From Methylobacterium sp. J-067 (GTDB taxonomy: Bacteria > Pseudomonadota > Alphaproteobacteria > Rhizobiales > Beijerinckiaceae): a DNA stretch of 64,000 nucleotides. The notes under the pieces are model-generated. The model was not told the DNA's origin and did not search any database. It saw only the letters and a list, made by a program, of their open reading frames with translations. The stretch covers positions 186,001 through 250,000 of the forward strand of contig NZ_JAKSXZ010000097.1 in assembly GCF_022829465.1 (NCBI RefSeq). The letters run 5' to 3'. The stretch's first letter is position 1. Each line of letters opens with the position of its first letter. The translations under genes and the position numbers were made by a program. Positions 1 to 64,000 of this stretch are shown piece by piece.

Positions 1-1392
1 CGAATTCACCACGAGGGATCCTTCCTTGAGGGCGACGCGCGTCAGACCGCCCGGCACGATACGAATCTCGTCCGCCCCGCATAGCACGAAGGGCCTCAGG
101 TCGACGTGGCGCGGGGCGATGCCGGAGGCGACGAAGGTCGGGCAGGTGGAAAGCGAGAGGGTCGGCTGGGCGATGAACCCGTCCGGCGCGTGGCGCAGCT
201 TCTTCGCGAAATCGTCGATCTCGCGCTTGCTGGCATGGGGGCCGACGAGCATCCCGTAGCCGCCCGAACCGTTCACTTCCTTCACCACCAGTTCGGACAG
301 GTTTTCCATCACGTAGGAGAAGGCCTCCTTCTCGCGACAGCGATAGGTCGGCACGTTGTGCAGGATCGGCTCCTCGCCCGTGAAGAACTTCACGATCTCC
401 GGCATGTAGCTGTAGACCGCCTTATCGTCCGAAATGCCGGTGCCGACCGCGTTGGCGAGCGTCACCGAGCCCCGCTCGTAGGCGTTCATGATGCCCGGCA
501 CGCCGAGCACCGAATCCGGCCGGAACACCAGCGGATCGAGGAAGTCGTCGTCGAGGCGACGGTAGATCACGTCGACCTTCCGCGGCCCCTCGGTGGTGCG
601 CATGTAGACGACATCGTCCTTGGTGAAGAGGTCGGACGCCTCCACCAGTTCGACGCCGAGTTTGTCGGCCAGGAACGAGTGCTCGTAGAAGGCCGAATTG
701 AAGCGGCCGGGGGTGAGCAGAACGACGGTCGGGTCGCGGGTGGCCGAGGTCGGGGCGAGGCTGCGCAACGTCGCGAGGAGGGCGTCGGGATAGTTCTCGA
801 CCGGGGCGACGCGATGCTTCGAAAACAGGTCCGGGAACAGACGGAGCATCACCTCCCGGTTCTCCAGCATGTAGGAGACGCCGGAGGGGATCCGGGCGTT
901 GTCCTCCAGCACGAAGAAGTCCTTCTCGCCGGTGCGGACGATGTCGATGCCGGCGACATGCACGTAGAGATCGTGCGGCACCCGGAAGTTGCGCATCTCC
1001 ATCCGGTAATGGGCGTTCCGGTAGACGAGGTCGGCGGGAATGATGCCGGCCTTGATGCATTCCTGCGCGCCGTAGACGTCCTTCAGGAACATGTTCAGCG
1101 CCGTGACGCGCTGCTTCAGCCCCCGTTCCAGAAAGTCCCATTCCGGCCGGGTGATGACCCGGGGAATGATGTCGAAGGGGATCAGGCGTTCGGTCGATTC
1201 GGTATCGCCGTAGACCGCGAAGGTGATGCCGATGCGCCGGAACAGCAATTCGGCCTGGGAGCGGCGGGTGTTGAAATGGTCGGCGGGCGTCGAATCGAGC
1301 CAAGCCTTCAACCGACCATAGGCCTCGCGGAGGGTGCTCGGATCGGCGGAGCCGCCCAGGCCGGTCATTTCGTCGAAGGCTGCGGCAGCCAT
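1..1392 (-). CDS. Circularly permuted type 2 ATP-grasp protein (partial, 3' end off window)
   Basis: The frame is open from the ATG at 1392 to base 1, giving 464 residues without a stop; the C-terminus lies outside the window. A GGGAGAG ribosome site sits about 8 bases before the ATG. The protein matches the DUF404/DUF407 circularly permuted ATP-grasp family in length and motifs: LFRRIGITF and YGD near residues 50-62, a VLEDNARIPSGVSYM block at 161-175 (ATP-grasp Glu-Asp-Asn ligands), a LANAVGTGISDDKAVY block around 310-325, and a VKEVNGSGGYGMLVGP glycine-rich segment near 380. Such proteins are thought to ligate an amine to a carboxylate, and usually sit in an operon with an alpha-E domain protein and a transglutaminase-like protein; those would lie beyond base 1. 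The substrate is unknown. Confidence 0.88.
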   Translation of the reverse strand, partial: MAAAAFDEMTGLGGSADPSTLREAYGRLKAWLDSTPADHFNTRRSQAELLFRRIGITFAVYGDTESTERLIPFDIIPRVITRPEWDFLERGLKQRVTALNMFLKDVYGAQECIKAGIIPADLVYRNAHYRMEMRNFRVPHDLYVHVAGIDIVRTGEKDFFVLEDNARIPSGVSYMLENREVMLRLFPDLFSKHRVAPVENYPDALLATLRSLAPTSATRDPTVVLLTPGRFNSAFYEHSFLADKLGVELVEASDLFTKDDVVYMRTTEGPRKVDVIYRRLDDDFLDPLVFRPDSVLGVPGIMNAYERGSVTLANAVGTGISDDKAVYSYMPEIVKFFTGEEPILHNVPTYRCREKEAFSYVMENLSELVVKEVNGSGGYGMLVGPHASKREIDDFAKKLRHAPDGFIAQPTLSLSTCPTFVASGIAPRHVDLRPFVLCGADEIRIVPGGLTRVALKEGSLVVNS

Positions 1393-1490
1393 GCTGTGCT
1401 CTCTCCCAAGCGCTCAAGCTCAAGAGGCAAGAGGCGCGCCATGGCCGTTAGCGTAGCGGTCCCGAGCCGGCTTGCCAGGGGGCACCACTT

Positions 1491-2198
1491 CTAGATGAGC
1501 TTGAGCCCTTTCAGGCTCGCATGACCGTTACGGGCCATGATGACGTGATCGTGCACCACGATGTTCAGCGGCGCCAGGACTGAAACGATCTCGCGGGTCA
1601 TGCTGACGTCCGCCGCCGAAGGTTTGGGATCACCCGACGGGTGGTTGTGCGCGAGGATGATCGCCGTCGCCGAGAGTTCGAGCGCCCGCCGTGCAACCTC
1701 GCGGGGATAGACGGGGGTGTGGTCCACCGTACCCCGCCCCTGAACCTCGTCGGCGATCAGATGGTTGCGCTTATCGAGGAAGAGGATGCGGAATTCCTCG
1801 CGCGGGGCGAACGCCATGGTCGCCCGCAGATATTCGGAGAGGGCGCTCCACGAGGTGAGGACGTCGCGCTCGCGGATCGCGCCCCGGGCGAGGCGGCGGC
1901 CGGCGGCCTCCACGAGCTTCAGATCGGTGACGACGCCCGGCCCGATCCCCTCGACTTCGAGGAGCCGGGCGCGCTCGGCGCCCAGCACCTCCGCGAGGCT
2001 GCCGAAGCGGCGGATCAGCGCCTTGGCCAGCGGCTTCACGTCCCGGCGGGGAATCGCGCGGAACAGCAGCAATTCGAGGAGTTCGTAATCGGGTAGGGCG
2101 TCGCCCCCGGCCTCCGCAAACTTGTCGCGCAGGCGATCCCGATGGCCGAGATAATGGGGCTCTTCCGCAGGGGGAGCCGGCGGCGGCGCGGACTCCAC
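1491..2198 (-). CDS. radC: RadC family JAB1/MPN-domain protein
   Basis: A 235-residue protein of normal RadC length. An N-terminal helix-hairpin-helix-like part contains EVEGIGPG at 81-88. The C-terminal JAB domain carries the metal motif [14 protein letters not shown], with His184, His186 and Asp197 in the HxHx10D spacing of JAMM proteases. The start is GTG at 2198, with AGGA a few bases before it. That ribosome site overlaps the map stop codon (8 bp gap), so radC is probably the second gene of a map-radC operon. Despite the name, a role in DNA repair is not established for the family, and the protein's target is unknown. Confidence 0.93.
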
Positions 2199-2206
2199 GC
2201 CCGTCC

Positions 2207-3031
2207 TCAGGCCGCCGGGTTGACCGGCTGGTGGAGGCCCTTGGGTGAGATCGTGAAGATCTCGACGCCCGTTTCGGTCACGGCGACCGTGTGCTCGAAC
2301 TGCGCCGAGAGGGAGCGGTCACGGGTCACGGCGGTCCAGCCGTCGCCCAGCACCTTCACCGCCGGGCGGCCGAGATTGATCATCGGCTCGATGGTAAAGA
2401 ACTGGCCGGGCTTGAGCGGCACGTCGTAGCTCGCCTCGACATAGTGCAGGATGGTCGGCGCATCGTGGTAGCTGCGCCCGAGGCCGTGGCCGCAGAAGTC
2501 GCGCACCACCGAGCAGCGCTCGGACTCGGCGAAACTCTGGATCGCCCGGCCGATGTCGTTGGTGGAGCCGCCGGGCTTCACCGCCGCGATGCCGCGCATC
2601 AGCGCCTCGTAGGTGATCTCGCACAGGCGCTGCGCCTTGCGCGGCACCTCCCCGACGAAGGCCATGCGGCTCGAATCGCCGTGCCACCCGTCGAGGATGA
2701 GGCAGATGTCGAGGTTGATGATGTCGCCCTCGCGCAACGGCTTGTCGTTGGGGATGCCGTGGCAGACGACGTGGTTGATCGAGGTGCAGATCGACTTCGG
2801 ATAGCCGCGATAGAACAGCGAGGCCGGATAGGCCTTGTTGTCCATGGCGAATTCGAAGGCGAGCTTGTCGAGGGCGTCGGTCGTCACGCCGGGCTGGGTC
2901 GCCTCCATCAGGAGGTCGAGGGCCTGGGCGGTGAGGTGCCCCGCCCGGCGCATGCCCGCGAAATCCTCCGGGCCGTGGATCGGCGGCTCCGGCGCCCGGC
3001 GCGCCTGGGCGCTCGCCTGTTCCTGCATCAT
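2207..3031 (-). CDS. map: Type I methionine aminopeptidase
   Basis: Cytosolic metalloenzyme that removes the initiator methionine from new proteins. The 274-residue sequence holds the full dinuclear metal site of the M24A family: Asp108 (NLD), Asp119 (HGD), His182 (GHGLG), Glu215 (TIEP) and Glu246 (FEH), with the substrate His91 in VCHGIPND. The first 15-20 residues ([13 protein letters not shown]) are a low-complexity extension. Two ATGs are adjacent at 3031 and 3028, and I took the outer one; no strong ribosome site precedes either. radC follows 8 bp downstream. About 210 bp of non-coding sequence lies upstream, up to the divergent zinc-finger gene. Confidence 0.96.
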
Positions 3032-3241
3032 GATCAGCGGTTTCTGATAGGATCGTCTTACTGGCGTCGGTGTCTATGTACGGCGCGCCAGCCGGCAGGC
3101 CAAGCGCCCCGCGCGACGGGCGATGCGCAAACGGCATGTCCTGTCCGCGAGGCTCGCGTGCCGCCTCCCTTGCGCGGGCAGGGGCCGGGGCGGCATAAGC
3201 GCAGGCGGACATGCCCCACGGGCGGGGCAGGCGAGGGCCGG

Positions 3242-3499
3242 ATGGCAGGCAAGTCGGTACCGCACTTCCACAACGAACCCGGCGTCCCGGCCATTGCGGT
3301 CGGCGCGAAGGAGTTCATGTGCATCGGCGCGCTGCCGCCGTTCGACCACCCGCACGTGTTCCTCGACATGGGCGCGGACAACGAGATCATCTGCCAGTAT
3401 TGCTCGACGCTCTACCGCTACCAGCCGTCGCTGGGTGCCGGCGCGGCCGACCCGGCCGAGTGCGTCTGGCACGACGATTCGGCGGCGGTGGCGGCCTGA
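3242..3499 (+). CDS. Small zinc-finger (CHCC type) protein
   Basis: An 85-residue protein starting at ATG 3242, with purine-rich GGCGAGGGCCGG just upstream. Cys27, His36 or His38, Cys51 and Cys54 (FMCIGALPPFDHPHVFLDMG, then ICQYCSTLYRY) match the zf-CHCC domain. That domain is also found in NDUFS6, the zinc-binding accessory subunit of respiratory complex I. Small stand-alone zf-CHCC proteins are widespread in Alphaproteobacteria. A structural zinc role, perhaps in complex I assembly, is an inference from the family. The FAD monooxygenase gene starts 17 bp downstream on the same strand. Confidence 0.85.
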   Translation: MAGKSVPHFHNEPGVPAIAVGAKEFMCIGALPPFDHPHVFLDMGADNEIICQYCSTLYRYQPSLGAGAADPAECVWHDDSAAVAA

Positions 3500-3516
3500 A
3501 AGGGCGCCCGAGAGCG

Positions 3517-4722
3517 GTGTCGCCCGAACCGACCCCTCCCGCCACCCAACTCGACATCGGGATCGTCGGCGCCGGCATCGGCGGCCTGACGGCGGCGCTC
3601 GCCCTGTCGGATGCGGGCCACGCGGTCACGCTGATCGAGCGGCGCACCGGATTCAGCGAAGTCGGGGCGGGTATCCAGGTCTCCCCCAATGCCAGCCGGG
3701 TGCTGGCCGGGCTCGGCCTGTCCGCCGCCCTGCGCCGGGCGGCGAGCGAGCCGCCGGGGGTCGAGGTGCGCGCCCTCGAAAGCGGCCGGCGGATCGGCGG
3801 CGTCGCCCTCGGTGCGGGCGCGCGTGAGAGCTTCGGCGCGCCCTATTACGTGATCCACCGTGCCGACCTGCAGACCCTGCTGCTCGACGCGGTGCGGGCG
3901 CGGCCCCGCATCCGCCTGTTGATGGGCCGCTCGGCTGCGCAGGCGCGGGAGGGGTCGGAGCGGGTCCAGCTCACCGTTGAGACCGGCACGGGCACGCAGG
4001 ACTTGGACTTCGATCTCCTGATCGGAGCAGACGGGCTGCGTTCGGTCCTGCGCCAGCATTTCGACGATGCGCCCCTGCGGCCGGGCCGGGCGGCGGCGTG
4101 GCGTGCCCTCATACCGCGCGAGGCAGTGCCGGACTCCCTCCAGGGGGAGGCAACGGGTCTGTGGCTCGGACGCGGCCGGCACGTGGTGCATTACCCGGTG
4201 AGGGGCGGAAGCCTGCTGAACGTCGTGGCCATCGTCCCCGAGGCGGTGGGCGAGAAGGGTTGGGGTCGGCTCGGCGAGCCGGCCGTGCTGCGCTCCCATT
4301 TTCGCCGCTGCGCCGAGCCCCTGCGGGAGGTTCTGGCCCTGCCCGATTCGTGGCTCGTCTGGTCCCTGGCCGACCGCCAGGCGCCGCGCCCCCTGGCACG
4401 GGGGCGGATCGCCCTGCTCGGCGATGCGGGGCATCCGGTCCTGCCCTATCTCGCGCAGGGCGCGGCGCTGGCCATCGAGGACGCCGCCGTGCTGACACGC
4501 TGCCTCGCGGAAGCGCCGGCCGTCCCGGCGGCCCTCGACGCCTATGCCCAGGCCCGCGAGGCGCGCGTACGGCAGGTGCAGCGGGCGGCCCGCGCCAACG
4601 GGCGCACCTACCATGCCGGCGGCGTGGTCGGCCTCGTCCGCGATGCCGTGATACGGCGCCTTGGGCCGACAGGCATGCGCGACCGTTACGCCTGGGTCTA
4701 TGGATGGACGCCCCCGGCTTGA
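3517..4722 (+). CDS. FAD-dependent aromatic/quinone-type monooxygenase
   Basis: A 401-residue class A flavoprotein monooxygenase of the salicylate hydroxylase/UbiH type. Three family fingerprints are visible: the dinucleotide fold GAGIGG at 18-23, the DG motif (LIGADGLRS) near 172, and the GD motif (ALLGDAGHPVLP) near 301, which binds the FAD ribose. I chose GTG 3517 because the flavin fold begins about 14 codons later and a purine-rich GAAAGGG lies upstream; a longer reading would run through the zinc-finger gene. The substrate cannot be read from the sequence, and no aromatic catabolic genes are next to it. It may share a transcript with the upstream zinc-finger gene. Confidence 0.88.
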   Translation: MSPEPTPPATQLDIGIVGAGIGGLTAALALSDAGHAVTLIERRTGFSEVGAGIQVSPNASRVLAGLGLSAALRRAASEPPGVEVRALESGRRIGGVALGAGARESFGAPYYVIHRADLQTLLLDAVRARPRIRLLMGRSAAQAREGSERVQLTVETGTGTQDLDFDLLIGADGLRSVLRQHFDDAPLRPGRAAAWRALIPREAVPDSLQGEATGLWLGRGRHVVHYPVRGGSLLNVVAIVPEAVGEKGWGRLGEPAVLRSHFRRCAEPLREVLALPDSWLVWSLADRQAPRPLARGRIALLGDAGHPVLPYLAQGAALAIEDAAVLTRCLAEAPAVPAALDAYAQAREARVRQVQRAARANGRTYHAGGVVGLVRDAVIRRLGPTGMRDRYAWVYGWTPPA

Positions 4723-4757
4723 TCCCGGCGAGCGCGGCGGCTACCGCTGCGCTTCGA

Positions 4758-4844
4758 GCGGACGTGGCGGAACCGGTAGACGCACGAGACTTAAAATCTT
4801 GCGGCCGAAAGGCCGTGCGGGTTCGAGTCCCGCCGTCCGCACCA
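4758..4844 (+). tRNA. tRNA-Leu (anticodon TAA)
   Basis: An 87-base cloverleaf. The acceptor stem GCGGACG (4758-4764) pairs with CGTCCGC (4834-4840), followed by A and an encoded CCA at 4842-4844. The anticodon loop CTTAAAA gives TAA, which reads UUA/UUG leucine codons. A long variable arm (GCGGCCGAAAGGCCG region) marks a class II tRNA, as expected for leucine. The T-arm GTTCGAGTC is canonical. The gene lies 35 bp after the FAD monooxygenase stop. I see no integrase or attachment-site duplication next to it. Confidence 0.97.
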
Positions 4845-4875
4845 CATCACCTGCATCGTCGTCACCGGCCCAGCC

Positions 4876-6561
4876 TCACGCCGCGCGAACCGTCGTCACG
4901 AAGCGGGTCATCTCGGCCTGGAGCCGCTCGGAATGGCGGGACAGTTCGGACGCTGCGTCGAGCACCTGGCTCGCCGCCGCGCCGGTCTCCTCGGCCGCAC
5001 CCGCCACATCGGCGATGGTGTTCGTGACCTCGCCCGTACCCGTCGCCGCCTGAGCGACGTTGCGGACGATCTCCTGCGTCGCCGCGCCCTGCTCCTCCAC
5101 CGCCGCCGCAATGGCCGTCGCCACGCCGCTGATCTCGCGGATGCGCCCGCCGATCGAATCGATGGCGCGCACCGCTTGGCCGGTCGAGGCCTGGATCCGG
5201 GCGATCTGGGTCGCGATGTCCTCGGTCGCCCGCGCCGTCTGACCGGCGAGTTCCTTCACCTCGGAAGCCACCACGGCGAAGCCCCGTCCCGCCTCTCCGG
5301 CGCGGGCGGCCTCGATGGTTGCGTTCAGGGCGAGCAGGTTGGTCTGCCCGGCGATGTGGGCGATCATCGTCACCACGTCGCCGATCCGCGCGACGGCCTC
5401 GTTCAGCTCCTGAACGGAGGACGCGGTCTCGCCGGCCTCGTCCACGGCCCGGCGCGCCAGATCGGCCGAACCCGCAACCTGTCGGCCGATCTCCTGCACC
5501 GACGAGCCCAATTCCTCGGCGGAAGCCGCCACCGTCGTGACGTTCACCGCCGCCTCCTCCGCCGCGATGGCGACGGTGGTGGATTGCGCGGCGGTGCGGG
5601 AGGCCGTGCCGGACATCGCCTGGGCCGTCGCCTGCAACTGCGTCGCCGAGGACGAGACCAGCGCGGCGATGCCGCCGATGGCGGCCTCGAACCCGTCGGC
5701 CATCTGGCGCATAGCGCTCTGGCGCTGCTCCTCGGCCGAAAGGCGGGCGACGCGGGTCTCCTCCTCGAGCTGCTGTTCGCGGAGGAGGTTGTCGCGGAAC
5801 ACCTGCACGGTCGCGGCCATGGCGCCGATCTCGTCCCGGCGGCCCGCGCCGGGGATGGCGACGGTGGTGTCGCCCCCCGCAAGCTTTTCCATCGCGCCGG
5901 TCATGCGCTGGATCGGCCGCGAGATGCGCAGGAAGCTGAACAGGGCCGCCAGCAGCGACAACACCACCACGAAGCCGGCGGCGAGGCTCGCCGTGCGGAT
6001 CGACGCTTCGGCATCTGCGATGGTGCCGCTCACCGCGACCTCGGCGGCCTGCTTGTTGACCGCGACGTTCTTCTTCAGCGTGTCGGAGGCGTTGGTCGCC
6101 AGTTGCAGCAGGTCAGGCCCGAGCAGGATCGCCAGAGCTTCGCTCCGATGGCCCGCAGCCAGGGTGTCGATCACCGTCGCCTGCTGCGTAAGATACGTGG
6201 CCCACAGGGTCGAAAACCGCTCGTAGAGGGCGCGCTCCTCGGCGGTCTTGTCCATGGCTTCGTAGTCGTGGCGCAGGGTGTCGATGGTTTTGCCGACGCC
6301 ATCGACCGACTTCCGGTTCTCCGCGAGATTCTCTGCCGTCTCCGACGACAGCACCAGCCTGTAGAGCTTCACCCGGTGGTCGCGGATCGCGGTGTTGATC
6401 TGGTTGACGACGTTGACTGCTGGAAGCTTCACGCGGCCGATCTCGCCGACGTTCTGCTTCATCTCGGACAGGCTTCGGACGGCGACGTAACCTTGCCCCG
6501 CCGCGACCAGGGCCGCCAAGCCGAACATGCCCCCGAGGGCCGCCTTGATGGAGACATGCAT
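4876..6561 (-). CDS. Methyl-accepting chemotaxis protein (transmembrane chemoreceptor)
   Basis: A 561-residue inner-membrane chemoreceptor. A transmembrane helix at about 7-27 is followed by a helical periplasmic sensor of about 160 residues (four-helix-bundle type), a second transmembrane helix at about 190-212, a HAMP linker starting at RISRPIQRM (about 212), and a long coiled-coil signalling domain. The domain contains the conserved hairpin tip [20 protein letters not shown], which contacts CheA/CheW. The C-terminus ends VTTVRAA, so there is no CheR-binding pentapeptide. The ligand is unknown. The gene stands alone; cheY and cheZ lie 16 kb away on the same strand. The upstream gap (6562-6714) is unusually AT-rich near 6595-6625 and probably holds its promoter. 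Confidence 0.95.
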
Positions 6562-6670
6562 GAGAGACGGCCAGTCAAAAGAACACTGCCGTCATGCATA
6601 AAAATACAACTTGAAGATTGTATAAACATCGTCCAATCGCTGCCTAATTTCACGACAGCGATATCTTTCC

Positions 6671-6706
6671 GCACCCCGCAGCGATGGTTGTATCGCTGCG
6701 GGGTGC
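6671..6706 (-). terminator. Perfect 15-bp hairpin after the exported Gly/Tyr-rich gene
   Basis: GCACCCCGCAGCGAT (6671-6685) and its exact complement (6692-6706) flank a 6-base loop. The hairpin begins 8 bases past the stop codon of the minus-strand gene at 6715. No T-run follows on either strand, so it would be an atypical intrinsic terminator, or a stem that protects the mRNA 3' end. The structure is seen directly; the function is inferred. Confidence 0.5.
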
Positions 6707-6714
6707 GGGGGCAA

Positions 6715-7104
6715 TCACCAGCCGCCGTAGCCGTAGGGCCGGTCGCAATGGCGGCGGTGGCTATAGCCGTAACCGGCGTAGCGGTAGCCGTCGTCGGGAT
6801 CGACGTCGTAGCGCCGCACGACCCGCTCGGTGCGGTAGACCGGGACTTCGTCGACCTCGTAGGCGCGAACGCGCGGGGCCGGAGCATAACCGTAGCCGTA
6901 GGCCGGAGCGGGCCGGGCGTAGCCGTACCCGTAGGCCGGCTCGGCATGGGCCTCGGAGATGGCGGCGCCGAGGAGGGCGCCCGCCGCGAGGCCGCCGATC
7001 ACGCCGGCGGCGACCGCGCCACCACCCCGGGCCTGCGCCTGCGGAGCGCCGAGGGACCCGACCATGACCAGGGTGGCGGCGGCCAGGGTAGCGAACGTCT
7101 TCAT
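6715..7104 (-). CDS. Small exported Gly/Tyr-rich protein, function unknown
   Basis: A 129-residue protein. ATG 7104 is supported by GAGAGG just upstream and by the signal peptide that starts there (MKTFATLAAATLVMVGSLG, cleavage after AQA). A short glycine zipper follows (GGGAVAAGVIGGLAAGALLGAAI), as in many small outer-membrane or envelope proteins. Next come repeats of YGYGYA with Pro and Arg, and a charged C-terminus rich in Tyr, Asp and Arg. The composition resembles the many small YXXGXG exported proteins of Methylobacterium and Bradyrhizobium, none with a known function as far as I know. It is a single gene with its own hairpin after the stop. Confidence 0.75.
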   Translation of the reverse strand: MKTFATLAAATLVMVGSLGAPQAQARGGGAVAAGVIGGLAAGALLGAAISEAHAEPAYGYGYARPAPAYGYGYAPAPRVRAYEVDEVPVYRTERVVRRYDVDPDDGYRYAGYGYSHRRHCDRPYGYGGW

Positions 7105-7220
7105 GGCCCAACCCTCTCGATGTGTTCGGCCGGCTGTTCCGGCCATGGAGAGAGAATGCCGTGCGCCGCCTGCATCGGCCCTGAAGCCGTCTGGCAGCAA
7201 TCGTTCAGCTTGCGGTGGCG

Positions 7221-7946
7221 TCAGGCTGAGCGGGATTCCGCCGGCCCCGCATAGGCCCGCAGCCGCCGGGCCGCTGCGATGCCGGGGATGGCCAGGGCGG
7301 CGAGGACACAGGCCGCCACGACGAGGAGCGCGGTGCCCATCACTTGAAACAGGACCACGCCGAGGATGCCGCCGCCGAGGAAGGCCGCCACGGTCACGAG
7401 GTGGAGGCGCAGCTTGTCACGGTCGACGCCGGGGTGGCGTTCGAGGAGGTTGGCGAGCCCGATCCCGATATCCGTCACCATGCCGGTGACGTGGGTGGTG
7501 CGCACCCGCGCGTTGGTGATCTGCGTCACGGTGGCGTTCTGCAACCCGAGGAGGAAGCTGAGTCCCAATGCCAACACCGCGCCCCGCGCGTCTTCCGGCA
7601 GGAACGGGGCGGCGCAGCCCAGCACCAGCAGCATCGCCGCTTCGCCGAGGATGCCGTAGGCGTAGACCCCCGGCAGATGCCGCGTGCGCCCGGCATCGAT
7701 GAGCAGGGTCGCGGCCATCGCCCCCGCGACGAAGGCCAGCACGAGGAGCAGGCCGAACAGCGCCATCCGCACCTCGCCGAGACCGAGATGGTCGGCGAGC
7801 GCCGAGACGTTGCCGGTCATGTTCGAGGAGAAGGTGCCGAAGGCGTAGAAGCCGGCGACGTTCAGGGCCCCCGCGATGGCGGCGAAGGTCCAGCCGAGGC
7901 GTTCATCGATCCGGTACGTCCGGGTGGACCCTTCATGGACAAGCAT
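7221..7946 (-). CDS. DUF1275 (YoaK-like) membrane protein
   Basis: A 241-residue, very hydrophobic protein with about six transmembrane segments. It carries the DUF1275 hallmarks: GALNVAGFYAFGTFSSNMTGN near 26-47, and LGLQNATVTQ with RTTHVTGMVTDIG near 134-162. Members are small integral membrane proteins of unknown function; transport has been suggested for the family. ATG 7946 gives a typical length, although no clear ribosome site precedes it. The neighbours do not suggest a role. Confidence 0.88.
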   Translation of the reverse strand: MLVHEGSTRTYRIDERLGWTFAAIAGALNVAGFYAFGTFSSNMTGNVSALADHLGLGEVRMALFGLLLVLAFVAGAMAATLLIDAGRTRHLPGVYAYGILGEAAMLLVLGCAAPFLPEDARGAVLALGLSFLLGLQNATVTQITNARVRTTHVTGMVTDIGIGLANLLERHPGVDRDKLRLHLVTVAAFLGGGILGVVLFQVMGTALLVVAACVLAALAIPGIAAARRLRAYAGPAESRSA

Positions 7947-8015
7947 GGCGGCGGCGGTCTGGTCAGAAGCGAAAGATCGAGCGCGGCCGGATGATACCGG
8001 CCGGACGTTACCGAG

Positions 8016-9611
8016 CTACAGCCCCAGCGCCCCGCCATCGGAGCGCGGATCGTGCGTGGCGGCGATGCGCCCGTCGCGGGAATGGCGCACCAGCATCCCG
8101 GCATGGCCGAGGGTATCGCTGTAGGCCTGGCCCACCGGCTCGATCTCGTGGCCCATCCGCTCCAGGGCGGAAAGGCAGGCGGGATCGAAGCGATCCTCGA
8201 CCTTCACGCTGAGCGACGGCGCACCCCAGGTACGGCCGTAGAGCAGGCGCGGAGCATCGACGGCCTCGGCCACCGACATCCCGTAATCGGCGTAGCGCGC
8301 GAAGATCTGCGCCTGGAATTGCGGCTGCCCGTCCCCGCCCATCGAGCCGTAGGCCATCACGCGGCCGTCGTCGAAGCAGGCGAGCGCCGGGATCAGGGTG
8401 TGGAACGGACGCCGCCCCGGCTCCAGTGGGTTCACCGAGGCCGGATCGAGGGAGAACGACACGCCGCGATTGAGCCACGCGAGGCCGGTTCGCGGCAGCA
8501 CCGTGCCGGAGCCGTATTCCCAATAGACCGACTGGATGTAGGAGACGGCGAGCCCGTCCTTATCGATCACGCCCATCCACACCGTGTCGCCGCTATGCGA
8601 GACGATTGGGATCGAGGCGGCCCGCTTCATCTCGATCCGCGCCGCCTCGGCGGCGAGGCGCTGCGCGTCGAGAAAGGTCGCGGGATCGTGGCGCAGGCGG
8701 GAGAAGTCCGTCACCACCCGGTCGCGGATGGCGAAGGCGCGCTTCGTCGCCTCGATCATCCCGTGATAATGCGCGGCTGTCTCCGGCTCCGCAATGTTGA
8801 GACGGTCGTAGAGGCCGAGGATGATGAGCGCCGCGAGCCCCTGGGTGGGCGGCGGGAAGTTGTACAGCGTCGCGTCCCGGCGGCGCAGGGTGAGGGGCGC
8901 CCGCTCCGCCGCCCGGTAGGCCTTGAGGTCGGCGCGGGAGACCGGGGCGCCGAGCTTTTCGAGATCGACGCCGATCTCCCGGCCGATATCGCCCCGGTAG
9001 AAATCGTCCAAGCCGGCATGGCTCAGCTGTTCGAGCGTTCCGGCGAGCGCCGGCAGACGGCGCGTCTCGCCCGCCGGATAGGGCTTGCCGTCCTTCAGGA
9101 AGGTCGCCGCGAAGTTCGGCGCCTCGTGCAGGGTGTCGCCCGGCTGCGGCGTGTAGCGCGCCTCGCTCGCCGAGACCGGTACGCCCTCGCGGGCCTGACG
9201 CGTGGCGTCGGCCAGCAGCGTTTCGAGGGGAAGCCGCCCGCCCAGCGCCTTGGAGAGTTCGAGGGCGAGCGACCAGCCGCCGACCGCGCCGGCCACCGTC
9301 ACCATCGCCTCCGGGCCACGGGGCGGGATCGCGTCGTAGCCCTTCTCGCGGTAGCGGGCGATGGTGGCCTCGCGGCCCGCCGGCCCGCAGGCCTCGATGC
9401 CGCGCACCCGTCCGCCGCGCTCGCGGACCAGCCAGAAGCCGTCCCCGCCGAGGCCGTTCATGTGCGGGTAGACCACCGCGATAGAGGCTGCCATGGCGAC
9501 CATCGCCTCGATGGCGTTGCCGCCCTGCGCCAGGACGGTGAGGCCCGCCTGCGCCGCGAGGCTGTGCGGCGCGGCGACGGCGGCGGACGAGAAGATCGGT
9601 GTCTCGGGCAT
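8016..9611 (-). CDS. Gamma-glutamyltransferase family protein (Ntn hydrolase)
   Basis: A 531-residue protein of the GGT/cephalosporin acylase family. The N-terminal core AQGGNAIEAMVAMA and NGLGGDGF, and the autoprocessing site near residue 342 in GDTVWMGVIDKDG, fit. The Thr there would become the nucleophile of the small subunit. The C-terminal GSMGGDGQPQFQAQI matches the family glycine loop. No signal peptide is seen from ATG 9611, so a cytoplasmic acylase or GGT-like hydrolase is more likely than periplasmic glutathione turnover. An alternative ATG at 9689 would add 26 residues but leave only 19 bp to the divergent antiporter gene; 9611 leaves room for two promoters and starts beside the conserved fold. 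Confidence 0.85.
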   Translation of the reverse strand: MPETPIFSSAAVAAPHSLAAQAGLTVLAQGGNAIEAMVAMAASIAVVYPHMNGLGGDGFWLVRERGGRVRGIEACGPAGREATIARYREKGYDAIPPRGPEAMVTVAGAVGGWSLALELSKALGGRLPLETLLADATRQAREGVPVSASEARYTPQPGDTLHEAPNFAATFLKDGKPYPAGETRRLPALAGTLEQLSHAGLDDFYRGDIGREIGVDLEKLGAPVSRADLKAYRAAERAPLTLRRRDATLYNFPPPTQGLAALIILGLYDRLNIAEPETAAHYHGMIEATKRAFAIRDRVVTDFSRLRHDPATFLDAQRLAAEAARIEMKRAASIPIVSHSGDTVWMGVIDKDGLAVSYIQSVYWEYGSGTVLPRTGLAWLNRGVSFSLDPASVNPLEPGRRPFHTLIPALACFDDGRVMAYGSMGGDGQPQFQAQIFARYADYGMSVAEAVDAPRLLYGRTWGAPSLSVKVEDRFDPACLSALERMGHEIEPVGQAYSDTLGHAGMLVRHSRDGRIAATHDPRSDGGALGL

Positions 9612-9708
9612 GGCGTGTCCGGCGGGTCTTGCTGTCGAATAGGCGAGGGCGGCGGGCAACGCAAAGCTTATACCCGGCGCGAGACCCATCGCGCCCTATG
9701 TCTGGGTC

Positions 9709-11244
9709 ATGTTGATTTTCGAATGGACCGTCGCCGTCCTGCTCGGCGCGGTCGTCCTGACGGGGCTCGCCGCACGGCTCGGCGCGCCGTATCCGGCGTT
9801 CCTCGCCATCGGCGGCATCGGCCTCGCGTTCGTGCCCGGCGTGCCGAACCTGCGCCTCGATCCCGAACTGGCGCTCGCCCTGTTCCTCGCCCCCGTCCTG
9901 CTCGATGCCGGATTCGACGCGTCCCTCCGTGACCTGCGGGTGAGTTGGCAGCCGGTGCTCGGCCTCGCCGTGGGTGCCGTGGTGGTGACAAGCCTCGCGG
10001 TTGCGGTCGTGGCGAAGGTGATCGTGCCCGACATGCCGATCTCGGCCTGTCTCGCGCTGGGCGCCATCGTCGCGCCTCCCGATGCGGTCGCAGCGATGGC
10101 GGTGCTTCGGCATGCGCCGATGCCCCACAGGCTCGCGACCATCCTCAAGGGCGAGAGCCTGCTCAACGATGCGGCATCGCTGCTGCTCTACCGTCTCGCC
10201 GTCGGTGCCGCGATGGCGGGCAGCTTCTCGATGCAGGAGGCCCTACCGGGCTTCGTGCTCGGCGTCGCCGCGAGTTTCGTCGTCGGCCCGCTTCTCGGGA
10301 TCGCCTTCGTCGCCCTGCGCAAGCGGATCAGCGATCCGCCGACGGCCATCGTGCTGCAATTCGTCGCCGCCTTCGGCCTATGGCTCGCCGCCGAGAAGGT
10401 GGAGATGTCGGGCGTCCTCGTCGTCGTGACCTTCGCGATGACCGTGGCCAGGAAGGCGCCGGGCGTCACCGCCCCGCGGGCGCGGATCGTCTCCTACGCG
10501 GTGTGGGACACGGCGGTGTTCGTCATCAACGTCCTGGCCTTCGTCCTCATCGGCATCCAGATCGATCCGATCCTGGAACGGCTGAACCCCACCGATCAAT
10601 GGCAGGCAATCCTGTTGTCGGGCTTCGTCTTCCTGACGGTCGTCGCGGCGCGGCTCGCCTGGGTGCTGCCGACGAGCGGCCTGCGCGGTTTCGGCCTCGG
10701 CCGCCACGGCGACCGGGCCCGCCTCGGCGCCGGGGTCGCGGTCGCCTGGGCGGGGATGCGCGGGATCGTAACCGTGGCGGCGGCGCTCGCCCTGCCGCAG
10801 GACTTCCCGCACCGCGACCTCGTGGTGTTCACGGCCTTCTTCACCGTGCTCGGGACGCTGGTGCTGCAGGGGCTCACCCTGAGTCCGCTGCTCAGACGGC
10901 TAAAGCTCCCCGACGACGACCCCGTGGGGCAGGAGGTCGGGCGCGGGCGGGCCGCCGCCTATGGCGCGGCGCTCAAGAGCCTCGAAGCGCGCGAGGATTG
11001 CGCCGCCACGGACGCCTTGCGCGCGGAGTTCCGCTCCGCCCTCGCCGAGGCCGAGGCGCATGAGGAAGGGCGCGCGCCCGAGAGCCTTCCCGCCGACGCC
11101 GCGCGCCTCAACGCCATCCTCGCCGCCCGCGACAAGGTGATGGAGATGCGCCGCAAGGGCGAGATCGGCGACGACGCCTACTTCCTGCTGGAAGAGGAGT
11201 TCGATTGGGCCGAACTCAGCGCGACCCCGCGCGCCGACCTGTGA
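9709..11244 (+). CDS. Cation:proton antiporter, CPA1 (NhaP-like) family
   Basis: A 511-residue inner-membrane protein with about 12 transmembrane helices and a charged cytoplasmic tail from about 410. Family signatures include the paired acidic region VAPPDAVAAMAVL near 123-135 and ILKGESLLNDAASLLLYR near 145-162, which contains the ND motif of the ion-binding site. It would exchange Na+ or K+ for protons to control pH and ion balance. ATG 9709 is divergent from the GGT-like gene. The stop lies 3 bp from the convergent gshB stop, leaving no room for a separate terminator. Confidence 0.92.
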   Translation: MLIFEWTVAVLLGAVVLTGLAARLGAPYPAFLAIGGIGLAFVPGVPNLRLDPELALALFLAPVLLDAGFDASLRDLRVSWQPVLGLAVGAVVVTSLAVAVVAKVIVPDMPISACLALGAIVAPPDAVAAMAVLRHAPMPHRLATILKGESLLNDAASLLLYRLAVGAAMAGSFSMQEALPGFVLGVAASFVVGPLLGIAFVALRKRISDPPTAIVLQFVAAFGLWLAAEKVEMSGVLVVVTFAMTVARKAPGVTAPRARIVSYAVWDTAVFVINVLAFVLIGIQIDPILERLNPTDQWQAILLSGFVFLTVVAARLAWVLPTSGLRGFGLGRHGDRARLGAGVAVAWAGMRGIVTVAAALALPQDFPHRDLVVFTAFFTVLGTLVLQGLTLSPLLRRLKLPDDDPVGQEVGRGRAAAYGAALKSLEAREDCAATDALRAEFRSALAEAEAHEEGRAPESLPADAARLNAILAARDKVMEMRRKGEIGDDAYFLLEEEFDWAELSATPRADL

Positions 11245-11247
11245 GAA

Positions 11248-12204
11248 TCAGCCCGCCTTGCGCGCGGCGATCCGGGTCTCGATGGCATCCCACACGGTGA
11301 CGGCGAGGTTCGGCCCGCCGAGGCGTTCGATGGCGCGGATGCCGGTGGGGGAGGTGACGTTGATTTCGGTCAGATGGCCGTCGATCACGTCGATGCCCAC
11401 GAGGATCAGGCCGCGCCGCGCCAGCTCCGGGCCGATCGTCGCGCAGATCTCACGCTCGCGCTCGGTGAGTTCGGAGGCCGAGGCCGCGCCGCCGCGCACC
11501 ATGTTCGAGCGGATGTCGCCCGCCGCCGGCACGCGGTTCACCGCGCCCATGGCGACGCCGTCCACGAGGATGATGCGCTTGTCGCCCTCGGTCACGCGAT
11601 CGAGGTAGCGCTGCGTCACCCAGGCTTCCTTGAAGGTCGTGGCGAAGAGATCGAACATCGAACCGAAGTTCGGGTCCTTCTCCGTCACCTTGAACACCGC
11701 TGCGCCGCCATGGCCGTGCAGCGGCTTCATCGCCACCGTGCCGTGCTCCAGGCGGAACGCCTCGATCTCCGCGCGATCACGGCTAATCAGCGTCGGCGGC
11801 ATCAACTCGGGGAAGTCGAGGACGAAGAGTTTTTCCGGGGCGTTGCGCACCTCGGACGGGTCGTTGACGACCAGCGTCTTCGGGTGGATCCGCTCCAGCA
11901 TGTGGGTCGCCGTGACATAGGCCATGTCGAACGGCGGATCCTGGCGCATCAGCACCGCGTCGCACTCGGCGAGGTCCATCCGCTCCGGTGGCGCGAGGGT
12001 GAAGTGATCACCCTGCACGTCCTGAACGGTCAGGGCCTCGACCCGCGCCGTCACCCGCCGGCCCTGCATGGAGAGCCGGTCGGGGGTGTAGTGGAAGAGC
12101 CGGTGCCCCCGGCGCTGGGCTTCGAGCAGCAGCGCGAAGGTCGTATCGCCCGCGATCCGGATGTTCTGGATCGGGTCCATCTGGACCGCAACGGTCAGGC
12201 TCAT
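11248..12204 (-). CDS. gshB: Glutathione synthase
   Basis: A 318-residue ATP-grasp enzyme that joins gamma-glutamylcysteine and glycine, the last step of glutathione synthesis. The N-terminus ([19 protein letters not shown]) is typical of GshB. The flexible ATP loop is [15 protein letters not shown] near 147-161, and the C-terminal [19 protein letters not shown] holds the Mg-binding Glu and Asn. It lies 32 bp downstream of a small exported Cys-rich protein gene on the same strand, so the two are likely co-transcribed. Glutathione is central to formaldehyde handling in some methylotrophs and to stress defence in Alphaproteobacteria; that link is general knowledge. Confidence 0.96.
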
Positions 12205-12236
12205 GGTGGCTTTCCCATGCGCGGGTGACGCGGCTG

Positions 12237-12524
12237 TCAGTTGTTCTGCATCGACTTACCGCCGGTGCGGCGATCATAGTCGCCGATGGCCGCGCGGCAC
12301 TTCTGAGACAGCTTGGCACGGTTGCGCTGCATGCAGCGGTCCGCGTCGGGGCTGTTCGGATCGACGCCGATGCAGAGGCGGAAATAGTCGTCGGCGCAGC
12401 CGAGCTGCAGGCCCTGATCTTCGCGCTGCGCGAAAGCCGGAGCGGCCGAGAGCGTCAGAAACGTCAGTGCTGCGAGCGCGACGGCACGCGGCGAACGAAG
12501 GGAATTGTCCGGAACCAGTCGCAT
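12237..12524 (-). CDS. Small exported cysteine-rich protein
   Basis: A 95-residue protein. ATG 12524 is preceded by GAGGACAAGG. A signal peptide ([19 protein letters not shown], cleaved after AFA) leaves a mature chain of about 62 residues. It has four Cys in the pattern [10 protein letters not shown] then [14 protein letters not shown]. The spacing and the LS..C..A end look like a single repeat of the Cys-rich family also found in Golgi GLG1 (Cys_rich_FGFR, PF00839); this is by eye and needs a profile search. Two disulfides in the periplasm are likely. It sits just upstream of gshB on the same strand. Confidence 0.75.
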
Positions 12525-12923
12525 CCAGCCTTGTCCTCAAACAACGATTGCGGGGCGGCGGACCGGCCCGCGTTGCGTCCGCATATCGGGCCAGCCGGGC
12601 GGTAGGCAAGCGCCCCGGCCACCACTTGTGTCGCACGTTGCAGAAATACGGCGGCCGGCTCCCGGCGAGAAAACGGCCCCGCCCGCATCCGGGCAGGGCC
12701 AGTTAAAGGGAGGAAACGCCCGCCATGGGCCACGCTGTTCAAGCAAGGCGCAGGCCAATCGAATCCGGCCGCACCGCAACCCCGGCAAGCATCTGTTAAC
12801 CATCCCGTGATGATCTGATCAGGCAGCACGAGACCAGAATTCAGGCCCTTCCACCTAACGCCCCTTGCCGACGCCCATTGCCGGGCCTGGGCAAAAGCCC
12901 GGATCGCCGACAGGAGCCAGATC
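12525..12923. other. 399-bp intergenic region with a minus-strand terminator
   Basis: No credible protein gene is present. The region must hold the promoter of the minus-strand Cys-rich gene (next to 12525) and that of the plus-strand gene at 12924. Between them is a minus-strand intrinsic terminator (12668-12700) that serves neither gene, which suggests a short minus-strand transcript starting between about 12710 and 12900. Other visible elements are a TTAACCAT (12796-12803) and an 11-bp palindrome TGATCTGATCA (12811-12821). Confidence 0.6.
12668..12700 (-). terminator. Intrinsic terminator of a possible small RNA
   Basis: Read on the minus strand, GGCCCTGCCCG (12700-12690), loop GATG, and CGGGCGGGGCC (12685-12675) form an 11-bp stem with one G-T wobble, followed at once by GTTTTCTC. 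This is a clear Rho-independent terminator. On the plus strand no T-run follows. The only minus-strand gene nearby, at 12524, lies downstream of it, so the terminator must end a transcript from 12701-12920 where no ORF is convincing. Confidence 0.65.
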
Positions 12924-13115
12924 ATGAACCGCCACCGGAAAATCGAACGCAGCGCCGTGTCCTCTCCGGCATCGGACGAGCCCGCCGGCACCGGCATCGT
13001 CGTTGCCTTCCCGTCGCGGGGCACGCGGCCGAGCCGCCCGGCGCCCGTCTCGGGCGAGGCGCGCGGCCAGATCCTGCTCTTCCTCGGCGTGCGCTACGAA
13101 CGCCTCGCCTCCTGA
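12924..13115 (+). CDS. Small hypothetical protein
   Basis: A 63-residue protein with a good ribosome site (CAGGAGCC) 6-7 bases before ATG 12924. The N-terminus is basic and low complexity. The C-terminal GQILLFLGVRYERLAS looks like a short folded or peripheral-membrane helix and is the most conserved-looking part. No family is recognised. Its length, codon use and ribosome site support a real gene, but it has no close neighbour on the same strand that would suggest a role. Confidence 0.55.
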   Translation: MNRHRKIERSAVSSPASDEPAGTGIVVAFPSRGTRPSRPAPVSGEARGQILLFLGVRYERLAS

Positions 13116-13211
13116 GCGACCCCTCGCCCCGCCCGGGCCCCTTCCCGGCACAGTGACGCGTCCGGCGCGGCCGGCGGATGCGACCGCACGCCCGCAGCCC
13201 CGTTCAGCGCC

Positions 13212-14036
13212 ATGCCCCAGACACTCAGCCTCCCGCATGCGGGCGCGATGCGCAGGCGCCGCGCCCTCCGCACGCTGCCCTTCGGCCTCGCCCTCGGCCT
13301 TCTGGTCTCCTGCGCCCAGCAGGGGGATTTCGGGCGGCCCCAGGCCGGCGTCTGGAACAGCCTGATCGACGCTACCGGCAGCGTGGCGGCGGGCGAGCGC
13401 GGCGGCCCGGCCTCGGCCTCGCCGCTCACCGACGACGAGCAGGACCTGCGCGCCCGCGCCTGGCGCTTCCTGATGCCCGCGACGACGCGGGAGGCCTTCC
13501 TCGACATCCTGGCCAACCTGACCCGCGCACGGGTGCTGCCGCCCTCCTGGCGGCCCCACGATCCGGCGCGCTACCATGACGCGATCCTGGCGGAGGGGCT
13601 GCGCTCCCCGGTCTCGCGCTACCGCCGCCTCACCGACGACGCCGTGGCCGATGCGCGGCTGATCCCGCCCTTCGCGTCGCTCGCGATGCGGGTGGCCGAC
13701 GCCGACGCGCGGCGGCTGAAGAGCCTCCCCTTCGCCAAGACCCTCGACGATTGGGACGTACGGCAGGCGGCCATGCGGGTGGCGGAAAACCGCTGCCTCG
13801 TGGCCTGGGTGCGGATGGAGACGGGCGAGCGCCTGGAGGCGTATCGCTACGCCTTGGAACACCTGTTCGCCGAGGCACCGGACCCCGCCGCCGCCGAATC
13901 CGAACGCGCCCTGGCGATGCTCTCCGGCCGGCGCCCCCTGCTCGATCCGGTGCTGCCCTCGGATGCGGCAATCCGCTGCGGGCTCGTTCCCGCTCCGGAC
14001 GTCGCCGTCACAGCGCCGCTCGTCGTGAAAGACTGA
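13212..14036 (+). CDS. Putative lipoprotein, function unknown
   Basis: A 274-residue protein. The lipobox-like LLVSC at 29-33, after a hydrophobic stretch (LPFGLALGL) and an Arg-rich start (MRRRRALRT at 13-21), indicates a lipoprotein signal. If so, the true start may be ATG 13248, giving 262 residues. The remainder is soluble and mostly helical, rich in Arg, Ala and Asp, with no domain I recognise. It may sit on the periplasmic face of a membrane. Neither start has a strong ribosome site. The gene is convergent with the DUF1254 gene, 7 bp away. Confidence 0.7.
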   Translation: MPQTLSLPHAGAMRRRRALRTLPFGLALGLLVSCAQQGDFGRPQAGVWNSLIDATGSVAAGERGGPASASPLTDDEQDLRARAWRFLMPATTREAFLDILANLTRARVLPPSWRPHDPARYHDAILAEGLRSPVSRYRRLTDDAVADARLIPPFASLAMRVADADARRLKSLPFAKTLDDWDVRQAAMRVAENRCLVAWVRMETGERLEAYRYALEHLFAEAPDPAAAESERALAMLSGRRPLLDPVLPSDAAIRCGLVPAPDVAVTAPLVVKD

Positions 14037-14043
14037 CGCGGCG

Positions 14044-14634
14044 CTAGCGCTTGGCCGAATCGTCGGCGGCGGCGTCGGTGGTGCAGTTTACCGCGTGCAC
14101 GGCGGCGTTGGCCGCCTCGCGCTGGCTCGGCAAACCGGCGATCACCCGCACCACGACGAAGCCACGCCCCTCGGGGGCGACGATGCGCACATCGCGGCTC
14201 GGCTCGTTCTCGTCGTCGTCGGCGAGTGCCTGATCGTATTGCGCGCGGGTGAGGATCACGAGGTCGAGGGCCCCGCGCACCGCCGCCTGATCGGTCACGG
14301 CGTAGAACGCGCCCTGCCGCCCATGGGCTGCGAGGGACAACGCCAGCGGACCCGTCCGGGCCGAGACGCGCATCGGCCCGTCCGTCAGGTCGAAGGCGCA
14401 GACGCCCACCGCCACGGCCGGGTCGGGGATCGGCAGCCACACCTCCTGCGGCGCGGGCGTCTCGCCCGTCGAAAGGGCGTAGATCACCTGCGGATGGTCC
14501 AGGCTCTCGCTGGTGCGGGCGCGGGTCACCGCATCCGTCTCCGCGAGGCGCGGGATGGCCAGCACCGCCGCGATGTGGACGATGCCCGCCAGGACGAGCC
14601 CCGCGAGGGTGGCGTAGGCAAGGCGCAATCTCAC
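14044..14634 (-). CDS. DUF1254 domain protein, membrane-anchored
   Basis: A 196-residue protein with one N-terminal membrane anchor (AYATLAGLVLAGIVHIAAVLA, about 5-25), then a compact periplasmic domain. The domain has the PQVIYALSTGE and DPAVAVGVCAFDLTDGPMRV pattern of the short DUF1254 proteins. It is the last gene of a set with PBP1A and the DUF1214 gene: its ATG overlaps the DUF1214 stop (ATGA at 14631-14634), so translation is coupled. In many bacteria DUF1254 and DUF1214 are fused in one periplasmic polypeptide; here they are separate small proteins. Function unknown. Confidence 0.82.
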   Translation of the reverse strand: MRLRLAYATLAGLVLAGIVHIAAVLAIPRLAETDAVTRARTSESLDHPQVIYALSTGETPAPQEVWLPIPDPAVAVGVCAFDLTDGPMRVSARTGPLALSLAAHGRQGAFYAVTDQAAVRGALDLVILTRAQYDQALADDDENEPSRDVRIVAPEGRGFVVVRVIAGLPSQREAANAAVHAVNCTTDAAADDSAKR

Positions 14635-15317
14635 GGGGCGCAGCCCTTCCGGGTGATGGAGGGCACGACGCTCCGGTCGAGGGAGCCGACGCCGGCGGCG
14701 GCCGGCGTGTCGTAGAGGCGCAGCGCCAAGCGCATCGGCCCGGTCGCGCGCGGGCTCGGGAGCCAGTTGCCGGGTTCGGCCTCCGGCGAGAGGGTGATCA
14801 CGAAGCGCCCGTCCTGCCGGCGCAGGATCTCGGTGGAGGTGAACCCGTCACGGATATGCGGACGGTCCGGGTCGCGGGCGCCGCGCCCGGCGACGGTCAG
14901 CGTCCAGGCGCGGGCGGGGGGCACGACGCCGCCGATGGCGTAGGTGCAGGAGGCATCGAGGGCGCGGCCCTCGTCGTCCTCGGCCGCCGTGAGGAGCAGG
15001 CCCTCGCCCACCGCGAGGGGGACCTCGCCCCGGCGAGCGTTCACGGCGCGGGTATAGGGGTCGGCGCCGGTCGCCCCGGCGCGGGGCCACGCCATCCAGG
15101 GGCCGATGTGGACGCCGCCGAACGGATAACCGCCCCGCGTCGCCCAATCGGCGCTGGCGAGGCCGAGTACCGCCCCGAGGGCGAGGGCGTAAAGCACCAG
15201 AAGCGGCGTGCCGCTCTTGCGGACGAAGCGGGCGACGAGCCCCCCGGCCGCCCCGGCGGACGCGGGCAGGCGGGCGGCCTGACCGGACAACGCGACCTTC
15301 ATGGCCTCATGCCTCAC
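14631..15317 (-). CDS. DUF1214 domain protein, membrane-anchored
   Basis: A 228-residue protein with a membrane helix at about 36-55 (TPLLVLYALALGAVLGLASA) and a periplasmic DUF1214 domain. The motifs WTLTVAG, DGFTSTEILRRQDGRFVI and NWLPSPRATGPMRLALRLY are characteristic of that domain. ATG 15317 overlaps the PBP1A stop (ATGA at 15314-15317), and its own stop overlaps the DUF1254 start in the same way. A second in-frame ATG at 15302 is possible, but the overlap favours 15317. The coupling suggests that the DUF1214/DUF1254 pair acts at the cell envelope with PBP1A, which is an inference. Confidence 0.85.
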   Translation of the reverse strand: MRHEAMKVALSGQAARLPASAGAAGGLVARFVRKSGTPLLVLYALALGAVLGLASADWATRGGYPFGGVHIGPWMAWPRAGATGADPYTRAVNARRGEVPLAVGEGLLLTAAEDDEGRALDASCTYAIGGVVPPARAWTLTVAGRGARDPDRPHIRDGFTSTEILRRQDGRFVITLSPEAEPGNWLPSPRATGPMRLALRLYDTPAAAGVGSLDRSVVPSITRKGCAP

Positions 15318-17560
15318 GGCAGGGCGATGCGGCCGCCCACGGCGCGCGCGCCCTCGGCGACCTCGCGAGCGGGCGCGGCGGACGCGCGGTCATCCGAACC
15401 CGGCCGGCCATTGGCGCGGGGGCGCTCGGCGGCGCGGAACAGCCCGTTCAGCCCGCCGATCACCTCGAAGGAACGGCGGGAGAGCTTGCCGAAGGCGCTG
15501 GCGTTCGGATCGACCGGCGCCGTCGCCCCGCCCGCCGCCGCCTGCGCGGCGGCCTTCGCGCTGTCTTTCAGGCCGGGCAGGCCCTTGATCTCGATGCCCT
15601 GGTGGGCCGGTTCCATCACGTCGTGCCAGGTCTGGGCGGGCAGGGAGCCGCCGGTCAGCTTGTTGGTGGAGGTGTGGTCGTCGTTCCCGTACCAGACGGC
15701 GGCGACGTAATTCCCCGTGTAGCCCACGAACCACGCATCGCGGTAGGCGTTCGTGGTGCCCGACTTGCCGGCGACCTTGATGCCTTCGAGCTGCGCCCGC
15801 TTGCCGGTGCCTTCCTCGACCACCTTGTTGAGCATGAAGTTCATGTCGGCCACGACCTGCGGCGACAGGATGCGCTCCGGTGCCTCGTCGGCGTGGCGGT
15901 AGATGACCTCGCCGGAGGAATTGCGGATCTCGGTGGCGGCATAGGGCTTCGCCTTGAAGCCGCCGTTGGCGAACACGGCGTAGCCCGCGGCCTGATCGAT
16001 CACCGTCACCTCGTCCGAGCCGATGGGGAGCGACACCGTGTCGATGAGCGGCGCCGTGACACCCATGCTGTGGGCCATGGCGATGATCTTGGCGCGGCCC
16101 GCCTTGGCGGCCTTCGCCTCATGGGAGATGCCCATCGCCTTGCCGAGCGCGATGGAGATCTTGATCGGGATCGTGTTGATCGACTTCGCCACGGCGAGCC
16201 ACATCGGCACCCGGCCTGTATAGGAGCGCCCATAATTCTGCGGGCACCAGTTGCCGATGCAGACGGGACTGTCGACCACCGTCGTGTCCGGCTTGAACTG
16301 ACCGGAGGCGAGGGCCGCCGCGTAGACGTAGGGTTTGAACGACGAACCGGGCTGGCGCATCGCGTCGGTGGCGCGGTTGAACTGGCTCTCGCCGTAATCG
16401 GCGCCGCCGACCATGGCGCGCAGGGCACCGTCGGGATCGAGGATCACCATCGCCGCCTCATCGACGTCGTAGGCGTCGCCGGACTTGCGCAGGATGTCGG
16501 CCACCACCTCGTCGGCGCGCTTCTGCACGGCGAGGTCGAGGGGCGTCTTCACCGTCAGCACCCGGTCGCGGATCTTGCCGCTGTCGGCCATGGCCTTCAC
16601 CTGACCGAACGCCCAGTCGAGGTAGTAATCGGCCGTGATGTCGCGCGTGCGGGTGACGGGCGTGGCGGGGTTGCGCAGGGCCGTCTGGATCTGGCCCTCG
16701 GTGACGAAGCCGGCCTCGACCATGTTGTGCAGCACGTCGGCCGCGCGGGCGCGGGCGGCCGGCAGGTTCACGTGGGGCGCGTATTTCGTCGGTGCCTTGA
16801 ACAGGCCCGCCAGCATCGCGGCCTCCGCGAGGCTGATGTCCTTGAGCGGCTTGCCGAAATAGTAATCCGCCGCCGCCACCGCGCCGAAGGTGCCGCCGCC
16901 CATGTAGGCGCGGTCGAGGTAGAGTTTCAGGATCTCGTTCTTGGTGAGGTGGCTTTCCAGCCAGAAGGCCAGGAAAGCCTCGTTCACCTTGCGCTCCAGG
17001 GAGCGCTCGTTCGTCAGGAACAGGTTCTTGGCGAGCTGCTGGGTGATCGAGGAACCACCCTGCGTGTTGCCGTTGCCGCGCGAGTTCGCGACCAGGGCGC
17101 GCAGCGTCCCGATCGGATCGATGCCGTAATGCTCGTAGAAGCGCCGGTCCTCCGTGGAGATCAGCGCCTTGATCATGATGTCGGGAAACTGGTCGAGCGA
17201 CAGCGAATCGTCGTGCTTGATGCCGCGCCGCCCGACCTCGGTGCCGTAACGATCGAGGAACGTGACGGCGAGGTCCTGCTGCTTCAGCCAGTTGTCGCTG
17301 GTGAGCTGGAAGGCCGGCTGCGCCAGGGCGAGCATCGCCAGGATGCCGCCCACGCCGAGCGTCAGCGCCTCGCTGGTGAGGTCAAGGAAGATCCGCTTCC
17401 ACCCGCGCACGGCGAAGCGGCTCATGAAGCGCTGGAAGCGCTCGTAGGCCTCGCCGGTCGAGCGGCCGCTGTCGTAGAGCGAGGCGTTGACCCACGCGTC
17501 GAAGGCGAGGGCCGCGCGCTCGATACGAGTCTTGATCGCGTTCAATCTGGGCAGGCGCAC
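15314..17560 (-). CDS. mrcA: Penicillin-binding protein 1A (bifunctional class A PBP)
   Basis: A 748-residue peptidoglycan synthase anchored by one transmembrane helix (about 63-82). The GT51 glycosyltransferase domain has catalytic Glu137 in [12 protein letters not shown], and [13 protein letters not shown] near 168-180. The transpeptidase domain has its nucleophile in PGSSFKP (about 405), a SxN motif in AKSIN, and KSGT near 597 ([14 protein letters not shown]). The C-terminal tail of about 80 residues is Ala/Arg-rich and low complexity. It is followed, with overlapping stop/start codons, by DUF1214 and DUF1254 genes. The upstream gap shared with ycgN carries two copies of GGTTAACGCG. Confidence 0.95.
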
Positions 17561-17647
17561 GGTGTTCGGATCCGGTGTTCGGGCGCCCTCTCGGCTACCC
17601 TTTCCTTATCAGGGTTGCATCGCGGCGGCGAGGCGGCGCGATGCGCA

Positions 17648-17713
17648 GGTTAACGCGTGGGCCCCTCCGCGGGCCCTTTCCCCAGGGGCGGGATCGTCAT
17701 CGCGGTTAACGCG
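17648..17713. promoter_or_regulatory. Two direct GGTTAACGCG repeats in a divergent promoter region
   Basis: The 10-mer GGTTAACGCG occurs exactly at 17648-17657 and 17704-17713, 56 bp start to start, in the gap between PBP1A (minus) and YcgN (plus). The core TTAAC resembles a CtrA half-site, but the paired TTAA-N7-TTAA form is absent. A regulator binding site is plausible and unproven. Confidence 0.35.
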
Positions 17714-17780
17714 GCGATTGCAGCGGGCGCGGGACGGCGGCTTGCCTCCGGCGGGCGCCTCGGGCAGACGGTCGGGGCCG

Positions 17781-18278
17781 ATGTCCCGATCCCCATTCAA
17801 ACCCGAGCCGCCTGCGGACGCGCCGTTCTGGCGCACGAAGTCCCTCGAAGAGATGTCTCCCACCGAGTGGGAGAGCCTGTGCGACGGCTGTGGCCGTTGC
17901 TGCCTCATCAAGCTCGAGGACGAGGATACCGGCGAGGTGCTGCACACCGATATCGGCTGCACGCTCCTAGACGGCTACGCCTGCCGCTGCCGGGATTATC
18001 CCAGGCGCCAGAAGAAGGTGCCCGATTGCGTGCGCCTGACCCCCGAGGCGGTGCGCGCGATCCCGTGGCTGCCGCCGACCTGCGCCTATCGCCTGGTCCG
18101 CGACGGGCAGCCGCTCTATTCCTGGCACCACCTCGTCTCGGGCAGCCGCACCACGATCCACGAGGCCGGCATATCGGTGCGCGGGCGCATCGCCGGCGCC
18201 GAGGAGGAGTTCGGCGAGGACGAGTATCCCGAGCGCATCGTGGACTGGCCGGCGCTCTCGCCCGAAGACGAGGCGTAG
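17781..18278 (+). CDS. YcgN family (UPF0260) cysteine-cluster protein
   Basis: A 165-residue protein starting at ATG 17781. Several Cys in the first half form the family cluster: CDGCGRCC near 35-42, [16 protein letters not shown] near 59-74, VPDCVRL, and PTCAYRL. The pattern suggests a bound zinc or iron-sulphur centre. YcgN proteins are conserved in Proteobacteria, and their function is unknown. The gene is divergent from PBP1A and convergent with the anti-sigma gene, 10 bp away. Confidence 0.92.
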
Positions 18279-18288
18279 CGTCGCGCCC

Positions 18289-18942
18289 TCAGGCGGGCGC
18301 CTTCGAGAGCAGCCGCCCCCCGGCCAGGGCGTTCAGCCCGATCACCCCCGCCACGACCACGGCGTGGACGAGGATATCGGACGCGGTGGCCTCCGCCGGA
18401 TGGAACGGCACGAGGAGCGTCGCGGCGGCGCCCGCGACGGCGAGGCCGGCGAGCGCCGCCGTCAGGTTCGGCCGCAGGGGACAGGCCCGGCGCAGCATCC
18501 CGACGATCAGCAGCGACAGCGGCACCGAGACGCAGACGAGGAAGCTGAAGCACCTCACCGGCTCGTGCGCGTCGCTGAGGTCGAGGGGCGGGGCGACCCA
18601 CGCCCGCAGGCAACCGAGGCCGCTCGCGCCGATCCAGAGGGCGGCGGCCGGCACGGGCAGCAGCGCCCAAGCCGGCGAGCGGCCCGGCACGCTTGTGGCG
18701 AAGGCCGCGTAGGCGGCGGTGATCGCGGTGAGGGCCCCGCCCGCCGCCGCGAGCCACAGATCGACCCGGCCGGCGCGGTGGTCGAGCCCGATCATCGCGA
18801 GTTTCGAGGCGAGCAACGTTCCGATGACGACGGCCGCGCCGATCCACAGCGCCGCCCGCAGTGCGGGGCGGGGCAGGGGCCGTACGGGTTCGAGGCGGCC
18901 GGCGAGATCCTCGACCAGCCGGTCGTGGCGCGTGTCCATCAT
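18289..18942 (-). CDS. NrsF-like (DUF1109) membrane anti-sigma factor
   Basis: A 217-residue protein with six predicted transmembrane helices and a short cytoplasmic N-terminus (MMDTRHDRLVEDLAG). It fits DUF1109 (NrsF), with the family Cys/Pro features GCLRAW, CFSFLVC and RRACPLRPN. In Caulobacter, NrsF holds an ECF sigma factor at the membrane until oxidant or metal stress is sensed by conserved cysteines; the same is likely here. Its ATG overlaps the sigma factor stop (ATGA at 18939-18942), the usual coupling of a sigma factor with its anti-sigma factor. Confidence 0.9.
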   Translation of the reverse strand: MMDTRHDRLVEDLAGRLEPVRPLPRPALRAALWIGAAVVIGTLLASKLAMIGLDHRAGRVDLWLAAAGGALTAITAAYAAFATSVPGRSPAWALLPVPAAALWIGASGLGCLRAWVAPPLDLSDAHEPVRCFSFLVCVSVPLSLLIVGMLRRACPLRPNLTAALAGLAVAGAAATLLVPFHPAEATASDILVHAVVVAGVIGLNALAGGRLLSKAPA

Positions 18943-19496
18943 TCGCCCCCCGGCGTGAGACTGGCCCGGAGCGCCTTCAGGGCCCGATGCAGGTTGACCT
19001 TCAGGGCGTTCTTGCTGCGCCCGGTGAGGGCGGCGGTCTCGTCGAGGCTCAGTTCGCGCAAACCCAGATGCTCCACCGCCTGCCGCTGCCCCTCCGGCAG
19101 CGCCGCCACCGCCCGCGCCAGGGCGGCACCGCGCTCGCGCGCCTCGATGCCCGCGCCGGGGGCGGGAAGGGGATCCACCTCCGCCTCGTAGGAGAGGGGA
19201 TCGAACACCTCCTGCGGCCGGCGCGCGGCCCGGCGCAGCCGGTCGATGGCCCGGCGCTGGGTGATGGCCCGCAGCCACGGCATGAAGGGGCGGGCGGGAT
19301 CGTAGCTCGCCCGCGCGGCGTGCAGGGTCATCAGCGTGTCCTGCACCACGTCGTCCACCGCGTCGCCACGCACGCCCTGCGCGCGTGCGAAGCCGGCGAT
19401 GACGGGCAGGCAGGCGCGCAGCAGCGCGCGGTAGGAGGCCGCATCGCCCCGCTGCGCCGCCGCCATCAGGCCCGCCAATTCGCCTTCGAGCGCCAT
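18939..19496 (-). CDS. ECF sigma factor, SigF-like, paired with NrsF
   Basis: A 185-residue sigma-70 family protein. Region 2 is at about 35-85 (VDDVVQDTLMTLH, PFMPWLRAITQRRAIDRLRR). Region 4 is at about 120-180 (LPEGQRQAVEHLGLRELSLDETAALTGRSKNALKVNLHRALKAL). ATG 19496 begins the domain, with GGAAGCGGA before it; longer readings add only a low-complexity tail. It is released from the downstream, translationally coupled NrsF protein under stress, by analogy with Caulobacter SigF. I did not find a clear GTAACC-type self-promoter upstream. Confidence 0.92.
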   Translation of the reverse strand: MALEGELAGLMAAAQRGDAASYRALLRACLPVIAGFARAQGVRGDAVDDVVQDTLMTLHAARASYDPARPFMPWLRAITQRRAIDRLRRAARRPQEVFDPLSYEAEVDPLPAPGAGIEARERGAALARAVAALPEGQRQAVEHLGLRELSLDETAALTGRSKNALKVNLHRALKALRASLTPGGE

Positions 19497-19606
19497 TCCG
19501 CTTCCGGCCCGTGCCTCTCCGCGTGCGCTTTCTAGCGCAGCCGGCCGAAATGCGCGACCGACCGGGGTGAACCCGCCGGCTCCGAAGGCGAACGAGGCGG
19601 CCATGG

Positions 19607-20302
19607 CTAACCTCCCGTCCGCGCGGCGCCGATCACGTGGCCTGCTCCGTCCTGCACGATCACGGCGGCGGCCTCGCCCGCCGGCCAGGGCAGGGTCCAT
19701 TCCCGTGCTGCGCCGGTCCAGCGGCCGATCTCGGCGACGGAGCGGACGACGTTCGCCTGCTTGATGGTGCGCCCGGCATTCTCGCCACGGGCGACGGATG
19801 TCACGTGGCTTGGATCGAACCCGACGAGGGTGACGGTGCCGGAGCCCGTCCCGGCGCCGAGGCGCACCCGGAGGCCGCCCTCGCGCGCGAGGCTCACCGG
19901 CACGGCCTCGCCGCCCCCCGCTTTCGCCGCCGCGATGGCCGCGCGGACGGCGGCCTCCTGCGAGCCCACGAGGCCTGTCTGCCCGTCAATCACGGCCTGG
20001 GGGGTGTAGACCTGCCCGTCCAACCGCTTCGCATAGGCGTTCTGCCGCTCGGTCGCCGCGGGCAGGGAGTAGGTGTCTCGCCAGTCGAGATGGTTCCAGT
20101 AGGTCACGTGGTAGGCGAGGGGCAGAACGTCGCCGCCCTCGCGGGCCAGGGCGCCGATCAGCGCCTCGGCGGGCGGGCAGGACGAGCAGCTCTGCGACGT
20201 GAACAGCTCCACCACCACCGGTCGGGCGGCGGCGGGCGCGAGGCCGGCAAGCAGCGCCAGGGCAGCGGCCGGGAGGAGGCGAATGGAAGGCTTCTGTCTC
20301 AT
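19607..20302 (-). CDS. DUF1223 exported thioredoxin-like protein
   Basis: A 231-residue protein with a cleavable signal peptide (LLPAAALALLAGLAPAAA). The DUF1223 domain follows immediately: VVELFTSQSCSSCPPAEALI with a CSSC redox pair at about 38-41, then YHVTYWNHLDWRDTYS and VYTPQAVIDGQ. ATG 20302 has GGAG upstream. The family has a thioredoxin fold and is expected to act in the periplasm on thiols or metals. It sits upstream of the ECF/NrsF pair on the same strand, so it could belong to the same stress response; that is an inference. Confidence 0.9.
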   Translation of the reverse strand: MRQKPSIRLLPAAALALLAGLAPAAARPVVVELFTSQSCSSCPPAEALIGALAREGGDVLPLAYHVTYWNHLDWRDTYSLPAATERQNAYAKRLDGQVYTPQAVIDGQTGLVGSQEAAVRAAIAAAKAGGGEAVPVSLAREGGLRVRLGAGTGSGTVTLVGFDPSHVTSVARGENAGRTIKQANVVRSVAEIGRWTGAAREWTLPWPAGEAAAVIVQDGAGHVIGAARTGG

Positions 20303-20366
20303 GGAAGGCTCCGGCGGGTCGCGAACCGCGCCCCTGCCCGCTTGTTCGGCGGAGGGAGCGTTCCGG

Positions 20367-21152
20367 TTACGCCGACGGGCTTCCGAAGCGGGCGACATCG
20401 CGCAGAAGGTCCACGAAGACCCTCGCCCCATGGTCGAGCAGGCGCTCTCCCGCCTCCGCGCTGCCGAGCCGGGCATCGCCGACGGCGCCGGCCGGGTTGA
20501 GATCTCCGGCCTTCCAGGCGAGCGCCGCCGGGCGGCCGGTGCGCAGCACGGTGTGGGTACGGGCGATCTCGGCCCCGCGCGAGGGGTAATCGGCAATCTT
20601 GTCCCGGCGCACGAGATCGGGGCGCAGGGCCAGCATCAGCGCCGTCTCGATCCCGCCGGCATGGATACCGTGGGTGATCTCGTCGGCCGGGAACAGGCCG
20701 TCCGGGTAGCCGAGCCGGCTCCACGAGGTCGTGACCGCGACCATGCCGAGCCGGTTGCGCAAATCCCCGGCCACGAGGTCGATCAGGGCCGAATTGCCGC
20801 CGTGACTCGTGACGAGGACGAGGCGCTTGCAACCCGCGCGGGCGATGCCGGTGCCGATCTCGGTCCAGGCGGCGAGCGCCGTCGTGGTGGTGAGGGTGAG
20901 CGTGCCGGGGAAGTCGTCGTGCTCATCGGACTTGCCGATGGTCTGGATCGGCAGGATCAGCGCGTCGATGTCGTCCGGCGTCAGCGCGACGACCCGGTCG
21001 AGATAGCCCCGCGCGATGTCGGTGTCCGTCGAGAGCGGCAGGTGCGGCCCGTGCTGCTCGGTGGCGGCGACGGGCAGGACGGCGACCGTCCGCGCCATGT
21101 CGCAGGCGGCGAATTCCTCGGTCGTCAGGTCGGACCAGTAACGCGCCGCCAT
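20367..21152 (-). CDS. Creatininase family amidohydrolase
   Basis: A 261-residue protein with the complete metal site of the family: Glu32 and His34 in EQHGPHLPL, Asp43, His117 in SHGGN, and Glu169 in HAGGIET. SDEHDDFPGTL near 75-85 is the usual substrate-side loop. Family members include creatinine amidohydrolase, the FAPy deformylase ArfB and the mycofactocin peptidase MftE. No mycofactocin or riboflavin-precursor genes are adjacent, so the substrate is open. It lies 65 bp downstream of cheZ. Confidence 0.88.
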   Translation of the reverse strand: MAARYWSDLTTEEFAACDMARTVAVLPVAATEQHGPHLPLSTDTDIARGYLDRVVALTPDDIDALILPIQTIGKSDEHDDFPGTLTLTTTTALAAWTEIGTGIARAGCKRLVLVTSHGGNSALIDLVAGDLRNRLGMVAVTTSWSRLGYPDGLFPADEITHGIHAGGIETALMLALRPDLVRRDKIADYPSRGAEIARTHTVLRTGRPAALAWKAGDLNPAGAVGDARLGSAEAGERLLDHGARVFVDLLRDVARFGSPSA

Positions 21153-21217
21153 TCCCTTACACCGTCCGAACCCGGCCCGGTAACGGTGTAACCGTCTCCC
21201 GGCGCCGGAGTCGACCG

Positions 21218-21754
21218 TCAGGCGAAGAGGGCGTCGATGTCGTCCTGGCTGGTGGCGATCTCCTCCGCCTGCGGCCCGTTGAGCATCAGCTCGGCGGCCC
21301 GCTCGCGACGGGCGCGCTCGGCCGGGTCGGAGATGGCGGCATCCCGCGCCCGGACGGCGCCGATGAAGCGGTCGAGCCGCTGCTCGAAGCTCTGCAGCGC
21401 GCTCACCACCTTGGAGATGCGCTGGCCGGTGATGTCCTGAAAGGCACAGGCCTCGAAGATCGTCCCGACATGCTCCTCGAGGTCGGGGCGCGCCGCGGGA
21501 CCGTCCGGCAGGTTCAGGATCGACTCGGCGGCGGCCATGATCCGGTTGGTGGCGCCCGCCGTGGCGGCGAGGACGCTGCCCAGCTCCTCATGCGCCATGG
21601 GGATCCGGTCGCGGGTCATCTCATTGGCACGCAGGGCCGCGATCTCCTCGCGCATATGCGTGATGTATTCGGCGATCTGGATCAGTTCGGAGACCACGGC
21701 GGTCGATTCGAACTCTCGGATATCGGCGGATTGTCTCCACAGCGCGTCAGACAT
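21218..21754 (-). CDS. cheZ: CheZ-like CheY-P phosphatase
   Basis: A 178-residue helical protein. The key motif is CAFQDITGQRISKV at 103-116, where Asp107 and Gln111 match the catalytic pair Asp143/Gln147 of E. coli CheZ. The C-terminus ends DDIDALFA, which resembles the amphipathic CheY-docking tail. It is shorter than enteric CheZ, as is usual for alphaproteobacterial forms. It lies 104 bp downstream of a cheY gene in the same orientation, away from any main chemotaxis cluster in this window. It should quench the phosphorylated response regulator that reports to the flagellar motor. Confidence 0.85.
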   Translation of the reverse strand: MSDALWRQSADIREFESTAVVSELIQIAEYITHMREEIAALRANEMTRDRIPMAHEELGSVLAATAGATNRIMAAAESILNLPDGPAARPDLEEHVGTIFEACAFQDITGQRISKVVSALQSFEQRLDRFIGAVRARDAAISDPAERARRERAAELMLNGPQAEEIATSQDDIDALFA

Positions 21755-21858
21755 CTGATCTACCTCGAGTGCCGGACCACCTTCTGTGACCCGCCCGTCC
21801 CCCCCGCAGTCTTGCCGGGGGCACGCGGCGGATCCGCCGTCGCACCCCGGCGGGGCCG

Positions 21859-22242
21859 TCAGCTGCCGCAGACGGCTTCGATCTTCGACTTCAGCGTGGC
21901 CGCGTTGAACGGCTTCACGATGTAGTTGTTCACGCCCGCCTTCTTGGCGGCGATGACGTTCTCGGTCTTCGACTCGGCGGTGACCATGATGAACGGCGTC
22001 GTGCGCAGCGCCTCGTCGGCGCGGACATGGCGCAGGAGCTCGTAGCCGGTCATCGGCTCCATGTTCCAGTCCGAGATGACGAGACCGTACTTACGGCCTT
22101 TCATCCGGGCGAGGGCGGCCGTCCCGTCGGAGGCGTCGTCCACCTCTTCGAAGCCGAGCTGCTTCAGCAGGTTGCGGATAATGCGGACCATCGTCTGATA
22201 ATCATCGACGACGAGGATCGGCATGCTCAGGTCGAGAGCCAT
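21859..22242 (-). CDS. cheY: CheY-like single-domain response regulator
   Basis: A 127-residue receiver domain with no output domain. The acidic pocket Asp13/Asp14, the phospho-acceptor Asp58 (VISDWNMEPM), the switch Thr in FIMVTAES, and the Lys in YIVKPFN are all present. It is probably phosphorylated by a CheA elsewhere and binds the flagellar switch. The following gene encodes the CheZ-like phosphatase. A perfect palindrome CGGCGGATCCGCCG lies between the two genes at 21826-21839. Confidence 0.94.
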   Translation of the reverse strand: MALDLSMPILVVDDYQTMVRIIRNLLKQLGFEEVDDASDGTAALARMKGRKYGLVISDWNMEPMTGYELLRHVRADEALRTTPFIMVTAESKTENVIAAKKAGVNNYIVKPFNAATLKSKIEAVCGS

Positions 22243-22485
22243 GAACCAAATGCTCCGAAGTCACCCGGGAAATTGAAATCCCGGATCGTTGGATTGTCGT
22301 GTCCGCCGGAAGGACCGTGCGGAACCTGTTGTGACCCTAGCTCCGACCGCGTTGCAAAGGCGTTAAAGCGGTCGATGAGAGCTCGCTTGACCGGCTCGGC
22401 CCGTTTCGGCAGGGTCCGGCCGCGTCGGGGCCCGGGCGGGCGCCCCGGCCTTCCCGCGCTCTCGCGAGTTTCGATCCCAGATCCG

Positions 22486-23472
22486 ATGGCCTCAGGCGAC
22501 GATACGACCGCGCGGCCCTTCCACCTTTGCCGTGTGGACGAGCCCGTGCCGGCCGCCCTGCGCGGAGCCGTGGCGGCGATCGGCAATTTCGACGGCGTAC
22601 ACCGTGGCCACAGGGCGTTGGCGGCTGCCGTGCGCGAGGAGGCGAGGGCGGGGGACCACCCCGCCGTGGCCCTCACCTTCGAGCCGCATCCCCGTGCCTT
22701 CTTCCGCCCCGAGGCGCCGATGTTCCGGCTGACCGGGGAGCACGCGAAGGAGATCCTCTTCGCCCACAGCGGCCTCGATGGGCTGATCGTCCGGCGCTTC
22801 GACGCCGATCTGGCGGGGACGAGCGCTCGCGCCTTCGTGATGGATTTTTTGCGCGACGGGCTCGGCCTGTCGGGCGTGGTGGTGGGTCACGACTTCCATT
22901 TCGGCCGCGCGCGCGAGGGCACGCCGTCCCTGCTGCGCGATCTGTGCCGCGAGGCGGGGCTCACCTGCCGCCTCGTGGATCCCGTGGCCCTGTTGGGGGA
23001 GGAGGAGCCGGTGTCGTCCAGCAAGATCCGCAATGCGCTCGCCGACGGGGACGTGGCGCGGGCGAACGCGCTGCTCGGCTACCGCTGGTTCGTGACGGCC
23101 GAGGTCCGCCACGGCGACAAGCGCGGGCGCGTCCTGGGCTACCCCACCGCGAACCTGATGCTCGCCGATTGCGCCCTTGCGCACGGCATCTACGCCGTGC
23201 GCATCAAGCTGCCGGACGGCGCGATCAAGGACGGGGTGGCGAGCTACGGCCGACGGCCGACCTTCGATGACGGTGCGCCGCTTCTCGAAGTGAATCTGTT
23301 CGACTTCGCGGGCGACCTTTACGGCCAGGAACTGGCCGTGGAGTTCGTCGCCTACATCCGGGGCGAGGAGCGCTTCGCCAGCGCCGACGACCTCATCGCG
23401 CGGATGCATCTCGACGCTGCCGAAGCGAAGCGGCTCCTCGCGGCGGATGCCGTGCCGTCCATGCTCGCCTGA
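22486..23472 (+). CDS. ribF: Bifunctional riboflavin kinase/FMN adenylyltransferase
   Basis: A 328-residue enzyme that makes FMN and then FAD from riboflavin. The N-terminal adenylyltransferase half has IGNFDGVHRGH (about 32-42), FEPHPRAFF, and VSSSKIRNAL near 180. The C-terminal riboflavin kinase half has RVLGYPTANL near 217-226 and HGIYAVRI. ATG 22486 gives the normal length and precedes the fold by about 30 residues. The stretch 22243-22485 separates it from the divergent cheY gene. I see no FMN riboswitch in it. Confidence 0.96.
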   Translation: MASGDDTTARPFHLCRVDEPVPAALRGAVAAIGNFDGVHRGHRALAAAVREEARAGDHPAVALTFEPHPRAFFRPEAPMFRLTGEHAKEILFAHSGLDGLIVRRFDADLAGTSARAFVMDFLRDGLGLSGVVVGHDFHFGRAREGTPSLLRDLCREAGLTCRLVDPVALLGEEEPVSSSKIRNALADGDVARANALLGYRWFVTAEVRHGDKRGRVLGYPTANLMLADCALAHGIYAVRIKLPDGAIKDGVASYGRRPTFDDGAPLLEVNLFDFAGDLYGQELAVEFVAYIRGEERFASADDLIARMHLDAAEAKRLLAADAVPSMLA

Positions 23473-23521
23473 ACGGGCGGGACGGGTATAGAAAGGCGCG
23501 AATTGTCGTCGGAGGCGTGAC

Positions 23522-23740
23522 GTGCTGGGCCGTTTGGATCGGGGAAATTCGGGTGAGGCGGTCGTCTCCTACGGCGACGGCACGATGCGGGTGGTGAAGC
23601 CCGGCGCCTTCGTGCGCTGCGCGGTGACAGGGGACGCGATCCCCCTCGACAATCTCCGCTATTGGAGCGTCGCGAAGCAGGAGGCCTACGCCACGCCCGA
23701 GGCGCTCATGCAGCGCTTGAAGGAATACGGGCGTCCGTAA
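23522..23740 (+). CDS. DUF2093 domain protein
   Basis: A 72-residue protein with a GTG start at 23522, preceded by GGAGG at good spacing. The core VVSYGDGTMRVVKPGAFVRC and AIPLDNLRYWSV is the DUF2093 signature of Alphaproteobacteria. Function unknown. In many relatives it is the last gene of the acyltransferase-waaA-lpxK operon; here it is next to lpxK but in the opposite, convergent orientation, 50 bp after ribF. Confidence 0.88.
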   Translation: MLGRLDRGNSGEAVVSYGDGTMRVVKPGAFVRCAVTGDAIPLDNLRYWSVAKQEAYATPEALMQRLKEYGRP

Positions 23741-23780
23741 GCTGCGCCAACGGGTTGCACCAGAAACTCAACGACCAACT

Positions 23781-24773
23781 TTAACGGGGTTTCGGCGACG
23801 CTGACAGCGCGGCGGCCAGCTGCTGCCGCAGTGGTTCGGGCTCGGCGAAGACGAGCCTGACCGCCAGCACAGCGACCCGCGCCAGGACATCCTTCGGGAG
23901 GCGGACGGCGTCCTTCTCCGTCGTGATGAGCCGCGCGCCGAGGCGATCCGCGTCCGCCGCCAGCCGCGCAAGGTCGCTGTCGCGATAAGGGTGATGGTCC
24001 GGGAAGGCGCGGGTCTCAGCCAGCACGGCGCCCTGCTCCCGAAGCGTCGCGAAGAATTTCTCCGGCCGCCCGATCCCGGCAAAGGCCAGCCAGCGCCCGC
24101 CCGCGAGGTCGGCCCGCTCCGGCACGAGCCGCGCCCGGTGGACGGGCAGCCCCCGCGCCTTCGCCTGCGCGGTCACGGCCTCACCCGCCGCACCCTCGCC
24201 GATGAGGATCACCCCGCCGACATGCGCCCATTGCCGCTCCAATGGCACGCGCAAGGGGCCTGCGGGGAACACGCGGCCGTTGCCGATCCCGGCGGCGGCA
24301 TCGACCACGGCGAAGGAAAGGTCCTTCGCGAGGCTCGGATTCTGCAACCCATCGTCCATCACGATGGCGGTGGCGCCGAGGCTACGGCACAGGGCGGCCC
24401 CGGCCGGGCGGTCGCGGGCGATCACGGCGGGCGCGGCCCGGGCGAGAAGGAGCGGTTCGTCGCCCACGTCGGCGGCCCGGTGCACGGCGGGCGCGACCCG
24501 AACGGGGCCGGGGAGGCGTCCGCCATAGCCCCGGCTGAGGAAGGCGGGCGAGGCGCCGAGGTCGCGCAGGATCGCCGCCACAGCCAGCGCCGAGGGTGTC
24601 TTGCCAGCCCCGCCGAGGGTGAAGTTGCCGAGGCATATGACGGGGCAGGGGGCGTGTGCGCCCGGCCTGTCCATGCGGCGGGCGCCGGCCGCGCCGTAAA
24701 GCGCGCCGAGGGGCGCGAGAAGCCGCGCCATCGGATGGCGAGGCCCGGCCTGCCAGAAGCCGGGCGGGCGCAT
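23781..24773 (-). CDS. lpxK: Tetraacyldisaccharide 4'-kinase
   Basis: A 330-residue inner-membrane enzyme that phosphorylates the 4' position of the lipid A disaccharide precursor. The P-loop is NFTLGGAGKTP near 48-58. Other family blocks are FLSRGYGG, VMDDGLQNPSL (catalytic Asp region) and TTEKDAVRLP. ATG 24773 overlaps the waaA stop by one base (TGATG), so the two are coupled. It is the third gene of an acyltransferase-waaA-lpxK operon for LPS lipid A-Kdo assembly. Confidence 0.96.
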   Translation of the reverse strand: MRPPGFWQAGPRHPMARLLAPLGALYGAAGARRMDRPGAHAPCPVICLGNFTLGGAGKTPSALAVAAILRDLGASPAFLSRGYGGRLPGPVRVAPAVHRAADVGDEPLLLARAAPAVIARDRPAGAALCRSLGATAIVMDDGLQNPSLAKDLSFAVVDAAAGIGNGRVFPAGPLRVPLERQWAHVGGVILIGEGAAGEAVTAQAKARGLPVHRARLVPERADLAGGRWLAFAGIGRPEKFFATLREQGAVLAETRAFPDHHPYRDSDLARLAADADRLGARLITTEKDAVRLPKDVLARVAVLAVRLVFAEPEPLRQQLAAALSASPKPR

Positions 24774-26092
24774 CAGGCCCGGCCGCGCGCCGCCGGGTGC
24801 AGCCCCTGCAGCTTCATCTGCGCCACGAACGGATCGAGTACCGCCAGGGTGCGCGCCACCGCGCCCTCGAAGGGCTGCAGGGCGGCGTGTCCCGCCTCGG
24901 CCATCGTCGCGAGGCGCGCCGGATCGTCGAGCAGCCGCCCGACGGAATCGGCGAGTTCGGCGCCGTTGGCGACGAGGGCCGCGCCGCCCGCCCGGTCGAG
25001 GGCATCGTAGACCTGCGCGAAATTGCCCGTATGCGGCCCGTGCAGCACCGCCGCGTCGAGGCGCACGGGCTCGATGGGGTTCTGTCCGCCGCGCGGCACC
25101 AGCGATCCGCCGACGAAGACGAGGGGGCTGAGCCGGTAGAACAGACCGAGTTCGCCGATCGTGTCCGCGACGTAGAGGTCGACGCCCGGATGCGGGCGCC
25201 CCCCCGCCGAGCGCCGGGCGCTGCGCAGGCCGGCGGCGGTGGCGCAGGCGGCGGCCTCGGCGCCCCGGCCGGGATGGCGGGGGGCGAGCACCGTCAGGAG
25301 GTTCGGGAAGCGGTTCTTCAGCTCCGCATGGGCGTGGGCGATGGCCGCCTCCTCGCCGGGATGCGTGCTCGCCGCCAGCCAGACCGGACGCCCGGTCAGC
25401 ATCGGCCGAAGGTAGTTCAGTTGCTGCGGGTCCACGGGCGGGACCGGCGCGTCGAACTTCAGGTTCCCGGCGATGGAGACGCGCGGGGCGCCGAGCTGAG
25501 CGAAGCGGGCACCGTCCTCCTCCGTCTGCGCGAGGCAGACGGCGATCCGCGACAGCAGCGCCGCCGCCGTGCGCTTGGCGCGCTCCCAGCCTCGGAAGGA
25601 GCGTTCCGACATCCGCCCGTTCACGAGGATCAGCGGGATGTCGCGCTCGTCCAGGGCGACGATGGTGTTCGGCCAGATCTCCGATTCGGCAACCACGGCG
25701 ATGTCGGGCTGCCAATGGTCGAGGAAGCGCTCGATCCAGCGGGGCGCGTCGAGGGGCATGTATTGATGCACCGCGCCGGGCGGCAGGCGCGCGCCGATCA
25801 GGTCGGCGGCGGTGCGGGTGCCGGTGGTGACGAGCACCGAGTAGCGGCGGGCGATCATGCCCTCCACCAGGGCGACGAGGGACAGGACCTCGCCAACGCT
25901 CGCGCCGTGCATCCACACGAGCGGGCCGACCGGACGGGCCCGGCCCGGCAGGCCGCGCCGCTCACCCAGCCGGCGCGGATCCTCCTTCCCGCGACGGGCG
26001 CGCCACGCGAGCAGTCCCGCCACGGCCGGCTCGCCGACGCGCAGGCCGGTGCGGTAGAGCCGCAGGGGCAATGTCAGCGGGGCCGGCCTCAT
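24773..26092 (-). CDS. waaA: 3-deoxy-D-manno-octulosonic acid (Kdo) transferase
   Basis: A 439-residue GT30 glycosyltransferase that adds Kdo to lipid IVA at the cytoplasmic face of the inner membrane. The catalytic Glu lies in HGASVGEVLS near 63. Other blocks are VAESEIWPN, LVNGRMSERSFRGW, and PIEPVRL near the nucleotide-binding site in the C-terminal half. The start overlaps the acyltransferase stop (ATGA at 26089-26092), and the stop overlaps the lpxK start. Confidence 0.96.
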   Translation of the reverse strand: MRPAPLTLPLRLYRTGLRVGEPAVAGLLAWRARRGKEDPRRLGERRGLPGRARPVGPLVWMHGASVGEVLSLVALVEGMIARRYSVLVTTGTRTAADLIGARLPPGAVHQYMPLDAPRWIERFLDHWQPDIAVVAESEIWPNTIVALDERDIPLILVNGRMSERSFRGWERAKRTAAALLSRIAVCLAQTEEDGARFAQLGAPRVSIAGNLKFDAPVPPVDPQQLNYLRPMLTGRPVWLAASTHPGEEAAIAHAHAELKNRFPNLLTVLAPRHPGRGAEAAACATAAGLRSARRSAGGRPHPGVDLYVADTIGELGLFYRLSPLVFVGGSLVPRGGQNPIEPVRLDAAVLHGPHTGNFAQVYDALDRAGGAALVANGAELADSVGRLLDDPARLATMAEAGHAALQPFEGAVARTLAVLDPFVAQMKLQGLHPAARGRA

Positions 26093-26880
26093 ACGGCGAC
26101 CTCCGGCATGGCCGCCGCCGGGGCGACGCTGTGCCCGTAATAGGCAGCGCGGTCAGGCCGCCCGACCAGGGCGTAGGCGCGGGCGTGGACCCGGTCCATT
26201 TCCGTCTCGACGAGGAGGCGCAGGCGCTCGAACGCCTCGCCCTCGCACTCGCGGGGCACGAAGACCGGATCGCCCAGCACGATCGCCGCCCGGCCGAAGG
26301 GCAGGGCGAGGCAGGCGCGATCCCAGGAGCCGAAGCGGATATGGCGGCTCATCACCACCGCCGAGGGCACGATGGGCCGCCCCGAGAACCGCGCCAGGGT
26401 GAGGATGCCGGCATCGCAGCGCCGCGTCACCTTCGGCACGTCGGCGCTGAAGGCGACGCATTCCCCGGCCTTCAGGGCCTTGAGCATGGCGCGCAGACCC
26501 TCCGCCCCGCCCTTGGAGCGGGCATCGGCCGTCCGCCGCCGGCCACGGGCCCCGGAGGCGCGCATCACCCGCACGCCCAGGCGTTCGAGGGCGATGGTGT
26601 TGATGTCCCCGTCCGGGTTGCGGGAGATGATCGTCGCGACGCGGTCGGTGGCGCGCATCATCAGCGGCATCTGGATGTGCTGGCCGTGCCACATGCCGAA
26701 GATGGCGGGCAATTGCGCGTCGAGCCACGCATTCGCGGCCGGCAAGTCGCCCGCGAACCCCGCGCCCGTCTCCATGGTGAAGCGGTTGGTGGCGCGGACG
26801 AGGCGCAGATAGCCGGCGGCGAGACGCCCAAGCGCCCGCTTCACGAGCGGCTGTCGAAGGAGGCGCTTGAAGAAACTCAT
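26089..26880 (-). CDS. Lysophospholipid acyltransferase family protein (DUF374)
   Basis: A 263-residue protein. ATG 26880 begins MSFFKRLLRQPLVKRAL, a basic amphipathic helix followed by a probable membrane-associated segment. The core FGMWHGQHIQMPLMM and ISRNPDGDINT (about 60-88), then GGAEGLRAMLKALKAGECVAFSADVPK, match DUF374, a relative of the PlsC/LpxL acyltransferases. It heads the operon with waaA and lpxK and so probably acylates a lipid A or phospholipid precursor; the acyl acceptor is not known. A longer frame from 26988 lacks a good ribosome site. Confidence 0.88.
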   Translation of the reverse strand: MSFFKRLLRQPLVKRALGRLAAGYLRLVRATNRFTMETGAGFAGDLPAANAWLDAQLPAIFGMWHGQHIQMPLMMRATDRVATIISRNPDGDINTIALERLGVRVMRASGARGRRRTADARSKGGAEGLRAMLKALKAGECVAFSADVPKVTRRCDAGILTLARFSGRPIVPSAVVMSRHIRFGSWDRACLALPFGRAAIVLGDPVFVPRECEGEAFERLRLLVETEMDRVHARAYALVGRPDRAAYYGHSVAPAAAMPEVAV

Positions 26881-27014
26881 CACGGCCCGCGTGTCAGGCC
26901 CGGCGGCATAGCCCCGCGAGCCGGCTCGGTTCAAGCCGCCCAAGCCAGACAATCGCTCATCCCGAGAGGCAAGAGCCATCGCGCACACGACTCACAAAGG
27001 CGTGTCATGGCTTG

Positions 27015-27031
27015 TTTTGAACGATTACAAA
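27015..27031 (+). promoter_or_regulatory. Irr-type iron control element (ICE-like box)
   Basis: TTTTGAACGATTACAAA lies 36 bp before the start of the VIT-family gene. It differs at only three defined positions from the alphaproteobacterial ICE consensus TTTAGAANNNTTCTAAA as I remember it. The two halves are partly palindromic. A second short palindrome GGAACCGTTCC follows at 27041-27051. In relatives, MbfA-type iron exporter genes are controlled by Irr, so the site suits the gene; the assignment is an inference. Confidence 0.55.
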
Positions 27032-27066
27032 CTGGAGATTGGAACCGTTCCAGGGAAAGGACGGCG

Positions 27067-27603
27067 ATGGCGATGGTGGTGGACGATACGATGACGGCAC
27101 TGGCCGAGGCGCGGCGCGATCTCGTGCTGCGCTATGTCCAACCCGGCCTCGCGGGGCTGATCGACGGATCGGTCTCCACCCTGGCGCCGATCTTCGCCGC
27201 CGCCTTCGCCACGGGCCACAATTGGTCGACCTTCCTCGTCGGGCTCGCGGCCTCGGTGGGGGCGGGAATCAGCATGGGCTTCACGGAAGCCCTCTCAGAC
27301 GACGGCAGCGTGACCGGGCGGGGCAGCCCATTGATGCGCGGCCTCGTCTGCGGGGTGATGACGACGCTGGGCGGCCTCGGCCACACCTTGCCCTACGCGA
27401 TCCCCGACGCCCTGCCGCCGGGCTGGCCGAACGCCTTCGTCCTCGCCACCAGCCTCGCGGTGGCGGTCGTGGTGGTCGAGCTGGCGGTGATCGCAGGCAT
27501 CCGCACCCGCTACATGGCCACGCCGTTCTGGCGGGCAGCCCTGCAGGTGATGCTGGGCGGCGTGCTCGTCCTCGTGACCGGGATCCTGATCGGCAGCGCT
27601 TGA
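27067..27603 (+). CDS. VIT-family iron/manganese transporter (MbfA C-terminal part only)
   Basis: A 178-residue membrane protein with about five transmembrane helices. The segment RYVQPGLAGLIDGSVSTLAP with FVGLAASVGAGISMGFTEAL-like spacing matches the VIT1/CCC1 domain, and strongly resembles the C-terminal half of MbfA, the membrane-bound ferritin that exports iron in Rhizobiales. The N-terminal ferritin-like half is missing: ATG 27067 has a strong GGGAAAGGA ribosome site and the acyltransferase start region lies upstream. Probable role: export of iron (or manganese) from the cytoplasm. An Irr-like box precedes it. Confidence 0.82.
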   Translation: MAMVVDDTMTALAEARRDLVLRYVQPGLAGLIDGSVSTLAPIFAAAFATGHNWSTFLVGLAASVGAGISMGFTEALSDDGSVTGRGSPLMRGLVCGVMTTLGGLGHTLPYAIPDALPPGWPNAFVLATSLAVAVVVVELAVIAGIRTRYMATPFWRAALQVMLGGVLVLVTGILIGSA

Positions 27604-27657
27604 CGGCGCCGCCCCGCGCCGCGATGCCGGGGGCGAAGTCCGGAGCGCCCCCTCGCC

Positions 27658-28587
27658 TTGATCTTCCGCCTCGCGCATCTCAGCGACCCGCATGTCGGCC
27701 CCCTGGGTCGGCCGCGCCTCCGCCAGTTGTTCGGCAAGCGCGCCACCGGCTACGCCAACTGGCGCCGGGGCCGTTCGCGCAGCCACGACATGGCGACCCT
27801 GTCGCTCCTCGTCACGGACCTGCGGGCGCAGGGGGCGGGGCACATCGCCTGCACGGGCGACCTCTGCAACATCGGCCTGCCGAGCGAATGGGAGACCGCC
27901 CACTCTTTCATGGAAGCGCTCGGTCCACCCGATGACGTGAGCCTCGTGCCCGGCAACCACGACGCCTATGTGCGCGGCTCGCTGGAGGGGCTGCTCGACG
28001 CCTGCGGCGCCTACACGGCGGACGATTCGGGCACGCAGGCCCACTTCCCCTACCTCAGGCGGCGAGGTCCCCTGGCGCTGATCGGCCTGTCGAGCGCCAT
28101 TCCGACGAAGCCCTTCGTCGCGAGCGGGCGCCTCGGCCCACCGCAACTCGCGGCGGCGGAAACCCTGCTGCGGGCGCTGGCCACCGAGCCGGGGCGGCCC
28201 TGCCGGGTGGTGATGATCCACCATCCGCCCCATCCGGGCGGTGCCTCGCCGGGGCGTGAACTGAAGGACGCCGCCGCCTTCACGGCGATGATCGGCCGTG
28301 TCGGCGCGGACCTGATCCTGCACGGCCACAACCACATCGCGAGCCTCGCTCGAGTCGCCGGGCCGGGCCGGCGCATGGTCCCGGTGGTGGGCGTGCCCTC
28401 CGCCTCGGCCCTGCCGGACGGGCATGGCGCGGTGCCGGCTCGCCGGGCGGGCTACATGCTCTACGACATCGCGCGGGTGAACGACGGCTACGCCATCGCG
28501 GCCCGGCGGCGCGGCCTCGACGCCGCCGGGGCCATGGGTGACCTCGGCCCCCTCGATCTGGGGCCGGGCGCGACCCTGTCGGTTTGA
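27658..28587 (+). CDS. Metallophosphoesterase (calcineurin-like)
   Basis: A 309-residue protein with the full dimetal motif set: Asp10 and His12 (HLSDPHVGP), GDLCN near 67, GNHDA near 99, the HH pair in MIHHPPHP near 187, and HGHNH near 222. The start is TTG 27658, which is the only start near the fold. It resembles the class III cyclic-nucleotide phosphodiesterase-like group, but the substrate is unknown. It follows the VIT transporter by 54 bp on the same strand and ends 3 bp from a convergent small gene. Confidence 0.88.
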   Translation: MIFRLAHLSDPHVGPLGRPRLRQLFGKRATGYANWRRGRSRSHDMATLSLLVTDLRAQGAGHIACTGDLCNIGLPSEWETAHSFMEALGPPDDVSLVPGNHDAYVRGSLEGLLDACGAYTADDSGTQAHFPYLRRRGPLALIGLSSAIPTKPFVASGRLGPPQLAAAETLLRALATEPGRPCRVVMIHHPPHPGGASPGRELKDAAAFTAMIGRVGADLILHGHNHIASLARVAGPGRRMVPVVGVPSASALPDGHGAVPARRAGYMLYDIARVNDGYAIAARRRGLDAAGAMGDLGPLDLGPGATLSV

Positions 28588-28590
28588 GGT

Positions 28591-28749
28591 TCAGCCGGCG
28601 CTGGCGAGGACCGGGGCCTGCATCCGGGTGATGCTGGCCTCGTAGCGTTCGGCCTGGGCGCGGGTGAGCCCGCTGACCAGGGCGAGGTTGCCGCGATAGA
28701 CCGTGTAGGTGCCGTCGTGGGTCGGCTTGACGCGAATGGCTTCGGACAT
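28591..28749 (-). CDS. Small hypothetical protein
   Basis: A 52-residue protein, MSEAIRVKPTHDGTYTVYRG at the N-terminus, with an AGGCAGG ribosome site before ATG 28749. It is soluble, with a short beta-rich start and a helical end (RAQAERYEASITRMQ). I do not recognise a family. The clear ribosome site, codon use and compact reading frame support a real gene. Convergent with the metallophosphoesterase gene. Confidence 0.6.
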   Translation of the reverse strand: MSEAIRVKPTHDGTYTVYRGNLALVSGLTRAQAERYEASITRMQAPVLASAG

Positions 28750-29062
28750 GGAAACCTGCCTCTTGCTGGAGAAAGCTGCCGCAGGGGTCATGGGATGCCG
28801 AACCCGTTCTGGGCCGACGCCCAGGTCGGACGCGCATCTAAGCCGAGGTTAGGCATGCGCCGCTTGGACGCAAGACCGGCCTGTGGTGAAGTACGGATGG
28901 CAGGGAATGTGCAGTGCGGGAAAACGTTGAGCGGTCTCGCAATCCTGCCGATGCCTAAAATGACGGCAGCATCAATGCATTTTGTATAAGTCGGTCGGAG
29001 GCTGATTTAGCCGGTTCAACGAACCCCGAATCACGCAAGTTTAAGTCAATCGAGGACGATTC
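28750..29062. other. 313-bp divergent intergenic region with small inverted repeats
   Basis: No gene is seen. The right half is AT-richer than its surroundings. It holds CTGCCG-N13-CGGCAG (28945-28969), a TTTTGTATAAG stretch at 28979-28989, and the palindrome GGTTCAACGAACC (29013-29025) about 40 bp before the amidase start. These are candidate operator or promoter elements for the amidase gene. Confidence 0.4.
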
Positions 29063-30460
29063 ATGGAACTCTGGCGCCTGTCCGCGACGGACCTCGCGAA
29101 TCGCATCCGAGCCGGCGACGTGTCCGCGCGGGAGGTGGCCGCCGACGCCCTGGATCGCCTCGCGGCGGTCAACGGCGCGCTGAACGCCGTGGTGGATCAC
29201 CGGCCGGAGGAGGTTCTGGCCGAGGCGGAGGCGGTGGATGCCGCCCGCGCGCGAGGCGAGGCGCTGGGGCCGCTCGCCGGGGTGCCGGTGACGACCAAGG
29301 TCAACGCCGACCAGCGGGGCTTTGCCACCACCAACGGCCTGCGTTTGCAGAAGGACCTCGTCGCAAAGGACGACAGCCCCGTCGTCGCCAACCTCCGGCG
29401 GGCGGGGGCGGTGCTGCTCGGGCGCACCAACACGCCGGCCTTCTCGCTGCGCTGGTTCACTACTAACAGCCTGCACGGCGAGACCAAGAACCCGCGCGAT
29501 CCCGGCCTGACGCCGGGCGGCTCCTCCGGCGGGGCGGGGTCGGCCGTCGCGGCGGGCATCGGCGCCATCGCCCACGGCACCGACATCGCCGGCTCGGTGC
29601 GCTACCCGGCCTATGCCTGCGGCGTCCACGGTCTGCGCCCGAGCTTCGGCCGCATCCCCGCCTGGAACGCCTCCTCGCCCGAACGTGGGATCGGCCCGCA
29701 GCTCATGGCGGTTTCGGGTCCGCTCGCGCGCAGCATCGCCGATATCCGTCTCGGCCTCGCCGCCATGGCCGCGCCCGATCCGCGCGATCCGTGGTGGGTG
29801 CCCGCGCCCCTCGAAGGCCCGCCCGCGCCGCGCAAGGTCGCCCTGTGCCTGCGGCCGGGGGGCCTCGCCATCGTGCCGGAGGTCGAGGCGGCTTTGCGAG
29901 ACGCAGCCCGGCGCCTCCAAGCCGCCGGCTGGCAGGTCGAGGAGATCGCCGACACGCCGCCGCTGCGCGAGGCGAACGACATCCAGTTGACCCTCTGGCT
30001 TGGGGACGGCTTCGCCGCCGTCCGCGCGGCAGCCGAGCGCGAGGGCGATCCGGCGGCGATCGGCCTCCTCGATGCCTTCCGCGCGCGGGCCGAGGCCCTG
30101 GGGCCCGACGCGATCACCCAGGCGCTGACCCGCCGGGCGACGCTCGCGCGGCAATGGTCACTGTTCCTGGCCGAGAACCCGGTGCTGCTCGTGCCCGTGT
30201 CGGGCGAATTGCCGTTCCCGGACGGGCTCGACCGCACGCCGGAGGGCATCGCCCGCGCCTTCGAGGCGCAGTTGCTTCAGGTCGCCCTGGCGCCGCTCGG
30301 CATCCCCGCCCTCACGGTGACGACCGGGCTCGTCGGCCGGAGTCCGGTCGGCGTGCAGGTGGTCGCCGGCCGCTTCCGGGAGGATCTGTGCCTCGCGGCG
30401 GGCGAGGCCATCGAAGCCGGGGGCGTCCCGCCGATGCCGGTGGACCCGGCGGGCGCCTGA
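29063..30460 (+). CDS. Amidase signature family hydrolase
   Basis: A 465-residue enzyme that would hydrolyse a carboxamide to acid and ammonia or amine. The Ser-cisSer-Lys triad of the family is complete: Lys79 (TTKVNADQ), Ser154 (GGSSGG) and Ser178 (DIAGSVRYP), with the normal 24-residue spacing between the serines. No signal peptide. The substrate cannot be told from the sequence. It opens the C-N hydrolase region, and its stop is 3 bp from the convergent M20 peptidase stop. Palindromic elements lie in its promoter region. Confidence 0.93.
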   Translation: MELWRLSATDLANRIRAGDVSAREVAADALDRLAAVNGALNAVVDHRPEEVLAEAEAVDAARARGEALGPLAGVPVTTKVNADQRGFATTNGLRLQKDLVAKDDSPVVANLRRAGAVLLGRTNTPAFSLRWFTTNSLHGETKNPRDPGLTPGGSSGGAGSAVAAGIGAIAHGTDIAGSVRYPAYACGVHGLRPSFGRIPAWNASSPERGIGPQLMAVSGPLARSIADIRLGLAAMAAPDPRDPWWVPAPLEGPPAPRKVALCLRPGGLAIVPEVEAALRDAARRLQAAGWQVEEIADTPPLREANDIQLTLWLGDGFAAVRAAAEREGDPAAIGLLDAFRARAEALGPDAITQALTRRATLARQWSLFLAENPVLLVPVSGELPFPDGLDRTPEGIARAFEAQLLQVALAPLGIPALTVTTGLVGRSPVGVQVVAGRFREDLCLAAGEAIEAGGVPPMPVDPAGA

Positions 30461-30463
30461 GCC

Positions 30464-31594
30464 TCAGGCGCCGAGGCGCATCAGCAGGCCGGCGAAGAGC
30501 GCCGCCCGGCTCGGCAGGGAGTCGATGAGGACGTGCTCGTCCAGCGTGTGATAGCCGTGGCCGAGCACGCCGAGCCCGTCGAGGGTCGGGATGCCCATGG
30601 CCCCGGTGAAGTTGCCGTCCGAGCCGCCGCCCGCGCTGCAATGGGTGAGCACAACGCCGGCCTCGGCCGCGAGGTCCTTCGCCAGGGCGTAGAGGGCGAG
30701 CGTCCCGGCATCCGGCTCCCAGACCGGCCGCGTGACGCCCCGGCTGACGGTGAAGCGCACGCCGTCCTCCTCGCCGGAGAGGGCGAGCATCCGCTCGACC
30801 ACCCGGTCGAGGTCCGCTTGGCGCTTCGCCATGCTGAGCGCCTGCCCACGGCACAGGGTCGGCACGCAATTCACCCACATCCCGCCGGAGACGATACCCG
30901 TCGAGACCGTGCAATCGGCGTCCGACAGGGCGTCGATGGCCAGCACCTTGCGGGCCAAGGCGCGGATGGCGGAGCGCCCCTCGCCCGGCGATGACCCCGC
31001 ATGACTCGGACGGCCGACCGCCTCCAGGTCGAACCGGGCGATGGCGTAGCGGCCTGTCACCACCCCGTCGCCGGGCTGGCCGGGCTCCGGCACGAGCACG
31101 TGGGAATGCCGTGACGCCTCGGCCTCGATCAGGTCGCGGGTGGCGGGGCTGCCGATCTCCTCGTCGCTGGTGAACAGCACCGTCACCGGCAGGGGCGTCT
31201 GCGCCCCGGCGGCGATCAGGGCGCGGAGCGCAGCCACCGCGATGACGTTGCCGCCCTTCATGTCGAGGATGCCCGGCCCGTAGGCGCGGTTGCCCTCCAC
31301 CCGCCAGGGCAGGCGCGCGAGAGTGCCGACGGGATGGACTGTATCCAGATGGCCGAGGACGAGGATGCCCTTCTCGTTGCCCTTCGGGTGCGGGAAGCGC
31401 GCCCGCACGCAATCGCCGAGTCCCATCCGGCCGGGGATCGTCTCCACCTGCGCGCCGATCAGCGCGAGGTCGCGGGCGGCCAGCGCCATCATGCGGTTGA
31501 CGGCGAGCGCGTCGTAGGTCGGGCTTTCGCATTCGACCCAGGCGCGCAGTTGCGCGAGCAGGGCCTCGGGGGCGAAGTGCAGGTCACGGGTCAT
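30464..31594 (-). CDS. M20 family metallopeptidase (glutamate carboxypeptidase-like)
   Basis: A 376-residue di-zinc peptidase of the CPG2/ArgE/DapE group. Metal-site motifs are VLGHLDTVHP near 77-86, YGPGILDMKGG near 105-115, and TSDEEIGSP near 145 with the catalytic Glu pair. The dimerisation-domain segment GRPSHAGSSPGEGRSAI and the C-terminal GHGYHTLDEHV also fit. ATG 31594 overlaps the stop of the M81 gene (ATGA at 31591-31594), so the two are translated together. A cytoplasmic role in cutting a peptide or N-acyl amino acid is expected. Confidence 0.92.
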   Translation of the reverse strand: MTRDLHFAPEALLAQLRAWVECESPTYDALAVNRMMALAARDLALIGAQVETIPGRMGLGDCVRARFPHPKGNEKGILVLGHLDTVHPVGTLARLPWRVEGNRAYGPGILDMKGGNVIAVAALRALIAAGAQTPLPVTVLFTSDEEIGSPATRDLIEAEASRHSHVLVPEPGQPGDGVVTGRYAIARFDLEAVGRPSHAGSSPGEGRSAIRALARKVLAIDALSDADCTVSTGIVSGGMWVNCVPTLCRGQALSMAKRQADLDRVVERMLALSGEEDGVRFTVSRGVTRPVWEPDAGTLALYALAKDLAAEAGVVLTHCSAGGGSDGNFTGAMGIPTLDGLGVLGHGYHTLDEHVLIDSLPSRAALFAGLLMRLGA

Positions 31595-33072
31595 CGGGCA
31601 GCCTCCGGGGCCGGGCCGGCAAAGGGGTCGTCCACGCGCGGCCAGAAATTCGGGTCGCGCTTCGTGTAGGGAATCGCCCCGTAATCGGGCGGCACCGCGC
31701 CCGGCGCCGCGACGTAGCGCACGGCGGAGGCGATGGGGACGAAGCCGGCATAGAAGTGCTGCATCGACTTCACGACGACGATGCGCTTGTCGTCGAGGGT
31801 CAGGCCGAGGCCGGTGAAGGCGTCCGGCGCGAAGGGCTGCTGCCGCTTGTGGGTGAGGACGAGGTGGATGCCGTCCGCCTCGACCCAGGCGGCCGGGCCG
31901 AGCGTGGCCCGCCCGCCGCTCAACCCGCCTTGGCTGTGATCGTCCGAGAGGCCGCGCACGGTGACGCGCAGGTCCACCGGATCGCCCGAGGTGACGCCGC
32001 ACTTTCCCCCGACTCGCAGGTCGAAGGTCGCGCCGAGCCCGGCCTCGTGGCAGATGCCGACCGCGCCGGGGTCCCAGATCATGCCGAGCGCCGCGCCCTT
32101 CACCTGGCGGGCGACGAGCCGGGCGAGGATCGCCGTGTTGTCGGAGGGCGCGCCGGCGCCCGCATTGTCGGCGGTGTCGGCCAGCACCATCGGCCGGGGA
32201 TCGTCGGAGGCCAGCGCCGCGTCGAGGGCGGCGTCGATGCTGTCGAAGGCGGTCGAGGCTTCCACGCGCATCGCCCAGATCTCGGCGGCGAGTTTGTCGG
32301 CGAGCGCCTGGGCCTTCGCTATGTCGCCATCGGCCACGACGAGCATCTTCGCCCCGACATCGGCCACATCGGCGTAAGGAAAGCCGTGGCCGAAGGAGAC
32401 GGAGAGGATGCCGTCGCGGCCCTCCAGGTCGAGCATCCGGCGCACGAAGCCGGCGATGGGCTCGCGGGTGGTCTTCCACATGCTGACCATCCGGCAATCC
32501 GCATAGGCCATGACCGGGCGGATGCGCTTCTCGACGGTGCCGACGACCAGCGGGTAGAGGTCGCGGGCGCGGTCCACGATGTCGGTGTGGGGATATTCCT
32601 TGTAGATCACCACCACGTCGGCCTTGCGGCGCAGCGTCTCCGTGAGGTGGCAATGCAGATCGAGCTCGACGCCGATGGTCACGTCCGGCCCGACCAGGGC
32701 GCGGACCCGCTCCACCGTGTCGCCCTCGCAATCGTCGTAGCCCTCGGCCACCATCGCCCCGTGCATGAAGAGCAGCACGGCCTGGACCGGCATCGCGGCG
32801 CGGAGGTCATCGAGCAGGGTGTCGCGCAACTCCTCATAGACGTCGCGCAGGGTGATCCCGCCGGGCTGGGCGAAGGTTGAGATGCTCTCAGCGACCTCGT
32901 GGCCGTCGGCCTCGGCCATCTCGCGCCACGCCTTCAGGCCGATATTGCTGAGGGAGGGCGGGGCGCGGGTGCCGTCGCGGCGGGAGTAATCGGCCAGGAA
33001 CGCCGCGCGGCCGGTCGGCAGCGGGGCAAAGGTGTTGGTCTCGGTCGCAAGCCCGGCAATGAAGATCTTCAA
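31591..33072 (-). CDS. M81 family metallopeptidase (MlrC-like)
   Basis: A 493-residue protein of the MlrC family, named for microcystinase C, which degrades linear microcystin peptides. Signatures are GLATETNTFAPLPTG at 7-21, MHGAMVAEGYDDCEGD, ELDLHCHLTE and YKEYPHTD. The C-terminal MlrC domain has LADTADNAGAGAPSDNT and VKSMQHFYAGF. Most family members are not linked to microcystin, and the substrate here is unknown. It is coupled to the M20 peptidase gene, which suggests stepwise breakdown of one peptide-like compound. The upstream gap carries a nested palindromic repeat. Confidence 0.92.
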   Translation of the reverse strand: MKIFIAGLATETNTFAPLPTGRAAFLADYSRRDGTRAPPSLSNIGLKAWREMAEADGHEVAESISTFAQPGGITLRDVYEELRDTLLDDLRAAMPVQAVLLFMHGAMVAEGYDDCEGDTVERVRALVGPDVTIGVELDLHCHLTETLRRKADVVVIYKEYPHTDIVDRARDLYPLVVGTVEKRIRPVMAYADCRMVSMWKTTREPIAGFVRRMLDLEGRDGILSVSFGHGFPYADVADVGAKMLVVADGDIAKAQALADKLAAEIWAMRVEASTAFDSIDAALDAALASDDPRPMVLADTADNAGAGAPSDNTAILARLVARQVKGAALGMIWDPGAVGICHEAGLGATFDLRVGGKCGVTSGDPVDLRVTVRGLSDDHSQGGLSGGRATLGPAAWVEADGIHLVLTHKRQQPFAPDAFTGLGLTLDDKRIVVVKSMQHFYAGFVPIASAVRYVAAPGAVPPDYGAIPYTKRDPNFWPRVDDPFAGPAPEAAR

Positions 33073-33190
33073 GACTTATCCTTCGTCAACATTCTTGCAG
33101 GGTGTCAAACCCTCGACCCGTCATTGCGAGCGCGGCCACGCTAGAGCCGCACCCGAACGCGTTGGTTCAGCCAGCCTTCTCCAGAACTTC

Positions 33191-33300
33191 TCCTCATCCT
33201 GAGGTGCGGCGCAGCCGCCTCGAAGGAGAACTCCAGGGATCGCGCAGCAGGCTGGACCATTCCTTCGAGGCCCGCTGACGCGGGCATTTCAGGATGAGGT
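33191..33300. repeat. Nested palindromic repeat (REP/BIME-like), about 110 bp
   Basis: The outer arms begin CCTCATCCTGA (33192-33202) and end TCAGGATGAGG (33289-33299); further in, CCTCGAAGGA (33218-33227) pairs with TCCTTCGAGG (33261-33270). Each arm has its own small hairpin: GCGGC-GCA-GCCGC and CCCGC-TGAC-GCGGG. The centre is about 35 bases. It lies between the M81 and S45 acylase genes, both on the minus strand. The form matches dispersed intergenic palindromes of Alphaproteobacteria. No second full copy is visible in this window. Confidence 0.75.
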
Positions 33301-33347
33301 GAGTGCGTGGGGGCCGCCTCACCATGATCAGTCGCTGCGCTAGCAAG

Positions 33348-35678
33348 TCACGCGCCTTCCTCCGGCGTGAGGAGGATCACCGTCCGCGTCGCCGCCGCGA
33401 CAGCCTCCGGCGAGTACGGCATCGGCGCGTAGCCCTGCCGGGCCCAGACCTCTCCGAGGTCGCGGTAATGGGGATCGCGCGGGTCGCCCGATTGGCCGGG
33501 CACGTTCACGAAGACCGACGCGTCCCAGGCGCCGACATCCACCACCATGCGGAACGAGGCGCCGTTGGTGACGCGGAACGAATCCGTACGGTACTCGGCG
33601 TGCATCACGCAGGCGCCTGCGCCGCCGAGGGGAAACGGCCCGACATCCCATCCCTCGTCCCCCCCGAGGGCCGATAGGGGATGGGCGAACAACGCTTGGT
33701 GGAGGCGGCCCCAGGCCCAGGTGGAGGCATCCGCGCCCATCAGCTTGCCACAGGTTGCCCACGCGGCGGCGAGCGCCGTTTCGAGGAGCGCTCCGGGCCG
33801 GTCCATCGCCTCGAGCCGGTCGAGCAGGCTCTCCGTGTCGCCCGGTGGGATGAGCGCGCGGACCTTCGCATCGGGCACCAGTTCCGCGATCAGCGCCGGC
33901 CTCAGATGGCGGACCCAGAGCACTTCCACCAGGGCGGCGGCGGCGCTGTCGGGGCCAAGCCGGCCGTCGAAGCCCCGCAGCAGGTCCTGCGCGTGCCGGG
34001 CCTCGGCGCTCCCGGCCGGGACGGCGCAGGCGACCCGCGCGATGCGCAGGGCCGGCTCCGAGACGACATCGGCCTGCAACGCCTGCGAATCGGCCAGCGA
34101 ATGCCTGTCCTGCGAACCCAGCACCGCGCGCAGACGCGTGGCCCGCCACGGCTCGTGCCACTCGAAGCCGACCTTTTTGTCCTCCGCCGGGTAGCCCGGC
34201 GGAAGGTTCATCTCGTTGGCGGTGGCGAACCAGCCCTCGGCGGGATCGATGGCGCGGGGCAACTCGTCCGCGTTTAGGAAGCCCGCCCAGTCGAACCGTC
34301 CGTCGCCCGGCACCGGCAGGAGACCGTCATGGCCCGGCCGGCGCGGCGCCTTGCCGGCCATGAACCACGCGATCCGCCCATCCCGGTCGGCATAGAGCTG
34401 GTTCACCGACGGCGCCGACCAGTGCCGCAGCGCCTGCCCGAAGGCCTCGGGGGTCTTCGCGTCGAGATAGGCGAGGCTGCCGAGATAGGCCGCCGAGCCC
34501 GGCGCAGACCAGACCGTGGCCAGCGCGAAGGCCCGGCGCGCATCCTCCGCGATCACCGGCCCATGGCGGGTGAAGGCGAGCGAGACGATCTCGTCCGGCC
34601 CGCCCCGCACGGGGATCGCTTCATCAACGCGCGCGATCCGCTCCCAGCCCTCGCCGTGGCGGATCAGGTCAGGATCGTCCGCGTGCTTCCCGCAGACGAA
34701 CAGATCCTCCTGATCCATCGGCGCGATGGTCAGGCTGAAGGCGGCGTGGCCGTTATGGCCGATGGAAATGCCAGGCAGCGCCGGCTCGCCCGCGCCGATC
34801 ACGTCGAGGCCCGGCGCCGTGAGGTGGACGGCGTAGCGCAGCGACGGGTTCAGATAGATCCGGTGCGGATCGCTCGCGAGGATCGGCCGCCCGGTGGCGG
34901 TGCGGCCGGGGCCGATGACCCAATTGTTCGAGCCCTCGCTCGGCTCCGGCGGCGGGGCGCTTCGCCGCCCGACGGTGCCCTGCGCATCGACCTTCGACCA
35001 CGCCCAGGCCTCCTCGCGGCTGGCCTCCAACCGCGCGGGGCTGAACTGCACCTGCGCGGTGGCGAGGCGGAACAGGTCGAGGAGGTCGTCGGGCCAGTCC
35101 GAGGCGTCGAGGCCGTCCAGCACGATGGGATCATGCGGCGGGTACAGGCGCTTGCGCAGGTCGTCGGTGGCGTGGTCGCCGCCGAGGGCGAGCACCTTCG
35201 CGCGGGCGACCTCGGAGAGGACGTTGCGCACGAGGCCGTGGCTGCGGATGCGCACCACGTCCTCCGGCGCCCAGCGGGCGGGGCGCGTGCCCATCCGGCC
35301 GAACTCGGGCGGCAGGCGCTCCGGCCTCGCCTCGGTCAAGGCGATGTAGGCGTTGAGCCCGCCGACGAAGGCCGTGACGATGGCTTTCGTGTCCTGCGGG
35401 CCGTAGGCGGCCCATTCGGCGGCCATGTCGCCCCGATAGAGGAACAGGCGCGCGGCCCTGTCCTGCGCGAGGTAGCCCGGCCCGAAATCCGCCGCGAGCA
35501 ATCCCAGGCCGCGCTTGCGCCACAGGTCGAGTTGCCACAGCCGGTCGCGGGCGGCGGTGAAGCCCTGGACGCGGTAGGCGTCGAGGGCGCTTCCCGCCCG
35601 GATATGGGCGAGGCCCGATGCGTCGATCCGGATCTCCGCCGGCCCGGTGAGGCCGGGCAGGGCGAAGGCTTGGCTCAC
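33348..35678 (-). CDS. Penicillin acylase family (S45) hydrolase
   Basis: A 776-residue Ntn-hydrolase precursor. The likely nucleophile is Ser250 in GSNNWVIGPG, where self-cleavage would separate an alpha subunit (about 250 residues) from a beta subunit (about 526 residues); ILASDPHR follows 18 residues later as usual. GTG 35678 overlaps the stop of the ThDP enzyme (GTGA at 35675-35678). The N-terminus (VSQAFALPGLTGPAEIRIDA) has no obvious signal peptide, unlike many periplasmic acylases. The substrate may be an N-acyl amino acid, an acyl-homoserine lactone, or another amide. Confidence 0.9.
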   Translation of the reverse strand: MSQAFALPGLTGPAEIRIDASGLAHIRAGSALDAYRVQGFTAARDRLWQLDLWRKRGLGLLAADFGPGYLAQDRAARLFLYRGDMAAEWAAYGPQDTKAIVTAFVGGLNAYIALTEARPERLPPEFGRMGTRPARWAPEDVVRIRSHGLVRNVLSEVARAKVLALGGDHATDDLRKRLYPPHDPIVLDGLDASDWPDDLLDLFRLATAQVQFSPARLEASREEAWAWSKVDAQGTVGRRSAPPPEPSEGSNNWVIGPGRTATGRPILASDPHRIYLNPSLRYAVHLTAPGLDVIGAGEPALPGISIGHNGHAAFSLTIAPMDQEDLFVCGKHADDPDLIRHGEGWERIARVDEAIPVRGGPDEIVSLAFTRHGPVIAEDARRAFALATVWSAPGSAAYLGSLAYLDAKTPEAFGQALRHWSAPSVNQLYADRDGRIAWFMAGKAPRRPGHDGLLPVPGDGRFDWAGFLNADELPRAIDPAEGWFATANEMNLPPGYPAEDKKVGFEWHEPWRATRLRAVLGSQDRHSLADSQALQADVVSEPALRIARVACAVPAGSAEARHAQDLLRGFDGRLGPDSAAAALVEVLWVRHLRPALIAELVPDAKVRALIPPGDTESLLDRLEAMDRPGALLETALAAAWATCGKLMGADASTWAWGRLHQALFAHPLSALGGDEGWDVGPFPLGGAGACVMHAEYRTDSFRVTNGASFRMVVDVGAWDASVFVNVPGQSGDPRDPHYRDLGEVWARQGYAPMPYSPEAVAAATRTVILLTPEEGA

Positions 35679-37255
35679 AAGACCACCTCGATGAGGTACG
35701 GCCCCTTCTCCGCGAGACCGTGCTTCAGGGCGTCGATGAACTCCGGCAGGGTCTCGACCCGCCGCCCGTCGACGCCGAAGCCGCGCCCGAGCGAGACCCA
35801 ATCGATGGCCGGATCGTCGAGGCTCAGCATCCCGATGGCCTTCGGCCCGGGATTGTGCGCGCCGACATTGGCGAGTTCGCCGCGCAGGATCGCGTAGGCG
35901 CGGTTCGACCAGACGATGGTCACGACATCGAGGCGCTCGCGGGCCTGCGTCCACAGCGCCTGGACCGTGTAGAGGCCGCTGCCATCCGCCTGAAGGTTGA
36001 TGACCTTGCGGCCCGGCGCACCGATGGCGGCGCCGGTCGCCATCGGGATGCCGACGCCGATGGCGCCGCCGCTGAGTTGCAGCCAGGAATGCGGGGCGCT
36101 CGCCTTGGTCAGCCCGAAGAAGTTGCGCCCCGTGGTCAGCGACTCGTCGCAGATCACCGCACCCTCGGGGATCAGCGCGCCGAGGACGGCGCCGATGGCG
36201 TCTTGCTCCAAGCGCTCGGAGGTGGGGATCTCCGGCCGGCGTCCGAGATCGGGGAGGGCGCTCTCGGGCGCGTTCACCGCCTCGGCCAGCCGTTCGAGGG
36301 CGTCGATCTGGTCCTGCTCCGGCGTCGCCAGCGTCAGGGTCGTGCAGCCCTCGGGGGCGAGCAGGCTCGGCTTGCCGGGATAGGCGAAGAAGCCGACCGG
36401 CTGGGTCGCGCCGATCAGGATGACGTGGCGGAAGCCCTTCAACGCGTCGATGGCCTGATCGATCGGGTAGGGCAGACGCTCGATCGGCACGGTGCCGACG
36501 CCCCGGTCGATGCGGGCATTCGAGGTCATGGCCAACAGCTTCGCGCCGGTCTTGCGGGCGATGTGGTCGGCGATCACCCGGCCCTCCTTGCGCACCGCCT
36601 GGTCGCCGAGGTGGAGCAGCACCGGCTCACCGCTCGCGAGCAGCTTCGCCGCCTCGCGGATCGCCTCGTCCTCGGCGCGGGCGCGCTCGGGGATCGGCGG
36701 CACGGGGGCGATTCCGGTGCCGGGATCCCAAGCCGTGTTGGCGGGCAGGATCAGAGTCGCGACCTGCCCCGGCGCGGTACGGGCGGCGGCGATGGCGTCG
36801 GCGCCGTCGCGGCCGATCTCCTCCGCGCTCATCCCCGTGCGCACCCAGGCCGACATCGGCCGGGCCAGCCCCTCGATGTCCGAGGTGAGCGGGGCATCGT
36901 ATTGCCGGTGGTAGGTGGCGTGCTCGCCGACGATGTTGACGAGCGGCGAGCGCGCCCGCCTTGCATTGTGCAGGTTGGCGAGGCCGTTCGCGAGGCCGGG
37001 GCCGAGATGCAGCAGCGTCGAGGCCGGCTTGTCGGCCATGCGGGCATAGCCGTCCGCCGCGCCCGTGGCGCCGCCCTCGAACAGGCAGAGCACGCAGCGC
37101 ATCCCCTCGACTCGGTCGAGGGCGGCGACGAAGTGCATTTCCGATGTACCGGGATTGGTGAAGCAGACCTCCACCCCACCCGCCACCAGGGTGCGCACCA
37201 GACTTTCGGCGCCGTTCATCGGCGCAGCCGCCGCCTCATTCGTCGGTTCAGCCAC
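35675..37255 (-). CDS. ThDP-dependent enzyme, acetolactate synthase large-subunit-like
   Basis: A 526-residue protein with the three domains of the ThDP decarboxylase/synthase superfamily. The N-terminal Pyr domain has CFTNPGTSEMHFVAAL, and LHLGPGLANGLANLHNARRA near 80. The C-terminal PP domain has QADGSGLYTVQALWTQ and SNRAYAIL as the ThDP-Mg site. I chose GTG 37255 because of a strong GGGAGGAT 7 bases upstream; GTG 37285 and ATG 37219 are alternatives. No small regulatory subunit is adjacent, so true acetolactate synthesis for branched amino acids is unlikely. Decarboxylation of a 2-oxo acid is more likely. Coupled to the S45 acylase. Confidence 0.85.
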   Translation of the reverse strand: MAEPTNEAAAAPMNGAESLVRTLVAGGVEVCFTNPGTSEMHFVAALDRVEGMRCVLCLFEGGATGAADGYARMADKPASTLLHLGPGLANGLANLHNARRARSPLVNIVGEHATYHRQYDAPLTSDIEGLARPMSAWVRTGMSAEEIGRDGADAIAAARTAPGQVATLILPANTAWDPGTGIAPVPPIPERARAEDEAIREAAKLLASGEPVLLHLGDQAVRKEGRVIADHIARKTGAKLLAMTSNARIDRGVGTVPIERLPYPIDQAIDALKGFRHVILIGATQPVGFFAYPGKPSLLAPEGCTTLTLATPEQDQIDALERLAEAVNAPESALPDLGRRPEIPTSERLEQDAIGAVLGALIPEGAVICDESLTTGRNFFGLTKASAPHSWLQLSGGAIGVGIPMATGAAIGAPGRKVINLQADGSGLYTVQALWTQARERLDVVTIVWSNRAYAILRGELANVGAHNPGPKAIGMLSLDDPAIDWVSLGRGFGVDGRRVETLPEFIDALKHGLAEKGPYLIEVVL

Positions 37256-37421
37256 GCCAATCCTCCCAGCACGCCTCAATTCCACTCATCGTGGCACGGT
37301 GGAGCGGCGGCGCAAGGCCCCTTGGACGCAGGATGGACAAGCATCGCCCTGCGGCGTCACCGCCTGTTCTGGCGCGGGACTTGCCGGGGGCGCGGCGTCA
37401 GCCACGGTATCCGGACACCCG

Positions 37422-39023
37422 ATGACGTTCCCCCGACGCACCGCCTTCGCGCTCACCGCCAGCCTCGCCCTCGTGGCCCAAGCCCAGGCCGACAGCGTGC
37501 TGCGCATCGCCATGACGGCGACCGACGTGCCCACGGCCACCGGCCTTCCGAACAACGGCTTCGAGGGCATGCGCTTCATGGGTTACCCGATCTTCGAAGC
37601 CCTCACGCAATGGGACCTAACGCAGACGGACAGGCCCTCGGGCATCAAGCCGGCCCTTGCGCAGAGTTACGAGCAGGACCCCGCCGACGGCCACATCTGG
37701 ACCTTCCACCTGCGCCAGGGAGTCAAGTTCCACGACGGCACGCCCTTCGACGCGAACGCCGTGGTCTGGAACCTCGACCGGTTCTTCAAGAACGACAGCC
37801 CGCAATTCGAGCCGCAGGCGGCGGGCATCTCGCGGGCGCGGGCACCCATCGTCGCGAGCTACCGCAAGATCGACGACGCCACGGTGCAGATCACGACCAC
37901 GCAGGTGGCGTCGTACTTCCCCTACATGGTGGTGTACCTGCTGTTCACGTCGCCCCAATCCTTCGAGAAGGCAGGCCGTGACTGGACCAAGGTGCCCGCC
38001 CTGCCGGCGGCCGGGACCGGGCCGTTCAAGATCGTGAAGGTCTCGCCACGCGAATCCGTCGATCTCGCCCGCAACCCCGACTATTGGGATGCCGGCCGCA
38101 TGGCGAAGGTCGACCGCATCCGCCTGATGCCGATCCCGGAGGCGAATGCCCGCGTCGCCGCCCTGCGCTCGGGGCAGGTGGACTGGATCGAGGTGCCGGC
38201 CCCGGACGCGATCCCCTCGCTGAAACAGGCCGGCTTCACGATCACGACGGGCTCGTACCCGCATGTCTGGCCTTGGATCTACAACATCGCCGGCACGAAC
38301 AGCCCCCTGAAGGACGTGCGCGTGCGTCAGGCGTTGAATTACTGTGTCGACCGCGAGGGCATCGTCGCCCTGCTGAACGGCACCGCTGAACCCGCCTCCG
38401 GGTGGCTCAACGACAAGGATCCAAACTTCGGCAAGCCGCAGAACCACTACGTCTCGGATCCAGAGAAGGGCAAGAAGCTCCTGGCCGAGGCCGGCTACGG
38501 GCCGAGCAAGCCCCTCAGCCTGAAGGTGATGGTGTCGTCGTCGGGCTCCGGCCAAATGCTGCCCATGCCGATGAACGAGTACCTTCAGGAGAACTTGAAG
38601 CAGTCCTGCAATGTGGACGTGTCGTTCAACGTGGTCGAATGGCAGGTGCTGCTCAACGCGAGCCGGCTCCTGCCCGATTCGGGCAACCTGCAGGGCTCGA
38701 ACGTGCTGAACGTCTCCTCGCCGTCTTCCGACGCGGCGGTGATGGAGCGGTACTTCTCCTCGTCCCGGTTCCCGCCGGGCGGCTTCAACTTCCCGAACTG
38801 GAAGGACGACCAGTTCGACGCGGCCCTCAAGGCGCTCGCGGAGACGAAGGACCAGAAGGTGATCGACTCGCAGACGCAGATCGCCCACGAACGCCTCGTG
38901 GACAATCCGCCCTGGCTGTACGTGGTCCACGATCTCAACCCGCGTGCCATGTCGAAATCGGTGAAGGGCTTCGTCTCGCCGCAATCCTGGTTCGTCGATC
39001 TCACCCGTGTCAGTGTTCAGTGA
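37422..39023 (+). CDS. ABC transporter substrate-binding protein, dipeptide/nickel (SBP_bac_5) family
   Basis: A 533-residue periplasmic binding protein. A signal peptide (FALTASLALVAQAQA) precedes the SBP_bac_5 fold, with LAQSYEQDPADGHIWTFHLR near 83-102, GVKFHDGTPFDANAVVWNLD, GTGPFKIVKV and VRQALNYCVDRE. Ligands of the family are peptides, nickel chelates or other amide-like solutes. No permease or ATPase genes lie in the window, so it works with a distant transporter or is an orphan. It is 16 bp upstream of an amidase gene on the same strand, so uptake and hydrolysis of one amide substrate is a reasonable inference. Confidence 0.92.
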   Translation: MTFPRRTAFALTASLALVAQAQADSVLRIAMTATDVPTATGLPNNGFEGMRFMGYPIFEALTQWDLTQTDRPSGIKPALAQSYEQDPADGHIWTFHLRQGVKFHDGTPFDANAVVWNLDRFFKNDSPQFEPQAAGISRARAPIVASYRKIDDATVQITTTQVASYFPYMVVYLLFTSPQSFEKAGRDWTKVPALPAAGTGPFKIVKVSPRESVDLARNPDYWDAGRMAKVDRIRLMPIPEANARVAALRSGQVDWIEVPAPDAIPSLKQAGFTITTGSYPHVWPWIYNIAGTNSPLKDVRVRQALNYCVDREGIVALLNGTAEPASGWLNDKDPNFGKPQNHYVSDPEKGKKLLAEAGYGPSKPLSLKVMVSSSGSGQMLPMPMNEYLQENLKQSCNVDVSFNVVEWQVLLNASRLLPDSGNLQGSNVLNVSSPSSDAAVMERYFSSSRFPPGGFNFPNWKDDQFDAALKALAETKDQKVIDSQTQIAHERLVDNPPWLYVVHDLNPRAMSKSVKGFVSPQSWFVDLTRVSVQ

Positions 39024-39039
39024 GCGGCCGGAGCCAGTC

Positions 39040-40425
39040 ATGACCGAACTCCACACCCTCCCGGCCGCCGCCCTCGCCCGGGACATCGCCGCGCGGAAGC
39101 TCTCGCCGGTCGATTGCGTCGAGGCTCTGCTCGGCCGGATCGAACGGCTGGAACCGCAGCTTCAGGCCTTCACGGAGGTCTTCGCGCAGGATGCGCGCCT
39201 CGCCGCCGAAGGCGCGGACAAGGCGATCCGCTCGGGCCACGCGGTCGGCCCGCTCCACGGCGTCCCCGTCGTGCTGAAGGACCTGATCGACCTGGAGGGC
39301 CGGATCACCATGGGCGGCTCGGCCGCCCACCGGACGCGCCGGGCCGCGCGTACGGCGACCGTGGCGCGCAAGCTCATCGCGCAGGGCATGATCGTGCTGG
39401 GCAAGACCCACACGGTCGAGTTCGCCTATGGCGGCTGGGGCACGAACCAGCATCTCGGGACCCCCTGGAACCCCTGGGACATGCAGGTGCAGCGCGTGCC
39501 GGGGGGATCGTCCAGCGGCACGAGCGTCACCGTCGCCGCGCGGCTCGCCCCCTGGGGCATCGGCACCGATACCGGCGGCTCGGTGCGCCTGCCGGCCTCG
39601 TTCTGTGGGCTCACCGGGCTCAAGGTCACGGTCGGGCGGGTCTCGACCCACGGGATCGTGCCGCTCTCCGCGACCCTCGACACGCCCGGCCCCCTGGCCC
39701 GCACCGTCGAGGACGTGGCCCTGCTCTACGAGGCGATCTCCGGTCCCGATCCCCTCGATCCGGTGACGAAAGGCGTCGTCCCGGCGGATCCGTGGACGAC
39801 GCTGCACCGGGGCGTGCGGGGCCTGCGCCTGGCGCGGATGCCGGCGGCCGAGCGGGATGGCGTCGCGCCGGACATGCTCGCCGCCTACGACGCGGCGCTC
39901 GATACGCTGGCGGGGGAGGGCGCCGAGATCGTGGACATCGCCCTGCCGTTCCGCTTCGCGGACTTCCTGGCGATGAGCGACATCACCAACGCGGAGGCCT
40001 ATTTCGAGAACGGGGCGCTGGCGGAGGATGCGGCCTCGCCGCTGGGCGACGCGGTGCGGGGGCGCATCCTGGCCGGCGCCGCCGTGTCCGCGCAGACCTA
40101 CCTGCACACGCAGCGCCGCCGGGCGGCGATGAAGGTGCAGTTCGCGGCGGCGATGGAGGGAATCGATGCCCTGCTGACCCCCACGACGGAATGCGCGGCG
40201 ATTCCCGTGTCCGAGGTGGACGAGGCCTATGCACCCTCGCGCTTCACCCGCTTCGGCAACCTGCTGGACCTCTGCGCCCTCAGCCTGCCGTCAGGCTACA
40301 CGGCGGGCGGCCTGCCGCTGTCGCTCCAAATCGCCTGCCGGGGCTACGACGAGGCCATGGCCCTGCGAATCGGGCAGGGCTTCCAGCGCACTACCGAATG
40401 GCACCTTCGCCAGCCGATGCCTTGA
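39040..40425 (+). CDS. Amidase signature family hydrolase (second copy type)
   Basis: A 461-residue enzyme with the complete triad Lys80 (VVLKDLID), Ser157 (GGSSSGTS) and Ser181 (TDTGGSVRLP). It is only distantly similar to the amidase at 29063. ATG 39040 has GGAG upstream; GTG 39007 would overlap the binding-protein gene. It is closer to the GatA/aryl-acylamidase type by its GGSSSG and DTGGSVR wording, but no GatB or GatC genes are near. It likely cleaves the compound bound by the upstream SBP, or amides formed by the nitrile hydratase. The last 35 bp overlap the convergent sigma factor gene. Confidence 0.93.
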   Translation: MTELHTLPAAALARDIAARKLSPVDCVEALLGRIERLEPQLQAFTEVFAQDARLAAEGADKAIRSGHAVGPLHGVPVVLKDLIDLEGRITMGGSAAHRTRRAARTATVARKLIAQGMIVLGKTHTVEFAYGGWGTNQHLGTPWNPWDMQVQRVPGGSSSGTSVTVAARLAPWGIGTDTGGSVRLPASFCGLTGLKVTVGRVSTHGIVPLSATLDTPGPLARTVEDVALLYEAISGPDPLDPVTKGVVPADPWTTLHRGVRGLRLARMPAAERDGVAPDMLAAYDAALDTLAGEGAEIVDIALPFRFADFLAMSDITNAEAYFENGALAEDAASPLGDAVRGRILAGAAVSAQTYLHTQRRRAAMKVQFAAAMEGIDALLTPTTECAAIPVSEVDEAYAPSRFTRFGNLLDLCALSLPSGYTAGGLPLSLQIACRGYDEAMALRIGQGFQRTTEWHLRQPMP

Positions 40426-41089
40426 GGATGCCGAGCCCCGCGAGCAGCGTCGCGCGGGCCCGGCTCACCCGGCTCTTCACCGTGCCGACCTGACACCCGA
40501 TCCGGTCCGCCGCCTCCTCGTAGGTGAAGCCCTCGGCCCCGACGAGGAGCAGCGCCTCACGCTGGGCGGCAGGCAGGAGGTTCAGGTGCTCGCGGACGGT
40601 GTTGAGGGTGCTCGCATCCTCCTGGTCGGACAGGGCGATCATCCGCTCGGCATGGACGCCGTCGGCATCCTCGACCTCGCGCTTGGCCTTGCGCAGGTCC
40701 GAGTAGAACAGGTTGCGCAGGATCGTGAACAGCCACGCGGTGAAGTTCGTGCCGGGCCGGAAGCGATGCTGGTTCGCCCAGGCGCGGGCGAAGGCCTCCT
40801 GCACGAGGTCGTCGGCGCGCACCGCATCCCCGCAGAGGGAGAGGGCGAAGGTCCGCAGCGCCGGCAGGGCATTGATGATGTCCGCGCGGAAATCGAAGGC
40901 CAGCGCGGCGTCGGCACCCGCAAACAGGGCTTCGAGCCGGGTCACGAGTCCCGACAGCCGCTCGGGCAGCGCGTCGTTCGTCGTGAGAGCGAAGTAATCC
41001 TTGAGAGGCGCGGCCAGATGGCGCCCGATATCGCTGGCGCCGTGAGTCGGCCCCGCCTCGGTTACTCCTTCCGGCAGATCGGCGATCAT
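40391..41089 (-). CDS. EcfG-type sigma factor with N-terminal NepR-like segment
   Basis: A 232-residue protein. Residues 67-138 are sigma region 2 and 163-218 region 4, with EcfG hallmarks [66 protein letters not shown] and [11 protein letters not shown]. EcfG drives the alphaproteobacterial general stress response. Residues 20-54 ([13 protein letters not shown] then [14 protein letters not shown]) read like NepR, the small anti-sigma factor that normally binds EcfG as a separate protein. ATG 41089 has a strong GGGAGGCGGG site, so the extension is translated. No separate NepR or PhyR gene is nearby. The promoter faces the nitrile hydratase operon. Confidence 0.88.
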
Positions 41090-41271
41090 CCCGCCTCCCT
41101 CGACAGATTGAATATTGGAATTTGTCTAAGGTCTCGTACAAGCCGCCGCATGAACCGCTGCTAAACAACCGCGGACGGATTTGCGGGATTGTCCGAAAGT
41201 CCAAGCCGGTGGCGTTTCGGGGTTGGCATCGCGGGGACGCGGGGTGCATCCTCCCGGCCCGAGGATCAGCC

Positions 41272-41913
41272 ATGACGCACGACCATCACCACCACGATCA
41301 CGACCATCCGCACGGCAGCGATCTCACGCCCGTCGAGGCGCGGGTGCGGGCACTGGAATCGCTCCTCGTCGAGAAGGGCTACGTGCAGCCCGCCGCCCTC
41401 GATGCGCTGGTCGAGATGTACGAGACCAAGGTCGGCCCCCATCTCGGCGCCCGCGTCGTCGCCCGCGCCTGGACCGATCCCGCCTATCGCGACCGCCTGC
41501 TGGAGGACGCCACGCCGACCATCGCCGAACTCGGCATCGGCGGGCGGGGCGGCGAGCACATGGTCGTCGTCGAGAACACGCCCGAGGTGCACAACATGGT
41601 CGTGTGTACCCTGTGCTCCTGTTACCCGTGGCCCGTCCTCGGCCTGCCGCCGGTCTGGTACAAGGCCCCGGCCTATCGCGCCCGCGCCGTGATCGATCCG
41701 CGCGGCGTGCTGACCGATTTCGGCGTCGGCCTCCCCGAGACGACGCGGATCACGGTGTGGGATTCCACCGCCGAGACCCGCTTCATGGTGCTGCCGATGC
41801 GGCCCGCTGGCACGGAGGGTTTTTCCGAGGAGGCGCTGGCCGCCCTCGTCACCCGCGACGCGATGATCGGCACCGGCCTGCCGCTCTCGCCCGGCGCGGA
41901 GATCCAGCCATGA
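41272..41913 (+). CDS. nthA: Nitrile hydratase alpha subunit, cobalt type
   Basis: A 213-residue subunit that, with beta, hydrates nitriles to amides. The metal claw is Cys112-Thr-Leu-Cys115-Ser-Cys117; Thr at the second place marks the non-corrin cobalt type (iron types have Ser). Cys115 and Cys117-type residues are oxidised to sulfinate/sulfenate in the family. The N-terminus ([15 protein letters not shown]) has eight His in 14 residues and could gather metal. ATG 41272 follows GAGGAT. Its stop overlaps the beta start (ATGA). First gene of a three-gene operon. Confidence 0.95.
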
Positions 41914-42569
41914 ACGGCGCGCAGGATCTCGGCGGCGCGCACGGGTTCGGGCCCGTCCGCCCGGAGCCGAACGAGCCCGTCTTCCACGCAGACTGGGAGA
42001 AGCGCGTCTTCGCCATGGCAATGGCGATGGGCTTCACCGGAAGCTGGAACCTCGACGGGAGCCGCGCCACGCGGGAATCGCTGCCGCCCGCGCAATATCT
42101 GGCGTCGAGCTACTACGACATCTGGCTCGAAGCGCTGGAAGCGCAGATCCTCGCGAACGGGCTCGCCACGCGGGAGGAGATCGCTACTGGCCGCGCGGCC
42201 GAGCCACCCAAGCCCGTCGCCCGCGTGCTCACCGCCGACATCCTCGAACCGCGCTTCCGGGTGGGCTTTCCAAGCGACCGGGAGCCCGAAGGGCCCGCCC
42301 GCTTCGCCATCGGCGAGACCGTCGTCGCGAAGGTGATGAACCCGGTCGGGCATACCCGCCTGCCGCGCTACGTCCGGGGCCGGCGGGGCGTGGTCGAGGC
42401 GATCCACGGGGCCTTCGTCTTCCCCGACACCAATGCCTACAAGCGAGGCGAGAACCCGGCCTGGCTCTACACGGTCGCCTTCACGGCGTCCGAGTTGTGG
42501 GGGCCGGAGGCCGATCCCGGCGGGCGCGTCACCATCGCGGCCTTCGAGCCCTATTTCGACCCGGCATGA
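41910..42569 (+). CDS. nthB: Nitrile hydratase beta subunit
   Basis: A 219-residue subunit. The N-terminal helical part ([42 protein letters not shown]) and the C-terminal SH3-like barrel ([27 protein letters not shown]) are typical. Beta supplies Arg residues that bind the oxidised Cys of alpha; Arg55- and Arg160-equivalents appear to lie in the SYYD-upstream and [10 protein letters not shown] regions. ATG 41910 overlaps the alpha stop, and its stop overlaps the accessory gene start. Confidence 0.95.
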
Positions 42570-42898
42570 GCGCGCCACGCCCGCAGGGGCCCTTCGCCGC
42601 GCCGTGGGAGGCGCAGGTCTTCGCCATGGTCGTCTCCCTGCAGGAGGCGGGCCTGTTCACCTGGGGTGAATGGGCCGAAGCACTCGGCCGCACGATGCGG
42701 CCCGACGGGGCGGGCGAGCAGGCGGCCGATTACGGTCGCTGGCTGGAGACGCTGGAACGCCTCCTCGCCGAGCGCGGCGTGGCGGATGGGGCAAGCGTCG
42801 AAGCCCGCACCGCCGCGTGGCTGCGCGCGGCGCATGCCACGCCCCATGGCGAGCCGATCGTGCTGGGGAACGACCCGGAATTGGCCAAGCGCGGGTAG
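42566..42898 (+). CDS. Nitrile hydratase accessory protein (beta-like activator)
   Basis: A 110-residue protein resembling the N-terminal half of the beta subunit: FAAPWEAQVFAMVVSLQEAG, FTWGEWAEALG, YGRWLETLERLLAERG. Such activators (P14K/NhlE type) swap with beta-bound alpha to insert cobalt and oxidise the cysteines. It is needed for active cobalt nitrile hydratase in known operons. ATG 42566 overlaps the beta stop. Its TAG at 42896-42898 abuts the stop of the convergent MBL-fold gene with zero spacing. No cobalt transporter gene follows. Confidence 0.88.
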   Translation: MSAPRPQGPFAAPWEAQVFAMVVSLQEAGLFTWGEWAEALGRTMRPDGAGEQAADYGRWLETLERLLAERGVADGASVEARTAAWLRAAHATPHGEPIVLGNDPELAKRG

Positions 42899-43765
42899 CT
42901 ACTTCCGCAACTCGTCCAGCGGCACCGGATAGGCGTGCGGCCGGGTGGAAAGCATCGCGTCGATCAGCGCCAGCACCTCGGCGCGGCCACAATTGGCGGC
43001 CGGTTCGAAGGGCGTCCAGGTCTGGGTGAAGTCGAGCCGCGCGAACACGTCACGGTAGTGGCGCAACTCGTTGATCGTCAGCGGAACGCCGCGCACGAAG
43101 GCCTTGTGCGCCGAGATCGTCCGAGCCCGGCGGAAATCCTGCGGGTCGAGTTCGAATTTCAGGGCGTCGCCGCAGAAGCAGATCTTCCGCTTGCGGTCGA
43201 ACAGCACGGCGTGCCCGTCGAAATGCCCGGCCGTGCGGTGGAGTTCGAGGCCCGGCAGCGGTTCGACGAAATCGTCGTAGGGCCAGCTCACCTGAAGGGC
43301 GGCGCTCCATGTAAAGTCCGCCGCCGGCAGGCAGAGTTCCGGGTCGAACCGGTCCTGCAACTGGACCAGCGCCCCGTAGGAATGTGGGTGCGAGGCCGAG
43401 AGGATCGTCATCCCGCCGAGGCGGGCGATCTGGTCGAGCGCCGCCTCGCTGAAGACCGGGCAGCCCTCGAATCCCATGTTTCCGGCCTCGGTCTGGATCA
43501 GGTAGGCTGAGGGGCCGATGCCGGAGACCGGCTCGTTCCAGAACCGCCAGACGCCCGGCTCCAATTCCTGCCAGTGGCAGGGGAAGGCCTCCTGTGCCTC
43601 GGTGGTGGTGCGGAAGCGCCAGCCGTCCTGCGGCACCACATGGCGCGCGTCGAGGCACATCGGGCAGGCGGCGGGCGTCTCGAAATGCCGCTGCCAGAAC
43701 CCGCAATTGTCACACGTGTAGGCAGGCAGATTCAGGGCGCCCGCGAAGGGCAGGTAACCGGGCAT
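42899..43765 (-). CDS. MBL-fold metallo-hydrolase with N-terminal zinc ribbon
   Basis: A 288-residue protein. Cys18, Cys21, Cys34 and Cys37 (CDNC, CPMC) form a rubredoxin-like zinc ribbon at the N-terminus. The metallo-beta-lactamase part has SHPHSYGAL in place of the usual HxHxDH (the DH pair is missing), but TAGHFDGHAVLF and ICFCGDALKFEL are kept. Catalysis by the usual di-zinc route may therefore be changed or lost. ATG 43765 has GGAGGA upstream; a longer start at 43867 is not needed. Substrate unknown. Confidence 0.85.
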   Translation of the reverse strand: MPGYLPFAGALNLPAYTCDNCGFWQRHFETPAACPMCLDARHVVPQDGWRFRTTTEAQEAFPCHWQELEPGVWRFWNEPVSGIGPSAYLIQTEAGNMGFEGCPVFSEAALDQIARLGGMTILSASHPHSYGALVQLQDRFDPELCLPAADFTWSAALQVSWPYDDFVEPLPGLELHRTAGHFDGHAVLFDRKRKICFCGDALKFELDPQDFRRARTISAHKAFVRGVPLTINELRHYRDVFARLDFTQTWTPFEPAANCGRAEVLALIDAMLSTRPHAYPVPLDELRK

Positions 43766-43934
43766 CGTCTCGCGTCCTCCGCCCTCACGCAGCGGTGAAA
43801 GCACCGCCTGAAACTGTCCCCGGACGCCATGGTTTCCAGGCCATGCCGCGACATCGCCGTCCTTCATCGCCGCTCGACGCGGGCGACGATCCGGGACACA
43901 CTACGCGCTCGGTGCGGATGGGAGACCCCCGCCC

Positions 43935-44165
43935 ATGACGACAGCACGCTCGATTCGGCGCCCGTTCGACCGCTGGCCCATCGATCCCTGGCCCCGCGCC
44001 TCCCTCGGGGAGCGGACGGCAGTGGGCTCGGTGCTGATCCTCCTCCTCGCCCTTCCGTGCATGGCGGCCGCTTTGGCCCTGGCGCTCCTCGTCATCCTCG
44101 TGCAGCACGCCTCCCGCTCCTACGATGCGGGCGCGATGCTGCGGGCGAGACTCGTCCGCCACTGA
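43935..44165 (+). CDS. Small single-pass membrane protein, unknown
   Basis: A 76-residue protein. A basic N-terminus (MTTARSIRRPFDRWPIDPWPR) is followed by one long hydrophobic helix (about 31-55, VLILLLALPCMAAALALALLVIL) and a charged tail. A moderate GGGAG lies 10 bases before the ATG. No family is recognised. It is 80 bp upstream of the large acyltransferase/ligase gene on the same strand and could be co-transcribed with it. Confidence 0.55.
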   Translation: MTTARSIRRPFDRWPIDPWPRASLGERTAVGSVLILLLALPCMAAALALALLVILVQHASRSYDAGAMLRARLVRH

Positions 44166-44245
44166 GGAAAAACAGGTCCGGCTCACGCAGGATTTGACCT
44201 CGGCGCCGCGCCTGGGTCAGTCATGGCGCGAGGCCGGAGACCGAC

Positions 44246-47200
44246 ATGTTCCGTTCGTTGATGACCGCGCGGCGCTTCGCGCCATTGTTCTGGTGCCAGT
44301 TCTTCTCGGCCTTCAACGACAATTTCCTCAAGAACGCGCTCGCTTTCCTGATCCTGTTCGGCATCGACGGGCATGGCGGCGCGCCTGGGGACGGCCATGC
44401 CGGCGTGCTGGTGACGCTGGCGAGCGCCGTGTTCATCGGCCCGTTCTTCATCCTGTCGGGGCTCGGCGGCCAATGGGCTGACCGCTACGACAAGGCGCTG
44501 ATGGCGCGCCGCCTCAAGTTCGCGGAGATCTTCGCGGCCGGCTGCGCGGTGATCGGCTTCCTGCTGCACTCGGTGCCGGTGCTCTTCGTGGCGCTCGGCC
44601 TGTTCGGGACAATCGCGGCGCTGTTCGGCCCGATCAAATACGGCATCCTGCCCGACCACCTGCGGCGGGAGGAGTTGCCCGCCGGCAACGCGCTGGTCGA
44701 GGCCGCGACGTTCCTCGCCATCCTGCTCGGCACCATCGCGGCGGGCACCGCCTCGGCGATGGGCGGCTCGGGCGCCCTGTTCGCCGCCCTCGTCATGGCC
44801 TTCGCCGTGCTGTGCTGGCTCTCCGCCCGGATGATCCCCGCGACGGGGGAGGGCGCGCCGGATTTGAAGGTCGACCGCAACATCGCCCGCTCCACCGCCA
44901 GCCTGCTGCGCGACCTCTGGGTCGATACGCGGCTGTGGCGCGGCTCGCTCATCGTGAGCTGGTTCTGGCTGGTTGGCGTGGTGGTGCTGTCGCTGCTGCC
45001 GGTGTTGGTGCGCAACGCCTTCAATGGCACCGAGACGGTCATCACCCTGCTGCTCGCGACCTTCTCCATCGGCATCGCCCTGGGATCGGGCCTCGCCTCC
45101 TGGCTCGCCAGCGGACGCATCGTGCTGCTGCCGACGCCGGTCGGCGCGGTGCTGATGGCGCTGTTCGGCTTCGACCTCGCATGGACGATCTCGCATCTAC
45201 CGCCGGTCCCGGCGGAGGCCATCGGACCCGTCGCGTTCCTGCGCAGCCAGCACGGCCTGCGCACGGTGATCGACTTCCTCGGCCTCGCCATGGCGGGGGG
45301 CCTCTACATCGTGCCCTCCTTCGCGGCGGTGCAGGCCTGGGCCGACAAGGCGATGCGTGCCCGCATCATCGGCGCGGTCAACGTCATCACCGCCGCCTTC
45401 ATGGTCGGCGGCACGCTGGCTCTGGCGGCACTTCAGGCGGCGGGCCTGTCGATGGCGAGCCTGCTCGCCCTCGTGGCGGTGTTGAACCTCGTGGTCGGCG
45501 CGGTGGTGCTCGCCACCCTGCCGACGAGCCCGTTCCGGGACGCGATCTCGATCCTGTTCCGGGCCTTCTACCGCCTGGAGGTGCGCGGCCTCGACAACAT
45601 CGAGAAGGCCGGGCCGAACTGCATCGTGGCCCTCAACCACGTCTCGTTCCTCGACGCGCCGCTGGCCCTGTCGCTCCTCGATCAGGAGCCGGTCTTCGCC
45701 ATCGACAGCGGCATCGCCAAGCGCTGGTGGGTGAAGCCCTTCCTCAGGATGACGAAGGCGATGCCCCTCGATCCGACGCGGCCGCTCGCCACCCGCACGC
45801 TCATCAACGCCGTGCGCTCCGGCGAGACGCTGATCATCTTCCCCGAGGGGCGGCTCACCGTCACCGGCAGCCTGATGAAGGTCTATGACGGGGCCGGGCT
45901 CATCGCGGACAAGTCCGGCGCCATGGTGGTGCCGGTGAAGATCGACGGCCTGGAGCAGACCGTCTTCTCGCGCCTGTCCCGGCGGCAGGTGCGCCGCCGC
46001 TGGTGGCCGAAGGTGATTGTCACCGTCATGCCACCTCTGCGGCTTAGCGTCGATCCGGCGCTGAAGGGCAAGTCCCGGCGGCAGGCGGCGGGCGCGGAAC
46101 TCTACGACGCGATGTCGGAACTGCTCTTCCGAACCACCGAGATCGACCGCGGGCTGATGGCCGCCCTGATCGACGCGGGCGACAACCACGGCTGGCGCCG
46201 CAACGCTCTGGAGGATCCCGTCACCGGGCGGCTGACCTACGGGCGGCTCGTGATGGCGGCCAACATCCTCGGCCGGAAGCTGATGGCCTACGCCCCCGAG
46301 GGGGGACGCATCGGCCTGATGCTGCCCAACGCCAACGGCACGGTGGTGACGTTCTTCGCCCTGGCCTCGGCGGGGCGGGTGCCGGCGATGATTAACTTCT
46401 CGGCGGGGCCGAAGAACGTGCTCTCGGCCTGCGCCACGGCGGAGGTATCCACGGTGCTGACCTCCCGCGCCTTCATCGAGAAGGGCCGCCTCGGCGCCCT
46501 CGTGGAGGCGATGAAGGACAAGGTGAAGCTCGTCTACCTCGAAGACCTGCGCGCCACGATCACGACGGCGGACAAGATCCGCGGCTTCCTCGCCCCCCGC
46601 AAGCCGCTGGTGAAACGCGGCGGCGAGGATCCGGCGGCGGTGCTGTTCACCTCCGGCAGCGAGGGCACGCCGAAGGGCGTCGTGCTCGCCAACCGCTGCA
46701 TGCTCGCCAACGTGGCACAGGTGGCGGCGCGGATCGATTTCGGGCCGATGGACAAGGTGTTCAACGTGCTGCCGGTGTTCCACGCTTTCGGCCTCACCGC
46801 CGGCACGGTGTTGCCCCTGGTCTCCGGCGTACCGGTCTACCTCTATCCGTCGCCGCTGCATTACCGGATCGTGCCGGAGCTCATCTACGGCTCGAACAGC
46901 ACAGTTCTGTTCGGGACGGACACGTTCCTCACCGGCTACGCCCGCGCGGCCCATTCCTACGATCTGCGCTCCCTGCGCTACGTCGTGGCCGGCGCCGAGG
47001 CGGTGAAGGACACGACCCGCCGGACATGGCTCGAGAAGTTCGGCCTGCGCATCCTCGAAGGCTACGGCGTCACCGAGTGCGGGCCGGTCGTCGCCCTCAA
47101 CACGCCGATGTTCAACCGCTTCGGCACGGTGGGCCGCATCCTCCCCGGCATCGAGACCCGGCTCGATCCCGTGCCGGGCATCGACGAGGGCGGGCGCCTC

Positions 47201-47671
47201 GTCCTGCGCGGGCCCAACATCATGCTGGGCTACCTGAAATCCGATCAGCCCGGCCGCTTGCAGCCGCCACCCGAGGGTTGGCACGATACCGGCGACATCG
47301 TCACCATCGATGCGGAGGGGTTCGTGACCATCCGGGGCCGGGCCAAGCGCTTCGCCAAGGTCGCGGGCGAGATGGTCTCCCTGGCCGCCGTCGAGGCGCT
47401 GGCCTCGGAACTCTGGCCCGACCGCCTGAGCGCCGTCTCCGCCGTGCCGGATGCGCGCAAGGGCGAGCGACTGGTGCTGTTCACCCAGGCGAAGGAGGCG
47501 ACCCGCGCTGCCTTTCAGAGCTTCGCCAAGGGCAAGGGCGCCTCGGATGTCTCGATCCCCGCCGAGGTGGTGGTGCGCGAGGACATCCCCCTGCTCGGCG
47601 CCGGCAAGATCGATCTCTTCGCCCTCGACAAGCTGGCCCGGGAGCGCGCCGACGCCCCCGAGGCCGCCTGA
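44246..47671 (+). CDS. Three-domain lysophospholipid transporter/acyltransferase/acyl-ligase (LplT-PlsC-Aas type)
   Basis: A 1141-residue fusion. Residues 1-420 form a 12-helix MFS domain like LplT (lysophospholipid flippase; FFSAFNDNFLKNALAFL at the start). Residues about 440-620 are a PlsC acyltransferase with His465/Asp470 (NHVSFLDAP) and FPEGRLT near 532. Residues about 640-1130 are an acyl-activating enzyme with FTSGSEGTPKGVVLA near 801 and GYGVTECGPV. In E. coli, LplT and Aas do this in two proteins to re-acylate lysophosphatidylethanolamine at the inner membrane. The single-chain form is also known in other Proteobacteria. GGAG precedes ATG 44246. pbpC follows 19 bp later. Confidence 0.93.
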   Translation: MFRSLMTARRFAPLFWCQFFSAFNDNFLKNALAFLILFGIDGHGGAPGDGHAGVLVTLASAVFIGPFFILSGLGGQWADRYDKALMARRLKFAEIFAAGCAVIGFLLHSVPVLFVALGLFGTIAALFGPIKYGILPDHLRREELPAGNALVEAATFLAILLGTIAAGTASAMGGSGALFAALVMAFAVLCWLSARMIPATGEGAPDLKVDRNIARSTASLLRDLWVDTRLWRGSLIVSWFWLVGVVVLSLLPVLVRNAFNGTETVITLLLATFSIGIALGSGLASWLASGRIVLLPTPVGAVLMALFGFDLAWTISHLPPVPAEAIGPVAFLRSQHGLRTVIDFLGLAMAGGLYIVPSFAAVQAWADKAMRARIIGAVNVITAAFMVGGTLALAALQAAGLSMASLLALVAVLNLVVGAVVLATLPTSPFRDAISILFRAFYRLEVRGLDNIEKAGPNCIVALNHVSFLDAPLALSLLDQEPVFAIDSGIAKRWWVKPFLRMTKAMPLDPTRPLATRTLINAVRSGETLIIFPEGRLTVTGSLMKVYDGAGLIADKSGAMVVPVKIDGLEQTVFSRLSRRQVRRRWWPKVIVTVMPPLRLSVDPALKGKSRRQAAGAELYDAMSELLFRTTEIDRGLMAALIDAGDNHGWRRNALEDPVTGRLTYGRLVMAANILGRKLMAYAPEGGRIGLMLPNANGTVVTFFALASAGRVPAMINFSAGPKNVLSACATAEVSTVLTSRAFIEKGRLGALVEAMKDKVKLVYLEDLRATITTADKIRGFLAPRKPLVKRGGEDPAAVLFTSGSEGTPKGVVLANRCMLANVAQVAARIDFGPMDKVFNVLPVFHAFGLTAGTVLPLVSGVPVYLYPSPLHYRIVPELIYGSNSTVLFGTDTFLTGYARAAHSYDLRSLRYVVAGAEAVKDTTRRTWLEKFGLRILEGYGVTECGPVVALNTPMFNRFGTVGRILPGIETRLDPVPGIDEGGRLVLRGPNIMLGYLKSDQPGRLQPPPEGWHDTGDIVTIDAEGFVTIRGRAKRFAKVAGEMVSLAAVEALASELWPDRLSAVSAVPDARKGERLVLFTQAKEATRAAFQSFAKGKGASDVSIPAEVVVREDIPLLGAGKIDLFALDKLARERADAPEAA

Positions 47672-47690
47672 CCGGGGCGGGGGCCAGGGT

Positions 47691-49709
47691 ATGGGCAGGC
47701 TGCGGCTCCCCATCCTGGCCCTCGGCCTCGCGGCGCTTATCGCCTATGCCCTATCCCTGCCGCCCCTCGACCTGAGTGCCGCGCGGGCGCGCTCGGTGGT
47801 GGTGCTCGACAGGGCAGGGGACCTGTTGCGCCCCTTCGCGACGGCGGATGGCCGCTGGCGCCTTCCGGTGGGCGCCGGGTCGGTCGATCCACGCTATCTC
47901 GCGATGCTGCGCGCCTACGAAGACAGGCGCTTCGACCACCATGCCGGCATCGACCCCGCCGCCGTGCTGCGGGCGGCGCTCCAGGGCCTGCGCCACGGGC
48001 GCATCGTCTCCGGGGGCTCGACCCTATCGATGCAGGTCGCCCGGCTCGTGGAACCGCGGGCGCAGCGCTCGGTGGCCGCGAAGCTGCGGCAGGCGGTGCG
48101 GGCGGTGAGCCTGGAACGCCGGCTCGGCAAGGCACCGGTGCTCGACCTCTACCTCGCCCTCGCGCCGTTCGGCGGCGCGCTCGAAGGCGTGCGGGCGGCG
48201 AGCCTCGCCTATTTCGGCCGCGAGCCCGCCCGGCTCACCGTGGCGCAGGCGGCCCTGCTCGTGGCCCTGCCGCAATCGCCCGAGACCCGCCGACCCGACC
48301 GCTTCCCCGAACGGGCCAGGGCGGCGCGCGACCGGGTGATCGGCATCGCCCAGGCGCGCGGGCTCCTCACCGCCGACGAGGCGGCGCAGGCGCGAGCTGA
48401 GCCGGTCCCGCATGGCCGCCGCCCCTTCCCGATGATCGCCGCCCACGCCGCCGAGGAGGCGGTCGCCGCCGACCCGGCAAACCCGGTGGTCCGCCTGAGC
48501 CTCGACGGGCGGCTGCAGGCAAGCCTCGAAGCGCTGGCCACGGAGCGGGCCGCCTCGGCGGGGCCGGTGCTGTCGGCGGCTATCGTGGTGCTCGACAACC
48601 GCGACGGACGCCTCCTCGCGCAGGTGGGCAGCGCCGGCTACCTCGACGCGAGCCGGCGCGGGGCCATCGACATGACCCGCGCCATCCGCTCGCCCGGCTC
48701 GGCGCTGAAGCCCTTCGTCTACGCCATGGCGTTCGACGCCGGGCTCGCCCATCCCGAGACACTGATTGAGGACCGCCCGTCGCGCTTCTCCGCGAGCTAC
48801 GCGCCGGAGAATTTCGACCTCACGTTCCAGGGCACGGTCAGCGCCCGGCGGGCGCTGCAACTCTCCCTCAACGTGCCGGCCGTCGCGCTGATGGAGGCGG
48901 TGGGGCCGGCGCGCTTCGTGGCGCATCTGCGCGCGGCGGGGGCCGATCTGCGCCTGCCGCGTGAGGCCGCCCCCGGCCTGCCGGTCGCCCTGGGCGGGCT
49001 CGGCCTCACCCTCACCGACCTCGCCCAGCTCTATGCCGGCCTCGCCCGCGAAGGGCGGATGCCGCCCCCGATGGACGCCAAGCGGATCGCGGGGGATGTG
49101 GCCGCGTGGTACGTCGCCGACATCCTGCGCGGGACGCCGCCGCCGGACAACGCCCTGCCGAACCGCATCGCCTACAAGACCGGCACCTCCTTCGGCTACC
49201 GGGATGCCTGGGCGGTCGGGTTCGACCGGCGCGTCACCATCGCCGTGTGGGTCGGGCGGGCAGACGGAGCCGCCGTCCCGGGCCTCGTCGGACGGATCGT
49301 CGCGGCGCCGATCCTGTTCGATGCCTTCGCCCGCTTCGGCGGCGAACCGGCCTTCGGCCCGCGCCCGGCCGAGGCCCTGGTCGCCGCCAATTCCGCCCTG
49401 CCGCCGCCCCTGCGCCGCCTCGCCCACGACGAGGCGCAGGAGGGCGCGCCCGCTCTGAAGATCGCCTATCCGCCGGACGGGGCGCGGGTCGATCTCGGCC
49501 TCGCCGGGCCCGGCGGCAGGGCGGGGGAGGGCGTGATCCTGAAGGCGTCGGGCGGCGTACCACCCCTGACTTGGATGATCGACGGGATGCCCGTCGATCG
49601 CACGATCCGTCGTCAATCGACCTGGGTGCCGGATGGTGCAGGCTTCGCCCGTATCTCTGTTCTCGACGCAAACGGCGCGACCGACAGCGTCGCGGTACGA
49701 ATTGAGTGA
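47691..49709 (+). CDS. pbpC: Penicillin-binding protein 1C
   Basis: A 672-residue class A PBP. A signal anchor is at about 5-24 (RLPILALGLAALIAYALSL). The GT51 domain has catalytic Glu77 in YEDRRFDHHAG and GGSTLSMQVARL. The transpeptidase has Ser337/Lys340 (SALK), SLN in LSLNVPAV, and Lys496 (KTGTS). The last 90 residues form the BiPBP_C domain (LKIAYPPDGARVDL, PPLTWMIDG) found in PBP1C. The start is ATG 47691, 19 bp after the lipid re-acylation gene. PBP1C glycosyltransferase is active in E. coli, while its transpeptidase role is less clear. Confidence 0.94.
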   Translation: MGRLRLPILALGLAALIAYALSLPPLDLSAARARSVVVLDRAGDLLRPFATADGRWRLPVGAGSVDPRYLAMLRAYEDRRFDHHAGIDPAAVLRAALQGLRHGRIVSGGSTLSMQVARLVEPRAQRSVAAKLRQAVRAVSLERRLGKAPVLDLYLALAPFGGALEGVRAASLAYFGREPARLTVAQAALLVALPQSPETRRPDRFPERARAARDRVIGIAQARGLLTADEAAQARAEPVPHGRRPFPMIAAHAAEEAVAADPANPVVRLSLDGRLQASLEALATERAASAGPVLSAAIVVLDNRDGRLLAQVGSAGYLDASRRGAIDMTRAIRSPGSALKPFVYAMAFDAGLAHPETLIEDRPSRFSASYAPENFDLTFQGTVSARRALQLSLNVPAVALMEAVGPARFVAHLRAAGADLRLPREAAPGLPVALGGLGLTLTDLAQLYAGLAREGRMPPPMDAKRIAGDVAAWYVADILRGTPPPDNALPNRIAYKTGTSFGYRDAWAVGFDRRVTIAVWVGRADGAAVPGLVGRIVAAPILFDAFARFGGEPAFGPRPAEALVAANSALPPPLRRLAHDEAQEGAPALKIAYPPDGARVDLGLAGPGGRAGEGVILKASGGVPPLTWMIDGMPVDRTIRRQSTWVPDGAGFARISVLDANGATDSVAVRIE

Positions 49710-49797
49710 TTTGCGGGCATTGGCGTCAAGCAAGCTTTACTATGGCGTTGTTGGGTCAATTCACGAATTCTCAACCGAACCACGCATAACTCATGCG

Positions 49798-50862
49798 ATG
49801 ATGTGGTCTCAGCTGAGGACATATTGCGCTGCCGCGGTGGCGCTCGCTGCGCTCGCTGCGCTCGCAGCCGCGACGGGTCCCGCCGGGACCACGGAAGATG
49901 ACCGCCGCGCCGTGTGGCGGGCCGCCTACCGCCCGCCCTCGGTCATCCCCTTCCCCGAGACCAACCCCTACTCCCCCGCCAAGGCGGATCTCGGCCGCCG
50001 GCTGTTCTTCGATCCCATCCTGTCCGGGAACAACGACCGCGCCTGCGTCTCCTGCCACCGTCCGGACCTCGCATGGTCCGACGGGCGGGCGCGCGCCTCC
50101 ACCCTCGTGGGCGGCGACATGGACCTGCGCACGCCGACGCTCCTGAACGTCGCGTGGCAGGACGGGCCGCTCGGGTGGGACGGCAAGTTCCACAGCCTGG
50201 AACTCGTGGCGCGGGCGCCGATCACCGGCATCGGCAACATGAACTCCACGATCCCCGATGCGGTGAAGCGCGTCTCGGCGGACGACAGCTACCGCGAGGC
50301 CTTCGCCGCCGCCTTTGGCGATCCCGTGGTGAGCGCCGAGCGGCTGGACGCGGCATTGGCCACGTTCCAGCGCCTGATCGTGGCCGGCGAGGCGCCGTTC
50401 GACCGCTGGATCTCCGGCGACGAGACGGCGATCCCCGATGCGGCGAAGCGCGGCTTCGATCTGTTCAACGGCCGCGCCGGCTGTGCGAGCTGCCATTCCG
50501 GCTGGTCGTTCACCGACAACTCGTTCCACGACATCGGCACCGCCACGGGCAGCGATATCGGCCGGGGCCGGTTCATGCCGAATTCGGTCGCCCTGCGCTA
50601 CGCCTTCAAGACGCCGACTCTGCGCGAGGTCGGCAAGCGCGCACCCTTCATGCACGACGGCTCGATCCCGACGCTCGAAGCGGTGATCGACCTCTACGAC
50701 AAGGGCGGGATCGAGCGGCCGAGCCGCTCCCGGCAGATCAAGCCGCTGAACCTCACGGCCGAAGAGAAGGCCGACCTTCTCGCCTTCCTCGGCACGCTCA
50801 CCGCCGATGGCGACCGGGACGAGACCTCGGCGGTCTTCCCGCCCCAGGCGCCGACGCCCTGA
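49798..50862 (+). CDS. Di-haem cytochrome c peroxidase family protein (CcpA/MauG-like)
   Basis: A 354-residue exported protein. The signal peptide (MMWSQLRTYCAAAVALAALAA) includes three tandem 9-base repeats. Two c-type haem sites are Cys83-x-x-Cys86-His87 (CVSCHRP) and Cys229-x-x-Cys232-His233 (CASCHSG). Conserved family blocks are LGRRLFFDPILSGNNDRAC, PTLLNVAWQDGPLGWDGK and TPTLREVGKRAPFMHDG. It would act in the periplasm, either reducing H2O2 with cytochrome c electrons or modifying a protein as MauG does for methylamine dehydrogenase. No mau genes are adjacent, so peroxidase is the safer call. Start ATG 49798 or 49801. Confidence 0.9.
   Translation: MMWSQLRTYCAAAVALAALAALAAATGPAGTTEDDRRAVWRAAYRPPSVIPFPETNPYSPAKADLGRRLFFDPILSGNNDRACVSCHRPDLAWSDGRARASTLVGGDMDLRTPTLLNVAWQDGPLGWDGKFHSLELVARAPITGIGNMNSTIPDAVKRVSADDSYREAFAAAFGDPVVSAERLDAALATFQRLIVAGEAPFDRWISGDETAIPDAAKRGFDLFNGRAGCASCHSGWSFTDNSFHDIGTATGSDIGRGRFMPNSVALRYAFKTPTLREVGKRAPFMHDGSIPTLEAVIDLYDKGGIERPSRSRQIKPLNLTAEEKADLLAFLGTLTADGDRDETSAVFPPQAPTP
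49840..49866 (+). repeat. Three tandem 9-bp repeats in a signal-peptide coding region
   Basis: GCGCTCGCT at 49840-49848 and 49849-49857, then GCGCTCGCA at 49858-49866. They encode Ala-Leu-Ala three times in the hydrophobic core of the peroxidase signal peptide. A change in copy number would keep the frame and alter the length of the hydrophobic core. Confidence 0.85.
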
Positions 50863-50889
50863 GGGCGCCGCAGGCTCCCCTCGCGGGGC

Positions 50890-51051
50890 CTAGTGGAAGA
50901 CCGGCAGGCCGGAGCCGAGCAGAACCAGCCCCGATACGAGGAACACGCCGCCCGAGGTCTCGAAGGCTTCGGCGCGCAGGCCTGCGGACGGCGCGTGAGC
51001 CGCGAGGGCGACGCCGAGGCAGAGGCTGAGAGCGCTCGCCAATCCCACCAT
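50890..51051 (-). CDS. Small membrane protein, unknown
   Basis: A 53-residue protein starting at ATG 51051 with GGAG upstream. Two hydrophobic segments (VGLASALSLCLGVALAAHA and GGVFLVSGLVLLGSGLPVF) form a likely hairpin in the membrane. A longer reading from 51117 adds 22 hydrophilic residues but has no better ribosome site. No family is recognised. Convergent with the peroxidase gene, 27 bp away. Confidence 0.5.
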   Translation of the reverse strand: MVGLASALSLCLGVALAAHAPSAGLRAEAFETSGGVFLVSGLVLLGSGLPVFH

Positions 51052-51196
51052 GAACGACTTCTCCGCAAGGCTCTCCGGGTGCCCCGGCGCGACCGCTACG
51101 GCCACGCTAGGCGCCAAGCCTTAACCGCATGCTTCCAGCGGCCGTTCCTCGGAGGCTGGGGACAGTGCGTGCTCTGAGACACACAGAATCCACAGC

Positions 51197-51223
51197 GTTA
51201 ACCTTTTGGGTAGACATGTTAAC
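51197..51223. promoter_or_regulatory. Paired GTTAAC sites, 21 bp apart, in an AT-rich promoter region
   Basis: GTTAAC occurs at 51197-51202 and 51218-51223, that is, two helical turns apart, about 75-100 bp before the membrane-protein gene at 51298. The surrounding 51185-51290 is markedly AT-richer than the window average. A dimeric regulator site is possible. It is not a CtrA TTAA-N7-TTAA site, because the spacing is 17. Confidence 0.3.
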
Positions 51224-51297
51224 AAAGGCTTAGCGTCCGGAGGCGGAATCGATTTAAATTCATTTCATAAAGCACGGCCGATCAGGGCGAGGGTCTT

Positions 51298-52350
51298 ATG
51301 CAGTCCCCCAGGAATTTGTTTTCTGGTCTTCTTTCGCCCTTCGCCGCCGCGGTCCCGTTGAGCTTAGCCTTGTCAGGCGAAGCCAGCGCGCATGTGAAGT
51401 GGTTCTGCGCCTACGATGTATCGGGCCAGCCGCGCGGTCTTGAGAACGTGCTCTGTCTCAATTTCGAATGGTTGGTCGCGCTGGCCCTGGCCTGCCTGAT
51501 GTTCGGCTGCCTTGCCGAGGGCACGCCGCTCGGCACCGCGCTGCTCAACGCCCTCGACCGCGTGACGACCCGCATCCGCACCGACACCGAGCTTCTGGTG
51601 CGCGCCACGGTCGGCTTCTTCTTCGTCTCGCTCTGGGGCCTCGGCGGCGTCATCCTGACGCCCGAACTCAAGACCGACGTCGCCTGGATCCCGTGGTTCC
51701 AGCTGGCCCTCGCCGGATGCCTGATCTGGCGCAGGACGATGCCGATCACCGGCCTCGGGATCGTGTTCCTGTTCTCATACGCCACCGCGCAGTACGGCCT
51801 GTTCCACCTCGCGGACTACCCGGTGTTCCTGGGCGTCGCCACATACTTGATCCTGCGCGGCCTCGACGTGTCGCCCTACGGCATCCGCCCCCTCGACATC
51901 GTCCGCTGGACCGCCGCGATCACCCTGATGTGGGCCTCCGTCGAGAAGTGGGCCTACCCGCAATGGACGGATCCGCTGATCGCAGCCAAGCCGTCCATGA
52001 CGATGGGCGCGAGCCCCGAGCTCTTCATGCAGGCGGCCGGCGTCATCGAGTTCACCCTCGCCTTCGCCCTGATCTGGACCCCGCTGGTGCGCCGCACCTC
52101 CGCCCTGATCCTGGCCGGCGTGTTCATCTCGGCCATCTTCGAGTTCGGCAAGATCGACGCCATCGGCCATTCCGGCATCATCGTGGTCCTGCTCGGCATC
52201 GCCGCCGACGACGTGCGGGCCAAGGTCCGGGTCCGCGACACGGTCCTCGCCCCGGCGTGGTACGCCGCCTCCCTCGCCGGCTTCCTGCTGCTCTACTATC
52301 TCGGCCACGCCGCGATGTATGGCGGGTTCTCGGAACTGCCGGTGATCTAA
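51298..52350 (+). CDS. Multi-pass membrane protein, DoxX-like, unknown
   Basis: A 350-residue protein with a signal-like N-terminus (FAAAVPLSLALSGEASA) and about eight to nine transmembrane helices. A Cys/Trp-rich extracytoplasmic start (HVKWFCAYDVSG) follows the signal. Segments such as TLMWASVEKWAYPQW, VIEFTLAFALIWTPLVRR and FEFGKIDAIGHSGIIVVLLG resemble the DoxX/terpene-type four-helix membrane families, but I cannot name a family with confidence. The Glu/Lys-containing helix 6 and the His in AIGHSG could bind a metal. The upstream region is AT-rich with paired GTTAAC sites. Confidence 0.7.
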   Translation: MQSPRNLFSGLLSPFAAAVPLSLALSGEASAHVKWFCAYDVSGQPRGLENVLCLNFEWLVALALACLMFGCLAEGTPLGTALLNALDRVTTRIRTDTELLVRATVGFFFVSLWGLGGVILTPELKTDVAWIPWFQLALAGCLIWRRTMPITGLGIVFLFSYATAQYGLFHLADYPVFLGVATYLILRGLDVSPYGIRPLDIVRWTAAITLMWASVEKWAYPQWTDPLIAAKPSMTMGASPELFMQAAGVIEFTLAFALIWTPLVRRTSALILAGVFISAIFEFGKIDAIGHSGIIVVLLGIAADDVRAKVRVRDTVLAPAWYAASLAGFLLLYYLGHAAMYGGFSELPVI

Positions 52351-52356
52351 GCCCCC

Positions 52357-53064
52357 TCAGCGCGACCGGCCGAACGACGGGAAGGCGTCGTTCAGGCCGG
52401 TCAGCAAGATCTGGGTGCCGACGCAGAGGAGCAGGAAGGCGAAGAGCCGCCCCAGCACCCGCGCCCGCGCCGGCCCGATCAGGGCGACCACCCGGTCCGC
52501 CGAGCCGTAGACCAGGGCGACGAGCAGGGCGACGCCGAGCGCAGCCAGTGAGACCCCGGTGTAGAACCCGATCCGGTCGGCCAGCACCTCGGGCCGGCTC
52601 GCCCCCAGCGTGATCGCCACCGCGATGGTGCCGGGGCCGGTGGTGAAGGGGAGGGTGAGGGGGAAGAAGGCGATCTCGGCGAGGTTGCCGGAGGGCGCCT
52701 CCACCGGCAGGTCCTGGGCCCGCCTGTCCCGCGAGCCCGACGCCTCGGCCTGCTTGCGGGCCTCCCGCGCCTCCGGCCGGTTGAGCTGCGTCCAGGCCGA
52801 GGACATCACCACGAGCCCCCCGGCGATGCGCAGGGCCGCGAGGCTGACCCCGAAGAAGTTCAGGATCGGCGTACCCGCCCACAGGGCGCCGAGCATGATC
52901 ATCGCCGCGTAGACGCCGATCCGCCGCGAGAGCAGGACCCGCTCGGCATGGCTGAAGCCGCCCGCGACCTGCGCGAAGATGAGCGAGCCGCCGATCGGGT
53001 TGACGATGGCGATCAGGCCCGAAAAGGCCAGCAGGAAGTGCTGGATCGTGGAATCGACGTTCAC
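52357..53064 (-). CDS. MarC family integral membrane protein
   Basis: A 235-residue protein with six transmembrane helices. Conserved parts are AIVNPIGGSLIFAQ near 19-32 and IAFFPLTLPFTTGPGTIAVA near 130-149, both with the helix-breaking NPxG/GPG seen in MarC/LysE-like proteins. A polar insert of about 30 residues (RPEAREARKQAEASGSRD) sits in the middle loop. GTG 53064 is preceded by GGAGGACGGAG. Despite the name, MarC has no proven role in multiple antibiotic resistance. Confidence 0.92.
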   Translation of the reverse strand: MNVDSTIQHFLLAFSGLIAIVNPIGGSLIFAQVAGGFSHAERVLLSRRIGVYAAMIMLGALWAGTPILNFFGVSLAALRIAGGLVVMSSAWTQLNRPEAREARKQAEASGSRDRRAQDLPVEAPSGNLAEIAFFPLTLPFTTGPGTIAVAITLGASRPEVLADRIGFYTGVSLAALGVALLVALVYGSADRVVALIGPARARVLGRLFAFLLLCVGTQILLTGLNDAFPSFGRSR

Positions 53065-53093
53065 CCGGCTCCGTCCTCCGTTCGGAGCATGGT

Positions 53094-53828
53094 CTAGCCG
53101 GGTGCGGGCGCCGGGACGAGTACGCGGGCGGGCGCAAGGCGACGGGCGCGGCGCACCTGTGCCACGGCGATCGGGCGATAGAGCTGCTTCGTCGCGTCGA
53201 TGACGTGGAGCCCGGCGAAGGGCATGGCCAGCGACGTGCCACAGGCCTCCCAGATCGGCCCCGTCCGCAGCAGCACCCGCGAGCGCACGGGGGGCATGTA
53301 CAGGATCTCGGCCCAGCCCTCCGGCGAGAATAGAGTGTCGCGCATCAGTCGCCCGAGCTGCGAGCGGCTGTAGGGCTGGCCGTGGCCGAAGGGCGTCGCC
53401 TCGCGTCTTGCCCAGATGCCGCGCCGGTTCGGCACCACCAGCACCATGCGCCCGCCCGGCGTGAGGGTTCGCCAGACCTCCTGGAGCAGTTCGGTCGGGC
53501 TCTCGACCGATTCCAGCGCGTGGACGAGGATCACCCGGTCGATGGCCGCCTCGGGCAGGGGCATCATGGTCGGGTCGGTGAGGGCAGTGCAGGAGCGGCC
53601 GGAGCCCGGCCAGTTCACCACCCCCTGCGAGGCCGGCATGAAGGCGAGCGTCCGCTCCGCGATGCAATGGACGGGGGCGAGGTAGGGGGTCGCGTAGCCG
53701 ATCCCCAGGACGCGGAGGCCCGAGACCGACCCGAGGAAGCCATGCACCGAACGGCCGACGACCCTCAGGGTCGTGGCGCCGAGGGGCGTGGCATAGAAGG
53801 CCCTCAGGCCGTTGACGTCGAGGCGCAT
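53094..53828 (-). CDS. Class I SAM-dependent methyltransferase
   Basis: A 244-residue protein. The SAM-binding motif I is LRVLGIGYATPYL near 38-50, with VILVHALESVESPTELLQEV as the post-motif segment, and GGRMVLVVPNRRG near 125. The methyl acceptor is unknown. It is divergent from gloB, an arrangement common in Hyphomicrobiales. ATG 53828 gives the normal length, although the ribosome site is weak. Confidence 0.88.
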   Translation of the reverse strand: MRLDVNGLRAFYATPLGATTLRVVGRSVHGFLGSVSGLRVLGIGYATPYLAPVHCIAERTLAFMPASQGVVNWPGSGRSCTALTDPTMMPLPEAAIDRVILVHALESVESPTELLQEVWRTLTPGGRMVLVVPNRRGIWARREATPFGHGQPYSRSQLGRLMRDTLFSPEGWAEILYMPPVRSRVLLRTGPIWEACGTSLAMPFAGLHVIDATKQLYRPIAVAQVRRARRLAPARVLVPAPAPG

Positions 53829-54016
53829 GACCGTTCTACGCGCTTCTGCAGGCTGCCGCTGATCCCGGCGGGGCGTGCGCCCCGCGTCCAGGGCCATCAA
53901 TGGTGGCGGGAAAGGCCCGCGGCAAGGCGTGGCGGAACCTCGCCGCGCGAAAGCCGCTTTTTCCAACCGGAGCCTTGGCCGGGATCGGTCGCGAGGCAGC
54001 AGGGAGAGACGCGGAC

Positions 54017-54787
54017 GTGTCAGCGCAGGTCAAGACGTTCCTCTGCCGCTCGGACAATATCGGCGTCCTGATCCACGATTCGGAGACCGGCGCCTGCGCC
54101 GCCATCGACGTGCCGGAAGCGGGGCCCGTCCTCCGAGCCCTCGACGAGACCGGCTGGCGCCTCACCGACATCCTCGTCACCCACCGCCACGGCGACCACA
54201 TCGCCGGCATCCCGGAGGTGAAGGAGAAGACCGGCGCCCGCGTCACCGCTCCGCGCAAGGCGGGTCGCGAAATCCCCGGCGTCGATGTCACGGTAGGCGA
54301 GGGTGATACGGTCTCCGTCGGGTCGCTCACGGCGCAGGTCTGGGAGACGCCCGGCCATTGCAGCGACCACATCACCTATTGGTTCGAGCAGGCGGGGCTC
54401 GTCTGCGCGGGGGACACGCTGTTCACCCTCGGCTGCGGCCGCGTCCTCGAAGGGCCGCCGGAAGTGTTGTGGCGCTCGCTTCAACGGTTTTCGTCGCTGC
54501 CGGACGAGACGCAAGTCTTCAGCGGGCATGACTACGTACTGTCGAATGGCAAGTTTGCCCTCGCCGCCGACCCGAACAACGAGGCCCTGCGCGCCCGTGT
54601 CGCGGAGGCCGAGCAGGCCAAGCGCGAGGGCCGCTTCCTGATCCCTTCGACTCTCGCTCACGAGCGCCGCACCAATCCCTTTCTGAGGAGTGAAAGCCCA
54701 GAACTGGCACAGGGCGTCGATCTGCCAGCAGGTACGAGCGCGGAGAAGGTGTTCGTCACTCTAAGGTCGTGGAAGGATCGGTTCTGA
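54017..54787 (+). CDS. gloB: Hydroxyacylglutathione hydrolase (glyoxalase II)
   Basis: A 256-residue MBL-fold enzyme that hydrolyses S-lactoylglutathione to lactate and glutathione in methylglyoxal detoxification. The di-metal motif is Thr55-His56-Arg-His58-Gly-Asp60-His61. TPGHCSDHITY, CAGDTLFTLGCGRV and FSGHDYVLSNGKFAL follow in order. The C-terminal substrate helix domain has NPFLR (about 222). GTG 54017 is preceded by GGGAGAG; a longer reading from 53900 is low complexity. It uses glutathione made by gshB, elsewhere in the window. Confidence 0.95.
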   Translation: MSAQVKTFLCRSDNIGVLIHDSETGACAAIDVPEAGPVLRALDETGWRLTDILVTHRHGDHIAGIPEVKEKTGARVTAPRKAGREIPGVDVTVGEGDTVSVGSLTAQVWETPGHCSDHITYWFEQAGLVCAGDTLFTLGCGRVLEGPPEVLWRSLQRFSSLPDETQVFSGHDYVLSNGKFALAADPNNEALRARVAEAEQAKREGRFLIPSTLAHERRTNPFLRSESPELAQGVDLPAGTSAEKVFVTLRSWKDRF

Positions 54788-55190
54788 GCGTGTTGAGACG
54801 GGAAAAATTTGTTGCGTTCTCAAATCATTTTGAACATACGACACATAAGCGGCAGCGAAGCTGCATGAGCACGCGGGCTCCCGGGGGGACACCGCAGAGT
54901 CAACTGGAAGCGCCCCGGCGCTTCTTTCGGAACGATGGGGGTCCGCCTCGCCCTACCACCTGTCCTCTTCCCGCCTTCCACTTCCGTTCCTCAGGTCGGA
55001 TGTCGAATCCTCGAAGGATGACGAGCCCGGCCTCAAGGTAAGCCTCCCGGGAATCGACGGTCTTCCGCCTGCCGCGTCGCGTGATGGCGCCGAGGCCACG
55101 GGGCCCACCAAGGCCCGGGCTCCCGTTTCAGCCGATATCCGCCTTCTGGGCATCGCCACCGAGCATCTCGCGCGGCTCGGTCCCAAACGG
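54788..55190 (+). other. 403-bp region before the TetR gene, with TetR helix 1 in frame but no start codon
   Basis: The frame of the TetR gene is open from a TAA near 54847 to 55191, but holds no ATG, GTG or TTG. The last 57 bases (55134-55190) still encode a convincing TetR helix 1 (DIRLLGIATEHLARLGPKR). The rest (54788-55130) is low complexity, and contains CCTCGAAGGATGACGAG at 55010-55026, which echoes the palindromic repeat at 33.2 kb. No other gene is credible here. Confidence 0.55.
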
Positions 55191-55712
55191 GTGACGGTGG
55201 TCGCCGTGGCCGCCGAGGCGGGCATGACGCACGCCAACGTCTACCGGTACTTCCCCTCGAAGGACGCGCTGCTCGACGCCGTGGCGGGGCGCTGGCTGCG
55301 GGATGTGGAAACGCGGCTCGCCGGCATCGCCGACGCCCCCGATCCGGCCGACGACAAGATCGAGCGCCTGCTCGTCGCCCTCGCGGCCCTGCAGCGGGAC
55401 GCGCTCGCCAACGAACCGAACCTGTTCGCGGTCCATCTCGACGCCACCGTCGCGGCCCGCCCCATCGCCCGGCGCCACCGGGTGCGCCTGCGCAGCCTCG
55501 TGGAGCGGGTGGTCGAGGAGGGAATCACCTCCGGCATCTTCTCGGCGCGGGACCGGGAACGGGCCATCGCCTACATCTTCGACGCGAGCTACCGCTTCAC
55601 GCATCCCCTCGCGATCCAGCACGACGCGGACGTGCCGCGAGACCTGATCGAGGCGCGGTTCGGCGCCGTGATCCACGCCATCCAGCGAGTCTTACGCGCT
55701 GGGGTGCTCTGA
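55191..55712 (+). CDS. TetR family transcriptional regulator, start uncertain
   Basis: From GTG 55191 there are 173 residues: MTVVAVAAEAGMTHANVYRY, the helix-turn-helix, then an all-helical ligand domain of the TetR_C type (VERVVEEGITSGIF, RYSFTHPLAI-like region). The first helix of the DNA-binding domain is missing from this reading, but is encoded in frame just upstream without a standard start codon. Options are a rare start (CTG at 55146), a frameshift near 55040 from an ATG at 55000, or decay. A strong terminator follows the stop. Target genes unknown. Confidence 0.6.
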   Translation: MTVVAVAAEAGMTHANVYRYFPSKDALLDAVAGRWLRDVETRLAGIADAPDPADDKIERLLVALAALQRDALANEPNLFAVHLDATVAARPIARRHRVRLRSLVERVVEEGITSGIFSARDRERAIAYIFDASYRFTHPLAIQHDADVPRDLIEARFGAVIHAIQRVLRAGVL

Positions 55713-55719
55713 AAGACCA

Positions 55720-55762
55720 GGGCGGGGTTCGCGGCAGACGCGACCCCGCCCTTCTCGTTTTC
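55720..55762 (+). terminator. Intrinsic terminator after the TetR gene
   Basis: GGGCGGGGTTCGCG (55720-55733), loop GCAGA (with a one-base bulge in the stem), CGCGACCCCGCCC (55739-55751), then TTCTCGTTTTC. The stem has 13 pairs. It starts 8 bases after the TetR stop and separates it from the mdh operon. Confidence 0.85.
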
Positions 55763-55805
55763 GGGCCGCGAGTTGCGCCAAGGCGCCCCCTCGAAAATGT
55801 GAAAC

Positions 55806-55827
55806 TGACAGGTTCGGCAATCTGTCA
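55806..55827. promoter_or_regulatory. Inverted repeat TGACAG-N10-CTGTCA
   Basis: Perfect 6-bp arms (55806-55811 and 55822-55827) with a 10-base spacer, in the gap before mdh. The spacing places the arms on one face of the helix, as for a dimeric regulator. No T-run follows. Function unproven. Confidence 0.3.
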
Positions 55828-55956
55828 TTGCGACCTTCCGGCTCGCTGCACCGCACCTAAAACCTTTGCAGCACAGCGATTTCCGCGCTGGTCCTGCGCG
55901 TGCCCGGACGGCCTTCCGGCGCGATCCGGCCTTTTGGCCAAGCCGCATCGGGTTGA

Positions 55957-57042
<1,086 letters not shown>

Positions 57043-57084
57043 GCCACTCGCCCTTCCCTCTTCGCTCCTCTGAAAGAGGCTCCG

Positions 57085-58281
57085 ATGAACATTCACGAAT
57101 ACCAGGCCAAGGCGGTCCTGCGGGAGTTCGGCCTGCCGGTCTCCCGCGGCGTGGCGATCTTCAACCCCTCCGAGGCCGAGGCGGCCGCCAAGGAACTCGG
57201 CGGTCCGGTTTGGGTCGTGAAGAGCCAGATCCATGCCGGCGGTCGCGGCAAGGGCACGTTCGTCGGGGCCCCGCAGGGCGCCAAGGGCGGTGTGCGCGTC
57301 ACCAAGTCCATCGACGAGGTGAAGCAGTATGCCGGCGAAATGCTCGGCCAGACCTTGGTCACGATTCAGACCGGCCCGGCCGGCAAGCAGGTGAACCGCC
57401 TCTATATCGAGGAAGGCGCGCAGATCGCCGCCGAGTTCTACCTGTCGATGCTGGTGGACCGCGAGACCGGCGGCGTCGCCTTCGTGGTCTCCACCGAGGG
57501 CGGCATGGACATCGAGGCGGTCGCCCACGATACCCCTGAGAAGATCCACACCATCCCGGTCGATCCGGCCACGGGCGTCATGCCCCATCACGGCCGCGCG
57601 GTCGCCAAGGCGCTGGGGCTCACGGGCGCCCAGGCCAAGGAGGCGGCCGACGTCACCGACAAGCTCTACAAGGCCTTCGTGTCGAAGGACATGAGCCTCC
57701 TGGAGATCAATCCGCTGGTCCTGACCGGCGACGGGCACCTGAAGTGCCTGGACGCCAAGATGGCCTTCGATTCGAACGCCCTCTACCGGCACCCGGACAT
57801 CGTGGCGCTGCGCGACGAGACCGAGGAGGACGCCAAGGAGATCGAGGCGTCGAAGTACGACCTCGCCTACATCGCGCTCGACGGCACGATCGGCTGCATG
57901 GTGAACGGCGCGGGTCTGGCCATGGCCACCCTCGACATCATCAAGCTCTACGGCGAGAGCCCGGCGAACTTCCTCGACGTGGGCGGCGGCGCCTCCGAGG
58001 AGAAGGTTACGGCGGCGTTCAAGATCATCACCGCCGACCCGAACGTGAAGGGCATCCTCGTCAACATCTTCGGCGGGATCATGAAGTGCGACGTGATCGC
58101 CAACGGCGTGATCGCGGCGGTGAAGGCGGTGGGGCTGCAGGTCCCGCTGGTGGTGCGCCTGGAAGGCACCAACGTCGAGCAGGGCAAGGAAATCATCCGC
58201 GCCTCCGGCCTCAACGTGATCCCGGCCGACGACCTGGATGACGCCGCCCAGAAGATCGTCGCCGCCGTGAAGGGAGCCTGA
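57085..58281 (+). CDS. sucC: Succinyl-CoA synthetase beta subunit
   Basis: A 398-residue subunit with an N-terminal ATP-grasp domain ([30 protein letters not shown] at 46-59) and a C-terminal CoA-ligase domain ([29 protein letters not shown]). It binds nucleotide and succinate. Beside mdh and sucAB this is the TCA-cycle pair rather than malate thiokinase (MtkAB), a close paralogue in serine-cycle methylotrophs; context decides, and sequence alone would not without an alignment. Two bases separate it from sucD. Confidence 0.95.
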
Positions 58282-58283
58282 TC

Positions 58284-59168
58284 ATGTCGGTGATGATCGA
58301 CGCCAATACCAAGGTCATCTGCCAGGGCTTCACCGGCAAGAACGGGACCTTCCACTCCGAGCAGGCGCTCAGCTACGGCACCAAGATGGTCGGCGGCACG
58401 TCCCCCGGGAAGGGCGGCTCGACCCATCTCGGCCTGCCGGTGTTCGACACCGTCGCCGAGGCCCGCGAGGCCACGGGCGCCGACGCCTCCGTCGTCTACG
58501 TGCCGCCGCCCGGCGCGGCGGACGCAATCTGCGAGGCCATCGCGGCCGAGATCCCGCTGATCGTGTGCATCACGGAAGGGATTCCGGTGCTCGACATGGT
58601 GCGCGTGAAGCGCGCCCTGGTGGGCTCCAAGTCCCGCCTCGTCGGCCCGAACTGCCCCGGCATCGTCACGGCGGGCCAGTCGAAGATCGGTATCATGCCG
58701 GCCAACATCTTCCGTCAGGGCTCGGTCGGCATCGTCTCGCGCTCCGGCACGTTGACCTACGAGGCCGTGTTCCAGACCACGACGGCGGGCCTCGGCCAGA
58801 CCACGGCGGTCGGCATCGGCGGCGATCCGGTGAAGGGCACCGAGTTCATCGACGTGCTCGAACTGTTCCTGGCCGACGACAAGACCGAGTCGATCGTGAT
58901 GATCGGCGAGATCGGTGGCTCGGCCGAGGAAGAGGCGGCGCAGTTCCTGCGCGACGAGGCCAAGCGCGGCCGCAGCAAGCCGATGGTCGGCTTCATCGCC
59001 GGCCGCACGGCGCCCCCCGGCCGCCGCATGGGCCATGCCGGCGCGATCATCTCGGGCGGCAAGGGCGGCGCCGAGGACAAGATCGCGGCGATGGAGGCGG
59101 CGGGCATCCGCGTCTCCCCGTCTCCGGCCCGCCTCGGCTCGACCCTGGTCGAAGTCCTGAAGGGCTGA
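58284..59168 (+). CDS. sucD: Succinyl-CoA synthetase alpha subunit
   Basis: A 294-residue subunit that carries the phospho-His and the CoA site. CoA-binding N-terminus: [19 protein letters not shown]. The phosphorylated residue is His251 in [14 protein letters not shown]. The Ser/Gly-rich [14 protein letters not shown] near 154-167 is typical. It begins 2 bp after sucC (stop TGA, then TC, then ATG), so the alpha and beta subunits are made in equal amounts. Confidence 0.96.
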
Positions 59169-59321
59169 CGATCGTTCCGGCGGCCCCTCTGCGGCCGCCC
59201 GGCATAAGGCAATCGGGTGAGGGGCGCGCGGCGCCCTTCACCGCTTTCTAGAGCCGGCGACGTTCCGGCACCGCGATGCGGGTGGCTCCGCCGCCCGCCC
59301 GAGCGACAGGATGGACGGACC

Positions 59322-62300
59322 ATGGCACGCCAGGACGTGAACGAAGCGCTCCTCGAAACCTCGTTCCTCTACGGCGCGAACGCTGCCTACATCGAGGAAT
59401 TGCAGGCGGCTTACGCGCGCAACCCGCATTCCGTCGATCCCGAGTGGCAGAACTTCTTCAAGGCCCTCGGTGAAGACGAAACCCTCGTCGAGAAGAACGC
59501 CGCTGGCGCTTCCTGGGAGAAGCCGAACTGGCCGGTGCCGCTGAACGGCGAGCTGGTCTCGGCCATGGACGGCAACTGGGCCGCCCTGGAGAAGGCCATC
59601 GGCGACAAGATCGTCGCCAAGGAGAAGAAGGGCGAGGCCCTGCCGGGCAAGCCGGTCGATGCCGCGGCCGGCGGCGTCCTGGCCACCACCGGCGTCTCCG
59701 TCGAGCAGGCGACGAAGGATTCGGTGCGGGCGATCATGCTGATCCGCTCCTACCGCATGCGCGGCCACCTCCACGCCAAGCTCGACCCGCTGGGGCTGGC
59801 CCCGCGCGGCGACCACGAGGAGCTGCACCCACAGCATTACGGCTTCACCGAAGCCGATTACGACCGCCCGATCTTCCTCGACAACGTGCTCGGGCTGCAA
59901 TTCGGGACGATCCGCGAGATCGTGGACATCCTGGAGCGGACCTACTGCCAGACGCTCGGCGTCGAGTTCATGCACATCTCGGATCCCGCCGAGAAGGCGT
60001 GGATCCAGGAGCGCATCGAGGGCAAGGACAAGGAAATCTCCTTCACCCCCGAGGGCCGGCGCGCGATCCTCAACAAGCTGATCGAGGCCGAGGGCTTCGA
60101 GAAGTTCCTCGACCTCAAGTACACCGGCACCAAGCGCTTCGGCCTCGACGGCAGCGAGGCGATGATCCCGGCGCTGGAGCAGATTATCAAGCGCGGCGGC
60201 GCGCTGGGCGTCCGTGAGATCGTGTTCGGCATGGCCCATCGCGGCCGTCTGAACACCCTCACCACCGTGATGGCCAAGCCCTTCCGGGCGGTGTTCCACG
60301 AGTTCAAGGGCGGCTCGGCCTCCCCGGCGGAAGTCGAGGGCTCGGGCGACGTGAAGTATCACCTCGGCGCCTCGTCCGACCGGGCGTTCGACGGGAACAA
60401 TGTCCACCTCTCGCTCACCGCCAACCCGTCCCACCTCGAGATCGTGGATCCGGTGGTGCTCGGGAAGGTCCGCGCCAAGCAGGATCAGTGGGCGAAGCCG
60501 AACGTCGAGCGCCGCACCGTGCTGCCGCTGCTCATCCACGGCGACGCCGCCTTCGCCGGCCAGGGCGTGGTGGCCGAGTGCTTCGGCCTGTCGGGCCTGA
60601 AGGGCCACCGCACCGGCGGCTCGGTGCATTTCATCATCAACAACCAGATCGGCTTCACCACCGATCCGCGCTTCTCGCGCTCCTCGCCCTATCCGTCGGA
60701 CGTGGCGAAGATGGTCGAGGCGCCGATCTTCCACTGCAACGGCGACGACCCGGAGGCCGTGACCTTCGCGGCGAAGATCGCGGTCGAGTACCGTCAGAAG
60801 TTCGGCAAGCCGGTTGTCATCGACATGCTGTGCTACCGCCGCTTCGGGCACAACGAGGGTGACGAGCCGGCCTTCACCCAGCCGAAGATGTACCAGCGGA
60901 TCCGCAAGCATCCGACCGTGCTGGAGACCTACGGCCGCAAGCTCGTGGACAACGCCACCCTCTCGCAGGAGGCGCTGGACGCCCGCAAGGCCGAGTTCCG
61001 GTCGATGCTCGACAGCGAGTTCGAGATCGCCACGAACTACAAGGCCAACAAGGCGGACTGGCTCGACGGGCGCTGGTCGAACATGAAGGCCGTCCACGAG
61101 GACGTGGACGATCCGCGCCGGGGCCGCACCGCCGTGCCGGCCGAGACGATCCAGGAGATCGCCCGCAAGATCACGCAGGCGCCCCCCGGTTTCCATCTGC
61201 ACCGCACGATCCAGCGCTTCATGGACAACCGCGCCAAGGCGGTCGAGACCGGCGCCGGCATCGACTGGGCGACGGCCGAGGCCCTGGCCTTCGGCGCGAC
61301 GCTCCTCGACGGCAACCGGGTCCGGCTGTCCGGCCAGGATGTCGAGCGCGGCACCTTCTCCCAGCGCCACGCGGTGGTGATCGACCAGGAGAACGAGCAG
61401 CGCTTCACGCCGCTCAACAACATCCGAGACGGGCAAGCGCAGATCGAGATCATCAACTCGATGCTCTCGGAAGAGGCGGTGCTCGGCTTCGAGTACGGCT
61501 ATTCGCTGGCCGAGCCGAACGCCCTCGTCCTGTGGGAAGCGCAGTTCGGCGACTTCGCCAACGGCGCGCAGGTGGTGTTCGACCAGTTCATCGCGTCGGG
61601 CGAGCGCAAGTGGCTGCGCATGTCGGGCCTCGTGCTGCTGCTGCCGCACGGCTACGAGGGGCAGGGGCCCGAGCACTCCTCGGCCCGCCTGGAGCGGTAT
61701 CTCCAGGCCTGCGCCGAGGACAACATCCAGGTCGCCAACTGCACGACGCCCGCGAACTACTTCCACATCCTGCGCCGGCAGCTGAAGCGCGACTTCCGCA
61801 AGCCGCTCATCCTGATGACGCCGAAGTCGCTGCTGCGCCACAAGCGCGCCGTGTCGACGCTCAGCGACATCGCCGAGGGCTCGACCTTCCACCGCGTCCT
61901 CTGGGACGAGGCGGAGAGCGAGGGCAGCGAGTACAAGCTGGTCCGCGACGACAAGATCCGCCGCGTCGTGCTGTGCTCGGGCAAGGTCTACTACGACCTG
62001 CTGGAAGAGCGCGAGAAGCGGGGCATCACGGACGTCTACCTGATGCGCGTGGAACAGCTCTACCCGTTCCCGCTGAAGGCGCTGGCCAACGAGATGGCCC
62101 GCTTCCGCAACGCGGACGTGGTGTGGTGCCAGGAAGAGCCCAAGAACATGGGCGCGTGGTCCTTCGTCGAGCCCTATCTCGAATGGGTGCTGGGCCAGGC
62201 CAACTCCCCCGTGTCGCGCGCTCGCTACGTCGGCCGCCCGGCCTCGGCCTCCACGGCGGTGGGCCTGATGTCGAAGCACCAGGCGCAGTTGCAGGCGTTC

Positions 62301-62324
62301 CTCAACGAGGCGCTGGCCGTCTGA
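59322..62324 (+). CDS. sucA: 2-oxoglutarate dehydrogenase E1 component
   Basis: A 1000-residue ThDP enzyme. The N-terminus binds E2 (FLYGANAAYIEELQAAYARN). The ThDP-Mg domain has HRGRLNTL near 307, LTANPSHLEIVDPVVLGK, and the GDAAFAGQGVVAE motif. The active-site His in SGQDVERGTFSQRHAV near 680 is in place. ATG 59322 is preceded by AGGATGGACGGA, and longer readings add a low-complexity stretch. The C-terminal region ends with EEPKNMGAWSFVEPYLEWVL. It follows sucD by 153 bp, so a separate promoter in the gap is possible. Confidence 0.97.
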   Translation: MARQDVNEALLETSFLYGANAAYIEELQAAYARNPHSVDPEWQNFFKALGEDETLVEKNAAGASWEKPNWPVPLNGELVSAMDGNWAALEKAIGDKIVAKEKKGEALPGKPVDAAAGGVLATTGVSVEQATKDSVRAIMLIRSYRMRGHLHAKLDPLGLAPRGDHEELHPQHYGFTEADYDRPIFLDNVLGLQFGTIREIVDILERTYCQTLGVEFMHISDPAEKAWIQERIEGKDKEISFTPEGRRAILNKLIEAEGFEKFLDLKYTGTKRFGLDGSEAMIPALEQIIKRGGALGVREIVFGMAHRGRLNTLTTVMAKPFRAVFHEFKGGSASPAEVEGSGDVKYHLGASSDRAFDGNNVHLSLTANPSHLEIVDPVVLGKVRAKQDQWAKPNVERRTVLPLLIHGDAAFAGQGVVAECFGLSGLKGHRTGGSVHFIINNQIGFTTDPRFSRSSPYPSDVAKMVEAPIFHCNGDDPEAVTFAAKIAVEYRQKFGKPVVIDMLCYRRFGHNEGDEPAFTQPKMYQRIRKHPTVLETYGRKLVDNATLSQEALDARKAEFRSMLDSEFEIATNYKANKADWLDGRWSNMKAVHEDVDDPRRGRTAVPAETIQEIARKITQAPPGFHLHRTIQRFMDNRAKAVETGAGIDWATAEALAFGATLLDGNRVRLSGQDVERGTFSQRHAVVIDQENEQRFTPLNNIRDGQAQIEIINSMLSEEAVLGFEYGYSLAEPNALVLWEAQFGDFANGAQVVFDQFIASGERKWLRMSGLVLLLPHGYEGQGPEHSSARLERYLQACAEDNIQVANCTTPANYFHILRRQLKRDFRKPLILMTPKSLLRHKRAVSTLSDIAEGSTFHRVLWDEAESEGSEYKLVRDDKIRRVVLCSGKVYYDLLEEREKRGITDVYLMRVEQLYPFPLKALANEMARFRNADVVWCQEEPKNMGAWSFVEPYLEWVLGQANSPVSRARYVGRPASASTAVGLMSKHQAQLQAFLNEALAV

Positions 62325-62337
62325 TTTCTCGAAATGT

Positions 62338-62362
62338 CGGCGGTCGCGCCCCGCGACCGCCG
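62338..62362. other. Perfect 11-bp hairpin in the sucA-sucB gap
   Basis: CGGCGGTCGCG (62338-62348), loop CCC, and CGCGACCGCCG (62352-62362). It begins 14 bases after the sucA stop codon and 50 bases before sucB. No T-run follows on either strand, so it is not a good terminator. It may slow 3'-to-5' decay of the sucA message or set the E1-to-E2 ratio by partial attenuation. Confidence 0.45.
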
Positions 62363-62412
62363 GACCGATCCTGGGTCGCTTGGCTGACCCGCCGACCTGA
62401 CAGAGCGAGACC

Positions 62413-63726
62413 ATGGCAACCGACATCCTCGTCCCGACCCTTGGGGAATCCGTGAGCGAGGCCACGATCGGCCGCTGGTTCAAGAAGCCCGGCGATGCGG
62501 TGGCGGCCGACGAGCCCTTGGTGGAACTCGAGACCGACAAGGTCACCCTCGAGGTCAACGCCCCGGCGGCGGGTGAACTCGGCGAAATCCTCGTCAAGGA
62601 CGGCGAGACCGTCGAGCCGGGCGCGATCCTCGGCTCCATCGTCGAGGGTTCGGGCGCGCCCAAGAAGCCAGAGCCGAAGGCCGCTGCCAAGGAAGCCCCG
62701 AAGCAGACCGCCGAGACGAAGGCCGAGAGCCGCAGCGAGGAGCCGAAGCCCGCCGAGGCGAAGGCCCCCGAAGGTGGCGCCGGCTACGGCAACCACGACG
62801 CGGGCGCCCCGGCCCAGCAGCGCCCGGTGGGCGACAACGGCCCGGCCGTCGCCAAGCTCGCCCGCGAGTCCGGCGTCGATCCGTCCGGCGTCAACGGCTC
62901 CGGCAAGGACGGCCGCGTGACCAAGGGCGACATGCTCGGCGCCATCGCCAAGGGGCCGAGCAGCCCGGCCCCGGCCAAGGAAGCCCGCCCGAGCATGCCG
63001 CGCGCCCCGTCCGCCCCGGACGACGCCTCCCGCGAGGAGCGCGTGCGCATGACGAAGCTCCGCCAGACCATCGCGCGCCGCCTGAAGGACGCGCAGGACA
63101 CGGCGGCGATGCTGACGACTTTCAACGACGTCGACATGTCCGCCGTGATGGCGATGCGCAGCCAGTACAAGGATATCTTCGAGAAGAAGCACGGCACGAA
63201 GCTCGGCTTCATGGGCTTCTTCACAAAGGCGGTGATCGGCGCCCTCAAGGATGTGCCGGCGGTGAACGCCGAGATCGACGGGCAGGACCTCGTCTACAAG
63301 AACTACTACCACATCGGCATCGCGGTCGGGACCGATAAGGGCCTCGTCGTGCCGGTTGTGCGCGACGCGGACGACCTGTCCATCGCCGGCATCGAGAAGA
63401 AGATCTCCGGCTTCGGCAAGAAGGCCCGCGACGGCAAGCTCTCCATTGAGGACATGCAGGGCGGCACCTTCACCATCACCAACGGCGGCATCTACGGCTC
63501 GCTGATGTCGACGCCGATCCTCAACGCCCCGCAATCGGGCATCCTCGGGATGCACCGGATCGAGGAGCGCCCGGTGGTCCGCGCCGGCAAGATCGAGGCG
63601 CGGCCGATGATGTACCTCGCCCTGTCCTACGATCACCGCATCGTGGACGGCAAGGAGGCCGTCACCTTCCTCGTGCGCGTGAAGGAAGCCCTGGAGGATC
63701 CGGCCCGGCTCGTGCTGGATCTCTGA
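62413..63726 (+). CDS. sucB: Dihydrolipoamide succinyltransferase (2-oxoglutarate dehydrogenase E2)
   Basis: A 437-residue E2 core subunit. The lipoyl domain (residues 1-75) has Lys43 in [11 protein letters not shown] as the lipoylation site. An Ala/Pro/Glu/Lys-rich linker spans about 80-135. The E1/E3-binding domain is near 140-175 ([20 protein letters not shown]), and the catalytic domain runs from 210 with His408/Asp412 in [15 protein letters not shown] 62413 has an AGAGCGAGA-type ribosome site. It is coupled to sucA, 88 bp upstream. E3 (lpd) is probably beyond the window. Confidence 0.97.
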
Positions 63727-63757
63727 GGATCCCATTGAACCCATGAGGAGCGGAGAC

Positions 63758-64000
63758 GTGAGCGGACAAACCACCCCCGTCGCCGTCGTCACGGGCGGCA
63801 GCCGCGGCATCGGCCGCTCCGTGGCGCTGATGCTGGCGGATCGCGGCTACGCGGTCTGCCTGAGCTACGTCTCCGATGCGGGGGCGGCCCAGGCGGTGGT
63901 CGATGCGATCACCGCCAAGGGCGGGAAGGCCGTGGCCGTCCGCAGCGACGTCGGCGTCGAGGCCGACGTGCTCGCCCTGTTCGAGGCCGCCGACCGACTC
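63758..64000 (+). CDS. SDR family oxidoreductase (partial, 3' end off window)
   Basis: The first 81 residues of a short-chain dehydrogenase/reductase. The cofactor-binding TGGSRGIGRSVALMLADRG (TGxxxGIG) is at about 11-29. RSDVGVEADVLALFEAAD fits the next beta strand (the DV adenine-ring motif). GTG 63758 is favoured because AGGAGCGGAG precedes it; an in-frame ATG at 63743 is possible. It follows sucB by 31 bp, so it is likely the next operon gene, as seen between sucB and lpd in related genomes. Substrate unknown. Confidence 0.88.
   Translation, partial: MSGQTTPVAVVTGGSRGIGRSVALMLADRGYAVCLSYVSDAGAAQAVVDAITAKGGKAVAVRSDVGVEADVLALFEAADRL

Follow-up and report, generated by a model that had tools for sequence, protein, structure and literature searches.

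The gene at 40391..41089 on the minus strand of the window (the whole 64,000-nucleotide stretch of DNA analyzed here) is, judging from its sequence, an EcfG-type (ECF15) sigma factor with ~60 additional N-terminal residues, and those residues appear to descend from NepR. Such fusions had been seen before, as the preliminary description suspected. Francez-Charlot et al. (2016; PMC4814048) describe a NepR-like extension of ~55 residues on the EcfG proteins of Methylobacterium extorquens AM1, so the window fusion adds one more case to a type already described and is ordinary for the Methylobacteriaceae. Their paper confines the extension to this family, perhaps as an ancient fusion, gives its role as "currently not known" and credits its first notice to an earlier paper. 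To this we add a tree that fits a single fusion, evidence that the extension is under purifying selection, and the observation that the same genome also keeps nepR and ecfG as an unfused pair. The explanation that we consider best, and moderately probable, is that the protein is an EcfG general-stress sigma factor paralogue in which the NepR-descended segment acts as a weakened built-in NepR on its own sigma domains.

The open frame, its translation and its sigma domains define a product of 232 amino acids. The coordinates given in the preliminary description were confirmed, and the strand, for which it gave nothing, proved to be minus. The frame starts with ATG, has an in-frame stop 13 codons upstream and is preceded by the strong ribosome-binding site that had been claimed for the outer ATG: GGGAGG (41094..41099, minus strand) can be read directly 4 nt before the start, as GGGAGG-CGGG-ATG. 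The only other ATG, GTG or TTG in the first 80 codons is the GTG of codon 49, which lacks a ribosome site, and translation from an internal start was therefore rejected. At its 3′ end the gene converges on a plus-strand frame (39007-40425), with an overlap of 35 bases; we take this frame to be amidase-like from its GGSSSG motif. No match to the stress promoter pattern GGAAC-N16/17-C/GGTT was found upstream of the fusion gene; the window holds one match, at 51123-51148, where 1.13 would be expected by chance.

The claim that residues 67-232 form an EcfG sigma factor was borne out. When the whole protein was compared with Pfam, sigma-70 region 2 (PF04542; residues 75-137, 40679..40867, minus strand) and region 4 (PF08281; residues 165-215, 40445..40597, minus strand) scored 67.7 and 53.6 bits, and the sigma part consists of these two regions only, which is the ECF architecture. 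Among solved proteins, the EcfG-type RpoE of Bartonella quintana (5uxx) was the best relative whether we searched by sequence or by structure (E 4.2e-44), with 48% identity over the sigma part in a structural alignment; the matched 5uxx chain carries no such extension, and the entry title indicates that NepR is a molecule of its own there. A profile of the core scored 177-232 bits against 27 ecfG loci from other genomes of the order. The nearest of the tree rows on core sequence was that of Methylobacterium sp. J-076 (91% identity in the core), from which we take the gene to be most likely that of a Methylobacterium. A copy on the AM1 megaplasmid (NC_012811, 963279-963920) shares 54.3% identity with residues 3-221 of the window protein and also has an extension, though one that scores only 3.7 bits as NepR.

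Taken singly, the window extension is a weak match to NepR. The 65-residue segment alone matched nothing in Pfam or NCBIfam, falling below the Pfam NepR (PF18557) cut-off of 25.7 bits, and a NepR family search of the window's genome returned nothing at the fusion gene at E ≤ 10. Within the whole protein, the extension scored 6-7 bits against a NepR profile of our own (E 0.0002 in a one-sequence search), and the fusion was the top NepR match among the window's open frames of at least 30 codons, at 7.1 bits and a nonsignificant E of 0.21 (the next frame scored 2.5 bits). Trimmed to residues 15-63, it reached 11.4 bits with the NepR HMM, a score that none of 5,000 shuffles attained (3,999 reported).

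Because the window extension alone is too diverged, we judged its derivation from a family-level profile match. The extension set held 85 sequences: 80 public loci, which were the best 80 of 111 relatives from named genomes and every one of which had an in-frame extension, and five from the window's genome, namely, the window protein and four paralogues. Left out were L090, L095 and L096, which are sigma factor matches in the window's genome without the extension, and L097. The NepR set held 27 of 36 Pfam NepR matches, to which 26 other genomes of the order and the window's genome contributed one apiece; measured from stop to stop, 25 of the frames had 64-180 codons and two had 391 and 415. 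It omitted L131 and L132, which matched weakly, and the second G010 match, along with the extension of the EcfG paralogue on C3 and five more matches from the window's genome.

With the NepR HMM, the 85 extensions had a median score of 17.2 bits (range, 2.9-35.5), against maxima of 7.6 bits for 1,700 shuffled extensions (1,353 reported) and 5.3 bits for 385 reported sigma-core slices; four of the 85 scored under the best shuffle. Profile-profile comparison of the 85 extensions with the 27 NepR sequences gave a probability of 97.06% (E 1.6e-10) over 45 columns, compared with at most 2.1% for 100 column shuffles and at most 0.19% for five sigma-core slices, and the 23 rows around the window protein alone still gave 84.2% (E 8.3e-7). 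Furthermore, the extension of the C3 paralogue in the window's genome scored 34.9 bits, above the Pfam NepR cut-off. Two other paralogue extensions scored 17.0 and 14.0 bits, below it (the latter over part of the NepR model), and the fourth paralogue, C114, was absent among the Pfam NepR matches. These comparisons demonstrated that the extension family is homologous to NepR and, with the predicted helices described below, that it shares the two-helix core. An ordinary helical N-terminal extension resembling NepR by chance would accord with the empty Pfam and NCBIfam searches of the 65-residue segment and with the E of 0.21 in the window scan, but it is very improbable in the face of the shuffle-controlled HMM scores and the paralogue above the cut-off, and was rejected on the profile-profile match.

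The preliminary description's proposal of a NepR-like N-terminal segment fused to EcfG thus stands, on the profile comparison, the C3 paralogue and the purifying selection described below. The profile match that it anticipated was obtained with the family profiles and with residues 15-63 against shuffles and failed for the segment alone in Pfam. Its alignment of IGRxL (IGRHL, residues 21-25) with the NepR IGxxL motif was off by four residues, one helical turn. In both alignments, NepR I-G-x-x-L-R-x-x-Y aligns to L25-A26-A27-P28-L29-K30-D31-Y32-F33, and the NepR-aligned positions that follow are P42-E-R44-L45 and then L48. Position 25 is Leu in all 85 extensions and position 48 in 84; position 42 is Pro in 81/85, position 45 is Leu in 77 and Phe in 7, and position 33 is Phe in 64 and Tyr in 21. 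In an alignment of 74 sequences (73 of the 80 loci, seven having been dropped at 95% identity, plus the window protein), L25 and L48 are invariant and P42 and L45 are at least 90% conserved; a second alignment took in 48 loci and the window protein. The segment has the two-helix pattern of NepR, L-x3-L-[RK]-x2-[YF] ... P-x-R-[FL]-x2-L; unlike NepR (PF18557), it is fused in cis rather than made as a separate small protein, lies below the Pfam cut-off and has several conserved positions altered.

With 74 sequences, AlphaFold predicted helices at residues 17-37 and 43-58 of the window protein (mean pLDDT, 80.2; pTM, 0.47), and with 49 sequences it predicted helices at residues 19-40 and 45-61 of the family member L048 (pTM, 0.47). 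The predicted helices fit the NepR positions in both models. Combining the profile-profile match, the HMM scores with shuffles and AlphaFold2, we place the NepR-derived extension at residues 17-58 (40916..41041, minus strand). The preliminary description had looked to structure prediction for the segment folded on the sigma domains. The two NepR-like helices appeared; confident docking on those domains appeared in neither model, and at a pTM of 0.47 their placement there does not count as predicted. The domain arrangement of the window model differed from that of NepR-bound EcfG in 5uxx (TM, 0.33/0.47; rmsd, 16.4 Å).

Between the window gene and its nearest relative among the best 80 of 111, L009, dN/dS was 0.27 over residues 15-61 and 0.10 over the core; for residues 1-14 it was about 1.9, on few codons. 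The extension gave dN/dS values of 0.10-0.27 in 15 informative pairs of 16 (the other pair, L049-L050, had no synonymous change in the extension), so it is translated and selected. In these 15 pairs, the dN of the extension exceeded that of the core by a factor of about 2 to 10, and residues 1-14 were looser, with dN/dS values of 0.2 to 1.9 where computable, again on few codons. Together with the two positions invariant over 74 sequences, these ratios demonstrated that the extension is under purifying selection and is being kept.

As had been claimed, no separate NepR or PhyR gene was found in the window; both occur elsewhere in the genome. A single clear PhyR lies on C58, close to a NepR and facing away from it, and a search for EcfG near this pair gave no match. 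The arrangement resembles that of AM1, where, according to PMC4814048, the ecfG genes lie away from phyR, the phyR locus has no ecfG, one genome has several paralogues and the paralogues other than EcfG1 occur in close relatives only. At E ≤ 0.001, NepR matches in the window's genome number seven, including the C3 EcfG extension. In the order sample, none of the 60 remaining genomes exceeds two at this threshold, and two genomes of the genus have five (G108) and three (G067).

Some NepR-like segments are joined to other partners. In the window's genome (L008, C39:203125), in G108 (L185) and in G067 (L186), one frame encodes a NepR-like helix pair and, after it, a receiver domain. In Pfam, L185 scored 39.8 bits as a receiver and 22.9 bits as NepR (cut-off, 25.7; it scored 25.7 in the genome search). 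L008 and L186 scored 21.6 and 22.4 bits as NepR in the genome searches, and their receivers were recognized by eye. A phosphorylatable NepR would be an unusual part. L004 (C3:34319, positions 1-1608, in the window's genome) is a 1,100-codon frame with a NepR-like C terminus on a hybrid histidine kinase, in the order HisKA, HATPase, two receiver stretches and NepR; the NepR part scored 28.5 bits in the genome search and 23.9 bits, below the cut-off, in a scan of 535 residues. Among the literature matches listed, we noticed none that described NepR joined to receivers or kinases, and we regard these joins as more unusual than the NepR-EcfG fusion. Some ECF36 members are likewise described (PMC8999054) as having an anti-sigma part fused to the sigma factor; their N-terminal extensions carry transmembrane helices and DUF2275, whereas the window fusion carries NepR.

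How might the extension act? Self-inhibition appears likeliest. For some of the time at least, the two-helix extension would rest against the face that binds NepR on the sigma domains of the same chain, where as a weakened built-in NepR it would dampen its own sigma factor and also shield it from free NepR. Dampening and shielding together would leave the sigma factor poorly controlled by PhyR/NepR, in the role of a stress sigma factor that is minor or wired in another way. According to PMC4814048, NepR bound only truncated EcfG1 and, weakly, truncated EcfG5 in two-hybrid assays, and not the full-length forms, which is what a cis-occupied NepR site would predict for these two proteins. The other AM1 paralogues, as reported there, left NepR unbound with or without the extension, so in them loss of NepR control need not stem from the extension, and they favor neither side. 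EcfG1 came down with NepR in vivo both as the full-length isoform and as the one shortened by 14 residues, and either isoform complemented the AM1 sextuple mutant, implying that activity survives the extension and that NepR is not always blocked by it. A cis-acting cap also sits uneasily with EcfG2, which looked constitutively active although the extension is given for AM1 EcfG proteins generally. That paper leaves its control, like the role of the extension, unexplained. From the modeling, the failure of either model to dock the extension confidently (pTM, 0.47 in both) and the unlikeness of the window model to 5uxx lend such a cap no weight, but with a pTM this low the models neither support nor refute self-inhibition. 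As for its derivation from NepR, the window extension fails the Pfam NepR model, and 4/85 extensions lie under the best shuffle.

Several of these observations would suit a decaying fusion remnant with no regulatory role, kept only for folding or stability, which we consider unlikely. The higher dN of the extension, the weakness of the window copy as NepR and the complementation by both EcfG1 isoforms (although the shorter one lacks just 14 residues) are as such a remnant would predict. Its dN/dS of 0.10-0.27 and the two invariant positions are not, and the looser ratios belong to the first 14 residues. Slightly less probable again is an action in trans, in which the extension would be a decoy NepR that binds phosphorylated PhyR, or its sigma-like domain, and so provides negative feedback or brings PhyR to the sigma factor. 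Two AM1 NepR homologues bind PhyR, with binding to any EcfG undetected (PMC4814048), so that PhyR binding may be the sole activity left in some NepR copies, and in the window's genome several NepR-like segments coexist with a single clear PhyR. Against such a decoy, the window copy retains the conserved pattern of NepR incompletely (L45 for F, F33 for Y and A26 for G). Returning to the weakened built-in NepR, we offer tentatively a broader version, in which its action in cis would blind the fused EcfG paralogues to free NepR and so create parallel stress sigma factors with differing built-in thresholds, with NepR serving as a portable cassette that is found in this lineage on receiver domains and a hybrid histidine kinase as well. 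If the built-in NepR does set a threshold, it would help to explain how a bacterium in which a single PhyR is clear manages about six EcfG-type sigma factors.

We placed the fusion in a tree built on sigma-core columns from 110 of 128 rows, near-duplicates of >90% identity having been dropped. One branch parted 75 fused from 35 unfused rows (SH-aLRT 92 in a quick search, under the tree program's starred level of 95), and the window protein grouped on its core sequence with other fused proteins. The labels were assigned by hand, every row outside an unfused list being counted as fused, and among the rows listed, five labeled fused (L199, L133, L093, L198 and L202) score ≤6.2 bits as NepR singly. 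Since one branch splits fused from unfused rows, a single ancient nepR-ecfG fusion is the simplest reading consistent with the tree. In the window's genome (L136, C69:619068-619792, where the nepR TGA overlaps the ecfG ATG) and in two others of the genus (L200 and L196), an unfused ecfG immediately follows a nepR of its own that is read in a different frame, and all three genomes have fused paralogues as well. In another genus of the family (L204, G095 C1:1408300-1409800), the nepR TAG, one codon and the ecfG ATG follow in the same frame. The window fusion would make a clean case of a two-gene operon that became one chain in a genome that still keeps an unfused pair. G069 and G095 were considered as fusions and rejected, because the matches that seemed to cover the extension came from a nepR and an ecfG that are separate genes. 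Microvirga has fused forms too, in six plasmid records among the matches listed, which match from residue 19-24 on (the extension of the Microvirga terrae EcfG scored 17.0 bits as NepR), and in one genome of another genus (L206, 13-17 bits).

Outside the fusion, the divergent neighbor at 41272..41913 on the plus strand, which we take to be nitrile hydratase alpha-like from its VCTLCSC motif, served as a synteny marker. Among the best 80 of 111 relatives, this motif was found upstream on the opposite strand in all 21 of the closest loci (L009-L029) and, in a different arrangement, in 1 of the remaining 59. The window paralogue keeps its place beside the nitrile hydratase-like gene, and its clade, unlike the AM1 EcfG proteins, thus has a conserved place of its own. 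Two minor observations concern the fused loci. A fused EcfG in a metagenome-assembled genome labeled Phreatobacter (L055, 453-1109) grouped with those of Methylobacterium and Methylorubrum; it lies on a 6.5-kb contig that is perhaps mis-binned. Five differently named species of Methylobacterium and Methylorubrum (L043-L047) carry nearly the same fused EcfG and near-identical upstream frames, a likeness that points to recent transfer or mislabeled assemblies.
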